The notes below the pieces were generated by a model, which was given only the letters and a program-made list of their open reading frames with translations, made no database searches and was not told the origin of the DNA. Made by a program: the position numbers and the translations under genes. A DNA stretch of 64,000 nt from Agroathelia rolfsii. Lineage: Eukaryota > Basidiomycota > Agaricomycetes > Amylocorticiales > Amylocorticiaceae. The stretch covers positions 2,976,001 through 3,040,000 of the forward strand of contig JABRWF010000008.1 in the NCBI GenBank assembly GCA_018343915.1, in the 5' to 3' direction. Below, piece after piece: positions 1 through 64,000 of this stretch. How positions within the stretch are numbered: position 1 is the stretch's first letter; the number at the start of each line of letters is the position of its first letter.

Positions 1-38
1 CAAAATAAAATTATAATACATTGAGCGACTCGTAACAT
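1..38 (-). repeat. Family-A 3' LTR start (partial) of the outer element
   Basis: The reverse complement starts TGTTACGAGTCGC, the family-A LTR 5' end, and follows the purine-rich end of pol. Only the first 38 nt of the LTR are in the window. Confidence 0.85.
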
Positions 39-48
39 TACCCCCTCC

Positions 49-2586
49 TTAGGGGCAATCTGCCTCGGGTTGCCATTCTGTCAAGTTATCCCAAGTTTGA
101 AAGGGTAAGAGACCAAACATTGTTGCGCTGATCTTTCTTAGTGCACTTGGATTGGACTTGTAGAAATCTTTGATAGCATCGTCTGCATGCATATTGGATT
201 CTCTGACCCAGGTTTGTTCCCCTGGATATCCTTTCCAAGTTACTAAGAACTCCAGCTTTCCACGCCGCAATCTTGAATTGAGTACTTCTTCCATTTCGTA
301 CTCTTCTTCTCCTTCCACTTCTACAGGGGGCAGTGGTTTTTGGTGACGGTCTGAGGCATGATGAGGCTTTAGTAAATGGACATGAAAGACGTTGTAGATT
401 CTGAGGTTGTCTAGGAGATCCAGTTAGTAGTTCAGGTCGTTCAGCTTCTTCTGTACTTTATAGGGTCCAATCCACTTTTGACTTAGTTTTTTGGATGGTC
501 TATCAAGCTTCAGGTTCCGTGTATTAAGCCAAACCTCCTGTCCTTCCTCAATGTCTGGGAACATCTTTTTTCCTTTGTTGTACGATTGTTCCATTTGCTC
601 TCTTGCCATCCCTAACGCTGCTTGAGCCTCCTTTCGTGCCTCCTTGGCATTTTCTATCCAGTTGAAGGCCCCTGGAGCCGGGTCTGGGATGTCTTTGGCT
701 TCCCAATTTGGAATATAACCATAGGTGAGTTCAAAAGCACTTGTGCATGTACTCTTATTTTTCCTATTGTTATGTATGAATTCCGCATAAGGTAGCCAAT
801 CCACCCAATTTGTTTGCTGGTGATTGCAGAAAATCCTAAGGTACTGTTCTACCTCCTGATTTACACGCTCAGTTTGTCCATCACTTTGTGGGTGGTATGC
901 AGTGGACAACGCAGTTTTAATATGTAAACTTGCATGTATATCTTTCATCACTTGGCTTGCAAACTGGGGGCCACGATCCGAGGTCCATGTTGACGGTGTA
1001 CCATGAAGTTTGAACACATTTTTGATATATAGTTCAGCTACGTCTTTGGCAGAGATGTTTTCATTGGTTGGTATGAAGTGTGCTAGTTTTGTTAGCCTAT
1101 CTACTACCACTAGAATTGAGTCAAACCCATGTGACTTGGGTAATTTGACAATCAAATCTGAGGTTACATGTTCCCATGGTTTGCCTGGTACAGGGAGAGG
1201 ATGGAGTAGTCCAGGTAACGCTTGTCTGCTAGGTTTATTCGCTTGGCATAGTAGGCAAGAATCTACGTATTGGTTTATTTCTTTTGTCATGTTAATCCAA
1301 TAGTAATTTCTGCTGATAAGCTCTAGTGTCTTAGTGCATCCTGGGTGTCCTGCTAGTGCCGAGTCATGGTATTTAGCCAAAATCTTTTCTTTCAGACTTT
1401 TATTGGGGGGCATAAATACCTTTTCTTTGTATAGCACTAGTCCGTCTTCTGTTTCCCAATCCTGTAATCCCAAGGCAATTTGTCGTGGACCTATCTTGAC
1501 AATCTGATAGAGGGATTCCAGCAACTCGGTGCTCTCCCGTCTAACTTCTGCCAGGATCTCCTTTTCCCCTTCAACCAAAATATGACCTCTTTTTGCAGCC
1601 ATGATTTTAAAATGGGCGGGTTGTAAAACAGTGACATTGAGATTGTCCTGAGAATCTTCCATGTAAAAATCTGGTTGTCGGGATAGGGCATCAGCTCGTC
1701 CATTGGTCGATCCTTTTTTATAGCACAGGGTAAAATTGTACTCTTGTAGGATCCTGTACCATCGTACTTGTCGTTGACTCAAATGCTGACTTGTTGCCCA
1801 ATACTCCAAATTCTTATGATCAGACCAAATTTCTACCAGTTTGGGCAATCCAATGATATAATAACGCCATTCTTCTAATGCTCGGATAATTGCCAGCATT
1901 TCCTTATCCCAGATGTCATAGTTTCGTTGAGCATCATCCATGGATTTGGAATGGAAGGCAATGGGGTGCCATTCACCATCATCCTGCAACTGGGAGAAGA
2001 CTTCACCAGTTGCGTAACCCAAGGCATCAGTTTCAATTCGACTTTCTCTCTGGTGATCATATATTGCCAACACTAGGGCTGTAGTGAAAGCCTTTTTGAG
2101 ATCGTCAAATAATTTCTGTTCCTCCTTTTCCCATCTCCAAGCACCTTTGCCTGTTAATTTATCAAGGGGCTTAGTAATATCGCTGAACCCTTTAATAAAT
2201 CTCCGATAATAATTAGCTAGACCTCTGAATTTTTGCACATCCTTGACTATCTTAGGGACGGGCCAGTCTAGGATTGCTTGCACCTTTTCATTGGTCATTT
2301 GTACGCGGTTGTAGCTAATTATTACACCTAGAAATTCCACCTCCGGTACTTCGAATAGGCATTTTTCTAGGTTTGTGAATAGGTCGTTTTCCGCTAACCT
2401 TCTTAAAACCTCATGTACCAGTCTTCGATGTTCTTCCAGGTCAGCAGTGGCAATTATGATGTCATCTATATATACATATACTAATCCTTGTGCGATTAGG
2501 TCTGCAAATATTTCATCCATCATGGCTTGGAATGTGGCTGGGGCATTGCATAAACCAAAAGTCATTACTAGGGGTTCAAAGAGTCC
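49..2586 (-). pseudogene. Outer element pol, 3' part (RT, RNase H, integrase, chromodomain)
   Basis: This is the downstream half of a Tf2-like polyprotein. Reading leftward it holds the reverse transcriptase catalytic region (YIDDI), the RNase H domain, the integrase HHCC zinc-binding region, the DDE core (SDRGPQF and the HPQSDGQTE block) and a C-terminal chromodomain (VTWKGYPGEQTW). The 713-residue stretch ends at a TAA near 424 where the inner copy has CAA, so the chromodomain (49-318) is cut off. The 5' half of the same gene resumes at 9831, beyond the inserted element. The gene is close to full length but inactive. Confidence 0.9.
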
Positions 2587-2591
2587 TCGAG
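2587..2591. repeat. Target-site duplication TCGAG, left copy
   Basis: TCGAG directly precedes the 5' LTR at 2592 and is repeated at 9826-9830 directly after the 3' LTR. Five bp is the usual duplication for gypsy elements. It dates the inner element as inserted into the outer pol. Confidence 0.93.
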
Positions 2592-2926
2592 TGTTACGAG
2601 TCGCTCGATGTATTATAATTTTATTTTGAATTTCTCACTATTTTTCCGAATTTTTCCTGATTTTTCTCTATTTTTTGATATATATATTGTATATTACGTA
2701 AACACACACTCTGATGACTAAGCAAGTCATGTGACCAGTCGACCATGTGACTGGCCATCATGTGACCACTAGTCATGTGACATATTATGTAAACAGAAGT
2801 CTAGAGCATGGGTCCGGATCATGACACCACTCTAACTTACTATAACTAATAATGGTGCGATATCACGCCATACTTAGCATTACTGCGCACAGACCACATA
2901 GCTGCGCACAGACCAGGTAGAATTAG

Positions 2927-2972
2927 TATATAACCCTGTAGTGCCTCTACCTGAAGACCTCAGATTCGTTCT
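2927..2972 (+). promoter_or_regulatory. LTR promoter: TATA box and predicted transcript 5' end
   Basis: TATATAA at 2927-2933 is followed 29-35 nt later by AGATTCGTTCT (2962-2972). Those 11 nt are the exact reverse complement of the PBS at 3578-3588. In Tf1-type elements the first 11 nt of the mRNA fold back onto the PBS and prime reverse transcription. Both the spacing and the match place the mRNA start at about 2962. Confidence 0.75.
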
Positions 2973-2984
2973 CTTTGTCTTCAG

Positions 2985-3045
2985 GTAAGCACAGTAGTGC
3001 TTTGTACTAGGTAGATGCTAACATAATAAAAACCTTCGTCTTCAG
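2985..3045 (+). other. Intron-like segment in the LTR (61 nt)
   Basis: Donor CAG/GTAAGC at 2984/2985, branch-point-like CTAAC at 3018-3022, and acceptor TCTTCAG ending at 3045. The length equals that of host introns in this window. The last 12 nt before the donor (CTTTGTCTTCAG) recur, with one T/C change, as the last 12 nt of the intron. Splicing is inferred. The same arrangement recurs in three other LTR families. Confidence 0.6.
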
Positions 3046-3577
3046 AGCTCTTCACCTCTATAGGCTATCAGAGCCTGTCTTCCCCCCTTTCTCTCTCTCC
3101 CCAAAAATCCTCTCTGCTCCGTGCTAGAAGGTAGCCAGTGTGCTCCGTGCTACTGGTTGTTTAGAGGACGCTTAGTGCCCCTCTACGTGAGAAGTGCATA
3201 ATACAGGTCCAGCCCATTGGGTGACCACTTGTGCTTCTGTAAACACATTCATAGTACTCAGTGTACTCAAGCAAACAAAGGCATTGCCCTGCGTTTGTCG
3301 CGGTTAAGATACATCGCACGCCTAGTGGCATACACAAGACAGTTTGTGTTCTAAGTGTAGACCTCGCTTGAAAGTCTAGAAGACTTGGAGTAAAGCTTGG
3401 TGACACAAAGACTCGAACTTGCGTGATAGCTACAACAGCGCAAGGAAGTGTACACCCGTGCATCCCTAGCCTTGGGAGTTGTAAAAAAGCCGTTACTTGG
3501 CTACCCCGTACCTTTGAGGGGTTGACGTAGGCCTAGGTTGAGTTTTGGTGACAAGAGTCAGATGTGCTCTTGACATT

Positions 3578-3588
3578 AGAACGAATCT
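3578..3588 (+). promoter_or_regulatory. Self-priming primer-binding site
   Basis: AGAACGAATCT begins 2 nt after the 5' LTR and is the exact reverse complement of LTR positions 2962-2972. The outer copy has the same site at 12534-12544. It does not start with TGG, as a site for a tRNA 3' CCA end would. Confidence 0.8.
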
Positions 3589-3974
3589 CCCCACCATTTT
3601 TCTGCGCTAGTTGCTTTGTGCACTAGAGGAGGTGTAACGAGCCTCGTTATTTGAAGCAAAAGACACATCACATACGCAAATTTAGTAGACTACCACGGAC
3701 TCTTTACCTACAAAAAGTAGTAGTTTTCAATTTCACACGTTTCTTTATTTTTGGGAAATTCTTGGCTGGCTTGCGCTTGGTGTTAGAAAACCAAGGGTGC
3801 ATCAGTTTTCACGAGCTATTAAAGGGAACGCAACCCAAGTGGATAGACGTGAAAGGCTCCGGCCGACACAAGTAGCCCATATAAAGCAAACCGTTTAAGT
3901 AGAATAGGCCTAGCTTCAAGGGCAAAAACAAATTTTTATATACAAATCCGTTTTGGGAGTCTCCAGTCTTACTG
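3589..3974 (+). other. Untranslated leader between PBS and gag
   Basis: About 390 bp separate the PBS from the gag start. A 74-codon ORF at 3651-3875 has no counterpart worth calling in the outer copy, so I treat the stretch as a non-coding leader. Confidence 0.6.
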
Positions 3975-5276
3975 TTGAGCTTGCCCACCATTTCACACCC
4001 AAACCCACCACGAGAACCCACTCCTCCTCAACCTGAGTCAGAAGAAGAATCCTCTGAAGCAGAATCATCTGAAGAGGAATCTTCTGACGAAGAAAACCCC
4101 ACCTTTTTCCCTCCGTTTCCATCCGCACACGCATCCGCACACAACTCCCCTCGCCCCCAATCACCAATGGCACAACAAGTCAACAATGCTGCCTTAATGC
4201 AGCAGCTCATCCAAAACCAAACGATGATGATGCAATGGATGCAGCAACAGGGTGAAGCACGAGGCAAGCCTAAGGAAATAGGGCATGCACCACCAACTTT
4301 CGATGGACAATGGGTTAATTACCACCCTTTCCTTCAGAAGTTTCAAGCTTACCTGGAGCTAAATCCCAGAGTGTACGTTACGGATGAGGAAAAGGTGAAA
4401 TACCTTCTGGGTTTAATGGTGGAAGGTGCCACGGCTTGGTCCAGCTTGTGGTACACCGAATTAGGACTACAAAACCGGGTACCTGGGCCCGTAACATACC
4501 AGAAAGTAATTGAAAGCTTCAAATCTTTATTTAGGGCCTTTGACGAAAAAGTAGCAGCAAGAGACCAGCTGCGTCACCTGCGACAAGGCACCACATCCAC
4601 AAGGAATTTTGGGATGGCCTTTATATTGCTAGGTAAAAGGACAGGGTTATCCGATGATGACCTTAGAGAGAAGTACCTGGAGAGGATGAACGTCAAGCTA
4701 CGACGTATCATTACAGGCTGGGATAGGGATACCTCAACCCTAACCAAGTTGATGAATGCGGCACATGACGCAGAAGTCAACCTAATGAAGGAGGAGATGT
4801 TATCCAGCAAAAGATACTGGTACAACAACAACCCCCAGTCTGACCTCCAGCGGAACAATCCTGACGCGATGGATATCTCGGCTACTATATTGGGAAGGAC
4901 ACCCAATGTATCAAAAAACCCATTCCTGAGTGCAGGTCCTGCCCAGCAGACCTCTCCGTTGCAAGTGGCTGCAACGCAAAATAATCCGACCACACAATCC
5001 AACAATCCGTTTAGGCGGAAAGACATCATCTGTTATAATTGCCAAAAGAAAGGGCATATAGCACGGGACTGTAGAAGTCCAAAAGCTGACAAAGGCAGCT
5101 CAAACAATCCTTTCCAAAAGGTGGCAGCGGCGTCAGCGCCGACACCAACATCACCACCACCACCACCAGCAAACCAGGGGCCGACAAGTAGCCCAATGAC
5201 ACAGGATGACATGTTTAACATGATCCAAGAACAAGGCCAAATGATCGCGGCCTTAAAAGACAAGCTGGGTTTTTAA
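3975..5276 (+). CDS. gag: Gag (capsid/nucleocapsid) of the inner family-A element
   Basis: An open 433-residue Gag. It has an acidic, Glu/Ser-rich N-terminus (residues about 20-42), a Gln/Met-rich stretch (about 70-92), a retrotransposon capsid region around residues 95-290, a CCHC zinc knuckle CYNCQKKGHIARDC at residues 353-366, and a Pro-rich C-terminus. Gag packages element RNA into virus-like particles. The reading frame ends at TAA (5274-5276) immediately after GGT TTT, where the -1 frameshift into pol is predicted. In the outer copy the same gene has TAG at two sites where this copy reads CAG and TGG. No interruptions were seen here. Confidence 0.92.
   Translation: MSLPTISHPNPPREPTPPQPESEEESSEAESSEEESSDEENPTFFPPFPSAHASAHNSPRPQSPMAQQVNNAALMQQLIQNQTMMMQWMQQQGEARGKPKEIGHAPPTFDGQWVNYHPFLQKFQAYLELNPRVYVTDEEKVKYLLGLMVEGATAWSSLWYTELGLQNRVPGPVTYQKVIESFKSLFRAFDEKVAARDQLRHLRQGTTSTRNFGMAFILLGKRTGLSDDDLREKYLERMNVKLRRIITGWDRDTSTLTKLMNAAHDAEVNLMKEEMLSSKRYWYNNNPQSDLQRNNPDAMDISATILGRTPNVSKNPFLSAGPAQQTSPLQVAATQNNPTTQSNNPFRRKDIICYNCQKKGHIARDCRSPKADKGSSNNPFQKVAAASAPTPTSPPPPPANQGPTSSPMTQDDMFNMIQEQGQMIAALKDKLGF
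5267..5273 (+). promoter_or_regulatory. Predicted -1 ribosomal frameshift site (G GGT TTT)
   Basis: The heptamer GGGTTTT has the X XXY YYZ form, with GGT and TTT in gag frame and the stop codon TAA directly after. Gag is in frame 0 and pol in frame -1, and the pol frame is open across this point. The same heptamer before a stop occurs in the outer copy (10845-10851) and in elements D and F. Confidence 0.75.
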
Positions 5277-5278
5277 AT

Positions 5279-8200
5279 CGGTCAGAGTATGCGGCCAATG
5301 CTACTGACCAATTTGTACAAAACAAAATGTCTTCCATTTTTACTTCTTCTTCATTTTCTATTTCTGCTTCTTCTGTACAAGGTGTGCATGGACAACACCT
5401 AAATATACCTATTATGTTCCATGGACATTTCTCTACTATCTCGGTATCGGCAATGATTGATTCTGGAGCAACCTCCACCTTTATAAATAAAAAATTCGTA
5501 GAAAAACACAATATAAAAACTTCACAATTACATAAAAAAATTCCTTTGTACAATATAGACAATTCACCAAATGCAATCGGCTTCATTTCAGAATATGTCA
5601 CACTTTTAACCCAAATTGGACAAGAAAAACGACGATTAGTGTTTCTGGTAGTAGACATCGGTACCGAGGATGTAATCTTAGGGATTGATTGGTTGAGACT
5701 AGAAAACCCCGTCATTAATTGGAAGAAAGGGAACGTAACTTTAATGGACGATTTACTAAAAGACAAGGAATACAAAAACATTAATAAAATCATAAAAGAT
5801 GAGGAATTTCCTCCAAAATTGGCAGCAACATCGGGTTTGCCACCCCAGTACCAACAACATGCCAGGGTATTCTCAGAAGCCGAGTCTCAACGATTTCCTA
5901 CTAGTAAACCATATGACCACAAAATTGAATTGGTAGAAGGAGTAGAGATGAAATGAGCCAAGGTATACCCCCTGTCAATACCAGAGTTAAAAGAGCTAGA
6001 TGCATACTTGGAGGAAAATCTGGCAAAGGGTTATATAAGAAAATCCCAAAGCCCTTATGCCTCACCTTTCTTTTTCATACCCAAGAAAAATGGAAAATTA
6101 AGGCCAATAGTGGATTATCGTCGACTAAATAATATCACTATAAAAAACTCCTATCCATTGCCGCTCATTTCCTCTATTGTTGACGGGCTCTCTAGGGCTA
6201 AAATATTCACCAAATTGGATCTACGATGGGGATACAATAACGTACTTATCAAAGAAGGACACCAAGAGCGGGCAGCATTCATAACCCCTCGAGGACTATT
6301 TGAACCCCTAGTAATGACGTTTGGTCTATGTAATGCCCCAGCCACATTTCAAGCTATGATGGACGAAATATTTGCAGACCTAATTGCACAAGGATTAGTG
6401 TATGTGTATATAGACGACATCATTATTGCCACTGCCAACCTAGAAGAACACCGACGATTGGTACACGAAGTTTTACGAAGGTTAGCGGAAAATGACCTAT
6501 TCGCAAACCTAGAAAAATGTCTCTTTGAAGTACCTGAGGTGGAATTCCTGGGGGTAATAATTAGCCACAACCGCGTACAAATGACCAATGAAAAGGTTCA
6601 AGCAATCTTAGACTGGCCTGCCCCAAAGACAGTCAAAGACGTGCAGAAATTCAGAGGTCTAGCTAATTACTACCGAAGGTTTATCAAAGGGTTCAGTAAT
6701 ATTACTAAACCCCTCGATAGATTAACTGGCAAAGGCACTTGGAAATGGGAAAAGGAGGAACAGCAATCGTTTGATACTCTCAAGAAAGCTTTTACTACTG
6801 CCCCAGTATTAGCAATATATGATCACCAAAGAGAAAGTCGAATCGAAACTGATGCCTCGGAATATGCGACTGGCGGAGTGTTCTCCCAGTTACAAGATGA
6901 CGGTGAATGGCACCCTATTGCCTTCCACTCCAAATCCATGGATGATGCACAACGAAACTATGACATCTGGGATAAGGAAATGCTAGCAATCATACGAGCA
7001 TTGGAAGAATGGCGCCATTACATTATTGGATTACCGAAACCGGTAGAGATTTGGTCAGATCACAAAAATTTGGAATATTGGGCAACTAGTCAACATCTGA
7101 GTCGACGACAAGCACGTTGGTATAGAATCCTTCAAGAATACAATTTTACCTTGTGTTACAAGAAGGGATCAACCAACGGACAAGCAGATGCCCTATCCCG
7201 ATGACCAGATTTCTATACGGAAGATTCCCAAGACAATCTCAATATCACCGTCTTGCAACCCTCCCATTTTAAAATTATGGCTTCAAAAAGAGGACATGTT
7301 TTGGTTGAAGGAGAGAAAGAGATCTTGGCAGAAATTAGACGGGAGAGCACCGAGTTGCTGGAATCCCTCTATCAAATTGTCAAGATAGGTCCACGACGGA
7401 TTACCTTAGGTCTACAGGATTGGGAAACAGAAGATGGGTTAGTGCTATATAAAGAGAAAGTATTTGTGCCCCCCAACAAAAATCTGAAAGAAAAGATTCT
7501 GGCCAAATATCATGACTCAGCACTAGCAGGACATCCGGGACGTACAAAGACGCTAGAGCTTATAAGCAGAAATTACTATTGGATCAACATGACAAAAGAA
7601 ATAAACCAATATGTAGATTCTTGCCTACTATGTCAAGCAAACAAGCCTAGCAGACAAGCGTTACCTGGATTACTTCACCCCCTCCCCGTACCAGGAAAAC
7701 CATGGGAACACGTAACCTCAGATTTGATTGTTAAATTGCCCAAGTCGCATGGGTTCGACTCAATTCTAGTGGTAGTAGATAGGCTAACAAAACTGGCACA
7801 CTTCATACCAACCAATGAAAATATCTCTGCCAAAGATGTAGCCGAATTATATGTCAAAAACGTGTTCAAACTTCATGGTACACCGTCAACATGGACCTCG
7901 GATCGTGGCCCCCAATTTGCAAGTCAGGTGATGAAAGACATACATGCTAGTCTACACATCAAAACTGCATTGTCTACAGCATATCACCCACAAAGTGATG
8001 GACAAACTGAGCGTGTGAATCAGGAGGTAGAACAGTACCTCAGGATTTTCTGCAATCATAGACAAACAAATTGGGTGGATTGGTTACCATATGCGGAATT
8101 TATGCATAACAATAGAAGAAACGAAAGCACACGCACTAGTGCTTTTGAGCTTACCTATGGTTATGTTCCAAATTGGGAAGCCAAAGATATCCAAGATCCG

Positions 8201-8830
8201 ACTCCGGGAGCCTTCAACTGGATAGAAAATGCCAAGGAGGCACGAAAGGAGGCCCAGGCAGCTTTAGGGATGGCAAGGGAGCAAATGGAACAATCATACA
8301 ACAAAGGAAAAAAGATGTTCCCGGACATTGAGGAAGGACAAGAAGTTTGGCTTAACACACGAAACCTAAAGCTTGATAGACCATCCAAAAAACTAAGTCA
8401 AAAGTGGATTGGACCCTATAAAGTACAGAAGAAGCTGAACGACCTAAACTACCAACTGGATCTTCCAAACAACCTCAGGATCCACAACGTCTTCCATATC
8501 CATTTACTGAAACCCCATCATACCTCAGATCGCCACCAAAAACCGCTGCCCCCTGTGGAAGTGGAAGGAGAAGAAGAGTACGAAATGGAAGAAGTACTCA
8601 ACTCAAGATTGCGGCGCGGAAAACTGGAGTTCTTAGTAACTTGGAAAGGATACCCAGGAGAACAAACCTGGGTCAGAGAATCTGATATGCATGCAGACGA
8701 TGCTATCAAAGATTTCTACAAGTCTAATCCAAGCGCACCAAGAAAGATCAGCGCAGCAACTTTTGGTCTCTTACCCTTTCAAATTTGGGATAACTTGACG
8801 GAATGGCAACCCGAGGCGGATTGCCCCTAA
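5279..8830 (+). pseudogene. pol: Pol polyprotein of the inner family-A element, two TGA codons
   Basis: Domains in order: aspartic protease (DSGA at residues 45-48 counted from Met 5327), reverse transcriptase (YIDDI near 6407), RNase H, integrase with an HHCC zinc region (near 7510-7640) and DDE core, and a C-terminal chromodomain (about 8560-8720) that in such elements directs integration to marked chromatin. All pieces are in one frame (5327, 6008, 7253), broken only by TGA at 5954-5956, where the outer copy reads CGA, and TGA at 7202-7204, where the outer copy reads CAA. The gene is thus recently inactivated. Translation is expected only through the frameshift at 5267. Confidence 0.92.
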
Positions 8831-8838
8831 GGAGGGGG
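8829..8838 (+). promoter_or_regulatory. Polypurine tract before the 3' LTR
   Basis: AAGGAGGGGG, at the end of pol, 3 nt before the 3' LTR. It is the expected primer site for plus-strand DNA synthesis. The outer copy has the equivalent sequence at about 42-52. Confidence 0.7.
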
Positions 8839-8841
8839 TAA

Positions 8842-9825
8842 TGTTACGAGTTGCTCGATGTATTATAATTTTATTTTGAATTTCTCACTATTTTTCCGAA
8901 TTTTTCCTGATTTTTCTCTATTTTTTGATATATATATTGTATATTACGTAAACACACACTCTGATGACTAAGCAAGTCATGTGACCAGTCGACCATGTGA
9001 CTGGCCATCATGTGACCACTAGTCATGTGACATATTATGTAAACAGAAGTCTAGAGCATGGGTCCGGATCATGACACCACTCTAACTCACTATAACTAAT
9101 AATGGTGCGATATCACGCCATACTTAGCATTACTGCGCACAGACCACATAGCTGTGCACAGACCAGGTAGAATTAGTATATAACCCTGTAGTGCCTCTAC
9201 CTGAAGACCTCAGATTCGTTCTCTTCGTCTTCAGGTAAGCACAGTAGTGCTTTGTACTAGGTAGATGCTAACATAATAAAAACCTTTGTCTTCAGAGCCC
9301 TTCACCTCTATAGGCTATCAGAGCCTGTCTTCCCCCCTTTCTCTCTCTCCCCAAAAATCCTCTCTGCTCCGTGCTAGGAGGTAGCCAGTGTGCTCCGTGC
9401 TACTGGTTGTTTAGAGGACGCTTAGTGCCCCTCTACGTGAGAAGTGCATAATACAGGTCCAGCCCATTGGGTGACCACTTGTGCTTCTGTAAACACATTC
9501 ATAGTACTCAGTGTACTCAAGCAAACAAAGGCATTGCCCTGCGTTTGTCGCGGTTAAGATACATCGCACGCCTAGTGGCATACACAAGACAGTTTGTGTT
9601 CTAAGTGTAGACCTCGCTTGAAAGTCTAGAAGACTTGGAGTAAAGCTTGGTGACACAAAGACTCAAACTTGCGTGATAGCTACAACAGCGCAAGGAAGTG
9701 TACACCCGCGCATCCCTAGCCTTGGGAGTTGTAAAAAAGCCGTTACTTGGCTACCCCGTACCTTTGAGGGGTTGACGTAGGCCTAGGTTGAGTTTTGGTG
9801 ACAAGAGTCAGGTGTGCTCTTGATA
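8842..9825 (+). repeat. 3' LTR of the inner family-A element (984 bp)
   Basis: Same length as the 5' LTR with no indels and 11 transitions (1.1%). It ends TGATA instead of TGACA. The TSD TCGAG follows at 9826-9830, after which outer pol resumes. Confidence 0.95.
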
Positions 9826-9830
9826 TCGAG

Positions 9831-10870
9831 GGGTTATGAATGCTGCCCGCTCTTGGTGTCCTTCTTTGATAAGTACATTATTGTATCCCCACTGCAGATC
9901 TAATTTGGTAAATATTTTGGCCCTAGAGAGTCCGTCAACAATAGAGGAAATGAGCAGTAATGGATAGGAGTTCTTTATAGTGATATTATTTAGTCGATGA
10001 TAATCCACTATAGGCCTTAATTTTCCATTTTTCTTGGGTATGAAAAAGAAAGGCAAGGCATAAGGGCTTTGGGATTTTCTTATGTACCCCTTTGCCAGAT
10101 TCTCCTCTAGGTACACATCTAGCTCCTTTAACTCTGGGATTGACAGGGGGTATACCTTGGCTCGTTTCATCTCTACTCCTTCTACCAGTTCAATTTTATG
10201 GTCATATGGCTTACTAGTAGGAAAGTGTTGAGACTCGGCCTCAGAAAATACCCTGGCATGTTGTTGGTATTGGGGTGGCAAACCCATAGTTGCGGCCAAT
10301 TTTGGAGGGGATTCCTCATCTTTTATGATTTTATTGATTTTTTTGTATTCCTTATCTTTTAATAAGTTGTCCATTAAAGTTACATTTCCCTTCTTCCAGT
10401 TAATGACAGGGTTTTCTAGCCTTAGCCAATCAATACCTAAGATTACATCTTTGGTACCAATGTCCACTACTAAGAATACCAATCGTCATTTTTCCTGTCC
10501 TATCTGGGTCAAGAGCATAACGTATTCTGAAATGAAACCAATCGCATTAGGAGAATTGTCTATATTGTACAAAGGAATTTTTTTATGTAACTGTGAAGTT
10601 TTTATGTTATGTTTTTCTACAAATTTTTTATTTATAAAGGTGGAGGTTGCTCCAGAATCAATCATAGCCGATACCGAAATAGTAGAGAAATGTCCATGGA
10701 ACATAATAGGTATATTTAGGTGTTGTCCATGCACACCTTGTACAGAAGAAGCAGAAATCGAAAAAGAAGAAGAAGTAAAAATGGAAGACATTTTATTTTG
10801 TACAAATTGGTCAGTAGCATTGGCCGCATACTCTGACCGATTTAAAAACCCAGCTTGTCTTTTAAGGCCG
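9831..10870 (-). pseudogene. Outer element pol, 5' part (protease and start of RT)
   Basis: Reading leftward from the gag overlap, this holds the aspartic protease (DSGAT, around 10640-10660) and the N-terminal RT fingers up to the ITPRG block. The frame then continues at 2586 across the inserted element. A TGA at 10486-10488 stands where the inner copy reads CGA. The pol start lies in the overlap with gag, after the slippery heptamer at 10845-10851. Confidence 0.88.
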
Positions 10871-12120
10871 CAATCATTTGGCCTTGTTCTTGGATCATGT
10901 TAAACATGTCATCCTGTGTCATTAGGCTACTTGTCGGCCCCTAGTTTGCTGGTGGTGGTGGTGATGTTGGTGTTGGCACTGATGCCACTGCCACCTTCTG
11001 GAAAGGATTGTTCGAGCTGCCTTTATCAGCTTTTGGACTCCTACAGTCCCGTGCTATATGCCCTTTCTTTTGGCAATTATAACAGATGATGTCTTTCCGC
11101 CTAAACAGATTGTTGGATTGTGTGGTCGGATTATTTTGCGTTGCAGCCACTTGCAACGGGGAGGTCTGCTGGGCAGGACCTGCACTCAGGAATAGGTTTT
11201 TTGATACATTGGGTGTCCTTCCCAATATAGTAGCCGAGATATCCATCGCGTCAGGATTGTTCCGCTGGAGGTCAGACTGGGGGTTGTTGTTGTACTAGTA
11301 TCTTTTGCTGGATAACATCTCCTCCTTCATTAGGTTGACTTCTGTGTCATGTACCGCATTCATCAACTTGGTTAGGGTTGAGGTGTCCCTATCCCAGCCT
11401 GTAATGATACGTTGTAGCTTGACGTTCATCCTCTCCAGGTACTTCTCTCTAAGGTCATCATCGGATAACCCTGTCCTTTTACCTAACAACATAAAGGCCA
11501 TCCCAAAATTCCTTGTGGATGTGGTGCCTTGTCGCAGGTGACGCAGCTGGTCTCTTGCTGCTACTTTTTCGTCAAAGGCCCTAAATAAAGATTTGAAGCT
11601 TTCAATTACTTCCTGGTATGTTACGGGCCCAGGTACCCGGTTTTGTAGTCCTAATTCGGTGTACCACAAGCTGGACCAGGCCGTGGCACCTTCCACCATT
11701 AAACCCAAAAGGTATTTCACCTTTTCCTCGTCCGTAATGTATACTCTGGGATTTAGCTCCAGGTAAGCTTGAAACTTTTGAAGGAAAGGGTGATAATTGA
11801 CCCATTGTCTGTCGAAAGTTGGTGGCGCATGCCCTATTTCTTTAGGCTTGCCTCGTGCTTCGCCCTGCTGCTGCATCCATTGCATCATCATTGTTTGGTT
11901 TTGGATGAGCTACTGCATTAAGGCAGCATTGTCGACTTGTTGCGCCATTGGTGATTGGGGGCGAGGGGAGTTATGTACGGATGCGTGTGTGGATGGAAAC
12001 GGGGGGAAGAATGTAGGGTTTTCTTCGTCAAAAGATTCCTCTTCAGATGATTCTGCTTCAGAGGATTCTGCTTCTGACTCAGGTTGAGGGGGAGTGGGTT
12101 CTCATGGTGGGTTTGGGTGT
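10842..12120 (-). pseudogene. Outer element gag
   Basis: Matches the inner gag along its length, including the CCHC knuckle at about 11040-11085. It is broken by TAG at about 11294 (TGG in the inner copy) and another TAG near 11912 (CAG in the inner copy). It ends at TAA (10842-10844) directly after GGGTTTT. Confidence 0.85.
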
Positions 12121-12533
12121 GAAATGATGGGCAAGCTCAACAGTAAAGACTGGAGACTCCCGAAGTGATTTATACAAGATAGAAGTTTTTTGTTTTGCCC
12201 TTTGAGCTAGGCCTAATTCTACTAATGTATACTACTTGTTCTGGGCTACTTGTAGCAACCGAAGTCTTTTTCGTCTATCCACTTGGGTGATTTTCCCTTT
12301 AATAGCTTGAAAAAACCAATGCAACCGTGGATACTAATACCACTTGCAAGCTGGCCAAGAATACTCCCAGAAACAAGAGATGTGCGAAGATGAAAGACTA
12401 CTACTTTTGTATGTATATTGACTATGGTAGTCTACAAAATTTGTATAGTAGTTTGTTCTTTTGCTCAAAATAATGTGGCTCACTACACCACCTCTAGTGC
12501 ACAGAGCAACTAGCACAGAAAGGGATAAAAGGG

Positions 12534-12544
12534 AGATTCGTTCT
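12534..12544 (-). promoter_or_regulatory. Self-priming PBS of the outer family-A element
   Basis: The minus strand reads AGAACGAATCT, 2 nt from the LTR end at 12547, as in the inner copy. Confidence 0.75.
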
Positions 12545-12546
12545 AA

Positions 12547-13531
12547 TGTCAAGAGTACACCTGACTCTTGTCACCAAAACTCAACCTAAGCCTACGTCAA
12601 CCCCTTAAAGGTACAGGGTAGCCAAGTAACGGCTTTTTTACAACTCCCAAGGCTAGGGATGCGTGGGTGTACACTTCCTTGCGCTGTTGTAGCTGTCACG
12701 CAAGTTCGAGTCTTTATGTCACCAAGCTTTACTCCAAGTCTACTAGACTTTCAAGTGAGGTCTACACTTAGAATACAAACTGTCTTGTGTATGCTACTAG
12801 GTGTGCGATGTATCTTAACCGCAACAAACGCAGGGCAATGCCTTTGTTCGCTTGAGTGCACTGAGCACTATGAATGTGTTTACAGAAGTGCAAGTGGTCA
12901 CCCAATGGGCTGGACCTGTATTATGTGCTTCTCACGTAGAGGGGCACTAAGCGTCCTCTAAATAATCAGTAGCACCGAGCACACTGGCTACCTCCTAGTA
13001 TGGAGCCGAGAGGATTTGGGGGAAGAGAGAAAGAGGGGGGGGGAGACAGGCTCTGATAGCCTATAGAGGTGAAGGGCTCTAAAGACAAAGTTTTTATTAT
13101 GTTAGCATTTACTTAATACAAAGCACTACTGTGCTTACCTGAAGACAAAGAGAACGAATCTGAGGTCTTCAGGTAAAGGCACTACAGGGTTATATACTAA
13201 TTCTACCTGGTCTGTGCACAGTTCCATGGTCTGTGCGCAGTAATGCTAAGTATAGCGTGATATTGCGCCATTATTTATTATAGTGAGCCTAAAGTGGTGT
13301 CATGATCCGACCCCATGTTCTAGACTCTGCTCACATGATATGTCACATGACTAGTGGTCACATGATGGCCAGTCACATGGTCGACTGGTCACATGACTTG
13401 CTTAGTCATCAAAGTGTGTGTTTATGTAATATACAATATATATATCAAAAAATAGAGAAAAATCAGGAAAAATTCAGAAAAATAATAAAAAATTCAAAAT
13501 AAAATTATAATACATTGAGCGACTTGTAATA
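12547..13531 (-). repeat. 5' LTR of the outer family-A element (985 bp)
   Basis: Ends TGACA on the minus strand. The outer terminus is TA rather than TG, apparently decayed. Right flank TACCT fits a family-B LTR sequence. Confidence 0.88.
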
Positions 13532-13579
13532 TACCTCGTGCATCGGAGGCATTTCCAATGTATCTACTGATATTTCCCC
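13532..13579 (+). repeat. Family-B LTR fragment (interior), plus orientation
   Basis: Matches the intact family-B LTR interior near 27653-27700. It is the segment between the outer A element (left) and an inverted family-B copy (right). The rest of this LTR resumes at 15469. The left part is outside the window. Confidence 0.75.
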
Positions 13580-15468
13580 TGTCAAGAGCTGCCTTCACAG
13601 CTAGCTCGGGCGGTGCGGCGATGCCCCTGGGGTGCTAACTGCTAAGTATCAAGGCTTGCGCGCTTGACTTATCTAACAAACACAACCCCTTGTAAGGTAC
13701 GGAGGCGGGCCGTAAAGCCGGGTTTTACATGTGTTACTTGGCTAGATATTTATCAGGGACCCATGTGCTCCCGTTGCTGCTCTTTGTAATAGGGTACCCT
13801 ATTGACTACTTTGCTAGGCTTGTGATTGGTACTCTAGACGTATTGTCTTCCCATGTACTCACTTTGCATCAAATAGTTTATATAGTGTTTCTTACTGGAG
13901 ACAGGTGGCTTAGCCCACCGTGGTCTATGTTATCCCTGCAAGGACTTGTTACTGCCTTGACCAGAATGAACTGGATTTGTTTGTCACGCACAGTGCCTCC
14001 TTGTATTGAGGACTTGAAACTTAGATTGCCCTCTGATACTAGGGCTTATGTGTACACTACTTAGTTGCCATTGAGGCCTTACACTAAATAGGAGAGAGTG
14101 TGTATGGGGGTGTGGGCTAGGGCAAACAAGCCTGAAGGCGAGATGATATATTAGTAATATGTAGTAAGTACAAGAGGGGGGGATGCCCTTACCTGAAGGC
14201 AAGAAGGTCGAAGCTAAGGTTCAGGTAAGGGTTACATGCTTGTATTTATACATAAATGAAAGGGCCCGTGCGCAGCCTCGTTGGTCTGTGCACAGCCGGG
14301 GTTCATAAGCAGGAACATGTAATAATGCAGGGGCAGTGCTTTGTGACTAAGTCCGATGAGCAACCAATCGGAGTGATGAGTCTAGTACTCCTTAGTAATT
14401 GCACAGTGATCGGAATGACCCTAGTTCCTGAGTCTAGACCTTTTGATGAAAAGGAATGATCTAGACTCCACCTTCCTAATATACTCTTGTCACAAGCACT
14501 CCTGTCACGTGGGGCTAACACAGCCAGTCACATACGCATCAAGATGTCACCTGCAAGGTATTTTGTCCATATCTCAATAAATAAAAATCGTAAAAATACA
14601 ATAAAAATATGTATATGTTCGTAAAGAAACGGCGAAAAATGTCCAACTTATAACACTAAGCGGCTCACTGCTAGATGGCAGCCCTGTGGGTTCGTGGAGT
14701 CGCCTCTTCGATATCTTGGGGCCTGTGGCAATACGGGTGACGCGGCAAGCAGTCAAGCGTACGGCAGGTTGAATGGGAGGTCCGGCGAGATCAGGCGTAG
14801 AGCGGAGAGACCAAGCGGAGACGAGATAACTAGATGAGACACTTGAGGACGCTCAAGTCCATAGGTTGACTGCTGGCTATGCAGCGGGTGTAGGGCTTGT
14901 TTAGGGCGATACACACTTAATTTTCCGACTACTATAACTACTACATCAGGTACAGTACATATATACGAAGTACAGTAGTCGAGAAAATGATAAATAAGGA
15001 AAGGCAAGGAAAACAATAAAGACAATAAAGAATAGCGCGCGCCGTGCACTCTGGTAGTTGTGCCATGCTGTGTACAAAGGCGGGGGTGCGTTCCTTTGGA
15101 ACCATTGGCGGTCTAATCATCGATCAGAGCGCAATCATGGGGAAAGTCCAAGCGCGATCTTCCCAGATAGGAAGGATCTGCTAGTGCGGGCACATGGTGA
15201 CTCGGGGATTGACATCGAGAAGTCCAGTCGGCATGTGGAACGCTCTGATGGACAGAAGCGCATCGATGATGGAGAAGAAGCACGAAGGGTAGCCATGCAC
15301 ATGGCTCCGGGGAAACGTCGGCGGACACATCGGAAATGCTTCCAATGCATGGGGTATGCGGCAACTCAGAAGGGAGGGCATCGCCGGTGATTCCATTGTA
15401 GATGTTCGCGTATGTTGATGTATGCGATCGGGACGTTCAGCAGCCGGGTGTATTGGCGGGTCGTGACA
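13580..15468 (-). repeat. Family-B LTR (net 875 bp) split by a family-X LTR
   Basis: The plus strand starts TGTCAAGAGCTGCC and ends CGGGTCGTGACA, the same termini and net length as the family-B solo LTRs at 27543 and 36800. The flanks TCCCC and TGCAC do not match. About 220 bp of the surrounding B copy are missing at the junction, so this is not a simple insertion. Short ORFs inside are not genes. Confidence 0.8.
13647..14655 (-). repeat. Family-X solo LTR (1,009 bp), TSD CTAAG
   Basis: On the minus strand it starts TGTTATAAGTTGG and ends TTGATA. CTAAG flanks it at 13642-13646 and 14656-14660. It contains a TATAAATA box and, downstream, an intron-like segment (donor CAG/GTAAGG, branch TACTAAT, acceptor GCCTTCAG). 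Confidence 0.85.
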
Positions 15469-15966
15469 TGCACCCCCACCTTCGTGCACAGCATAGCACG
15501 ACTACCAGAGCACGCGGCATGCACTATTCTTTATTGTCTCTATTGTTTTCCCTTCATTTCTTTATTTATCATTTTCTCAACTACTGTACTTTGTATATAT
15601 GTACTGTACTTGATGTAGTAGATACAGTAGTCGGAAAATTAAGTATGTATCACCCTAAACAAGCCCTACACCCACTGCATAGCTAGCGGTCAACCTGTGG
15701 ACTCGAGTGTCCTCGAGCATCTTGTCTAGTTTCTTCTTTCTAGCTTGACATCTCTCACTCTATGCCTGATCTCGCCAGACCTCCTGCTCAACCTGCTGTA
15801 TGTTTGACTGCTCGCCGTGCTACCCGTATTGCCGCAGGCTCCAAGATATCGAAGAGGCAACTCCACAAACCCACAGGGCTACTATCTGGCAGTGAGCCGC
15901 TTAGTAGTTAGTGCTCCCGGGGTATTGCTGCACTGCCTAGGCTAGCTGTAAAGGCAGCTCTTGATA
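15469..15966 (+). repeat. Family-B LTR 3' part, plus orientation
   Basis: Continues the B copy of 13532-13579 after the inverted copy. It ends CTCTTGATA (CA decayed to TA) and passes directly into element D pol. Confidence 0.8.
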
Positions 15967-17425
15967 CCTAGTACTAGTGCTAAGGTAAAGGCTTCTTTTA
16001 GGCGGTTGAAAGCTTCTTGCTTCTTGGATTCCCATTTCCAGTCTACCTTGTCGGTAAGTCAGTCCAAGGGTTTACAAATTTGGGTGAAGTTTTGAATGAA
16101 GCATTGATAGTAGTTGGCTAACCCATAGAATTGCCAGACATCGGAGACCTTCTAGGGGGTAGGCTATTCTAAGACCGCTTTAACCTTTTCAGGGGTCATG
16201 CGGATTGAGCCAAAAGAGACTAGAGCCCCTAAGATATTTACTTTGGGGACGTCATATTCAAACTTCTCCAGGTTAGCAAAGAGGTTGTTTGATGTAAGGA
16301 TTCCTAATACTTTTAACACTTATGCCCGTAGTTCAGGTTCTGTCTGTGCTCCAATAATGATGTCGTCGATGTAATGTACCAACTATCCCATTTGGTTAAG
16401 TTCATAAAATAAGTTATCCATCATGGTTTGTATGGTTGCGGGTGCATTACATAAACTAAACGTCATTACTGTAGGTTTGAAAAGGCCTTTATTAGTGATG
16501 AAAGCTGCCTTATGTTCGTCTCCTTCCCTAATCCAAATGTTATTGAAGCCCCATCATAGATCTATTTTGCAGAAGGTTTGGAACTTGGTCATTTTGTCCT
16601 GTAGTTTAGAGATAAGTGGAAGAGGGTAGGCATTTTCTATCATTTCGGCATTGAGTTTTTGGTAGTCTTGGACTGGACAAAGGGAGCTATTCTTTTTTGG
16701 GATGAAGAACATAGAAGCAGCAATAGGATTTTCAGATTTGTAGATGTACCCCTTTTTGAGGTTTTCCTCAAGGTAGTCTACTAATACTTCTTCTTCTTTG
16801 ACTGAAAGGGGATAAGCTTTACTTTGTCTAAGCTGTGCTCCATCTTTGAGCTCTATTTTGTGGTCCCAGGGTTTTCTAAGTGGTATTCTTTGGGAGGCTT
16901 CTTTAGAAAATACCAAAGTGAACTCGGATGCCTATTCTGGTAGGAGACTGGATGATATAGTCATGTGATTTGAATGCGTAACTTTTCCTGCTGACCAGTC
17001 TATAACTGGGTTTTCCAACCGGAGCTAGTCAATCCCTAGGATAACGTTTTCTTGCCCAATATCTGTAACTAGGAATAGGAGTTTCTTTCTTATTCTCTTA
17101 ATACTTATTTCAAGAACAGCAATTTCCTCAATTTTTCCTTGAGTATTGAGCAAGTTGTCTATGTTATGTACAGGGATAGAGTGTGGTAATTTTTTTGTAT
17201 TTATTTTATTTTCTTTAATGAAACAAGAATAAATAAAGAAAGAGGAGGCACCAGAGTCAATTATTGATAGTGTTACAAGGGAAGAAAATTGTCCATGAAA
17301 CATAAGTGGAATGTGGAGGTGCTGTCCATGCACACCAGAAATAGAAACTGAGTTGCAAGAAAGAAAGGAAGAAAATCTATTAGACAAATAGGGGTCAGCC
17401 AAAATGGCCCTTTCCATTGACCCTT
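15967..17425 (-). pseudogene. Element D (Ty3/Gypsy) pol fragment: protease and RT
   Basis: Reading leftward: aspartic protease (IDSGAS near 17240-17260), linker, RT fingers and palm, up to the RNase H boundary, where the family-B LTR interrupts it. The RT catalytic aspartates are still readable near 16360-16375, but frames are broken by many stops. Residual ORFs are 16554-16916 and 17025-17417. It is distinct in sequence from family A. The remainder of pol lies left of the window. Confidence 0.82.
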
Positions 17426-17435
17426 CTAAAAACCC
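17426..17435 (-). promoter_or_regulatory. Gag/pol frameshift heptamer of element D
   Basis: The minus strand reads GGGTTTTTAG: GGT TTT then the gag stop TAG (17426-17428), with pol open in the -1 frame. It matches the arrangement at 5267 in family A. Confidence 0.65.
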
Positions 17436-18055
17436 ACCTTATTCTTGAAGGTGGCAAGTGCTATGGCTTGTTGTTTGACCAGGGCTTGTAGGTCTGCCAT
17501 CATCATTGTAGAGGACCCTTCATTGATATCATCCAATATAGCGGACGAGCCTAGCTGGTTGGTAGATGGAGGAGATAATGTTATTGCCAAGGTTGTTACT
17601 TAGACCCTTGGTCTAGATCCTTGATACCTTGAAACCCGAGGGTTGGTGCAATTGGAAGCAAAATGCCCCCATTGTTGACAGTTGTAATACTGCACCATGC
17701 TCAAGTCTCTTGGTGGGCATCTACTCCCTTGTGTAGCCAAAGTTAGGGTGGGTAGAGCTTATGCCGTATTGATTATGATTGGGTTTGCGGTAGTTCCCTG
17801 CATATTCTAGAATCAAGGATGGGGCTTCCAGCCATCTGTCCAAACCCCCATGTCACACAGCCCTTCTTCAGCATTTATGGCAGCCTCTATCAAGTATTCC
17901 AGGCTGTCCCATCATTCTTTAAGATATCCACCGATGACACCTTTGATTTTTGGGGAGAGGGCCTGCCAGTATTGCACCCTGAGATCTTCTCCTGACAGCT
18001 TCATTTGATTGGTGAGGGTGGAGAAAGTGGCTGTAAAATCTGCCACTAAGGAAGT

Positions 18056-19041
18056 TGTTACGAGTCGCTCGTTGTACTATAATTTTATTTTGAAATTTTC
18101 ATTATTTTTCCGAATTTTTCCTGATTTTTCTCTATTTTTTGGTATATATATTGTATGTTACGTAAGTATACACTCTGATGACTAAGCAAGTCATGTGACC
18201 AGTTGACCATGTGACTGGCCATCATGTGACCACTAGTCATGTGACATATTATGTAAACAGAGTCTAGAGCATGGGTCCGGATCATGACACTACTTTAAAC
18301 TTACTATAACTAATAATGGCGCAATATCACACCATACTTAGCATTACTATGCACAGACCATGTAAACTGCACACAAACCAGGTAGAATTAGTATATAACC
18401 CTGTAGTGCCTCTACCTAAAGACCTCAGATTTGTTCTCTTCGTCTTCAGGTAAGCACAGTAGTGCTTTGTATTAGATAGATGCTAATATAATAAAAAACT
18501 TCGTCTTCAGAGCCATTACCTCTTAAGGCATGACTGCCTATCTCTCCCTTCCCCTCTCCATTTATCCCCTTCCAAAATCCCTTAGGCTTTGTGCCAGAGG
18601 GTTACTATGTGCTCTGTGCTACAGTAGATAAAGAGGTCGCTCCGTGCCCCTCTTCCGTTAGCGTGCATAAGACAGGTCCAGGCCATTAGCTGACCATTTG
18701 CACTACTGTACACACAACATAGTGCTTAGTGCACTCAAGCAAACAAAGGCATTGCCCTGCGTTTGTCGTGGTTAAGATACATTGCACCCATATCCACATA
18801 CACAAGATATTTCCTGCCTTAATAGTAGACCTCGTGTGAAAGCTTTGTAAGCTTGGAGTAATACCTGGTGACTGAAAAGCTAGAAGTTGCATGACAGCGG
18901 AGACCGGGCAAGGAAGTGTACACCCGCGCGTTCTAAGTCTTAGGAGTTGTAAAATAGCTTTACTGGCTACCCCGCACCTTACAGGGGTTGACGTAGACTT
19001 TAGTTGAGTTTTAGTGGCAAGAGACAGGTGTGCTCTTGACA
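18056..19041 (+). repeat. Family-A solo LTR (986 bp), TSD GAAGT
   Basis: Starts TGTTACGAGTCGC, ends CTCTTGACA, and is flanked by GAAGT at 18051-18055 and 19042-19046. It is inserted in element D gag. It is more diverged from the complete element's LTRs than they are from each other. Confidence 0.93.
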
Positions 19042-19401
19042 GAAGTGCCTTGTTTCAGATCCTAGAGCTTTTGGAGGGCAATCCTCCCAAAATCCCTTGC
19101 ACCATATAGTGCCTTGAACTTGGTGTAAAAGTCTCTTTCAAAACTAAAACCCTTAGTATCAATGGCGTTGTCAAACTTCTGACTCCAGGCTTTTGGAGCT
19201 CCTTCTAGAAGTCCTACAAAGAAACACGCTTTTGTGTAGTCCAAGGAATATATCCTGGGATTCAGCTTGATGTGATTTTTGAAGCCAAATACAAAGGATT
19301 GATATTTAGACCAATTACTAGAGAACTTCTCAGGTAGTTGTCCAATTTCTTTAGGAGTTGAAGATGTGGCAATGGTGGCAGGAGCGGGTTGTTCTCTTTC
19401 T

Positions 19402-20676
19402 TGTCATGAGAAGGGAATTTTTACTGATTTTTCGGTTATTTTCTTGTATTATTTGGACAATTATTTAATTAGTTATTGAATTTTCTTTACTTTTCTTTCT
19501 CTTTTCTTATAAAATTACCCCTTTAGGGCGTGGACTATGGGCAGTATAGAGGTCATGTGATTGGCCCTCACATATACCAAGCCACACATCACAGGAGTAA
19601 TCTCGGGGCTGTATGCACTTCTATTTCACTATCACGCACAGCCTGGGAACACAGCCTTCCCTTCCTGAACAATTCCTAACAATTACTGGTATCGATCCGG
19701 AAACGGATCTCTACACGGATGCCTGGTGGAGTTAGGGAAAAAGTTCTTCCCCTACATTGCCATCTTTATGCTTCTATCTTCCTCTGTACACAGACTACCA
19801 AGGCTACATATGGACTCTTCAGTAGTAGTATAAAAGATACATGTAACTTGTCCTAAAAGGCCAGCTTCGACCTCTTCGCCTTCAGGCAAGTAAAAAAAGG
19901 TTTTTGTATTTCCTATGTAGAGATTACTAATAAAACACTTTGCCTTCAGGATAAATTCCTCAGGCCTAGGCCCTTTATCCTAGCCCCTTTTCTTCTCTCT
20001 CTCCCTCTCTTTATTACTTGTAGGTAGTGCAAATCCCCTAAACGTGTGTGTGAAGCTTTAAGAGAATTGATTAAGTACGAGATAAGAAAGTACCCAGCCC
20101 CTCTTCAATAAGATATAAGAGTAGGGTATCTGTGGGAACACTCGTACTTAGGTACTTCAGAAAACTTAAGTGTTGAGAGGTGTATTATTTGGCTTAGCAT
20201 ACAAGTAGGCTCTCCACGCCCAATGTTGTAAGGTCAAGGAGTATACCCTTGACATTAGGTCAAAGCTACCAGGTTTCCCTCGGACTTCCACGGTCTGAGA
20301 AGGCAAGAGTAACGATCTTGCACAAAGAGCATCATTTTCAAATCTTTATTATGTATACATTTCTGAGTGCATAAGGAATAAACTACTTTGGAAAGCAATT
20401 ATGTGTGGCCCTCTAAAGCCCATTTACAACTCCATCAAGACAAGAATAATGTGTACATTCCACGTGATTTCTTGGCTATATCCAAAGCGCAATACAAACC
20501 TAAACCGTTTGGCGTTCTAGGAGTCCTCCTTGAGGATTAAAGTTTATTATTCCTAAGTGCAAGTAGCACCTTTTCCACCCCTCCCTGCCATTATATTTTT
20601 TTGTGTGATTTTGCATGATTACTATACGGGCAAGCTCTAGCCCCTGACGAAGAAGAAAAATTCCCTTCTCATGACA
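19402..20676 (+). mobile_element. Family-E insertion with an inverted U3 end (LTR + leader + inverted terminus)
   Basis: A full family-E LTR (19402-20254) is followed by TT, an 11-nt PBS (20257-20267), about 390 bp of leader, and then the exact reverse complement of the first 21 nt of the LTR (20656-20676). TTTCT flanks the whole unit at 19397-19401 and 20677-20681, so it integrated as one piece with two U3-type ends. A normal 3' LTR end is absent. Confidence 0.85.
20257..20267 (+). promoter_or_regulatory. Self-priming PBS, family E
   Basis: AGGTCAAAGCT lies 2 nt after the LTR. Family-E LTRs contain AGCTTCGACCT, its reverse complement except for one CpG-type change, downstream of a TATA-like box. 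Confidence 0.7.
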
Positions 20677-21047
20677 TTTCTAGGAGATTGGCAAAACGGG
20701 CCTGGGTCTCTTGCATCTGCTCCATGGATGCTTGAATTTGTATTTGATTGGCTTGGAGCAGAGCCAGGATTTGCCTAAGTTCCTGAGGGAGGGATATTTT
20801 GGCAGGTTCTTTAGGGGTGACTTCTCTTCTTTTCTTGCAGCAACATTCTCGGTGGCTTTTAGAAGGGGAAGGATATGGAATGATGGGGGATTCGGGGTAC
20901 AATGCTTCTGTGGTGTATCGTCGGCGGAATTCTGAAGGGGAGGGGTATTCGGAAGGTGCTTCTTCCTGCCCTTCTGGGGTCTTTGGTGGAGAAGCTTGTA
21001 TAGATATGGCTTTCTTGCTGGATTCTTCTTCTTCTTCTGATGGGTGC

Positions 21048-22783
21048 TATCAAAAGCTTCCTTTACAGCTAGCTTGGGTAGTGCGGCAATACCCCTGGAG
21101 CGCTAACTGCTAAAGCTGCTCACTGCTGGATGGCAGCCCTGTGGGTTTGTGGAGTCGCCTCTTCGATATCTTGGGGCCTGTGGCGATACAGGTATCATGG
21201 CAAACAGACAAGCACATGGTAGGTTAGTGTGGGTGTTCCAGCGAGATCGAGTGTAGAGCAGAGAGATCAAGTAAGAAGGGAGTAACTAGATGAGACACTT
21301 GAGGACGCTCGAGTCCACAGGTTGACTGCTGACGATGCAGTAGGTGTAGGGCTTGTTTAGGGCTAAACACACTTAATTTTCCGACTACTGTATCTACTAC
21401 ATCAAGTACAGTACTATATACTAGAATATAGTAGTCGCAGAAAGATAAATAAAGAAATGAAAGAAAACAATAAAGACAATAAAGATCCAGCATGCACCGC
21501 GTGCTCTGGTAGTCGTGCCATGCTGTGCACGAAGGCGGGGATGTATTCCTTTGGAACCATCAGTGGTCTGATTGTCAATTAGAGTGCAATCATAGGAGAG
21601 TCCAAGCGCAATCTTCCCAGATAGGAAGGATCCGCTGGTGCGGGCATATGGCAACTCGGGGATTGACATCAAGAAGGTTAGTCAGCATGTAGAATACTCT
21701 GATGGACAGAAGCGCGCTGATGATGGGGAAGAAGTATGAGAGATAGTCGTGCATATGGCTCCGGGGAAACGTCAGCGGACACATCGGAAACACTTCCGAT
21801 GCACGGGATATATGGCGACTCAGAAGGGAGGGCGTTACTGGTGATTCCATCGTAAGTATTTTGTCATGAGAAGGATATTTTTGCGGATTTTTTTCGACTA
21901 TTTTCTTGTATTATTTGGACCTTTATTTAATTAGTTATGGTATTTTCTTTCCTTTTTCTTTATTTCTCTTATAAAAATTACCCTTTAGGGCGTGGACTGT
22001 GGGCAGTGTAGTGGTCATGTGATTGGCCCTCACGTGTTCCAAGCCGCACGCCACAGGAGTAATCTCGGGGCTGCGTGTACTTCTATTTCACCATCACGCA
22101 CAGCCCAGGAACACAGCCTTCCTTCCCTGAGCAATTCCTAATGATTACCGGTATCGGTCTGGAAACGGATCTCCACACGGATGCCCGGTGGAGTTAGGGT
22201 AAACGCTCTCCCCCTGCATTGCCACTTTCATACTTCTATCTCCCTCTACGCATAGACCATCCATGCTGCGCACGGACCATTATAGAATAGTATAAATAGT
22301 GCATGTAACTTGTCCTGAAGAGCTCAGCTTCGACCTCTTCGCCTTCAGGCAAGTAAACCCCAGGTTGTATTCTCTCACATAGATTACTAATGAAATCTTC
22401 GCCTTCAGGGTATTTTCTTGTTGGCCTAGGCCCTTACGTCCTAGCCGTCCCCCCCTCTCTCTCTCTCTCTCCCCTCTACTGGAAGGCGGTGCAAATCCCC
22501 TTACGCGTGTGTGTGTGAACTTGAGTATAAGACGATCACGTGAGAGTTAATAAAGTACCCAGCGCGCCCTCAATAGACAAAGGGATTTGCGTATCTGTGG
22601 GAACCCTCTTACGTGGGTACTTTAGTACTTAATTGTTTAAGGAGTATATTATTTGATTGTGTGCACAAGTAGGCTCTCCAAGCCCAACGTTATATAGTCA
22701 AGAGTGTACCCTTGACATATTTGTGAATATCAATGTGTGCGATTGGGATGTTTGGTGGCTAAGTACGTTGGCGGGTTTTGACA
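21048..22783 (-). repeat. Family-B solo LTR (net 875 bp), TSD GGTGC, split by a family-E LTR
   Basis: GGTGC is present at 21043-21047 and 22784-22788. The left end is decayed (TATCAAAAG for TGTCAAGAG). Removing the E insertion and its duplication leaves 875 bp, as in other B copies. Confidence 0.9.
21862..22717 (+). repeat. Family-E solo LTR (856 bp), TSD TATTT
   Basis: Starts TGTCATGAGAAGG, ends ACCCTTGACA, and is flanked by TATTT on both sides. It contains an intron-like segment at 22349-22408: donor TTCAG/GCAAGT, branch TACTAAT at 22385-22391, acceptor GCCTTCAG. A 13-nt repeat (TCTTCGCCTTCAG) borders both ends. Confidence 0.92.
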
Positions 22784-22930
22784 GGTGCGAAGTGGAGCTT
22801 GATGCGACTTTCTTTGTTACTTCTGGTGGGGAGGCAGTGGCTTTAGTTGCCCACGGAACTGGGACTTCTTTTGGTTTGTAAGCTGTGCCCCTACATGTGC
22901 TCATTCATAGAGCAAAGGTATGCATTTTTC

Positions 22931-23215
22931 TTCATCACCGGTGGTTATACCGGTTTCCAAATATGGTGGACAGGATTTTTCTTCTTTGGCTGGGACTAGA
23001 GCTTGCCCATAACATAATCACACAAAAGATCACGCAAAATTTATAAAGGCAGGGGAGGGTGGTAAAAGTGCCTCTCACGCTTAGCAACAATAAACTTTGA
23101 CCCCCAATGAGGGCTCCTAGAATGCCAAGCTGTTTAGGCCTATTGCACTTTGGATACAGCCAAAAAATTGTGTGGAGTGTACACACTATTCTTGTCTAAA
23201 CAGGGTTGTAAGTAG
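22931..23215 (-). other. Element D leader, truncated
   Basis: The reverse complement resembles the leader at 20268-20655 and that of element F. It stops abruptly at the family-H LTR, so D has lost its PBS and 5' LTR. Confidence 0.65.
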
Positions 23216-23640
23216 TGTCAGGAGGTCCCCCTCCCAACACCACTCATACTCTCACTAAGATGGCCTCAAGGCTAGACTCCTTGTCTACCTGGCCTAGCTA
23301 CCTCTCTAGGCTAGCTACCTCTCTGGGCTAGCTACCTCTCTGGGCTAGCTACCTCTCTAGGTTAGCTTTATACTTCTTAGTGATGCTGAGAAAGGAACTG
23401 TAGACAAAGTTGAATTGAAGTAAAGTAGAAATACATAGGTTACTCACCTATAGACAAAGATAACAGTCTAAAGTCTATAGGTATACATAATGAGGTTAAT
23501 ATAGTAATAGTCATGTGATGTGCAAATTACATGACCTAAACTCTAATCTAAGTAGTACTACTTAACTATCAATAAAAAGAAGGGATAGAATAAAGGAAAA
23601 ATAAAAGAAAAATTGGGCTAAGGTTAGTGAACTCATAACA
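23216..23640 (-). repeat. Family-H LTR (425 bp) without matching flanks
   Basis: On the minus strand it starts TGTTATGAGTTCAC and ends ACCTCCTGACA, like the H solo LTR at 32191. The flanks AGTAG and GTCGG differ. They belong to two different elements, D leader and F pol. It contains four to five copies of a 17-18 bp tandem repeat at about 23282-23362. Confidence 0.85.
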
Positions 23641-24280
23641 GTCGGAGGTTTGCGCCTTCCTTCAAGATAATTTTATGATCCCAAAGCTTTCTTGTTGGAA
23701 GGTGAGCGGAGGCATCTTTTGAAAAGACGGATGCATATTTCTCTGCCCACTTTGGAAGTACATTTGTTTCTGCGGACGTGGAGATCTTTGTAGTCAGAGG
23801 TAAGTGGATGTCTGCTTTCTTCCAATTGATGATTGGATTCTCCAGACGCAGCCAATCAATTCCCAAGATGACATCCTCCGGACTAATATTAGTAACTAAA
23901 AAAGGGAGCCATTTTCTTACATCACCAATTGTCATATTTAGGATAGCTATCTCTGTGATTCGTCCGGACTTATTGGCGGAGTTGTCAATATTGAGTACAT
24001 CAATCGGGGTAGGGAGGAGGCGAGTACGAATTTTATTCTTCTTTACGAAGTCAGAATGTACAAATGATGAGGAGGCACTGGAATCAATCATTGCGGAGCA
24101 GGAAATAGTAGAAAAGAGTCCATGGAACATAATTAGTATATGAAGGTGCTGTCCATTTGCACCGGATACAGAAGAAGAAATAGAAAAAGAAGTAGATATA
24201 CAAGATGAAAAGGAAGAGATTCTATTTTGTATGTAGGGGTCAGCCAGAATGGCCCTTTCTTCTGACCCAATCAAAAACCC
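23641..24280 (-). pseudogene. Element F (Ty3/Gypsy) pol, 5' part (protease)
   Basis: The pol start is in the -1 frame relative to gag, with the protease core (IDSSAS, where most relatives have DSGA) and the linker to RT. It is truncated at 23641 by the family-H LTR. The frameshift heptamer GGGTTTT is at 24274-24280, followed by gag stop TGA (24271-24273). Confidence 0.8.
24271..24280 (-). promoter_or_regulatory. Gag/pol frameshift heptamer of element F
   Basis: The minus strand reads GGGTTTTTGA: GGT TTT TGA in gag frame. With elements A (TAA) and D (TAG), this is a third family in which the heptamer directly precedes the stop. Confidence 0.65.
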
Positions 24281-24284
24281 GCCT

Positions 24285-25023
24285 TGTCATGAGTTGAACT
24301 TTTGGCTTTTCTACTCTCTTGATTTTTCCCTGGTTTTTCTATATTTTTCCTGATTTTATTTTATTTTATATGATTTTCTTTGATTTTGTGCATTGAATGT
24401 TTTGCTTACTGTACTTGCATTTCTTTTCTGATCATTGAATCCTTTTAGAGAGACCTTAGGGTAGTATTCCTTTACCTTATTTTCTACTCTGATTATCTTA
24501 TCTCATCTTTGATCTTATTGGATATGCTTTTTACTTTACATGTTTGCATTTCTCCTCTTTGTGGCTGATGTGGCTACACTTTCATTCTCCTCTTCAATAT
24601 TAGGACTCAGCTACTGTACAGTTCATGTATGTACTTAAGGCTGGCTGTCCTAGAGAATGCTTCTCTAGTTCAGACTACTCTGTTCACCACTCAGTGTTCT
24701 TTGCTCAATCTACTCTTTTACTTTCTCATGTCTTGGTGATGATGATGCTGGCTTGTCTCTGCTTATGTTCTATGTCTATATTGTCAAGAGAGGCTGTGTA
24801 CTCTGATAATCAGTGAGGGATAGGGTATCCCAATAGTCTGCTCTGTTAGGGACACAGGTATGTAAAGTCCAATGATGTTTGGCATTTGTTAGCCCTTGCC
24901 AGGGGTATTCCCACCATGTTTATTTTCTCAGTTCCCCACTACCTTTTCCATTGTCTCCTACCCCCCCCCCCTTTTTATGGTTGTTTGGAGTGGTTGGTCA
25001 TGGCCTCTGGCCATGCCCTGACA
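24285..25023 (+). repeat. Family-G solo LTR (739 bp), TSD CGCCT
   Basis: Starts TGTCATGAGTTGAAC, ends GCCCTGACA, and is flanked by CGCCT at 24280-24284 and 25024-25028. It splits the last codons of element F gag, just before the frameshift site. It is related to family C. Confidence 0.9.
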
Positions 25024-25028
25024 CGCCT

Positions 25029-27050
25029 TATCTTTGAATTCCGCAATCGCTGCGGCTTGGTCTTCCAGCATCTGCTGCATGTCCGCCATTGTTAGACTGG
25101 AGGCTCCGTCGGAAGGTAGAGGTGGGGAGGGTTGAGGCGTGGAAGATTACGAAACTTGGGAGGTTGCCTGTAGGCATGCAGGGTTCCAAGCCGGAATCGG
25201 AGGAGCGGAAGTTTTAGCGGAAGGAGCACTCCTGCATCTCCTCGCTATATGCCCATACTTTCTGCAGTTGAAGCATTGGATTGTAGACCAATCGATAGGC
25301 CCCTTTATGACAGGCTGAACAGGGATGGGGGCTGGTATAGCTGGGCTGCTTCCAGCAGCGTTGATTGTAATGGGGTTTCTGGCTGTTCCGGCTGATGCAT
25401 GTCATGAGTTGATCTTATGGCCTATCCTGTTCTCCTGATTTTTCTGTATTTTCTACCATTTTTCTTGAATTTATATCTTTTGATTTGAGTGCATAGGATT
25501 TATTTCTTTATTTTGGGTTTATTGCTGCTTTGTTCACATAGTACTATACTTCATTTGGGTTTGCTTCCTGATCTTCTAATGTACATCATTGATTTGCTTC
25601 TTCCATCTCTGATGCTTCTCTCATCTTTGATCTTTCCCATACTGTACTTCTGTTCTAACTCCTCTGATCCTTTCTCTTTCCTTTCTTCTATTTCCCTTGA
25701 TGTGGAGTTAAGGACTATTCTTAGAGTACTTGTAAACAGTATATAGAGGCCTGCCCTTAGGGCCTTTGCAATCCAGCTTGACCACCTTTTGCCCTCTGAG
25801 TCATTCTCACTTACACCTAAAAGTTCTTATCTCTCACTCTCTCTCTTGTGTGTTTTACCCCCCCCCCCCATCATCATCTTTGAATTGTTATACCTAGACC
25901 CCAAGGTTAAGGGGATATGCTGTGACTCCATGCTCTAAGGGAGTATAATACTGAGTGAAAGCATGTATCACCATGATATGTAAACATGGACTCCTAGGAT
26001 CAGGGAGTATAAAGAATTGTGTCTAGTCTAAGACAGCATGTCCCATCTAGCAAAGGGACTTTAAAGAATACCAGTGATTATATGTTGCATGGAAGCCTTC
26101 ATGAAACAGTGGGAGACCTTGCCTCTAGGTCTTTAAACATGAGTTGCACCTCCCTACTGGGGGAGATTAAAGATATCAGTAGTACCCCCTCCCCCTTTGC
26201 CTAGCCTTCTCAGGCTAGATGTGTTTGGTTGGTTTGAGTCATGAGTGACCCATGACAATGCGGACCCCTGCTGTAATCCTCCTCGTGGCTTCCACTGATC
26301 CTTCCACAGACCAGCTGATCGGAGCTCCTCTTCCGCCTCCTGTGCTGCGTCTATTAGGTGCGGAAGAGTATCCTTCCTATCCCTTGGCCATCCTGCCAGG
26401 ACTGATTGAATCTTTTGGTTCAGTCCCTGGTAGAACCAAACACATTGGTCCTCCTCCGATAGTTTAGTTTGGGCTACTAGGGAGGAGAATTCGCTGATGT
26501 AGTCTTGGACAGAGGACGTTTGTTGCTCCAGGGAGGTCAAGCGCTGGAGTGCATACTGGGCAAAGTCCCGCGACCCATACAGGGTTTTGAAAGCAGAGTA
26601 CAACTGCTCCTACTTAAACCCCTTGGTCTTCATCTCTTCATGATATTTTTGTGCCTATCTCTTTGGCACTCTGTCTAACAGCCCTACTAGGAGCCAGGCC
26701 TTCTTCACATCTGTGCTGTAAACCTCCAAATTCATTTCCAGGTAATTCTCAAACCCAAAAATGAATGACTGGTATATCTTCCAGTCTCCAGCAAAAACCT
26801 TAGGCTTGTCTCCAATCTCCTTTCCAGAAGAGATCATCTGATCTCCGGGCATAGTTTCCACCCATACCGTTGGCTGAGGTGGGTTTTCTACAATGTGGAC
26901 TAAGTGCTGGTTTGCCTCTATCATTTGCTGCATGAGGTGGGTCAGGCTCGCTTGGGTAGCCTGGAGGTTGGAAAGGATGCGGAGGGTTTCCTCTATTGTT
27001 GAAGGAGGAGGTGGAGGAAGCAGAGTGGTTGCTCCAGATTGGCGAGACAT
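25029..27050 (-). pseudogene. Element F gag, split by a family-C LTR
   Basis: Reading leftward from Met at 27050: Pro-rich start, helical segment, capsid region (26154-27050), then beyond the inserted LTR a CCHC knuckle CFNCRKYGHIARRC (near 25225-25285). Two in-frame TAG codons lie near 26600-26660. The C-terminal residues join pol through the heptamer at 24274. Confidence 0.8.
25400..26257 (+). repeat. Family-C solo LTR (858 bp), TSD ATGCA/ATGCG
   Basis: Starts TGTCATGAGTTGATC and ends GACCCATGACA. The duplications differ by one CpG-type transition. A run of C residues occurs near 25858-25869. Confidence 0.88.
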
Positions 27051-28596
27051 TGTTGAAGCACTTTCGGGGATTGGGGAGAGGGAGTGGGAATAAGTGTTGG
27101 GCGACAGGGGTAGCGGAAGTAGGACAGAGCCTGGCTCAACACGTACTACGGCAGGTGTGGCAATTTCAAGTGGTGCCTCAATATAGGCATCTATCTATAT
27201 CTCTTGTGCGAAATACCCTGTAAAGTTGGTCTGGGTGCCTTCTTCTTCAATGTAAATATCTTCTTCCTTGGACATACAAAGTCTCCGGAGCTTATGTGGT
27301 TTTTCTTTACCTCCGGAGGTTTCCGGATTCCAATGCGGAGGGCAGAATTTGTCTTCTTCTGCTGGGGCTAGAGCTCACCCATATCGTAATCACTCAATCA
27401 GTGTTCGCAAATGCAAAGGGTCTTCAGTTAGCAGCACTATTAAATTTTGACTCCCACAAGGAGCTCCTAGAACCTAATCTGTGTGAGGGATTTTATCGGC
27501 TTTGGATACAGCCACTCAGTCACGGAGATTGTATCTGCTATGTGTCACAATCCGCCAATGCACCCAGCCGCCAAATGTCCTGATTGCACACATTGACACA
27601 CGTGAACATCTACAACGGAGTCACCGGCAATGCCCTCCCTTCTAAGTCGCTGCGTACCCCGTGCATTGGAAGTGTTTCCGATATGTCTGCCAACATTTCC
27701 CTGGAGCTATATGCACGGCCGCCCTTTGTGCTTCCTTCCCATCACTGGCATGCTTCTGCCCATCAGAGTGTTCCACATGCTGACTGGACTTCCCAAAGAC
27801 ATTCCCCGAGTTGCCATGTGCCCGCACCAGCAGATCCTTCCTATCTGAGAAGATTGCGCTTGGACTCTCCTTATGATTGCACTCTGATCAACGATCAGAC
27901 TGCCGATAGTTCTGAAGGAATGCACCCCCGCCTTCGTGCACAGCATGGCATGACTACCAGAGTGCGTGGCGCACACTATTACTTATTGTCTCTATTGTTT
28001 TCTCCCATTTCTTTATTTATCTTTCTGTGACTACTGTATTCTAGTATATAGTACTGTATCTGATGTAGTAGATACAGTAGTCGGAAAATTAAGTGTGTTT
28101 GGCCCTAAACAAGCCCTACACCTGCTGCATAGCTAGCGGTCAACCTGTGGACTCAAGCATCCTCGAGTATCTCATCTAGTACCTTGTCTCTGGCTTGACA
28201 TCTCTTGCTCTACGCCTGATCTTGCTGGACCTCCCGTTCAACCTGCCATATGCTTGACTGCTCGTCACGCCACCCGTATTGCCGCAGGCCTCGAGATATC
28301 AAAGAGGCGACTCCACGAACCCACAGGGCTGCCATCTGGCAGTGAGCCGCTTAGCAGTTAGCACCCCAGGGGCATCGCCACACCGCCCGAGCTAGCTGCA
28401 AAGGCAGCTCTTGACACTATGAGTGTCTAAACGGGGTTGTCAAAGGGCTGGGGCTGCACCTCATAATTGCTTCCCAAAATCGTTTAAGCATGCTGAGTGG
28501 AAAAGAAGCGGGTCTGGAAAATCTATCTACTGCTCTTCGTGTGTGATTGCCAATTATACCTTCTCGGAACATGGAGATTCCAAGGGATATCCGGGT
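27051..28596 (-). other. Element F leader, split by a family-B LTR
   Basis: Leader sequence lies at 27051-27542 and 28422-28596, ending at the PBS. It resembles the leaders of E and D. No coding capacity is supported. Confidence 0.65.
27543..28416 (+). repeat. Family-B solo LTR (874 bp), TSD CTATG, uninterrupted
   Basis: Starts TGTCACAATCC, ends CTCTTGACA, and is flanked by CTATG at 27538-27542 and 28417-28421. This is the best reference copy of family B in the window. ORFs within it are chance frames. Confidence 0.92.
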
Positions 28597-28607
28597 AGCT
28601 TTGACCT
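28597..28607 (-). promoter_or_regulatory. Self-priming PBS of element F
   Basis: The minus strand reads AGGTCAAAGCT, 2 nt from the LTR end at 28610. The LTR holds AGCTTTAACCT near 28990, complementary except for one transition. Confidence 0.7.
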
Positions 28608-29044
28608 AATGTCAAGGGATCACTCTTGACTATGCAGAGATAATCAAAGTAACCTCCTGCCACTAAATAAAAGTACCTAAGTTGCAAGTTTTCCCACACT
28701 ACACAAACCCTTTTATCTATTGAGGGTGGTAAGGGTACTCTGCTTACGCCTTACAAAGCTTCCGGAGACTTAAGTTGGAGGGGAACGGAGGTTCCAGAAC
28801 TTCCAAATCACGCATCACGCGTCTAACTAAGTAATCTAGGGAATTTCACCCTACTAATTGAATTTGTTGTTGTGCTAAGACACTGGGCTAGGCCCGGAGG
28901 TAAATGATCCCTGAAGGCAAAGTTAATTGAGTAATTCTAAGAGAAATATAAACACTAAATACTTGCCTGAAGGCAAAGAGGTTAAAGCTGGCCTTTCAGG
29001 ACAAGTTACATCAACTACTTATACTACTACAAAAGCTCCACACT

Positions 29045-31135
29045 TGTCATGAGAAGGGAATTTTTGCCAATTTTTTGGCTATTTTCTTGTATTATTTGGA
29101 CAATTATTTAATTAGTTATTGCATTTTCTTTCCTTTTTCATTTTATCTTAAGAAAATTACCCTTTAGGGCGTGGACTGTGGGCAGTGCAGTGGTCATGTA
29201 ATTGGCCCTTACGTGTTCCAAGCCGCACGTCACAGGAGTAATCTCGGGGCTGCATGTATATCATGAGTTGATCTTATGGCTTATCTTGTTCTCCTGATTT
29301 TTCTATATTTTCTATCATTTTTCTTGAATTTCTACCTTTTGATTTGAGTGCATAGGCTTTATTTCTTTATTTTGGTTTATTGCTGCTTTTTTTATATGGT
29401 ACTGTACTTCATTTGGGCTTGCTTCCTGATCTTCTGATGTACATCATTGATTTGCTTCTCCCATCTTTGATGCTTCTTCTATCATTGATCTTTCCTACAC
29501 TGTACTTCTGTTCTAACTCCTCTGATCCTTTCTCTTTCCTTTCTTCTATTTCCCTTGATGTGGAGTTAAGGACTATTCTTAGAGTACTTGTAAACAGTAT
29601 ATAGAGGCCTGCCCTTGGGGCCTTTGCAATCCAGCTTGACCACCTTTTGCCCTCTGAGTCATTCTCACTCACACCTGAAAGTTCTTATCTCCCACTCTCT
29701 CTCTTGTGTGTTTTACCCCCCCCCCCATCATCATCTTTGAATTGTTATACCTGGACCTCAAGGTTAAGGGGATATGCTATGACTCCATGCTCTAAGGGAG
29801 TATAATACTGAGTGAAAGCATGTGTCACCATGATGTGTGAACATGGACTCCTAGGATCAGGGAGTATAAAGAATTGTGTCTAGTCCAAGACAGCATGTCC
29901 TATCTGGCAAAGGGACTTTAAAGAATACCAGTGATTATATGTTGCATGGAAGCCTTCATGAAACAGTGGGAGACCTTGCCTCTAAGTCTTTAAACATAAG
30001 TTGCACCTCCCTACTGGGGGAGATTAAAGATATCAGTAGTACCCCCCCCCTTTGCCTAGCCTTCCCAGGCTAGATGTGTTTAGTTGGTTTGAGTCATGAG
30101 TGACCCATGATATTTGGTCAAGCTGGATTGCAAAGGCCCCAAGGGCAGGCCTCTATATACTGTTTACAAGTACTCTAAGAATAGTCCTTAACTCCACATC
30201 AAGGGAAATAGAAGAAAGGAAAAAGAAAGGATCAGAGGAGTTAGAACAGAAGTACAGTGTGGGAAAGATCAATGATAGAAGAAGCATCAAAGATGGGAGA
30301 AGCAAATCAATGATGTACATCAGAAGATCAGGAAGCAAGCCCAAATGAAGTACAGTACCATATAAACAAAGCAGCAATAAACCAAAATAAAGAAATAAAG
30401 CCTATGCACTCAAATCAAAAGGTAGAAATTCAAGAAAAATGATAGAAAATATAGAAAAATCAGGAGAACAAGATAAGCCATAAGATCAACTCATGACAGT
30501 GTACTTCTATTTTCACCATCACACACAGCCCAGGAACATAGCCTTCCTTCCCTGAGCAATTCCTAACGATTACCGGTATCGGTCCAGAAACGGATCTCCA
30601 CATGGATGCCCGGTGGAGTTAGGGTAAAAGCTCTTCCCCTGCATTGCCACATTTATGCTTCTATCTCCCTCTGTGCACAGACCATTAAGGCTGCGCATGG
30701 ACCCTTTAATAGTAGTATAAATAACACATATAACTTGTCCTGAAGAGCTTAGCTTCGACCTCTTTGCCTTCAGGCAAGTAAAGGTTTTGTATTCCATAGA
30801 AAAAGATTACTAATAAACTTCGCCTTCAGGGTATACATCTCTCAGGCCTAGGCCATTGTCCTAGCCTCTCCCTCTTTCTCTCTCTCTCTCTTCTATACTT
30901 GGAGGCAGTGCAAATCCCCTCACGTATGCGTGTGAAACCTAAGAGCATCAAACATAAGCAAGCTAAGAAAGTACCCGGCTATGCCCTCAATAGAATAAGG
31001 GTCATAGTGCTTGTGGGAACACTTATTTATCAGTACTTTGTTAGATTTAGTGTTGAGAGGAGCATTCATTGTATTTGAAGTTATTTATGGGTGTTGACCT
31101 GCAATTGCATCAAGTCAAGGAGTGTACCCTTGACA
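29045..31135 (+). repeat. Family-E solo LTR (net 846 bp), TSD ACACT/GCGCT, split by the C insertion
   Basis: Starts TGTCATGAGAAGG and ends ACCCTTGACA. The two duplications differ by two G-to-A changes, both at CpG positions. The LTR is interrupted at 29259-30498. Confidence 0.85.
29259..30498 (+). mobile_element. Snapback family-C insertion: LTR + PBS + inverted U3 (1,240 bp)
   Basis: A full C LTR (29259-30112) is followed by TT, an 11-nt PBS (30115-30125), and then the reverse complement of the U3 region out to the U3 terminus. The right arm 30115-30498 is 384 bp and mirrors 29259-29642, also 384 bp: U3 plus the first 11 nt of the transcript. The arms are about 99% identical. ATGTA and GTGTA flank the unit. 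No internal gene or second LTR is present. Confidence 0.92.
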
Positions 31136-32190
31136 GCGCTAGTTCCGACATGGAGACAAGAGATAGAGAAAGTAGAATACGCAGGGGAAGACCTTTTCTC
31201 TAACTCCGACAGGCAGCCATGCGGAGATACAACACTTTGCGAAGGCTCTGCGCTCAGAAGTAGAGCTCCTGAAGAGCTCCGGAGCTGAAGCTTGGAAGTG
31301 TGTAGCAGAACCAGTATCCATTAGGAGTCGGTCAGTGATCGGAGGTTTGTACTCCGGAGTTGTGCAGAATGGTGAACAGGAAACGCACAACTCATGATTA
31401 CTCCTGTAGCATGCGGCTTAGTCACATGAGGGCCAATCATAGGACTGCTTACTGCCTACAGACCACGCTCTGAGGGTAATATAATGAAAGAAAATGAAAC
31501 GAAATATAATACATTGTTTAAATAATAACAAAAAATTTATAGTCCAAAATTCCGACTCATAATAGATACTAGCGATGTCTTTATCCCTATGGACCCACAT
31601 GCTCATCTCAGCACTCACAACATCATGGCTGATGACTGGGAATTCATGCAAGATAAACCTTATGCTATGCTAGTAGGTTCTGCTATGTATGCCGCTGTCG
31701 GAACGCATCCAGACATCGCATTCGCAATGTCCCAGCTCACTCAGGTCCTATCTGACCCATCATATACTTACTAGACTGCCGTCCGCTGTCTCATTTGATA
31801 CCTCAAGACAACACACTCACTTGTACTCACATTCAGTGCAGAGGATCACCAGGGCCTTATTGCATACACAGATGCTGATTGGGCTAGCCAGGACAACTGG
31901 CACTCGATATCCGGTGCCATCTTTATGTATGGGGGAGCCACTGTTAGCTGGTCCGCCTGCCGTCAGTCTCTTATTGCCCTTTCCACCTGCGAGGCCGAAT
32001 ATATTGCAGCCTCGGATGCCTACCGCAAGCTTATCTGGCTCCGGTCTTTCCTCCGCAAACTCACCAATCACAAATGTGGCCACAAAACTGCCGTCTTATT
32101 ATGTGACAATCAGGCCGCTATCAAGCTGGCTCACAACGGACTGTACAGTGCGCACACCAAGCATATCAACATCCGTTATCATAACATTCG

Positions 32191-32596
32191 TGTTATGAGT
32201 TCACTAACCTTAGCCCAATTTTTCTTTTATTTTTCCTTTATTTTATCCTTTCTTTTCATTGATAGTTTAGTATTACTTAGGTTAGGGTTTAGGTCATGTG
32301 ATTTGTACATCACATGATTATTACTATATTAACCTTATTATGTACACCTGTAGACTTTAGACTGTTGTCTTTGTCTACAGGTGAGTAACCTATGTATTTT
32401 CTACTCTACTTTAATTTAACTTTGTCTACAGTTCCTTTCTCAGCATTACTAAGAAGTGTGAAGCTAACCTAGAGAGGTAGCTAGCCCAGAGAGGTAGCTA
32501 GCCCAGAGAGGTAGCTAGGCCAGGTGGACAAGGAGTCCAGCCTTGAGGCCATCTTAGTGAGAGCATGAGTGGTGTTGGGAGGGGGACCTCCTGACA
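32191..32596 (+). repeat. Family-H solo LTR (406 bp), TSD ATTCG
   Basis: Starts TGTTATGAGTTCAC, ends ACCTCCTGACA, and is flanked by ATTCG on both sides. An intron-like segment is at 32381-32431: donor CTACAG/GTGAGT, acceptor GTCTACAG, with CTTTGTCTACAG repeated at both borders. A tandem repeat of about 17 bp (three copies) is near 32468-32516. Confidence 0.93.
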
Positions 32597-32678
32597 ATTC
32601 GCGAGGCAATCGAAACTGGTCATTTTAACATGGTCTACATCAACACCAATGAAATAGCAGCAGACCTTTTTACAAAGG

Positions 32679-35600
32679 TGTGAGAAAAGCAAGCGAGCCA
32701 GCCAGCTAAGAGTGAAGCAAAAAGCTAGTTAAATGCCATTGAAGGCATCCGCTTGTCGTTGTACATGGACGCGGTACGCGGACAAACAAATAAATTACAT
32801 ACTACAATGCGCGGCTACTCTAAAGGCCTTGTCATGCTGCGCATGACCATGACTCCATCACTCCTATCCTCTATAGCAATGGATTGCCATTTCAACACAC
32901 CCCCTCAATCCTTGCCCTTAAACCCAATGAAATCTCCAAATAGGAAAGAAAACATGTATGAAGTTATGTAGGTAGATGTAGAGGTAAAGGTAATGATAAA
33001 GGTGAAGGTTAAGAAAGGAAAACATACGAAGTTTGAAAAAAAAAGTGTTGAGAATGAAATAAGAAACATTGTGCTGCGGCGGCCGCACGCACATCTCGGT
33101 CCCTTCAATTGATGGTCTGGGCCAGGCAACACCCCCTGGTTGTCCTGGGTGTTATGGATGAGGTGGACAAGCACCGTGCATGATGAGTCCAGGGCTTCGT
33201 GATGATAAGCAAAGGGAACATGACGGCAGAATGGCCGTTGTTGTCATGTTTATGTACACCTCCCTGGTTCGATCTTGCTCGTTCTGGGCATTTGTGCCAC
33301 TTGACGGCGAGTTCGTGCGCTGGTTTCACTCGTGCAGTGAGTTGGCTTTTGACTCAGGTAATGGCGGTAGTCGTGTTTGCTGCTGTCGGATGTGCACGTT
33401 TGGTGGATAGTGTAATGTCAATGCTTGTGCAGAGCCCTTGAGTGAGTTCGGGTGGACGTGCGCTGTTAAGCTTGCGTACCCGAGGCCGGATGATGAGTAA
33501 ATGTAACACAATGACAGAATAGCCGTCGTCATCGTGTTGTTGCGGCACCCCCTGCTGGTGTCCTTGCTCGTCCTATAGGTCGTGATCCATCGTGGTGTTG
33601 TCTTGTTGCTTGTCTTTGCAGCTGGGATGGTCCTCGTGGCTCAATGCCTCTTGACGGCGGTGTGCACAGAACATAGTGGTGGTCATGTTTTCCTCCATTT
33701 TGTGCGAGAAACCCGACTTGCTGTCCCGGTAGTCCGACTAGAGGTCAGCGGTGCCTAGCATAGTGGTCGGCTGTGTCGACTTGACAGCTGGTGGGTATTG
33801 CGAGTCGTGCGTGGTGTATGCATATGTTGGAATGGGCAATCCATGCCTCGATGGGAGTGATGGAGTCACGGTCACATGTAGTGTGACCATGTTATGTAGC
33901 TGTGATTTTTTGTAGTAGCTACTTTATTCGTTTGTCCGCGTACCGCGTCCAAGTACAAGGACAAGCGTAATGCAATCTTGCTTTTGACTCATTACTGGCT
34001 GGCTCGCTTTTCTCACACAAACGAATCCGTGTAGCAGCACGTAAAATTGCATTTCTCCTGGTCACTCAATAGACGAACGGCCGTCTGACCAGGCAGCGAG
34101 CCGCGAGTTCACTCGTCACCCCGGACTCACTTTGACAGCTCCTGGGGAGCTCTACGTGCCCGTAACCGACTATCCAACAAACCGGCATCAGGCCTCTAGG
34201 CCAGACATCACTCATGGGAACACGGAGATTGGGCAGCAATGACTGCCGGTGGAAAACAAGTCCCCTATAGAGGGCAACGGGAAGACCATCGCGACTAGAA
34301 CTCGCCAATAAACTGGCAATTGCCAGGTTTAGGTTTGGCGTACCTACCAGAGTGGATGCAGAGCAGGAGGGGATTTGCCGGAGGACAAGATCACACACAC
34401 ACGCACACACGAACTCGCACGCCAGTAACGCCGTTGGGGAGGACTGTGCCCCCCACACTTACCTAGGGCTTAGCATAAGCACACACCACCCGCCGCATGT
34501 TCTTACATGCATTACCCATGACTCGCAACACCCACCAGCTGTCAAGTTGGCACAGCTGACCGCTAGTCGAGCCACCGGCCGTCATGTCAGGCGCCGCCGA
34601 CCTCTAGTCGGGCTACCGGGGCAGCAAGTCAGGTCAACCGCACGAAATGGGGGAAAACATGACCACCACCATATTCTGTGCGCACCGCCGCCGAGAGGTA
34701 TTGAGCCGTGAGAACCGTCCCAGCCGCAGAGATGAGCGATGGGACAACACCACGATGGATCATGCCCATAGGACGAGCACGGACACCAGGGGGTGCCAAG
34801 CACAACGCCCCAGGCTATTGAGCCAAACGCGTGAAGATGGATCCCGCTGCATTCAGCTCAATACTCACAGCAAGACCGGCATAGCACCAGCAACCAGAGG
34901 ATGCCGGCACATGCAGGAATTAACCGCCAGGGCCCAATCGCGTGCGCACGGCTGCCGCGATTTCTGTTTTGGATTTTTGGGCGCAAGTGGTATCTTGCAT
35001 TTTTTATTTTATTTCTTTCTCTTCATTCTCATTTCTTATTGCATACACTACTCCACCTACATCTACATTACCTACATAGGATTTTCTTTTCTCTTTAGTT
35101 GGATTTCCTTTGGGTTTTGATTGCAGGGATTGAGGGGGTGTGTTGGAATGGGCAATCCATGCCTCGATGGGAGTGATGGAGTCACGGTCACATGTAGTGT
35201 GACCATGTTATGTAGCTGTGATTTTTTGTAGTAGCTACTTTATTCGTTTGTCCGCGTACCGCGTCCAAGTACAAGGACAAGCGTAATGCAATCTTGCTTT
35301 TGACTCATTACTGGCTGGCTCGCTTTTCTCACAGCATAAACATGCGGTGGGTGGTGCGTGGTGCATACTCGGGTCCTAAGGCCATGGTACAGGGGTATAG
35401 GCACCCCCAGCAGTGTTGTTGGCTTGCGAGTGTGTGTGCGTATGTAGGCGTGCATGTTGACTTTGTCACCATGAATTCCCTCCTACTGTGCATGGCCTCT
35501 GGGTACGCAAACCCAGCTCTGGTCAATTACCAGTCATTGTAGTGGTTTCCTATCCCTCCATGAATCATCTTAGGATTCAGGGGGCTTGTTGTCCACCTGC

Positions 35601-36048
35601 AGCATTTGCTGCTTGACTCTGCGTGTTTAGAGGGCTTATAACACGGTGTGGAGGCTTGACATTTGGTTCTTAGAATGTTGGTTTGCTGCCGCTATGCACG
35701 TAGAGCTCCCCAGGAGCTGAGCCATGTAGGGAGAGAGAACTCGCGGCTCGCTGCCTGGTCAGATGGCCATTCATCTATTGAGTGACCAGGTGAAATGCAA
35801 TTTTACGTGCTGCTACACGGATTCATTTGTGTGAGAAAAGCGAGCGAGCCAGCCAGCCAAGAGTGAAGCAAAAAGCTAGTTAAATGCCATTGAAGGCATC
35901 TGCTTGTCGTTGTACATGGACGCGGTATGCGGACAAACAAATGAATTACATACTACAATGCGCGGCTACTCTAAAGGCCTTGTCACGCTGCGCATGACCA
36001 TGACTCCATCACTCCTATCCTCTATAGCAATGGATTGCCATTTCAACA
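32679..36048 (-). mobile_element. Non-coding Copia-like element, family I (net 1,856 bp), TSD AAAGG
   Basis: LTRs of 219 bp (3' LTR 32679-32897, 5' LTR 35830-36048) differ by six transitions. AAAGG flanks at 32674-32678 and 36049-36053, inside element J pol. A purine tract lies next to the 3' LTR. The internal region is GC-richer than its surroundings and has no gag or pol, so it must rely on another element's proteins. Confidence 0.88.
33825..35333 (+). mobile_element. Young non-coding Copia-like element, family I (1,509 bp), TSD GCATA
   Basis: The LTRs 33825-34017 and 35141-35333 (193 bp) are identical. GCATA flanks at 33820-33824 and 35334-35338. The PBS region starts CAAACGAATCCGTGTAGC, and the purine tract GGGATTGAGGGGG ends near 35138. 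The 1.1-kb interior codes for no recognisable protein. It sits in the opposite orientation inside a relative. Confidence 0.92.
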
Positions 36049-36122
36049 AAAGGCGCTTGGGCAGTCAAAATTGGACTACTTCAAGCATATGATTGGACTG
36101 AATCCTGCTTAAGGGGGAGTAT

Positions 36123-36467
36123 TGTGATACAAGCAGTATGGACTATAATGTTTATATATGCTAATCATGCTTGTATTCCATTTCATTTCATTTTATTTAT
36201 TCATTTACTCCCTTACTCTAATTTTGTACAAATACGGTACATATTATTTTACTTCCGGTGTCATATGACTGACACGTCTATTCCTCCGCTGTTTTCTCCT
36301 TTGACACACTTCAGTTCACTACAATAAACTGAAGTGTGAGTACCTTGTTATATTTCCTTATTCCCTTTTCATATGCTCATTATTCCTATAGTTAATATTG
36401 GCATTAGGTACTTACTAGAGTTCACTACAATAAACTGAAGTTTAATATTAGCATTAGCATTTTACAC
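36123..36467 (+). repeat. 3' LTR of Copia element J (about 345 bp)
   Basis: Starts TGTGATACAAGC and ends near TTTTACA. A 22-24 nt direct repeat (AGTTCACTACAATAAACTGA and following bases) occurs at about 36312-36334 and 36419-36441. The first copy is followed by GTGAGTAC, a donor-like sequence. The exact 3' end is uncertain by 2 nt. Confidence 0.75.
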
Positions 36468-36649
36468 AACTAGGGGGTGTTGCCTGGTTCAGACCATCAA
36501 TTAAAGGGACTGGGATATATATATGGCTACTGCAGCACAATGTTTCTTATTTCATTCTTAACACTTTTTTTTCAAACTTTATATATTTTCCTTTCTTAAT
36601 CTTTACCTTTACCACTACCTTTACCTCTATATCTATCTACATAACTTCA

Positions 36650-37704
36650 TGTTAGAATATGTGATCCATGTGCTAGGTCACATGATTCTACCTTTATATT
36701 TATGGTAGTTTACATTATTGTTTACTATCTATTTGACTATATACAATAATGTACAAGTAGACAAGTGGAATACATTACTTTGTATTGACTGCTGCTTATT
36801 GTCAAGAGCTGCCTTTGCAGCTAGCTCGGGCGGTGCGGCGATGCCCCTGGGGTACTAACTGCTAAGTGGCTCACTGCCAGATGGCAGCCCTGTGGATTTG
36901 TGGAGTTGCCTCTTCGATATCTCGGGGTCTGTGGCAATACAGATGGCGCAGTGAGCAGTCAGGCATATGGCAGGTTGAACAGGAGATCCGGCAAGATCAG
37001 GCGTAGAGCGAGAGATATCAAGCCAGAGAGAAAAACTAGATGAGATGCTTGAGGACGCTCGAGTCCACAGGTTGACCGCTGACAATGCAGCAGGTGTAAG
37101 GCTTGTTTAGGGCGATACACACTTAATTTTCCGACTACTGTAACTACTACATCAGGTACAGTACATATATACAAAGTACAGTAGTTGTGAAAATGATAAA
37201 TAAAGAAAAGGGTGAAAAACAATAGAGATAATAAAGAATAGCGCGTGCCGCATGCTCTGGTAGTCGTGCCACGCTGTACATGAAGGCGGGGGTACATTCC
37301 TTTGGAACCATTGACGGTCTGATCGTCGATCAGAGTATGATCGTGAGGGAGAACCAAGCGCGATCTTCCCAGATAGGAAGGATCCACTGGTGCGGGCACA
37401 TGGCGACTCGGGGATGGACATCGAGAAGTGTTGTCGTCATGTGGAATGCTCTGATGGACAGAAGCATGCCATTGATGAGAAGGAAGTGCAAGGGGTGGCC
37501 TTGCACATGACTCCGGGGAAACGTCGGCGGACACATTGGAAACGCTTCCGATGCATGGGGTATGCGGCGACTCAGAAGGGAGGGCGTTGCCGGTGACTCC
37601 GTCGTAGATGTTCACGTGTGTCGATGTGTGCAATCGGGACATTCGGTGGCCGGGTGTGTTGGTGGGTCGTGACACTTATCATCATTGGTTGTTATATTTT
37701 AACA
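36650..37704 (+). repeat. Family-L solo LTR (net 175 bp), TSD CTTCA, split by a B LTR
   Basis: Starts TGTTAGAATATG, ends TATTTTAACA, and is flanked by CTTCA at 36645-36649 and 37705-37709. A second copy lies at 62053-62217. The small size suggests a Copia-type LTR. Confidence 0.85.
36800..37674 (-). repeat. Family-B solo LTR (875 bp), TSD CTTAT
   Basis: Starts TGTCAAGAGCTGCC and ends GGGTCGTGACA on the plus strand, with CTTAT at 36795-36799 and 37675-37679. The 238-codon minus-strand ORF inside is a chance frame in LTR sequence. Confidence 0.93.
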
Positions 37705-37770
37705 CTTCACACATGTTTTCTTTCTTATTTGGAGATTTCATTAGGTTTAAGGGCAAGGATTAAGGGGGTG

Positions 37771-38417
37771 TGTTGAAATGGCAATCCATTGCTATAGAGG
37801 ATTGGAGTAACAGAGTCATGGTTATGCACAGTATAACTAGGCCTTTAGAGTAGCCACATATTGTAGTATATACCTTATTTGTTTGTCTATGTACTATGTC
37901 TATATACAATAACAAGCAGATACCTTCAATGGCATATTTCTAGCTTTTTGCTTTAGTCTTGGCTGGCTGGCTAACTTGCTTTTCTCATACTAAATACCTT
38001 GTAGTATATAGAGAAGGCACATTATGCCTATGCAATATAATAGTTTATTTATCCTTACAGTAGCCTTAAGCCCTAAGTACAAGTACAGTAGTACTAAGTA
38101 GCACTTTGTATTTACATACATAAGCTCTTTCCTGAGTAAGTAAACAGTGCACCACTATGGTGGCATACCACTTTCATACTGCTACACAGATTTGTTTGTG
38201 TGAGAAAAGCAAGCTAGCCAGCCAGCCAAAACTAAAGCAAAAAGCTAGAAATATGCCATTGAAGGCATCTGCTTGTCGTTGTACATGGACGCAGTACGTG
38301 GACAAATGAATGAGGTACATACTATAATGCGCGGCTACTCTAAAGGCCTGGTCACGCTACGCGTGACCGTGACTCCGTCACTCCAATCCTCCATAGCAAT
38401 GGATTGCCATTTCAACA
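37771..38417. repeat. Inverted pair of family-I LTRs of element K
   Basis: A plus-oriented LTR (37771-37989, 219 bp, ending TA) and a minus-oriented LTR (38199-38417, 219 bp) face outward with their U3 ends, separated by 209 bp of PBS-proximal sequence. A polypurine tract precedes the left LTR. The outer flanks GGGTG and AGTAT do not match. Confidence 0.75.
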
Positions 38418-38651
38418 AGTATGCTGGACCATCCAACTCGCCAATACCTATTCCGGGACATCCAACAAGCTACAAGGGCGACCACAGATAACTCATAAAG
38501 AGCCACCATTTATTGTTGCTTCGATTTGTCGGCGTTATCCCTTTATCACTTCAGTGGTTCATGCCACCCGGCATTGATGATCTGGTGGTTGGCCCCACTG
38601 GGTAGTCTTAAATATGCCCTGGAAAATTAACTCAGACTTCACCGTACTGCA
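38418..38651. other. Gap between transposon block and the CCCH gene
   Basis: 234 bp of unassigned sequence: the presumed proximal promoter/5' UTR of the CCCH gene, with an LTR placed directly upstream. Confidence 0.4.
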
Positions 38652-39963
38652 ATGCCTACATCCTCTCGCCTCACTGACAATTATTCGAACCACGTTTTGA
38701 CAAGGCCATCAGCTGGTCTGATGGCCTCAGACGTGAATCCCGAAATCACTGATCATTACCACCTGCCTCTTACGGACACCATTGCCCATGTCCATCAAAA
38801 TATTGCCCCACTTTTAGTTCCATCAAACTATTATACATATAACAATGGGCATGTGGCAAAATCTCAGAAAGGAGTCGATCAAGCAGAACAAAACGCCTCT
38901 ACTAGGGAGATGAACGCAAAGCAAGCTCGTCACACCACCCTATGCAGGCATTTTACTCAGAGAGGGTTTTGCGCGTGGAGAGATGCTTGTGCATTGTGTG
39001 TGCTCAATCTTGGATGATTTATGATTTTTCTAAGCTTCTCATCGCATTGACAGTATCCATGACCGGACTATCCAACCTCATATAGTCAATGGACGACCGC
39101 TTTCTCACTGCTGGGCATTTATTCAGGGTCGATGCACATTCCCAGAGTGTCATTACTTTCATCCCAAGAATATCGAACCATGTGACTTTCATTTACGCAT
39201 CCGAATGTTACATGCAAGCACTGACTATTTTGATCCTTTATAGATATCAAATACACGCCATGCTTAGCAGGTGACCTGTGTGGAGATGCTGAACAATGTC
39301 CGTTTAAGCACGAACACCTCAACAATGACTTTAAAGAGTCTAACGAAACTACTTCCAAGTGTGAGTATATCTATATCATTTAAGTACTGGAGCTTTTACT
39401 GACTTTCCCTCTCAGATATGATGGATTCTAATTTGGACTACGTAGTAACACCTAGCCTTCATTCTCAAAACTCGACGAACACACACCCTATTCAGCCAAG
39501 TCTTCAGTGCTCCGACTCCAGATCTATGGACACTGTCGATATGACTTTGAATGGTTTACATCCGAGCAACATTCAGGTTGCTACAGCTAGAGCACGCTCA
39601 ACTGTTGGGGCCATGCCAACAGATGAAGAAATTGAGCAAGTAATTATGAATGCCACCTGCTATCTAGCGCCGACAAGGCCTGCTTCCTCCACTAGCCCCA
39701 TGCCATCACTCGCCTCTTCCACAATATCAAGCCTATCTTCCACTCCTCCCTTGCAGACGCCACCAATCACCAGTACTCAGCTTCATTCCATCGCCACGAC
39801 TGTGATCATGGCGCCACAGGATATCTTGTATGAGACGACTCCTCTAATGCAGCGCAGACTTCAAGGTTACACTCCCGCACGCCGAATCACCGTGCTGCTC
39901 AAACCCAAGAACGGTCATGGACTTCATGTTAACAGTAGCGCCGTTATGAACTCCAGAGCGTGA
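38652..39963 (+). CDS. Three-finger CCCH zinc-finger protein
   Basis: A probable RNA-binding protein. Exon 1 (38652-38995) ends in the first finger. After the intron 38996-39053, exon 2 completes it: C-x8-C-x5-C-x3-H across the junction. Next comes C-x7-C-x4-C-x3-H (CTFPECHYFH), then a third finger C-x5-C-x5-C-x3-H (CGDAEQCPFKH) that ends before the intron at 39361-39415. Exon 4 (39416-39963) is Ser/Thr/Pro-rich without a known domain. The boundary between exons 2 and 3 (about 39225-39255) is unresolved: no good donor keeps the frame, so either an unusual intron or a frame lesion is there. The start Met at 38652 is the first in frame. Family knowledge: CCCH arrays usually bind AU- or U-rich RNA. 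Confidence 0.68.
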
Positions 39964-40396
39964 TTCAAAAGATTCCAGTGGGTCAGAAGTCACCAAAATG
40001 GATAGGAAAAGGCACTGTTAGATTCCATGCTTATATTATGTTCACCCCTGAGCCTTCTCCTATGTAGTATATGATTTATCTAGACGTATTCATGACTTTT
40101 TTTTGCTTATTGATTTTATGTAACAATCCTCAAAACTCAGAATTAATGTATCATCTTTACATGAATGGTGAACCAAATGGTGAAGACGAATTGATGTATT
40201 AATGCCATTGGATATATACAGAAGCAAAGCAAGAGAACAGTATAGATGAAGGCTAAATGCTTACGGAAAGTAATGCGAGTAAGCAGGCGAAATGATAGAT
40301 AGAAAGAAATATTACAGGGAGGCATTAGCATGTCATAAGCACAACGGTGTGCAATACAAGGGTATCTTGCTAAATAAAAAAGGATAGCAGGATATT
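39964..40396. other. Convergent intergenic region
   Basis: About 430 bp of AT-rich sequence between the CCCH gene and the minus-strand hypothetical gene. No ORF or repeat is supported. It probably holds both 3' UTRs. Confidence 0.5.
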
Positions 40397-41314
40397 TTAT
40401 GATTGTTCCGTGTTTTCGTCTCCTGAGTGAGTCGCTTCACGCTCGGGGTGAGCCACTTCCGAAACAAGGTGTTCTGGCAGCGAAGCGGTTTCTGAAGTGC
40501 TGTGATCCACAGATTCAGAAACAATAGCCTCATTGTTTTCAATCGGTCCTTTGAATACTTCCTGGGCTGGTGATGGGTCTACCGCCTCTGCACCGGGTTC
40601 AGCAGCAAGAGCACTGGCGTCGATGCCTTCCACAATTGGCGAAGGGGATCGGTCGACGGGTAAGGGTGTTTCCAGAGCTGCCGTAAGAGATTTATCTTCC
40701 TCAACCAATGCCTGGGAGTCGTCCACATCTTTGGTATCTGTGCTTGAAGCTCCCCCTGCTTTCTCGGATTGTGGTTGTTCCGCAGACGCTGGTACGCTCT
40801 CTTCGAGGTGAACATCCTCAACGCCTTGAGTAACTTCCTTGACCTCATTGGTTTCCCTCTCTAGAGGTACAATAGCCTTGGGCGACTCTTCACGTTGGAA
40901 GAACTCCGCCTGCTGTTCACCATCGGGAGACACAGTATCATCGCCTTTATTCCGCTTGAGTGTTGCATATTTCCTTTCAGTCTGCTCCTCTTCATCATCG
41001 TGGTCCGCAAAGCTTCGACGTCGCTTAGTACCTATCTGGACAGGTTCTGAGTCTGTAGAAGGATATGCTGTATGTGACGCCACGTTAGATGGGCAGTCTA
41101 AAATCCCAACTGGAGAGGCTACATACATGCGCTTGTATCCCGATATGGGTTGACGCGCGAGAAAGCGCCAGAGACGCGTCGAACAAGATTGCGAAACATT
41201 CTTAAATAAGAGAGTGCAGTGGGTAGGCAGAGTAGATAGAGAACAGGGCGTCTCGATGAGCAGAGCCCTACTATTTAGGGAGACAAGCCAAGGGCAATAG
41301 TATTCGCGAATCAA
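40397..41314 (-). CDS. Hypothetical acidic protein, possible mitochondrial presequence
   Basis: A single-exon 305-residue ORF that I do not recognise. Residues about 35-75 are basic, with Arg, Ser and hydrophobic residues and almost no acids (RLWRFLARQP), as in mitochondrial targeting sequences. A KRRRS patch lies near residue 98. From about 105 onward the chain is low-complexity and rich in Glu, Ser, Ala and Pro, so probably disordered. It is divergently arranged with the seryl-tRNA synthetase gene 317 bp away, and the two may share a promoter region. An earlier or later Met could be the true start. Codon context alone does not decide. Confidence 0.6.
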   Translation of the reverse strand: MIREYYCPWLVSLNSRALLIETPCSLSTLPTHCTLLFKNVSQSCSTRLWRFLARQPISGYKRMYVASPVGILDCPSNVASHTAYPSTDSEPVQIGTKRRRSFADHDDEEEQTERKYATLKRNKGDDTVSPDGEQQAEFFQREESPKAIVPLERETNEVKEVTQGVEDVHLEESVPASAEQPQSEKAGGASSTDTKDVDDSQALVEEDKSLTAALETPLPVDRSPSPIVEGIDASALAAEPGAEAVDPSPAQEVFKGPIENNEAIVSESVDHSTSETASLPEHLVSEVAHPEREATHSGDENTEQS

Positions 41315-41631
41315 GTTTCCGTATGCGGCTCGTAGTCACGCGTCACGCACTGATCACGAGACATCACGCTAACGTGGCCAGCTTCGAATATCCGCCTTTT
41401 CTCCATTGAATCTCGAACTGAGAAGATCTTATCAGGATGCTTCCGATACCACGTGATCAGATGAAATTAACACGGCTGAAATCAATTGACAGTTCATTGA
41501 CTCAGATTTGATTGTACAGTCCTTGTTGCTGCTATATTATATCTTCCTGCCTCACAAAGGGTTGCATAGTAACTGACAAGGACGCCTATTTCATACCTTA
41601 CACTTCAACCACCTTTTGAACCAAAACAACC
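41315..41631. promoter_or_regulatory. Divergent promoter region
   Basis: 317 bp between the start codons of the hypothetical gene (minus) and seryl-tRNA synthetase (plus). No single motif stands out. Confidence 0.45.
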
Positions 41632-43389
41632 ATGACCCTCGACGTTCTGCACTTTATCGATACCAAGGGAGGCAATGCCAACGAAATTCGCGAATCGCAG
41701 AAGAAACGAGGCGAATCTGTCGAGCTTGTTGACGAGGTCATTAAGATGTATGGAGAATGGGTTAAAAGTACGTCTTTTCCTGTGTGTTTTCTGGTATTCT
41801 ATGCTCAAGGCGTGTCTTCCGTATCAGTGGACTTCAATACAAACGCCCTGAGAAAAGAGATCAACGCTGTCCAGAAGGAGATTGCAGCAAAGAAGAAGGC
41901 ATGTAATCCAGTATATGCGCTACTTACGCACTAATGATGTGCCCTGGCGTTGGTTTAGGCAAAAGAAGACGCTGAGGAGCTCGTTGCCAAGAAGAAAGAG
42001 CTCGACAACAAAGTCGTAGATCAGCTAAAGGAAACAAAGGAGTATGAAATAACGATGCGTGCGAAAGCTTCAACTGTCGGAAATATTGTTGGAAAGGATG
42101 TTCCAGTTAGCTTGACAGAAGTGCGTGCTGATATCAATATCTAGTACTTTGTCTTTTCTGATCACAGTACACATAGGATGATAACGTGACACTTAGAACA
42201 TGGCATCCCGATGGGCCCAATGGTCAAGTTGAGAAAAAGACAGATATTATGCCACATCACGAAGTTCTCCTTCGTCTCGATGCTATGGATCTTGATAGAG
42301 GTATGCTCAACATCATAGAACTCCGTGTCATTGGGACCGATTGAAGCTGAGTATTGCAGGTGCGAAGATCGCGGGCCACCGAGGATACTTCCTTACCAAT
42401 GATGGAATCGATTTGAACCAAGCACTAATTACATACGCCTTGGACTTCCTGCGCAAACGTGGATATAAGAAAATACAGCCTCCATTCTTTATGAATAAAG
42501 ATGTTATGGCCAAGACCGCCCAGCTTGATCAATTTGATGAGGAATTATACAAGGTTTATACTTGCTAATTTTCTTTGAACTATCAGTGAAGCTGATTGCA
42601 TATCCTACAGGTTACCGGAAACGAAGACGACAAATACTTGATTGCTACTTCGGAGCAGCCCATCTCCGCTTTCCACTCGGACGAATGGTTTGAGTCGCCT
42701 GAGACTCAACTGCCTATCCAATATGCAGGTTACTCGACATGCTTTCGTAAAGAGGCAGGGTCGGCAGGCCGCGACATGTGGGGCATTTTCCGTGTGCACC
42801 AGTTCGAGAAAGTCGAACAGTTTGCCATCACTGCGCCAGAGAAGTCGTGGGAGATGTTCGACATCATGGTTGGGAATGCGGAGGCATTCTACCAGAGCCT
42901 TGGGATTCCGTACCGCGTTGTGGCGATCGTCTCGGGCGCACTGAATCTGGCTGCCGCGCAAAAGTACGACATCGAGGCGTGGTTCCCCTTCCAAGGCGCA
43001 CACAAGGAGCTCGTCTCGTGCTCGAACTGCACTGATTATCGTGCGTGTAATCACTTACATAACGAAGCTTGCATAGACTGACGCTACTTTACAGAGAGCA
43101 GAAGACTCGAGGTAAGATGTGGTATCAAGTCGAAAGACCAGCAGCGTAAGGTATATGTGCACATGTTAAACGGCACGATGTGCGCTACCGAGCGTGCGCT
43201 TTGCTGTATAGTCGAGAACTATCAGACCCCCGACGTAAGTACCTTTTCCATCATGGGATTAAATACTCAAAAACTAACTAAATGTAGGGTCTACGCATTC
43301 CGGAAGTACTCAGGCCATACATGCAAGGCCGTGAGTTCTTACCATGGGTCAAAGAGCTGCCAAAGAGCTTGCAGAGGAAACAGGCATAA
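41632..43389 (+). CDS. Cytosolic seryl-tRNA synthetase
   Basis: Charges tRNA-Ser with serine for cytosolic protein synthesis. Eight exons give about 452 residues: 41632-41767, 41828-41898, 41959-42120, 42177-42300, 42360-42553, 42611-43040, 43095-43234, 43288-43389. The start [15 protein letters not shown] matches the eukaryotic family N-terminus and is followed by the tRNA-binding coiled coil (residues about 45-100). Class II motifs follow: motif 1 ([11 protein letters not shown]), the TSEQP substrate loop, motif 2 ([21 protein letters not shown]) and motif 3 ([19 protein letters not shown]). The second intron either uses a GC donor (AAG/GCATGT) or a GT donor 4 nt later. Both keep frame and differ by one residue. 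The basic extension seen in some fungi is nearly absent. Confidence 0.93.
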
Positions 43390-43537
43390 CCGAACATTTA
43401 ATGTTCATCACCACATATGCTTCAGGGTTAGTTTACATCATAACTGTGAAGATCAATGCTTGTATTGGTATAGTTTCTGGTACGCTATGAGTTATGTATT
43501 CTTTCATAGAGATACCAAAGAATTGTGAATACCACGT

Positions 43538-45074
43538 TCAAGGCTGGGTGATATCTCTGCGAACGACTCCAATCCAAGAATCCAGCGCTGGGGCTAGAGT
43601 CCTTTGGGCAGATGGGCGGGTGATACTGGCCTCGTATGTCTCGAGCTGACACAGCGGATTTACGTCTTTGAATAGTGCTTTCATGGGCTCCTCGTATGCA
43701 TCGGGAAGGATGCAGTACCCAACGTGGATATGGCGAAGACAAGGGAACTTCTTCTTACCCTCACACTCTTTTAAAATCTGCGAGACCGATGGTGGGAGAA
43801 AAAAGGGCAAAGAGATTGGCACGCGAAGCTGTTCCAACAGCGGGAGGGAGATGGCAAGAAATGCAAGGCCATCAAAAGTTACTCCACCCAAGGTTTTGTA
43901 TCTACTCTGGATAGCGGTCGTAGGGTCGCTGTTTCCGGCATGAGAGGCCATCAGGCACAGCGTGGTTAGCCGAGGGGATTGCTGCGCGAGTCGACAAACG
44001 ACGGCATCCGTGACTTCAAGATTAACCCACGCCACATTTAAATCAATGAAGGTAAGATCTGTAAATCGAAAGAGCGGGTCCAAAGATACGAGAACAGGTA
44101 CATTGAAATCGTCACTCGTGTTGAGAGTACCAAAATAACTGGCATCCATGCTTATATTAATGTGACGAAGGGTGCCCCCAAGCGAGCTTGCGGCAAGAAG
44201 CTCCAGCATCATTTCGAGAGCATCACGGTCTGTCTCTATAGTTGGACCAAGTGGGTGGCGAACACCGTGGAAAGACAAGTCGAGCGCTTCTAAACCCTTT
44301 GATGCTAAGAGACGCAATATGTCCGGGGTGATGCCGACCTTCCGTAGTCTAACTTTGCGCAATGATAATGAGCTGAAAATTTTTCTCAGCTCTTCATCGT
44401 TCAAAACCCCTTTGTCCATCCCAAGCAAGTCAATGGTGAGGAACTGAATATTAGGAAGCCCATCGATGAGAACGGCTAGCCCGCTCTCAATCGAGCTACT
44501 GGATTCGGAGTCTACCCGACGTGCGATGGCTAGGGTGAGTTCGCGGACTGAAGGGGATATAAATCCGGGAAGTAACAGCAGATCCAACTCGTTTCTAAGT
44601 TTCCACTTTAAATAATCAAGATTTGGGAACATGATGGCAGAACCTGTGCCATCGACCAAGGACTGTAAGAGCATCGGAATCGTGGAGAGGTCGACCCCTT
44701 TTGTCGGATGTTCTATCCTTCTTACACGGGATGCGTAAGAACGCAACCGAGTGACTTCATCCATGCTGGGTACACGCATTAGGTACTACCACTGAGCTGT
44801 AAGTTTTCAGGTCGATGCAAGGGAGTATTATACTCACAAGGAGCTTTTCGTGGCCATGAAAAAGGTTTGATATAGGGTTCTTCTTTGTCGTCAGGACTTC
44901 CTGTGGTAAACATCGAAGTAGACATGCAAGGTCAGGAAGGTCAGACCAGAGCCTGTCGAGCGCCGGATCTAGCAGCAGTTTGCAGGTAAGACCCAATGCT
45001 AAAACGTCCTTTCTAGATTGGCAAAAGCGACAAAGGTATTCGACGAGATCATATATGTGCAGTGCTTGGTGCAT
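43538..45074 (-). CDS. F-box-like protein with leucine-rich region
   Basis: Two exons, 45074-44838 and 44785-43538 (intron 52 nt, GTGAGT...TAG), encode 494 residues. The N-terminus (residues 1-60: HIYDLVEYLC, then LALGLTCKLLLDPALDRLW) has the pattern of a fungal F-box, which would join Skp1 in an SCF ubiquitin ligase. The rest holds irregular leucine-rich segments (ISSLPLDF-like hydrophobic spacing, FRFTDLTFIDLNVAWVN) of the type that binds substrates in these large Agaricomycete families. No target can be named. It converges with the synthetase gene (148 bp between stops). The F-box match is by pattern only. Confidence 0.75.
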
Positions 45075-45447
45075 GTCCGATTTGGGCCAGGGTAGCCACT
45101 AGCGATGAGACCAAGGCAACTTGAAGTGCGGAGCAACAAACCAGATGCTCCTATTGCAATTTATACAGGTAAACTCCGCAGCCTCAGTTAGGACCGCCAC
45201 CTCATTTACTATGTAGGTAGGCCGCGGCGCAGTAACGTTTTTGAATGTACTGTGCAGACAACCGCAGAAATGGTACTGCTACTGGTACATATCTAAGTCG
45301 CGGGGTTGTGCTGCTACTAGTAGTGCCAGTGCCTTGCGTGGTGCGCATGCCAGAGAATGATGGCATCACCGGAAGCAAAAGGTCTGTCAAAACAGTCGAG
45401 GCACATCACAGCTCACTTCACCCGTTACTACTAGTACAAGTACAAGG
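45075..45447. other. Divergent intergenic region
   Basis: 373 bp between the F-box gene and the Asterix homologue. ORFs here are short and overlap on both strands, and none is supported. Confidence 0.45.
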
Positions 45448-45950
45448 ATGTCGCAAAATGACCCAAGGGATGCCTCGGCTGTAAGCCCCCGTACTCTGCC
45501 TACGACATGGAAAAGCTCCTGGAATGCCTCTGGTCTGGATTCTTAACCATTGCAATCGTACTCATACCGAACTTGCCTGACTGTCTTTGTTTGTGTAGAA
45601 GCGCTCTCGACTTCAAGCATGTTTCTCTCAGGTCTCATTATGGTCACTAGAAATAAGTGCGTGGCTTTGAAGAAGTTTTTGGACATTTATAAACCCTTAA
45701 TCTAGATTCCTGGCGTGGCCAGCCGTCATAGTGGCTATCAACACCATTATTAATCAGCATCCTCTGAGATCCAAGGAGAATGGTCAAAGCCCTTGGATGG
45801 CACTTTTGTAAGCCATTTCCTTTACATTTACTGTTCCCCGGTATCTTATGGTACTACTCTTCTAGGCTGAGTGTACTTGGACTGGGAGCAGCGTACCTTC
45901 CATATGTTACTCTCTGGAACATCCCTCCTCCCTCAACTACTCTCGGTTAA
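45448..45950 (+). CDS. Asterix-like subunit of the PAT membrane-protein chaperone complex
   Basis: Four small exons (45448-45532, 45599-45656, 45706-45807, 45866-45950) encode 109 residues, close to the 106 of the human protein WDR83OS/Asterix. The order of features fits the family: an N-terminal DPR motif (MSQNDPRDAS), then FLSGLIMVTRNKFLAW, a polar segment (NQHPLRSKENGQSP), two further hydrophobic segments, and a Pro-rich tail (NIPPPSTTLG). All exon phases agree. The first donor (CTG/GTCTGG) is weak. In the ER the PAT complex protects transmembrane segments with exposed polar residues during insertion. Identification rests on remembered family pattern, not on an alignment. It converges with the dehydrogenase gene downstream. 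Confidence 0.75.
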
Positions 45951-46119
45951 ATATGGTCTCAACGCTCTCTCTGTTTTCATAGCACTGTGATGTATCCTCC
46001 AGCTGCTTTCTACTCTATCTTCATGCTCACAGCGCATTGGCAACAAGCTGTATTCCCGTGTCACTTTTACCTTAATTTATCTGCTAATGCCAATGACACA
46101 AATTTGACTATGAAGCTGT

Positions 46120-47164
46120 TTACCATGGTATCGTTTCTCCATCCACCGTATGGAATATTGGACCTTCCTCATGCCGTATAGCTCCGTCTATTATTGAAAG
46201 CACCCCAGATGCAGCCTCTTCCGGCGATCTGATATTCTTCATCGTGTCTATATCTTCCGGGGGGTGCGGGTGCCTATAAGGCGCGACTGGACAATACATC
46301 AGTCAACATAGTCTGTCAAAAATTGCCTAAGTGATGTTGTCTTACACATGTCTGTGTCTACTGCTCCAGGACATATAGGGAAAATAACTGATGCATGAAG
46401 TTCAGCAACGTTTCCAGCAGCTTGTTAACCTGGCTATACCCACCTAGACCGTCATTCTCGTAATGCAGCTGACATGAAAGATAATTCACAGCTACCTTCG
46501 ATGCTTTGTAAGCAAACCCGCCCGAGATTACCGCTCCGATAGGAATGTTTCCCACTCTGGACGAGATGATGACAAATTTGGGTATTGGAGTACTCGCTTT
46601 GAGCAGAGGGTAGGACGCCTGGAAGAGGGCTAGTGTACCAATGGTATTGACCTTGCACGACATATACTTAGGTCTAGGCCAAATTTCAGGATATCTCTTT
46701 GCTTACCTCGAAATGATCTCTCATTTCCTGAACTGGTAAATCAAGGGCTGGTCCCGTGCGCTTTCCTATGGCTTTACTGGCGTTGAACTCAGAAAATGCT
46801 TCAAATATAATAATTCATTACCTGCGTTGGCTATAACAACATCCAATCTTCCAGCCCTCAGCTCAATCTCTTCAACAGCAGCCCTGTTACCGATCTCATC
46901 GGCAGACACCAACTTTATCAGATGGAGCTTTCCAGGGTTCTCTCTGGTAAGCGCCTGGAGCTCAGTAGCTCGACCTAGATCGCGAACACCAGCAAACACG
47001 ATTACATTTTCGCGCTTTACGAGTTGCTTTACTAGGCCCAATCCTGAAAAAAAACGCCAGGCAACAATAAAAAGGTTAGCATGAACATATTGTCCCTCAT
47101 AAATGAAATATTACTTACCTAGACCTCTATTCGAACCAGAAATGAGATACACAGTAGGGGACAT
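46120..47164 (-). CDS. Short-chain dehydrogenase/reductase, paralogue 1
   Basis: Six exons (47164-47119, 47043-46822, 46765-46707, 46651-46444, 46387-46346, 46286-46120) with consistent phases encode 247 residues. The Rossmann nucleotide-binding motif is SGSNRGLGLG (residues about 9-18). The NAG motif follows in VVIANAG, the catalytic Ser in VIISSRVG and the YxxxK pair in YKASK. The motif PGAVDTDM is typical of the sniffer/CsgA-like group. It probably reduces a carbonyl compound with NAD(P)H, but the substrate is unknown. The 3' exon ends FHTVDGETIPW. A close paralogue with the same exon plan lies at 49599-50633. Confidence 0.88.
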
Positions 47165-48118
47165 ATGACGTCGTATTGTTGTACTAATAATTTAATGGTG
47201 TACGCCGGGTTGACGGTGCTGTCTGTGACTGTTATTTGTGATGCTTCAAAATTTGTTGCGATGTTAAAGCCTGCTCTTTGATGAGGGCGAATGACTACAG
47301 GGGTTTGAGATGAGGCTTGAAAAAGAGTCTTATTTATAATGATTCCCGGCCAACGAAATGACCTTAGTGCTCGGCTCAATGCGGTTCTACCCCTTATTTC
47401 TCAGATCTTAATATCTCAGCGGTAAATGCTTCAATCACTATGCATGTTATTCCAGATATAAATACCTGCGAATATATGTAATGAAAAAGCAGTTCAAATT
47501 CTTAATGGTATGGCCTTCGCTTTGCAGCAACAATTTTCGAAAAATTCCGCATCCAGTTTGTCATTAGTGTATACTAGTATGGCTATGCCATAGTATGGAG
47601 CCTGAGCCGCCAAGCTTATCATTCTGAGCTATCCGCAGACCATTGAAGCACAGTCGACTCCCTCTAAAGGTATAGCTCTGTCAGGGCATAATCCATCAAC
47701 TCTTGGTGTCAGCAAATTGACATGCAGGGGGAAGGAGCGCAAAAGGCATAAAATTAATTTACGCCCATCACTCTAAATAATGCAAATGCATCTCTATATA
47801 AGTAGATACCCCGTGTGTTGGTAAGTGGGTAACGCTATATTCTACTATATAGGGTGTGCCGGCGAAACCAGCTGTCCGATTCCTTACTTATAAAGGCTGG
47901 CAATTGCGCCGCCATGGCAGGTAAAACTCTTCCAGTAGACATCCGACAGCCCTATTAGGGCATACTCCCTCAAAAAGTGCATAGTCTTGGTGTCACCGAT
48001 CAGCATACCTTTAGAGGGAGTCGACTCTATCTTGACGGTTCATTACAGGAGCCGCTGGGGACACGACCACTCTTGAGAGTTCTCTCAAAGTAGTTATCTA
48101 CGTTGCAAGGTGATTATC
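47165..48118. other. Intergenic region left of the foldback element
   Basis: No gene supported. A perfect 20-bp inverted repeat (TCGACTCCCTCTAAAGGTAT at 47654-47673 and its complement at 48005-48024) is the only structure noticed. Confidence 0.5.
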
Positions 48119-48323
48119 TATGAGGGACCCCGGCGGACAAAATTCTAGCACTAAAAGTTAAGCACTACGCTTAGCCGAACTTGCATTACACTTAGCAAAA
48201 TAAGCACTAACGGATCGAATGGGCGTCCGAAGCCCCTGCAAGGCTCACATAGCTACCCCTCATATGCCCACTTTTACATGTACTGTGACGCATGTTATAT
48301 ATGGTAATAAAACTTAGAGTCCA

Positions 48324-48545
48324 CACTCTGGGTTTTCAAAAGGAAAATGCCGTATTTACCACTTTTGTGACAAATCCCTCTACTTTGGATGAAGGATTTG
48401 GTAAAAAATATCAGTCACATGACCAAAATTCTCAATTAAAAGACAATCACGTGATGCTCACTTTTACTAACCCTTTTACTCAAAGTAAAGTGGCTAGTAG
48501 GAGTATTGGTAGAAATAGTGCTTTTCCCTGGGAAACTCCAGAGTG
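48324..48545. repeat. MITE-like repeat, copy 1 (222 bp)
   Basis: Ends CACTCTGG...CCAGAGTG form short inverted termini. It shares most of its length with 51447-51658. Confidence 0.65.
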
Positions 48546-48660
48546 TTACAAGTTACAAAAGGGCCGGAAAAGTAGTTTAAGTAATGTTGAAGATATATAT
48601 CAGGTGGCTTTGCCAAAAATGGTGTAACAGCAGCAATTAGTCCACAATTATAAGGCTAGT

Positions 48661-49005
48661 TGTTATAAGGCAATTGTTGTATTATAGTTTTATTTGGATT
48701 TTCTTACTATTTTTCTAATCCCCTGATTTTTTTCTCTATTTTATATATATATATTACATAAGCTCCTATTACATAATCAAACTGCCGACTAAGCAAGTAA
48801 TATGATCAGTCTTTTTATTTATTTTAATTATGTTTGTGTTGTAATTAGTCTTTATGTGACTAGTTATTATGTGATTATTAGTTATATAACTATATTATGT
48901 AAGCAAGGTCTAGATCACAATACTATTATAAACTAACTATTACACTATATTGCACTACTCTGAATTTTATTACTATATATGGCATATGTCGCAGTACACA
49001 TAAAA
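48661..49005 (+). repeat. Strongly decayed family-A LTR U3 fragment
   Basis: Starts TGTTATAAGGCAATTG and follows the family-A U3 (ACTAAGCAAGTAATATGAT, then a purine-poor region) but is AT-biased and stops near the TATA-box position. It is the oldest family-A copy visible. Confidence 0.7.
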
Positions 49006-49158
49006 GCAGGCATATAAGGAGTAGTTTTATAAGCCTTGCAGGGGCTTTAGATGCCCATCCGATCTAATAGTGCTTGTCTTGCTAAGTGCAATGCATATTT
49101 AGCTAAGTATAGAGCTTAATTTTTAGTGCTATAATTTTTCTGCTAGAGTCCCTTATAC

Positions 49159-49598
49159 TTATAGTGTACATGGATAAATAGGTCAACTACCTATATGCAT
49201 AATCATAATATTTGAAAACTTGAAGTCCTATACTCGTGGGTGGCAAAAGTTTCCGTGAATTACATAGTCGTTACACTTGGCGGCTCAGCCACCGACATCT
49301 TCAATCACAATATTTCATATCATACCAAAAAGTGCTTTCTGTCTGTATTATGTAGCTAAATCTCTACTTAGAAATCCTAATAGTCATTGTAGAATGACAG
49401 AGAAGTATTGTTGTGTCAAAGATGAATGGTTGAGAGTGGCTACCACGTGATTCATGAAAACTTTTGCGACCCGCGAGTATAACATTTAAACGTCTAAAAT
49501 AAAATATTTATACATGCCTCTTGGGCTGAAGCTATCACTTTTCCGAGTTGATCTCGGAAAGGGGAAGGCATATGGCGGGTTGTGGCAGTTTTAAATAT
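49159..49598. other. Intergenic region between foldback element and dehydrogenase 2
   Basis: About 440 bp without a supported gene, repeat or signal; probably includes the 3' UTR of dehydrogenase 2. Confidence 0.4.
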
Positions 49599-50633
49599 CT
49601 ACCACGGTGCTGTATCCCCTTCAATCGTGTGGAAGGCCGGACCATCTGCAGACCGCGTGGCAGTGTCTATTATGGAAATTAACTTGGTCACTGCCTCGTC
49701 CACAGGCATAATATTTATATCCTTGAAGAAATCGAGATCCTTGGAAGGAGCCACTGCAGCAATAAATGTAAGTTCGATGATCCACTGAATCTTTAGCAAA
49801 GAATGCCTACACATATCTGTGTCTACTGGGCCAGGGCATATGGGAAGCGTAACTGGTTCATGCAATCAGCCCGCATCCCTAAATGATGAACACGTAGAAG
49901 AAGAATACTTACTAAGACCATCGTTCTCAAAGTGCAGCTTGCGTACTAAATAATTTACTGCAGCCTTGGATGCTCCATAAGACAGCATGATACCAGGAAC
50001 AGACGTTCCAAGCGTAATACTGCCTGCTCGAGAAGATATAACTACAAATTTAGGTGCAGGAGTACTAGCTTTAAGTAGAGGGTAGGACGCTTGGAATAGT
50101 ACGAGCGGTCCAATGACGTTGACCTACATCAGAGAATCAGAGATGCGAGTTTTCATACATCATCTCCTATTCTACAAAAGCATACCTCATAATGATTCCG
50201 CATATCCTCTTGCGGAGTCTCGAGCGCCGTGGGTCTAGATCTAGCGATGCCTTTATACCAATCATCAGCGTAAGTAGCATTACGACCCAAGCTTTTCACT
50301 CTTTCACTGACCTGCATTCGCTATGACAACATCCAGTCTTCCAACTTTCGCTTTAATTTCCTCGGCGGCAGCCTTATTGCTAGCTTCATCCGCAGAAATC
50401 AGCTTTACTAAATAAAGCTTTCCAGGAAACTCCTTTGCGAGGGTTTCCAACTCCACCACACGGGTCAAATCGCGAGCGCCTGCAAAAACAATGACATTAT
50501 CACGCTTCACAAGCATCTTCGTGAATCCCAGCCCTATTCAAATCACATTATAATTTTTATTATATACTGGTAATCATCGAAACATACCTATGCCACGGTT
50601 TGCACCAGAAATTAAATAAACTGTCTTAGACAT
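49599..50633 (-). CDS. Short-chain dehydrogenase/reductase, paralogue 2
   Basis: Same architecture as the gene at 46120-47164: exon 1 is 50633-50588 (46 nt), exon 2 is 50533-50312 (222 nt, the same length as in the paralogue), followed by the VNVIGPLVLFQ, VVISSRAG, YGASKAAVNYL and PGPVDTDM segments and the terminal exon ending FHTIEGDTAPW. Cofactor-binding motif SGANRGIG and catalytic Ser, Tyr and Lys are all present, so the enzyme is probably active. An intron (GTAGGC...GCAG) lies after DTDM as in paralogue 1. The two genes are in the same orientation about 2.4 kb apart, a tandem duplication later filled with repeats. Confidence 0.87.
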
Positions 50634-51446
50634 AGCTGCACCTATAGATAACGTTTGCGAATGAAGGGAAAGCTGGTATTGCTGTTCATGGCATCTTCCC
50701 AGATCCCTTAAGTAACATTTTCATTGCCGTAAACCGGGTTCTCAATATGATGTATGTAATCACTTAGTAAACCCGTTCCCGTTGACAATTCAAGTTTGAG
50801 TCAAGGTCGTTTAGTCAGTTATTCGCATGGCCTCGGAAATATACCGTTTCAAAGCGTTAAGATCAGAGAGCTCAAAACCGTGCCGGAAATGCGTCATTGC
50901 AGGCATCCACTCACTCGGTTGTTTAGTAATCCACTGCGACCAGTGGCGAACTGCGGCTCTATCAGGGTTCAGGGCAGTGGAGCCCGTGTTACTGAATATG
51001 CCCTGAGAAGATTTGCGGTAAAAATCAGAATAAGCTTGAGTGTATAAGCCCGAAGGGCTACTTGTATCATGATGGAAGTGTTAGTCGCTGATCATGAGCT
51101 GATGCTGGATGAGCTTAATAAGGTGAAACTCGTACGGTCACTGCTTTATATGGCAGCCTGTAGGTAGGGTGAGAAAATATGCCCTACTCCACAAGAAAAA
51201 TTGGAAGAAGCGCGCCTTTAGAGTGTTTATGACCTTAGGTGGTCATGAACTCAGAGGAGTTATATATATGAGGACCGAGCTACAGAATCACGTCCCGGGT
51301 AACTCTCGGGACAATCTCGCGCTTGTGCAACTAAAGTGACGTACAGGTTGTCATGCTAACGATACCGCAGGAATTCGTTACACCTGCTGAGAGTTTTCGA
51401 GGTTGTGGGTTGACTGTCGTACCCACTTTGAAATTTATTCTCGGAG
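50634..51446. other. Intergenic region, no gene seen
   Basis: Over 800 bp with only short overlapping ORFs. It includes the upstream region of dehydrogenase 2. Confidence 0.5.
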
Positions 51447-51658
51447 CATTCTGGGACTTTCAATGAAAAATGTTGTTTTTACCAATCTTTTGACAAATCC
51501 CTCTAAGGATTTAATAAAAAGTTTATGATCACGTGACCTACTTCTCTGCCAAATGATATTCACGTGATGCTCGTTTTTACCGATCCTCTTACTCAAAGTA
51601 AAGCGGTTGGTAGAAGTACTGGTAGAAATGGGGCTTTTCCCCGGGAAACTCCGGAGTG
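51447..51658. repeat. MITE-like repeat, copy 2 (212 bp)
   Basis: Starts CATTCTGGGAC and ends GGGAAACTCCGGAGTG. It is similar to 48324-48545 throughout, including the CACGTGATGCTC and ACTCAAAGTAAAG blocks. Confidence 0.65.
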
Positions 51659-51809
51659 ATGCATATGCATGACCTGCCATATTGCTCTTGGTTTACTATA
51701 GACATTAAATAACGATTATATAATTACACATTACTAAAAATAGTCGCGCGGCCGTGGTCGAAATTCTATGCCTGAGCGCCAGAGTCGCTGTCGCGCATGA
51801 GTACATGAA
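51659..51809. other. Spacer before the inverted relics
   Basis: Nothing recognised in these 151 bp. Confidence 0.35.
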
Positions 51810-52290
51810 TTACAGCAGATCAAGAAAACGATAGACCGCCCAGTACAGGGGGTGTCTCAAGTGGGACCTGACATATTTGGAAATAATGACATCAGAAAGG
51901 CACATTGGTATCTCGGCTTGAACGGCTTGAGCGGCCAAAGGTTTGCTTGTCCTCTCTCCACTGCCTTTTCACCAAGTCTCCCAGTCTGTTTGAAAACGCT
52001 TGCCCTTGATACTAGTACCCTTTTCTATTTTTTCAATAATCTCCTTAACTCTCCGGCATGTATGCTGGCTGATATTGCTATATCTCACAAAATCATTGCG
52101 GGCTATGTCATTTTCAAGCATATAGAGAAAGAAATACATCTAAAAATCAGGAATATGGTGTCATGGCATTATACAGATCTTTTCTACTTGAGATGGTTGT
52201 TGACTATGAGGGAAAGAAGACATTTGTTATTCAGAATGGTAATTGCGAGCATCTAGCAGATGTGTTCTTGAAGATTTTCAGGGAGTAGAA
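51810..52290 (+). pseudogene. Relic of an unrecognised small gene, plus copy
   Basis: The first 160 bp mirror 52341-52500 in inverse orientation. Several frames carry pieces of one protein (RKAHWYLGL, then near the end VVDYEGKKTFVIQNGNCEH and FLKIFRE before a stop), separated by stops and frame changes. I do not recognise the family. Confidence 0.55.
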
Positions 52291-52300
52291 TACAACAGCA

Positions 52301-52585
52301 CTAGCAAGTTATCGGTAATAGATCAAACTCAGACTCAGAGAAAAGGCAGGCGGAGGAATGACAAGCAAACCTTTGGTCGCTCAGGCCGCTCAAGCCGAGA
52401 TACCAATGTGCCTTTCTGATGTTATTGTTCCTAAATATGGCAAGTCCCACTTGAGACACCCCCTGCACTAGGTGGTCTATCGTTTCTTGATCTGCTGTAA
52501 CATAAGCACTGGTAGTTTGGTCGAACCGACTAGGATTTATCCAAAACAACACAATAAATAAACATGTTAAAATGTAATCAAACAT
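52301..52585 (-). pseudogene. Relic or fragment of the same gene, minus copy
   Basis: A 94-residue ORF starting with a hydrophobic, signal-peptide-like segment (residues 1-17: MFDYILTCLFIVLFWIN), then the block shared with the plus copy (RKAHWYLGLSGLSDQRFACHS). It ends within unrelated sequence, so it is probably a truncated 5' exon. Whether it is still expressed is unknown. Confidence 0.5.
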
Positions 52586-52625
52586 TACTAGTAGTCCGAC
52601 TTTATTCTCTACATCATCATGACTT

Positions 52626-55600
52626 TCAAACTTCCAACAAACCCTTAAGCCTGTCGATCAAGTAATTATCATCCAAGCTTTCCAGCCATTTGAATTTAGC
52701 TGCTCTTGCTCCTAAATTCTCAAAGCACGCGGGTGGTAAAACTATTCCTCCGTCACTTTGATGGTAGAGAACAATGTCTTTGATCGTCTCAATGTCGCCC
52801 TGTGTCACAATTGCTTTCAATAACGTCGCGGCATGTTCGTCTTCTTCCAAGGGCCCATGAAGATCGGGCCATATCGCACAGGCAAGATGATGTATTGCCT
52901 GGAATCGTACGAAACCCTGTGGATGTTCCTTAAGTAATGACCGTAGATAAGCGCCCAATATTTGATTATCGACCTCCCGAGGCCAGAGATATTCGGATAT
53001 GTCGCTCGTCACAACTTCCTCTATAGGTATGCGTATCGTTTTGATGATATGGCCAAAGTCGTTCCATAAATATCGTCGATAATCAACTGGATACCGCAGC
53101 GAGGTCGGAGGCAGGAGTAGTTTGGCAAATAAAGGATCGGCGAAAGAGACGGAATCGTAGAGAGCCACGAAATCCGTATAGTATTGATAGAACGGCGTGG
53201 CCGTACCGAGGAAGCGCACGGCAACCTTTTCGAGATCAGTGCTATGAGTGGATGCAAGACCCTTCCCAAATACGAACGGCGCCAACAGATCGTTGATGAG
53301 CTCATGCACGTCTTTATCCCTGAAAGTCTCCTGCGAGCTATTTGCGACATCGTGTTCGAGCATGAAGACCTTCATGCATCCGAAGACGATCTCTTCTCTC
53401 GATAAAGCCAAGGTTAACAAGCTATATCGACGAAGCACTTCCCAGCTGATTCTGGATAGCAAGAGAGATGCACGCACAACTTCAACCTCGTATGTTTCAG
53501 GCTGGGAGGATGTCGTCGCTAGCGCAGGCGATGTACCGGCACGAAGTAGATACTCTATAGGGGAGAAAGTCCAGTCACGAGGTAAAGGTAGCCTGCTGAC
53601 AAGTTGCCCCTTTTCTGTTGGTCTAGGTAATGCTTGAAGTATCGACATCCGCTGCGTCGTGGACTTCTGAACAGATTGAGAAGATGATATGCGTGGGGCG
53701 ACAACATGGCCATCAGTGTCCCGCACTAGATACACCAGTAACGAACGAATAGCCTTGAGGCCGCCACTTTGCCAGATTTCGGGAGATATCCTCCATCCGT
53801 GAATCTCAGCTTGAACAGGGGTGACAAAATCTATTAGCGAGTCGATAGCATACAATGCAACAGTTTCGTCTCCAGGGATCAACCGTGGAAGTACGGATAA
53901 GGCCTGCGCCATCCAGAGATCTTCAGAAATACCTGGTAATCTTCGGGACATGATAAGGTATACCGACAGGAAGTTCGTCAAGGAGCGACGTGCTACGAGT
54001 ACCGTCGGTACAGGAGTCGATTCAATGTAGAACCATAACGAATGGGAGACTAATTCTGCTGCCAGCTGAGATATTTGAGCAAACGGCAGTGTGAAAGGGG
54101 GATCTCCAGAGAGGTATCCATCTATTTGTAGTGGAAGACAGGCGAGCCAAAGCCGGATACTGCTACTGATAATATCGATATGGGAAGCAAGCGTCTTGAG
54201 CGTCTTCAATGCTGGGCTCTGGGGGGAAGTCAGAGGGATAGCGGGTGACTCGCTGAGAGCGTCCAAAGAAGAGCGCAGTTCCTCCATCGAAGCAGATAAA
54301 ACCTTGGCTTGGATGCCATCGGCAAACGCTGGGCGTATATGCTGAAGTACAGCAGCTCTTTCATTCTCACCACCTCTCACCCCGTTAATTCTGGCCCCTT
54401 CAAGATGTGACGCCAGGACGCTCCAGACCCCCTTCCAGAGAGACGTGTCGAAGGGGCCTAAGGAACCTGCCCATTCTATGACCTCTTCATCCCATCCCCA
54501 TGCGACAACCTGACTCCACAGAATTTCATGTTCTGGAGTCGTACAATGAGGGTCAATGGCGCAGACGATCCAAACACTCAAGAGATCCAGCCAAGCCTCC
54601 TTCAACCTCCTGGCCTTGCATTGGGAAGAGCGTATGTATTGGCTTAGACGAATGAATTCCAACGATGCTGTCGCGGCGGTGTGTGTGTACAAACCATATG
54701 CAGCTAGCGTGGCATACAGTCGAAGAGTCTCAGCAGTAAGCAAAGACGCAATACTTGCGGGCCATGGCGATGCTTCTGGAAGGACGGCTACAAATCGTAA
54801 AAGAGGGCTGATGGACTCCAGTAAACCCATAGCATTCTGCCTCGAAGATGTAGTGAGCGTGATGAGTAGCTGAATGGCAACCGGATTCGGGCCAGTGGGA
54901 AGATTTTCGGTGTGAGAGGACAGAAGGAAGATTTTCACAAAATTGTTGACAAGGCCTTCGGTGGTAACAATGGCCGTAGCGACAGTATTATCATGCTGAG
55001 CCAAACGATGCACGATCGACAACAGCTGGGTAAGGGACTCGAGAGGCAAAGCTCTCGCACCAACAAGTTTGGAAATCTGCGGCAAAATGAAGTCCAAGGG
55101 AAGAGACGAGATGAGATCCGTATCGCGACTTGGTTCTATGCGCAGCTCCACTCCCTCTACATTAGTGAGATGTTGGTCCCAGCCAACAATGCATTCCCAT
55201 ACGACGTTAATAGCGCGAGCCCCGAGACCACCGCGTTCACTTAGTGCCTCAAGACCGGTGGCAATAATCCTGCGTCGTAGTTCCTCCTCTTGACCACTCA
55301 ACTCCGGGATGATATCCTCCATGTAACCTTGCAAGCCTCTCCATAGCTTTCGCGTCAAACGTGCCAGCAGGTCTAACATGGTGACACGCTGCGCAGGCAC
55401 CGTGGAGCGCGTGAGCAAGAAGATATCATCAAGAGTGTAGCCCGCGTGCGAGCCCTCGGCATGATGGTGGAGGCCTAGATGCGTCGGTAGTGAAAGCGAC
55501 AGATCGGATGGAATGGGCGTTCCCGTCAGATCGAACCTCAAGTCAGAAGGCGCAGGGCCGGAAGAAGGTTTGTTTTCCGGGCTCTGTACGCCTTGTATCC

Positions 55601-56624
55601 AGGCAAGGGCTTCCTTGCTAGTGGGGTCATCAGGCGAAACGTGCGGGAAATATTTCCTTCGAATGTCTTCAGGAGTGCCTTCATCTGGGCCCTTATCGGT
55701 GCCATCCGTATCATCAAACGGAGGCGAGACAAAGGGCGGTTCGGCGGCTAATTTGCCTTTGAATTGCCCAATAGAAACAACCGAGTCATCATTTTTATCT
55801 GGAGGGGGTAATGCCAAAGGCCGGCGTTTGGGAGACGGTGGAGCAGACTCGTATACGTGCACGTCCTTCTCGGTGATATCGGCAAAACGTAACTTTTTTG
55901 GTGTGAGAGCACCGCTGGTAGAGGCAGCTGTTTGGATGAAAGTATGATGTTCATGCGAAAACAAATTACATAGCGTCAACGAGAACATAGATGACCAGAC
56001 TTACGAGACAGACTACGGACACTAGCAACATGAGGGTCGATTTTAGGACTCTGGTGATCACTGGCTTATTTTATGAGGAACCAGTGATAAGCTAAAAATA
56101 CAGGAAATTGTCCTCGGCAACTCACAATTCTGCCCATGAGAAGGTTCTTCAGGATCACCAGCAGTCCGTTCCAGCCTCTCACGCGCTCGTCGCAAGATAT
56201 CAGCAATTCCGGGGCCAAATTGCTCAAATATCTGCTTTCTCTCTTCTTCACGTTCTTCTTCTGTCATATCGGCCACTCTAGCCTCGTTCTCTGCGGACAT
56301 CTGAGCCCTCCAGTCAGGAGATTCATTTTCGTTGCTGCTAAAAACGAGCGAAGGACGGATCTCAGCAGAGGGTGCGGCCGGGTTTTTACTTTGAGCTTTT
56401 TGACCAGAGATGGCTGGCGGAATGACCGATCGCGATTGTGGCTGCTCCGTGACATTCGTTTGCTGTTGTTGTCTCTGCTCCCTTGCTCGCGCAAAAGCGC
56501 TTTTCGACCTATGCTGTGCCGACGGAAAGCCTGTCCCAGTCGGACGTCTGAAAACGCTTGACTCAGAAGGGGTTGAAGAGGGTTTTCGCTCGAAGACAGA
56601 TCCGACAAGATCCTTTGAAGTCAT
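52626..56624 (-). CDS. RPAP1-like RNA polymerase II-associated protein
   Basis: Three exons (56624-56126, 56064-56005, 55927-52626) encode about 1,286 residues. The first exon carries the family N-terminal region, with an acidic helix (MTEEEREEERKQIFEQFGPG) before ADILRRARERLE. The large exon holds the second conserved block (LRFDLTGTPIP, then HHHAEGSHAGYTLDDIFLL and QRVTMLDLLARL). The remaining 900 residues are helical, Leu-rich repeat-like sequence. The family (human RPAP1, yeast Rba50) links RNA polymerase II subunits to assembly and nuclear import factors. The phases of all exons agree and no break was found. The sequence between the two relics and this stop codon is under 45 bp. Confidence 0.88.
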
Positions 56625-59600
56625 TTCAGGCTGTTTTGCTCACGAAAGGCAATCGGGAAGATGAGCCGCCTGTGGTGCAGGCAAAGTGATCAGTATCAGG
56701 TGTCCCGATACTAGAACGTTAGAGGAGAGCAATTTCGAATATATTTCTGTCGTCGTCTGTCGTCAACTAGTTGATCACAAGCATCTGCTTCAAGCACTTG
56801 TATGTTAAATCTAGTCGTTTACCGAATTGGCGATGATAGTCAAGGGCGCAAATGCGGTTGATCACGTCACGTTGAAGCCTGTGACAGTTCGTTCTCGGTC
56901 ACAATTCGTAATACGTCATAGTCGTGATGATCGCGTGATCTATCTTTTTTTTTTTTTAATTACATTTGTATACCGCATCATGTACTGAAGACAAACTAAG
57001 GTGTAAGTAGTTGAGAAGTAGGGTTAGATAGTAAGGGAAGTATGGAGGGTAATGACATAGGGAAATTTAGGAGAGATGTCGCGTGATCTATCATGAATCC
57101 CCAACTCTGCCACTGACAACTATCAGGGACAGTGTCAGTGATGCTGCATCATCTATTCTTTTTCTCCCCTTTCTCTCTGAAATAGTTGGAAGAATTTGTC
57201 TACAAAGCAAGATCTGTATCTGATAATAAAACAATACAAATATATTCCGCGGACGATTTCTCTCTTACCACAAGGTGCCCGAATCGGTTAGGCCAGTGTG
57301 AAACACTGGTTTTCTAAAAGCCTCGGACTCATCGTGGTTCAAAGCTGTAATATCTTTCAAACCGGTCTGTTCACGAATAATAAATGCTTACTATACGTAT
57401 GGCAACGCATATATTATCTCTTTCTACAATCAAACTTCTGGGCCAGACCCTTCACTGCGCATAAAAGCTCAAGGATGAAAATGTCTTTGCCTGAATCATA
57501 TTGCAGTTATCATCCGTAATTCATGATTGATATAAATATAACCCATCCACGACGACTGCACAGCCCGTGCCCGAACTCTTACGTTGAACATTCCAAATCA
57601 GACGTGTAACCAGCAGATGTGGCCGTAAGAGGGCATTACGGTGCCGGTCTTCGCGTGATTGTAAGTCAATTGACTCGAGTGGCGCAGTTGATGCCATCAG
57701 GCGCTCTTGAACAACAGGAGAACTCAACTAACTACTGACCTTTCATAGCTCGTACACGCCCTGGAAAGAAAACACGTTTGGCCGAGGAAAATCGAAAGCA
57801 AGAAACGTTGGGGCTGCCTTGATCAAGGTCCACTTTGGAGCCGAAACGGATGAATTATCTAGTAAAATACATCAACAAACTATCTTGATCGGGATTAATG
57901 TCTTCATGTGTGTAGTGTCCCGAAAACGGATATGATTAAATTTAACAACTCATCAGGAGACGCTTTCGGCTAATGCCTTGGCGGTCAGTTTAGATGGCGG
58001 CATCCCTTCTCCCATGAAAAATGTACTCTCCGTATCATTCGATTAAATACTTACCATTCTCAGATAGAGCCACCAGTTGACGACGTGTCCCCCTTCCAAT
58101 TCACATCAAAGGCAAGTGCCTCATCTTGTCATTGCTTAAGTGGTTGAGAGCTCTTCGAATAAATGGCATGGATCTTTCATATTTTTCGCAAGTGTGCGGC
58201 GTATTTCTTTATCATGGTTTAATCAATGACTGATTACGTTGCCGGTGTTTGGTTGCATCAACCTAACAAGCTTCTGGATTATTGCTAGTACACTATTTTT
58301 CAATGCATTGCAGGCGGTCATGCACCCTTCCTTCTTAGTACTCATCTCGGCTCTTTCCATATAATTTCTTTTTCTCTTCCTTCTTAGTTCCGTCACCTCA
58401 TGTTGTCCCTAAAGCTGTCCTTCGTTATTTTCACGAGCAGTCGATGAGGCAGACTACCAAAATAAATTGCCGCACAGCCAGAACAAACAGCAAACAATGG
58501 GGTGGTGTTCTATTACGGGGTCGCTGCAGTCGACAAATCCGTAAACACATGCAACTACTAGTACAAAAATGATAACGATAATCATAGAAGATCTTGCTGA
58601 TGCTGATGAACAAGTCACAATTTGATGGATAGATGATCATCTCCTTTATGCTTCATGCCGATACTGTCCTTCTCCTCCAGAGAAGAGTGGATATAGTTTT
58701 CAAAATACAATGGAACAAACAACAAGCGAACAATACACATATGCATGCATCTAGGGCACGTTCTTGCGCATGTGTTCATACTGTGATGTGCACGTGGCTC
58801 GCTCGTAGGGGGCACACATGTCGCCAAATCGATCAACTGCTTGGCACACCCACACTTCATTGCGTCTTCCTGTATTTGCGAACAAGATAGGATTCAAACA
58901 TAGGAACACAAGAATATACACACAGCAACCAGGAGCACGTAACTAGATGCCCAGCAGCAATGGTATGGCAGCACACAATCCCGCATTTCCCCATCTGTCC
59001 CTCCTTTCCCTCTGCATTTTCTCTTTTTCGTGATTTCTTTGATGCTATTATTCAGAATCTGTCCGGATAGCGTACGGGCCGTGTCAACCCCGGCAGTGAC
59101 TAGCGTTCGAGGCGATGCAAATGATGAATTAATTTGTTTTATTATCTATTTATCTTCGCTTCATTGGCCGAGCCGCCATGATCACCTGTGTCATACCATT
59201 CCAGCTACTAATCTAGAAAACCATGATGCATGGTGTGTTATCGTCCTTTGTGCGTCCTTCTGGCCGCCCCGAGTTGGACTCCGCGATATCTAAGCTACCT
59301 CATCCCACCTACTATTAAACAACAGAGTTGGAACAGGAGAAATCGACTTCCTCTTATGCATAACCTTAGCTTTCGAATTAGAAACTTCTTTTGCATGCGC
59401 AATGTGGGACTGCAGCACAACAAATCAATGGCCTAAGAAAGGCGAAGGGAGCCGAAGCATCTGAATGATAAAATTTGACTTTACCCGCGCCCTTAACCCA
59501 GGAGGGGACTCAGAGATTGTCAATTTATACCACGTCATACATTTGTCTTGTAGTATTTACGGCAACGAACATAGAGCCCAGAAGGAGTAACGGCATAAAT

Positions 59601-59924
59601 TCTATTAGGTAACTGTAAGGGTAGTATTAACAAGTATATAGCAAAATATGTAGTATTACGCTTCCCCTTTCCCTTTCGTATGAGTCAACAACACAACACA
59701 TTCGAAAACAACGAGACAACGATTTTACTACCATTCTTCACCTCACTCTCACAGGTGGGACAGTAGGTGCATGTGTCTGTCGCAACTTCCTTTTCTTAAA
59801 AAGTACATCGACCTCAGGCAACGCAGCCGATTTGAGCTAGTTTGCAGATTGTAATTTTTCATAGCTTGTCAATGTACTTCTTTTGTTTCATCGTTATTCC
59901 ATGCCAGTGACATATTCCCTGACT
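56625..59924. other. 3.3-kb region without a confident gene
   Basis: Only short ORFs occur on both strands. Two patches look weakly coding: minus 57521-57727 and plus 57750-57930. Neither has a partner exon I could join. A T-run is at 56945-56957. It contains the RPAP1 promoter at its left end and the amidase 3' UTR at its right end. Confidence 0.45.
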
Positions 59925-62010
59925 TTACAACAATTCTCCCAAGATATTGAGTATACCGATTAGCTTTTCTTCTTGAAGACGCCTACCAACTACCTGCAGG
60001 CCAATCGGTGCATTCATAAACGTTTGTGGATCCCATTGGGCGCTAATAAACTTCTCGGTCTCGTTTCGAGGTAGGTTTCTTGGGTAAGCACTCAAGCTTG
60101 AAACACTCTCAGGAGTAAGTCGTCCAACAGGGAAAACTGCTGCGGAATAGTCAAGGAGGTTCCAGTACGAGCTATTCCATTTATTAGTGACAAACTTCGA
60201 ATTTCAAAGAATTTTTTGACGTACGCGTACCCCCACCATCGAGTGGTGTCATGAGGTGGTGCCAGAGTAGGAGTACTGGAGGCATACCTTATATTAATCA
60301 CATGGCCAAAAACAAAAAAGAGCCCACTAACATTGGGCAAAGAATAATATCCACTGGCTTGCCAGAAATGGTCCTCTTGCTGGTGTTGTTCCAGTGTTCT
60401 GCGATTTTTGTGCGGAACGCCTCACGAGCGATATTGATTTTAAAACCTTCCTGCATGGACAGCGGGTTGCCTTTATCAGGAGCATAGGATAATATCCACT
60501 CCGTCTGGGGGACCATGGGCTCGATACCCGCCATGGAATCCCTGTACATTTCTCCGCCCTCAGAAAAGTAGCATGATGACTGACAATTTCAATGCATTAT
60601 TATGGGACATGTAAAGGGAACTCAATATGTGACACATACAATGAGATCCCATGCATATTGATGGTCTATAGGCTCCCAGTCGATTACATCATGTCCAGAA
60701 GCAACAAGGGCTTTCTAGAGCTTGTGCAATGCGTCGTGGATTGGAGGATGGGGAGAGACAACACCATCGTCCCTGTTTGATATGTTTAGTATGTGATCTT
60801 GACAAGCTCACAAGCGTTTGAGAACTTACCATAGGATCGCAACTGATATCTTGCAAGAAGCATCATAGGTGTCGATGATGGATTGATGCCAGGGCATAGG
60901 TAGTACAGAAGGTTCGATAATCCATGGCTCGTCATCTAGCAGCACCTGCGCATACAAGGCAAGAGAGCGAGGAGACGTAGCCAAAGGGCCCATAGCTATC
61001 TGCACAAATTCGTTACCCGCAGTCGTCCCACCTGTGCCATCCTTGGGGAGCCTGCCTACAGAAGGCTTTAACCCATAGATGCCGCAGTAAGCACTCGGGG
61101 CACGCTTCAAGTCTCTTAATCAGCACTAAGGCCCGCACAGTGGACGAAATGAGCTCACGATGCTACCACCAATGTCGGTACCCTACCATTTTCGCTGTCA
61201 ATACTGCAAATACTAACTACAACGATATTTGAAAAATCAAATCTTACAATCCCGAGGGGACTACCATGGCAAGCGATAAGAGGCCCTTCTCCACCAGTGC
61301 TACCCCCGGAAGTTAAACTTCTATTATACGGGTTGACCGTTCTTCCAAACACATTATTGTCGCACTCGAGTGACTACAAACCAAGTTTAGAAAAGAAAAA
61401 TCTGTAAGATGGCGAAGCCCAGACCACAAACCAAAAGCGCCTGAGGGATGTTAGTCTTGACGTAAAACACCGCTCCGGCTTTCCGTAACTGGGCAATAAC
61501 GGGCGCGTCCCAGTCCCGAGGTCCATCAGACGCCTCTCGGATATATCCCACCGTCGCATGATATCCCTTGACAGAAATATTCTCTTTGATGGAGATCGGA
61601 AGACCGTGAAGAGGTCCTACGACCTGGCCGGTAGCTTCAATATGCTCATCTAGCTCTCTGGCACGCTTCAGGCCATCTTCATAACCTATGCCAGTGAGAC
61701 AGTTTGTAGTCTCATGGACCGCCGTCGCAACTTTGCAGAATGCCGTGAGGACCTCGACAGCGGTATATTCGCGTTTTTTCATACGTTCTACAAGATCTAC
61801 AGCGTCGTACACAACAATTTGGCGCTCTCGGTCTGACAGCCGGGAGAGCACGATAGTGGAGACGTCTAACACATCTTGAGAAGGAGCTTCAACCAAGCGC
61901 CAGTCCGGGAAGCGGCTGAGAATTGACGCTTGCTCTGCTTTCTTGCGACCACTCACCCTCTCCCACGAGAGCTGTGGAAGTAAGCTTTCACTAATCTTGG
62001 AATCAGTCAT
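59925..62010 (-). CDS. Amidase-signature hydrolase (acetamidase/FAAH type) with one in-frame TAG
   Basis: Eight exons with consistent phases: 62010-61432, 61373-61248, 61182-61159 (24 nt), 61104-60830, 60772-60640, 60579-60332, 60275-60231, 60171-59925, for about 558 codons. The amidase signature is clear: Lys in PISIKENI, the first Ser of the triad in SGGSTGGEG, and GTDIGGSI containing the nucleophilic Ser, encoded by the 24-nt exon. It would hydrolyse amide bonds of an unknown substrate. Exon 5 contains TAG at 60715-60717 (LHKL*KALVASGH), where relatives have an amino acid; CAG to TAG would explain it. Everything downstream remains open, so this is either a very recent pseudogene, a sequencing error, or a readthrough case. 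Confidence 0.85.
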
Positions 62011-62052
62011 GTTAGGTAAGAGGAATGTGGGGGGAAGTTACATGGCACTATT

Positions 62053-62217
62053 AGTTAAGATATCTGTTCTATATGATTGGTCACGTGACTTCGTTTTTAT
62101 CGCGATCGACCGCTATCCGTTTGACTACTGTAGATACAACAATGTACAAGCAAACAAGTGGAATACACCTCTTTGTGTCGACTACTGCTCTCCGTCGTCG
62201 TTCGTCATGTTTCAACA
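62053..62217 (+). repeat. Family-L solo LTR (165 bp), TSD CTATT
   Basis: CTATT flanks at 62048-62052 and 62218-62222. The interior matches the L copy at 36650 (ACAATGTACAAG, AACAAGTGGAATACA). The first base is A instead of T. It lies about 40 bp upstream of the amidase start codon. Confidence 0.8.
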
Positions 62218-62222
62218 CTATT

Positions 62223-62816
62223 AGCCCCCCCCCCGGAGCCTTCAAGTCGTACTTTACATAATGGCAAACTTGGATAGTAGCAGATCACTGGCATGCTAGC
62301 GACCTCACAGCCGGAACTTTGTCGAGGTTCAATGGAACTATATCAACTACAGCGCTAGAGCCTAGGGCTATAAAGTGGCTGTAGAACCTCACTCGTTTCC
62401 TGATATGCCATGTCATTCCCATGGCCTAGAGTATCATTCAAAGGTAATGCTATCACAGAACACTGCTTTAAAATAGAATGGGAGTCATGGGACAGCATCC
62501 ATGGTTGGCCATGATGTATTCAGAGAAAGGTGAAACTTGAAAAGATCGAACAATAGCCACTAGGGCTCGTTTTCCAAATCAAGGAGTAACCGGAATCAAA
62601 TGACATGTCCTACGTACTTAATACTAGCCGACAATAAGGGTCAACAAATTTACTATTAGCAAATGGGAGTGAGGAAGCTCTTTAACGTTCTTAACTCCTT
62701 TCAAGTTTATTCTCTAAGCGAAGACATCCTTCGAGTGCTTCTCAAATTTGATATGTCCATCGACCGGCAACAGTCTTGGTATCATCATGATGCCACCACT
62801 GGCAACACTACTATTA
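62223..62816. other. Region without a supported gene
   Basis: Nothing recognised apart from a C-run at 62225-62233. Confidence 0.4.
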
Positions 62817-63114
62817 CTATGATACAAGTCCAGCCATGAATTTCTCGGTCAAGCCGTCAAGCAAACCGCCCAACGGCCTAATCGCACCACGAAACAGACC
62901 TTTTGATAAATGAATGCATCCGTACAGCTGCTGTGCTGTCAACACACCCCTTGGGATTGATGGCAACGACTCAGGCGGCTGACCACCACTACCACCGCCG
63001 CCGTCGGTGCTCGTTAAACACAGAAGCACACTAAGCAATTGGCGGCAAGTGATCCGGTCCATCATTATCATCTTCGTCAAAAGAGCGATCAGGGTGATTT
63101 CTTCTTCAAGCTCA
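62817..63114 (-). CDS. Possible terminal exon of an unrecognised gene
   Basis: An open frame continuing upstream of Met 63080 (ELEEEITLIALLTKM...) and ending at TAG 62817-62819. A Gly-rich linker lies in the middle. The codon pattern looks coding and a plausible boundary lies near 63115-63120. I cannot identify the family or the upstream exons. Confidence 0.35.
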
Positions 63115-63837
63115 CAATATAGCCCTTACTGGCATTCCAAGCTACACACCCGTGACCAAAAGTATATACAAAAGCACGTCCAGGTGCCAGCGAACTATAA
63201 CTAACCACCCTAACACGCAATGATATACAACCCCTGAAGGCAAGACATCGATCATCATACTCGCTCCTAGGCTGTATTACAGTAATAAAATCAAGATTTT
63301 TAGGTGTGCTCCACAGCACAGTACCACAGTAAAAAAAAAATCCATTCTTTCAACTTTACACGCACGCACATTCAATCATACCATTTGTTCGTGTTTATCT
63401 TGCGTACGGAAGATGTGGCAGGGAGCGAGGGGGTGGGAAGAAAGAAGCTATATAACAACGGTATATACAAATATATATGGCAACATTACATCCATATACA
63501 ATCTTTGATAGTCGCCGGAGCGAGAGTAAGGTGCGAGTATCATTGTTTTATGCGTGAGTAAGAAAAAGATGGAGATTTTTCACCTCGAACAAAAAAAAAA
63601 AGAGAACAAGTACTGGTAGATATATATAAAAAAATGTAAACATATAGATAAAAATTTCGCCAAATGGTAGTAGCAGTAGTAGTAGTGGTACTAATCGTGT
63701 GCGTCACATGTAATAAAAGACACAGATAGATCCCAGCAGGGAGAAAGAGGGGGGAGAGGGTGAAGAGCGGAGAGGCAAGGAGGCAGTAGCAGAGAATAAG
63801 ATGAACAGATCAACATAGAGATGAGGGGGAACATAAG

Positions 63838-63868
<31 letters not shown>

Positions 63869-63975
63869 GCCACACAGACTTTACGCTGCTAGTAGCGACA
63901 TATGATTAAAAAATATAATCATCATCATCATCATCAGATGCATATAATCCAATACCAAAAAAACCCCTCTTATCC
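63115..63975. other. Simple-repeat-rich region
   Basis: Contains A-runs (63329-63338, about 63590-63600, and about 28 A at 63838-63864), an AGT-type triplet repeat near 63668-63690 and a CAT repeat near 63920-63937. No gene is supported. It may be a 3' UTR of the gene suggested at the right edge. Confidence 0.4.
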
Positions 63976-64000
63976 TTAACCTTCCTCTTCGTCTTCAACT
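63976..64000 (-). CDS. Possible acidic C-terminus of a gene extending past the window
   Basis: The minus strand reads VEDEEEG followed by TAA (63976-63978), running off the window edge. Acidic tails of this kind are common, but eight codons cannot establish a gene. Confidence 0.2.

Follow-up and report, generated by a model that had tools for sequence, protein, structure and literature searches.

LTR-PBS-inverted-U3 insertions in Agroathelia rolfsii as probable by-products of self-priming reverse transcription

In a 64,000-nt stretch of the Agroathelia rolfsii genome (contig JABRWF010000008.1; hereafter, the window), we identified a single 1,240-bp insertion at positions 29259 to 30498 that consists of an 854-bp LTR of family C, TT, a PBS, and an inverted U3 running to its exact tip. 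We refer to units of this kind as snapbacks. The window unit is confirmed as real. Its anatomy, the break at the PBS, the exact U3 tips, the TSD, the empty site, the arms that are nearest to each other, and the recurrence of the arrangement in a second family are all directly visible in the sequence. We interpret the unit as a by-product that arose while a self-priming (Tf1/sushi-type) LTR element was being reverse-transcribed: plus-strand strong-stop DNA would have folded back, been extended, and gone into the target with a 5-bp duplication; we put the probability of this reading at roughly 0.85. The evidence base is two snapbacks in one genome, the second of which was found by a targeted search.

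Anatomy, insertion, and relatives of the window unit

The LTR of the unit spans positions 29259 to 30112, and TGGTCAAGCTG starts at 30115, leading into the inverted arm. The parts, in order, are as follows.

29254 to 29258, no strand: left TSD, ATGTA, placed by the empty-site alignment
29259 to 29632, plus strand: U3 of the LTR, 374 bp, its border with R set by the end of the PBS pairing
29598 to 29604, plus strand: TATATAG, 35 nt upstream of the putative transcript start
29633 to 29642, plus strand: initial 10 nt of R, AGCTTGACCA, the complement of the PBS
29643 to 30112, plus strand: remainder of R plus U5, reaching the LTR end, taken as one block
30113 to 30114, plus strand: TT spacer between LTR and PBS, identical in families E1 and F
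30115 to 30124, plus strand: PBS, TGGTCAAGCT, 10 nt
30125 to 30498, minus strand: reverse complement of the entire U3, 374 bp, to the exact U3 tip (...TCATGACA)
30499 to 30503, no strand: right TSD, GTGTA

The unit has one LTR and an inverted U3 in place of a pair of direct LTRs that enclose internal DNA and a PPT. Its arms are 384 nt long and identical at 380 of 384 positions (4 differences). A repeat finder recovered the same arms, and the bases outside either arm mismatch at once, so the arm length is exact. The U3 tip of this unit reads TA; that of other copies reads TG. The initial annotation had described a complete family C LTR, TT, a PBS, and an inverted part of the LTR reaching the U3 terminus, with 384-bp arms bounded by ATGTA and GTGTA, and all of these are present. 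It had also given the PBS as 11 nt, which holds for 10 of the 11 bases; the 11th, the G at 30125, is templated by U3.

This assignment comes from comparison with relatives. Internal sequence beside a family C LTR is kept in two copies (on contigs C1 and C5), recovered by a search that returned seven places, four of them with no family C LTR nearby. Both copies read TT, TGGTCAAGCT, then C, whereas the snapback has G after the PBS, as in U3. Since C follows the 10-nt PBS in both, the G appears to have been copied from the last base of U3. In addition, the R starts compared read CAG..., and the PBS pairing ends at the A, which makes this A the likely transcript start, the family C primer 10 nt long, and base 30125 a copy of U3. 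On the sequences compared, transcripts are likely to start at the A of AGCTTGACCA in family C and at that of AGCTTTGACCT in family F. Five relatives on other contigs with G after the PBS were read; one has an exact R match, with a T before its A.

The target of the window unit is a repeat of which uninterrupted copies are present at positions 21963 to 22357 and 19501 to 19895. When the joined flanks are aligned to these two empty sites, a 5-nt gap falls at the insertion point, which indicates that the unit was inserted whole, with a 5-bp duplication (ATGTA/GTGTA, one mismatch). Taken alone, the window LTR is flanked by ATGTA and TTTGG, not by a TSD at both ends as a solo LTR would be. As a control, we examined 12 other full family C LTRs without a PBS, of which eight have a perfect 5-bp TSD, two have one mismatch, one has two, and one has four. 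The snapback lies within an F-like LTR (window region 29044 to 31000), and weaker outer inverted repeats at 28960 to 29035 and 30704 to 30780 are apparently two F-like LTRs in opposite orientation.

With up to three mismatches allowed, the 37.7-Mb genome contains the 30-nt snapback junction a single time and a reversed-pattern control not at all. Family C has 88 R-start places in the genome and 54 U3 ends, the latter obtained from 67 matches to the U3 pattern by removing 13 from another LTR family. An R start pairs with 39 of the 54 U3 ends, and the other 15 have none at the expected distance. These 15 are the snapback and 14 others (4 full LTRs and 10 cut elsewhere), each of which we inspected; none of the 14 is broken at the PBS. 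The window arms differ from each other by 1.0% and from nine other LTRs by 2.3 to 6.3%, and only one variant is common to both arms yet absent from those nine.

The parent of the unit appears to be a self-priming, non-autonomous element. The copy on contig C5 runs from an interrupted 5' LTR and the PBS, with 1,225 bp between the LTRs in which no gene is evident, to a purine tract and the 3' LTR; its flanks are CTGGT and CTGGA, and its U3 has diverged. Matches to the family C U3 end are confined to contigs C1, C4, C7, and C8, and R-start matches are found on all 8 contigs. This looks like two four-chromosome sets (C1, C4, C7, and C8 versus C2, C3, C5, and C6) with different retroelement histories, and the genome is perhaps hybrid in origin.

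Self-priming families and a second snapback

We scanned for 10-mers that follow an LTR-like end and have their complement upstream, a design that reports matching pairs only. The scan found two further TT-spaced families, E1 (PBS AGAACGAATCT) and F (PBS AGGTCAAAGCT), both with an 11-nt PBS. A control scan of reversed letters also matched, 4 times in the window and 23 times in the loci, so the evidential weight lies on recurrence across copies and on the constant TT spacing. Complementarity between PBS and R, taking the RNA start as placed above, is 10 nt in family C and 11 nt in E1 and F, always after TT. At one locus (L022), PBS and R share the same change, within a scan restricted to matching pairs. 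In predicted folds of the leader RNA, the 5' end pairs with the PBS in all six sequences, with pairing probabilities of at least 0.96 for inner pairs and 0.40 to 0.89 for end pairs. Searches of the window for tRNAs and against Rfam gave no matches.

Positions 2592 to 9825 of the window hold a full-length Tf1-type E1 element, with 984-bp LTRs (11 differences) and the TSD TCGAG/TCGAG. Above Pfam cut-offs, E1 has a zinc knuckle, protease, RT, RNase H, H2C2, integrase core, SH3_Tf2-1, and chromodomain; gag falls just below. By these predicted domains, E1 is of the Tf1 lineage and has a chromovirus pol with a chromodomain; family C has no evident gene. Named matches to its RT include basidiomycetes and frogs, plus one bacterial metagenome label. 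Among eight long ORFs of the window searched against Pfam, the only clear host-gene match was an ORF at 52626 to 55988 (minus strand) with domains of RPAP1 (RNA polymerase II-associated protein 1).

If snapbacks arise from self-priming, other self-priming families should yield the same arrangement, so we searched for it in E1 and F. The family F PBS-type pattern occurs at 176 places, and among the 100 listed, one runs into an inverted U3 with zero mismatches; a unit with exactly three mismatches could fall among the remainder. This second snapback (L065, 679 to 2015; C7:4106616-4107952) consists of an 830-bp LTR, TT, AGGTCAAAGCT, and an inverted U3. Its U3 is 494 bp, both arms are 505 bp (U3 plus the 11-nt PBS), and it has a perfect TSD, CTTCC/CTTCC, the empty site being supplied by Y-family LTRs of the window. 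The arms differ at 19 of 505 positions, all by transitions and with no indels; against the arms, three other F copies show 29 to 31 transversions and 4 to 5 indel runs, and a fragment neighboring the snapback diverges by 7.1 to 7.6% over 170 nt.

The initial annotation had proposed a search for further LTR-PBS-inverted-U3 units with attention to arm length and TSDs, and in this genome family F supplied one, with an arm of U3 + 11 and a perfect TSD. The proposed rule that the arm equals U3 + 11 holds for family F (494 + 11) and fails for the window family (374 + 10). An arm equal to U3 plus PBS length, U3 tips at both ends, and a TSD around the whole unit were found in both units. The chance of one exact match would be approximately 1 in 850 if the break could fall anywhere in the LTR, a figure that measures precision and is no test, the F case having been sought.

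Snapbacks are infrequent: 1 of 54 recognized family C U3 ends, 1 among the 100 listed F-pattern places, and 0 of 47 E1 places. In the search for E1 snapbacks, none of 48 places (47 of E1 type and 1 of F type) led into an inverted U3, and the F2-type junction had no match in the genome. A RIP-tolerant search of the genome recovered the known F snapback and no second one. Scoring covered 40 of 162 candidates in one list and 40 of 401 in another, and none of the five that were read among 11 other listed places with G after the PBS was a snapback. Places of the F pattern with AGCC or AAGC after the PBS were considered as decayed snapbacks; the three read (L066 to L068) are ordinary internal sequence.

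Two other inverted pairs in the window were rejected as snapbacks. In the Y-family pair at 13580 to 15966, the inverted piece directly adjoins the end of the LTR; neither TT nor a PBS is present, no TSD was seen, and the arms are 18% different. Its joint is perhaps of the autointegration type, and an insertion of ~1 kb, bordered on either side by CTAAG, is nested in the Y-family LTR there and splits it. The pair at 37771 to 38417 has no TSD and no PBS break; its LTR-like end is of another kind (TGTTGAAA...), and a purine-rich stretch precedes the left copy.

Fold-back of strong-stop DNA and alternative origins

In the mechanism that we propose, plus-strand strong-stop DNA (U3-R-U5-TT-PBS) would copy the RNA primer last and so end opposite the primer's first nucleotide. 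Because the PBS is complementary to the element's own R, such DNA can snap back: its 3' PBS would anneal to the R start of its own strand or, in a variant, to that of a sister strand packaged with it, instead of transferring to the minus strand. RT would extend the annealed 3' end through U3 to the 5' end of the strand. Fold-back and extension to the strand's own 5' end would produce the order of the parts, the break at the PBS, the exact U3 tip, and the U3-templated base after the PBS. The second family, with its PBS break, U3 tips, and perfect TSD, supports the self-annealing of strong-stop DNA that the initial annotation had suggested.

The hairpin would be made double-stranded, giving a U3 tip at both ends. 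Since a single-stranded hairpin has one open end, this calls for a second-strand step, which is unproven; our guess is that another PPT-started strand might switch onto the inverted arm. Integrase would insert the DNA with two U3 tips and generate the 5-bp duplication (no intermediate was seen), and insertion by integrase is compatible with the TSDs and the exact U3 tips. The enzymes would presumably be supplied in trans, family C looking non-autonomous. The choice of strand, the annealing, the double-stranding of the loop, integrase as the agent, and the trans supply of enzymes are the steps that we infer, and a DNA fold estimate places the required PBS/R pairing in only 6 to 11% of the ensemble. 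It follows from the logic of the model that this class would be specific to self-priming elements.

A route with no DNA fold-back could also account for the PBS break seen in the two families: a U3-containing RNA (a read-through transcript or the 3' end of the genomic RNA) would pair with the PBS and be cut by RNase H at +10/+11. The minus strand would then start on a U3-bearing primer, and the plus strand would later copy that U3. This route seems improbable to us: alone, it leaves the exact far stop at the U3 tip unexplained in both units, such RNAs starting elsewhere.

The TSDs bear on an origin in the chromosome, in which an already integrated element would fold back or switch template at its 10- to 11-nt PBS/R homology while the host replicates or repairs its DNA. 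Fold-back at short homologies is a known event in yeast DNA repair (PMC11724301). Such an event would, however, invert the left flank, whereas at both loci the right flank is collinear with the target and the TSD encloses the unit, which makes this origin scarcely credible.

A similarly slight chance attaches to two opposite insertions followed by a deletion, or to an inverted assembly artifact. Adjacent inverted solo LTRs do exist, and the inverted pair at L021, rejected as a snapback candidate, is made up of two that have separate TSDs. The window LTR lacks such a TSD, and the PBS would have to be struck exactly in two families. Moreover, the arms are mutually nearest yet carry private differences (4/384 and 19/505).

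Implications and comparison with known systems

We found no report of an LTR-PBS-inverted-U3 insertion in a literature search that covered few subscription papers. The by-product was predicted from first principles and then found again in another family. We incline, by a small degree, to the broader view that the whole class of self-priming retroelements, in fungi as in vertebrates, has a built-in side reaction in which strong-stop DNA snaps back to give an integrase-competent mini-element with two U3 tips. If this is true, host genomes preserve snapback LTRs as fossils at low frequency, each with a break that locates the primer end to the exact base, and small-RNA silencing of the parent could draw on their long, almost perfect inverted arms. 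The units would offer genome-written evidence of the plus-strand strong-stop end and of a self-primer length of 10 nt in one family and 11 in another, and DNA with two U3 tips is apparently integrable. The arrangement can serve to search any assembly for self-priming elements, and it cautions against taking every LTR with an inverted U3 behind it for two insertions.

Long terminal inverted repeats and a TSD are features that snapbacks share with Foldback and MITE-like elements; here, however, the repeats consist of retroelement U3s, each of the two units turned up a single time, and on this reading there is no transposase. The family C parent, which we liken to small non-autonomous LTR elements of the TRIM/LARD type, resembles these in the C5 copy, with its LTRs, PBS, purine tract, and 1,225 bp without an evident gene. 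The snapback differs from that type in having no second direct LTR and no PPT, and it should be unable to start a new cycle. Like a solo LTR, it has a complete LTR, a 5-bp TSD, and no internal genes, but it adds TT, the PBS, and the inverted U3. Because the TSD encloses all of these parts, the snapback did not come from LTR-LTR recombination.

Three sources describe related self-priming systems: Tf1 is primed by its first 11 bases, with an RNase H cut after base 11 (PMC7175516), the Tf1/sushi group and its leader fold are described in PMC10085805, and Tj1 in PMC4600332. Compared with Tf1/sushi chromoviruses (self-primed; Tf1 of Schizosaccharomyces pombe), the snapback is different in having one LTR, no coding region, no PPT, and an inverted U3 at its end, and the self-complementarity of family C is 10 nt rather than 11 nt. 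It agrees with them in the LTR-adjacent PBS complementary to the putative 5' end of its own RNA, in the 5-bp TSD, and in the LTR tips TGTCA...TGACA, and the neighboring autonomous family, E1, carries both a Tf2-type SH3 domain and a chromodomain.
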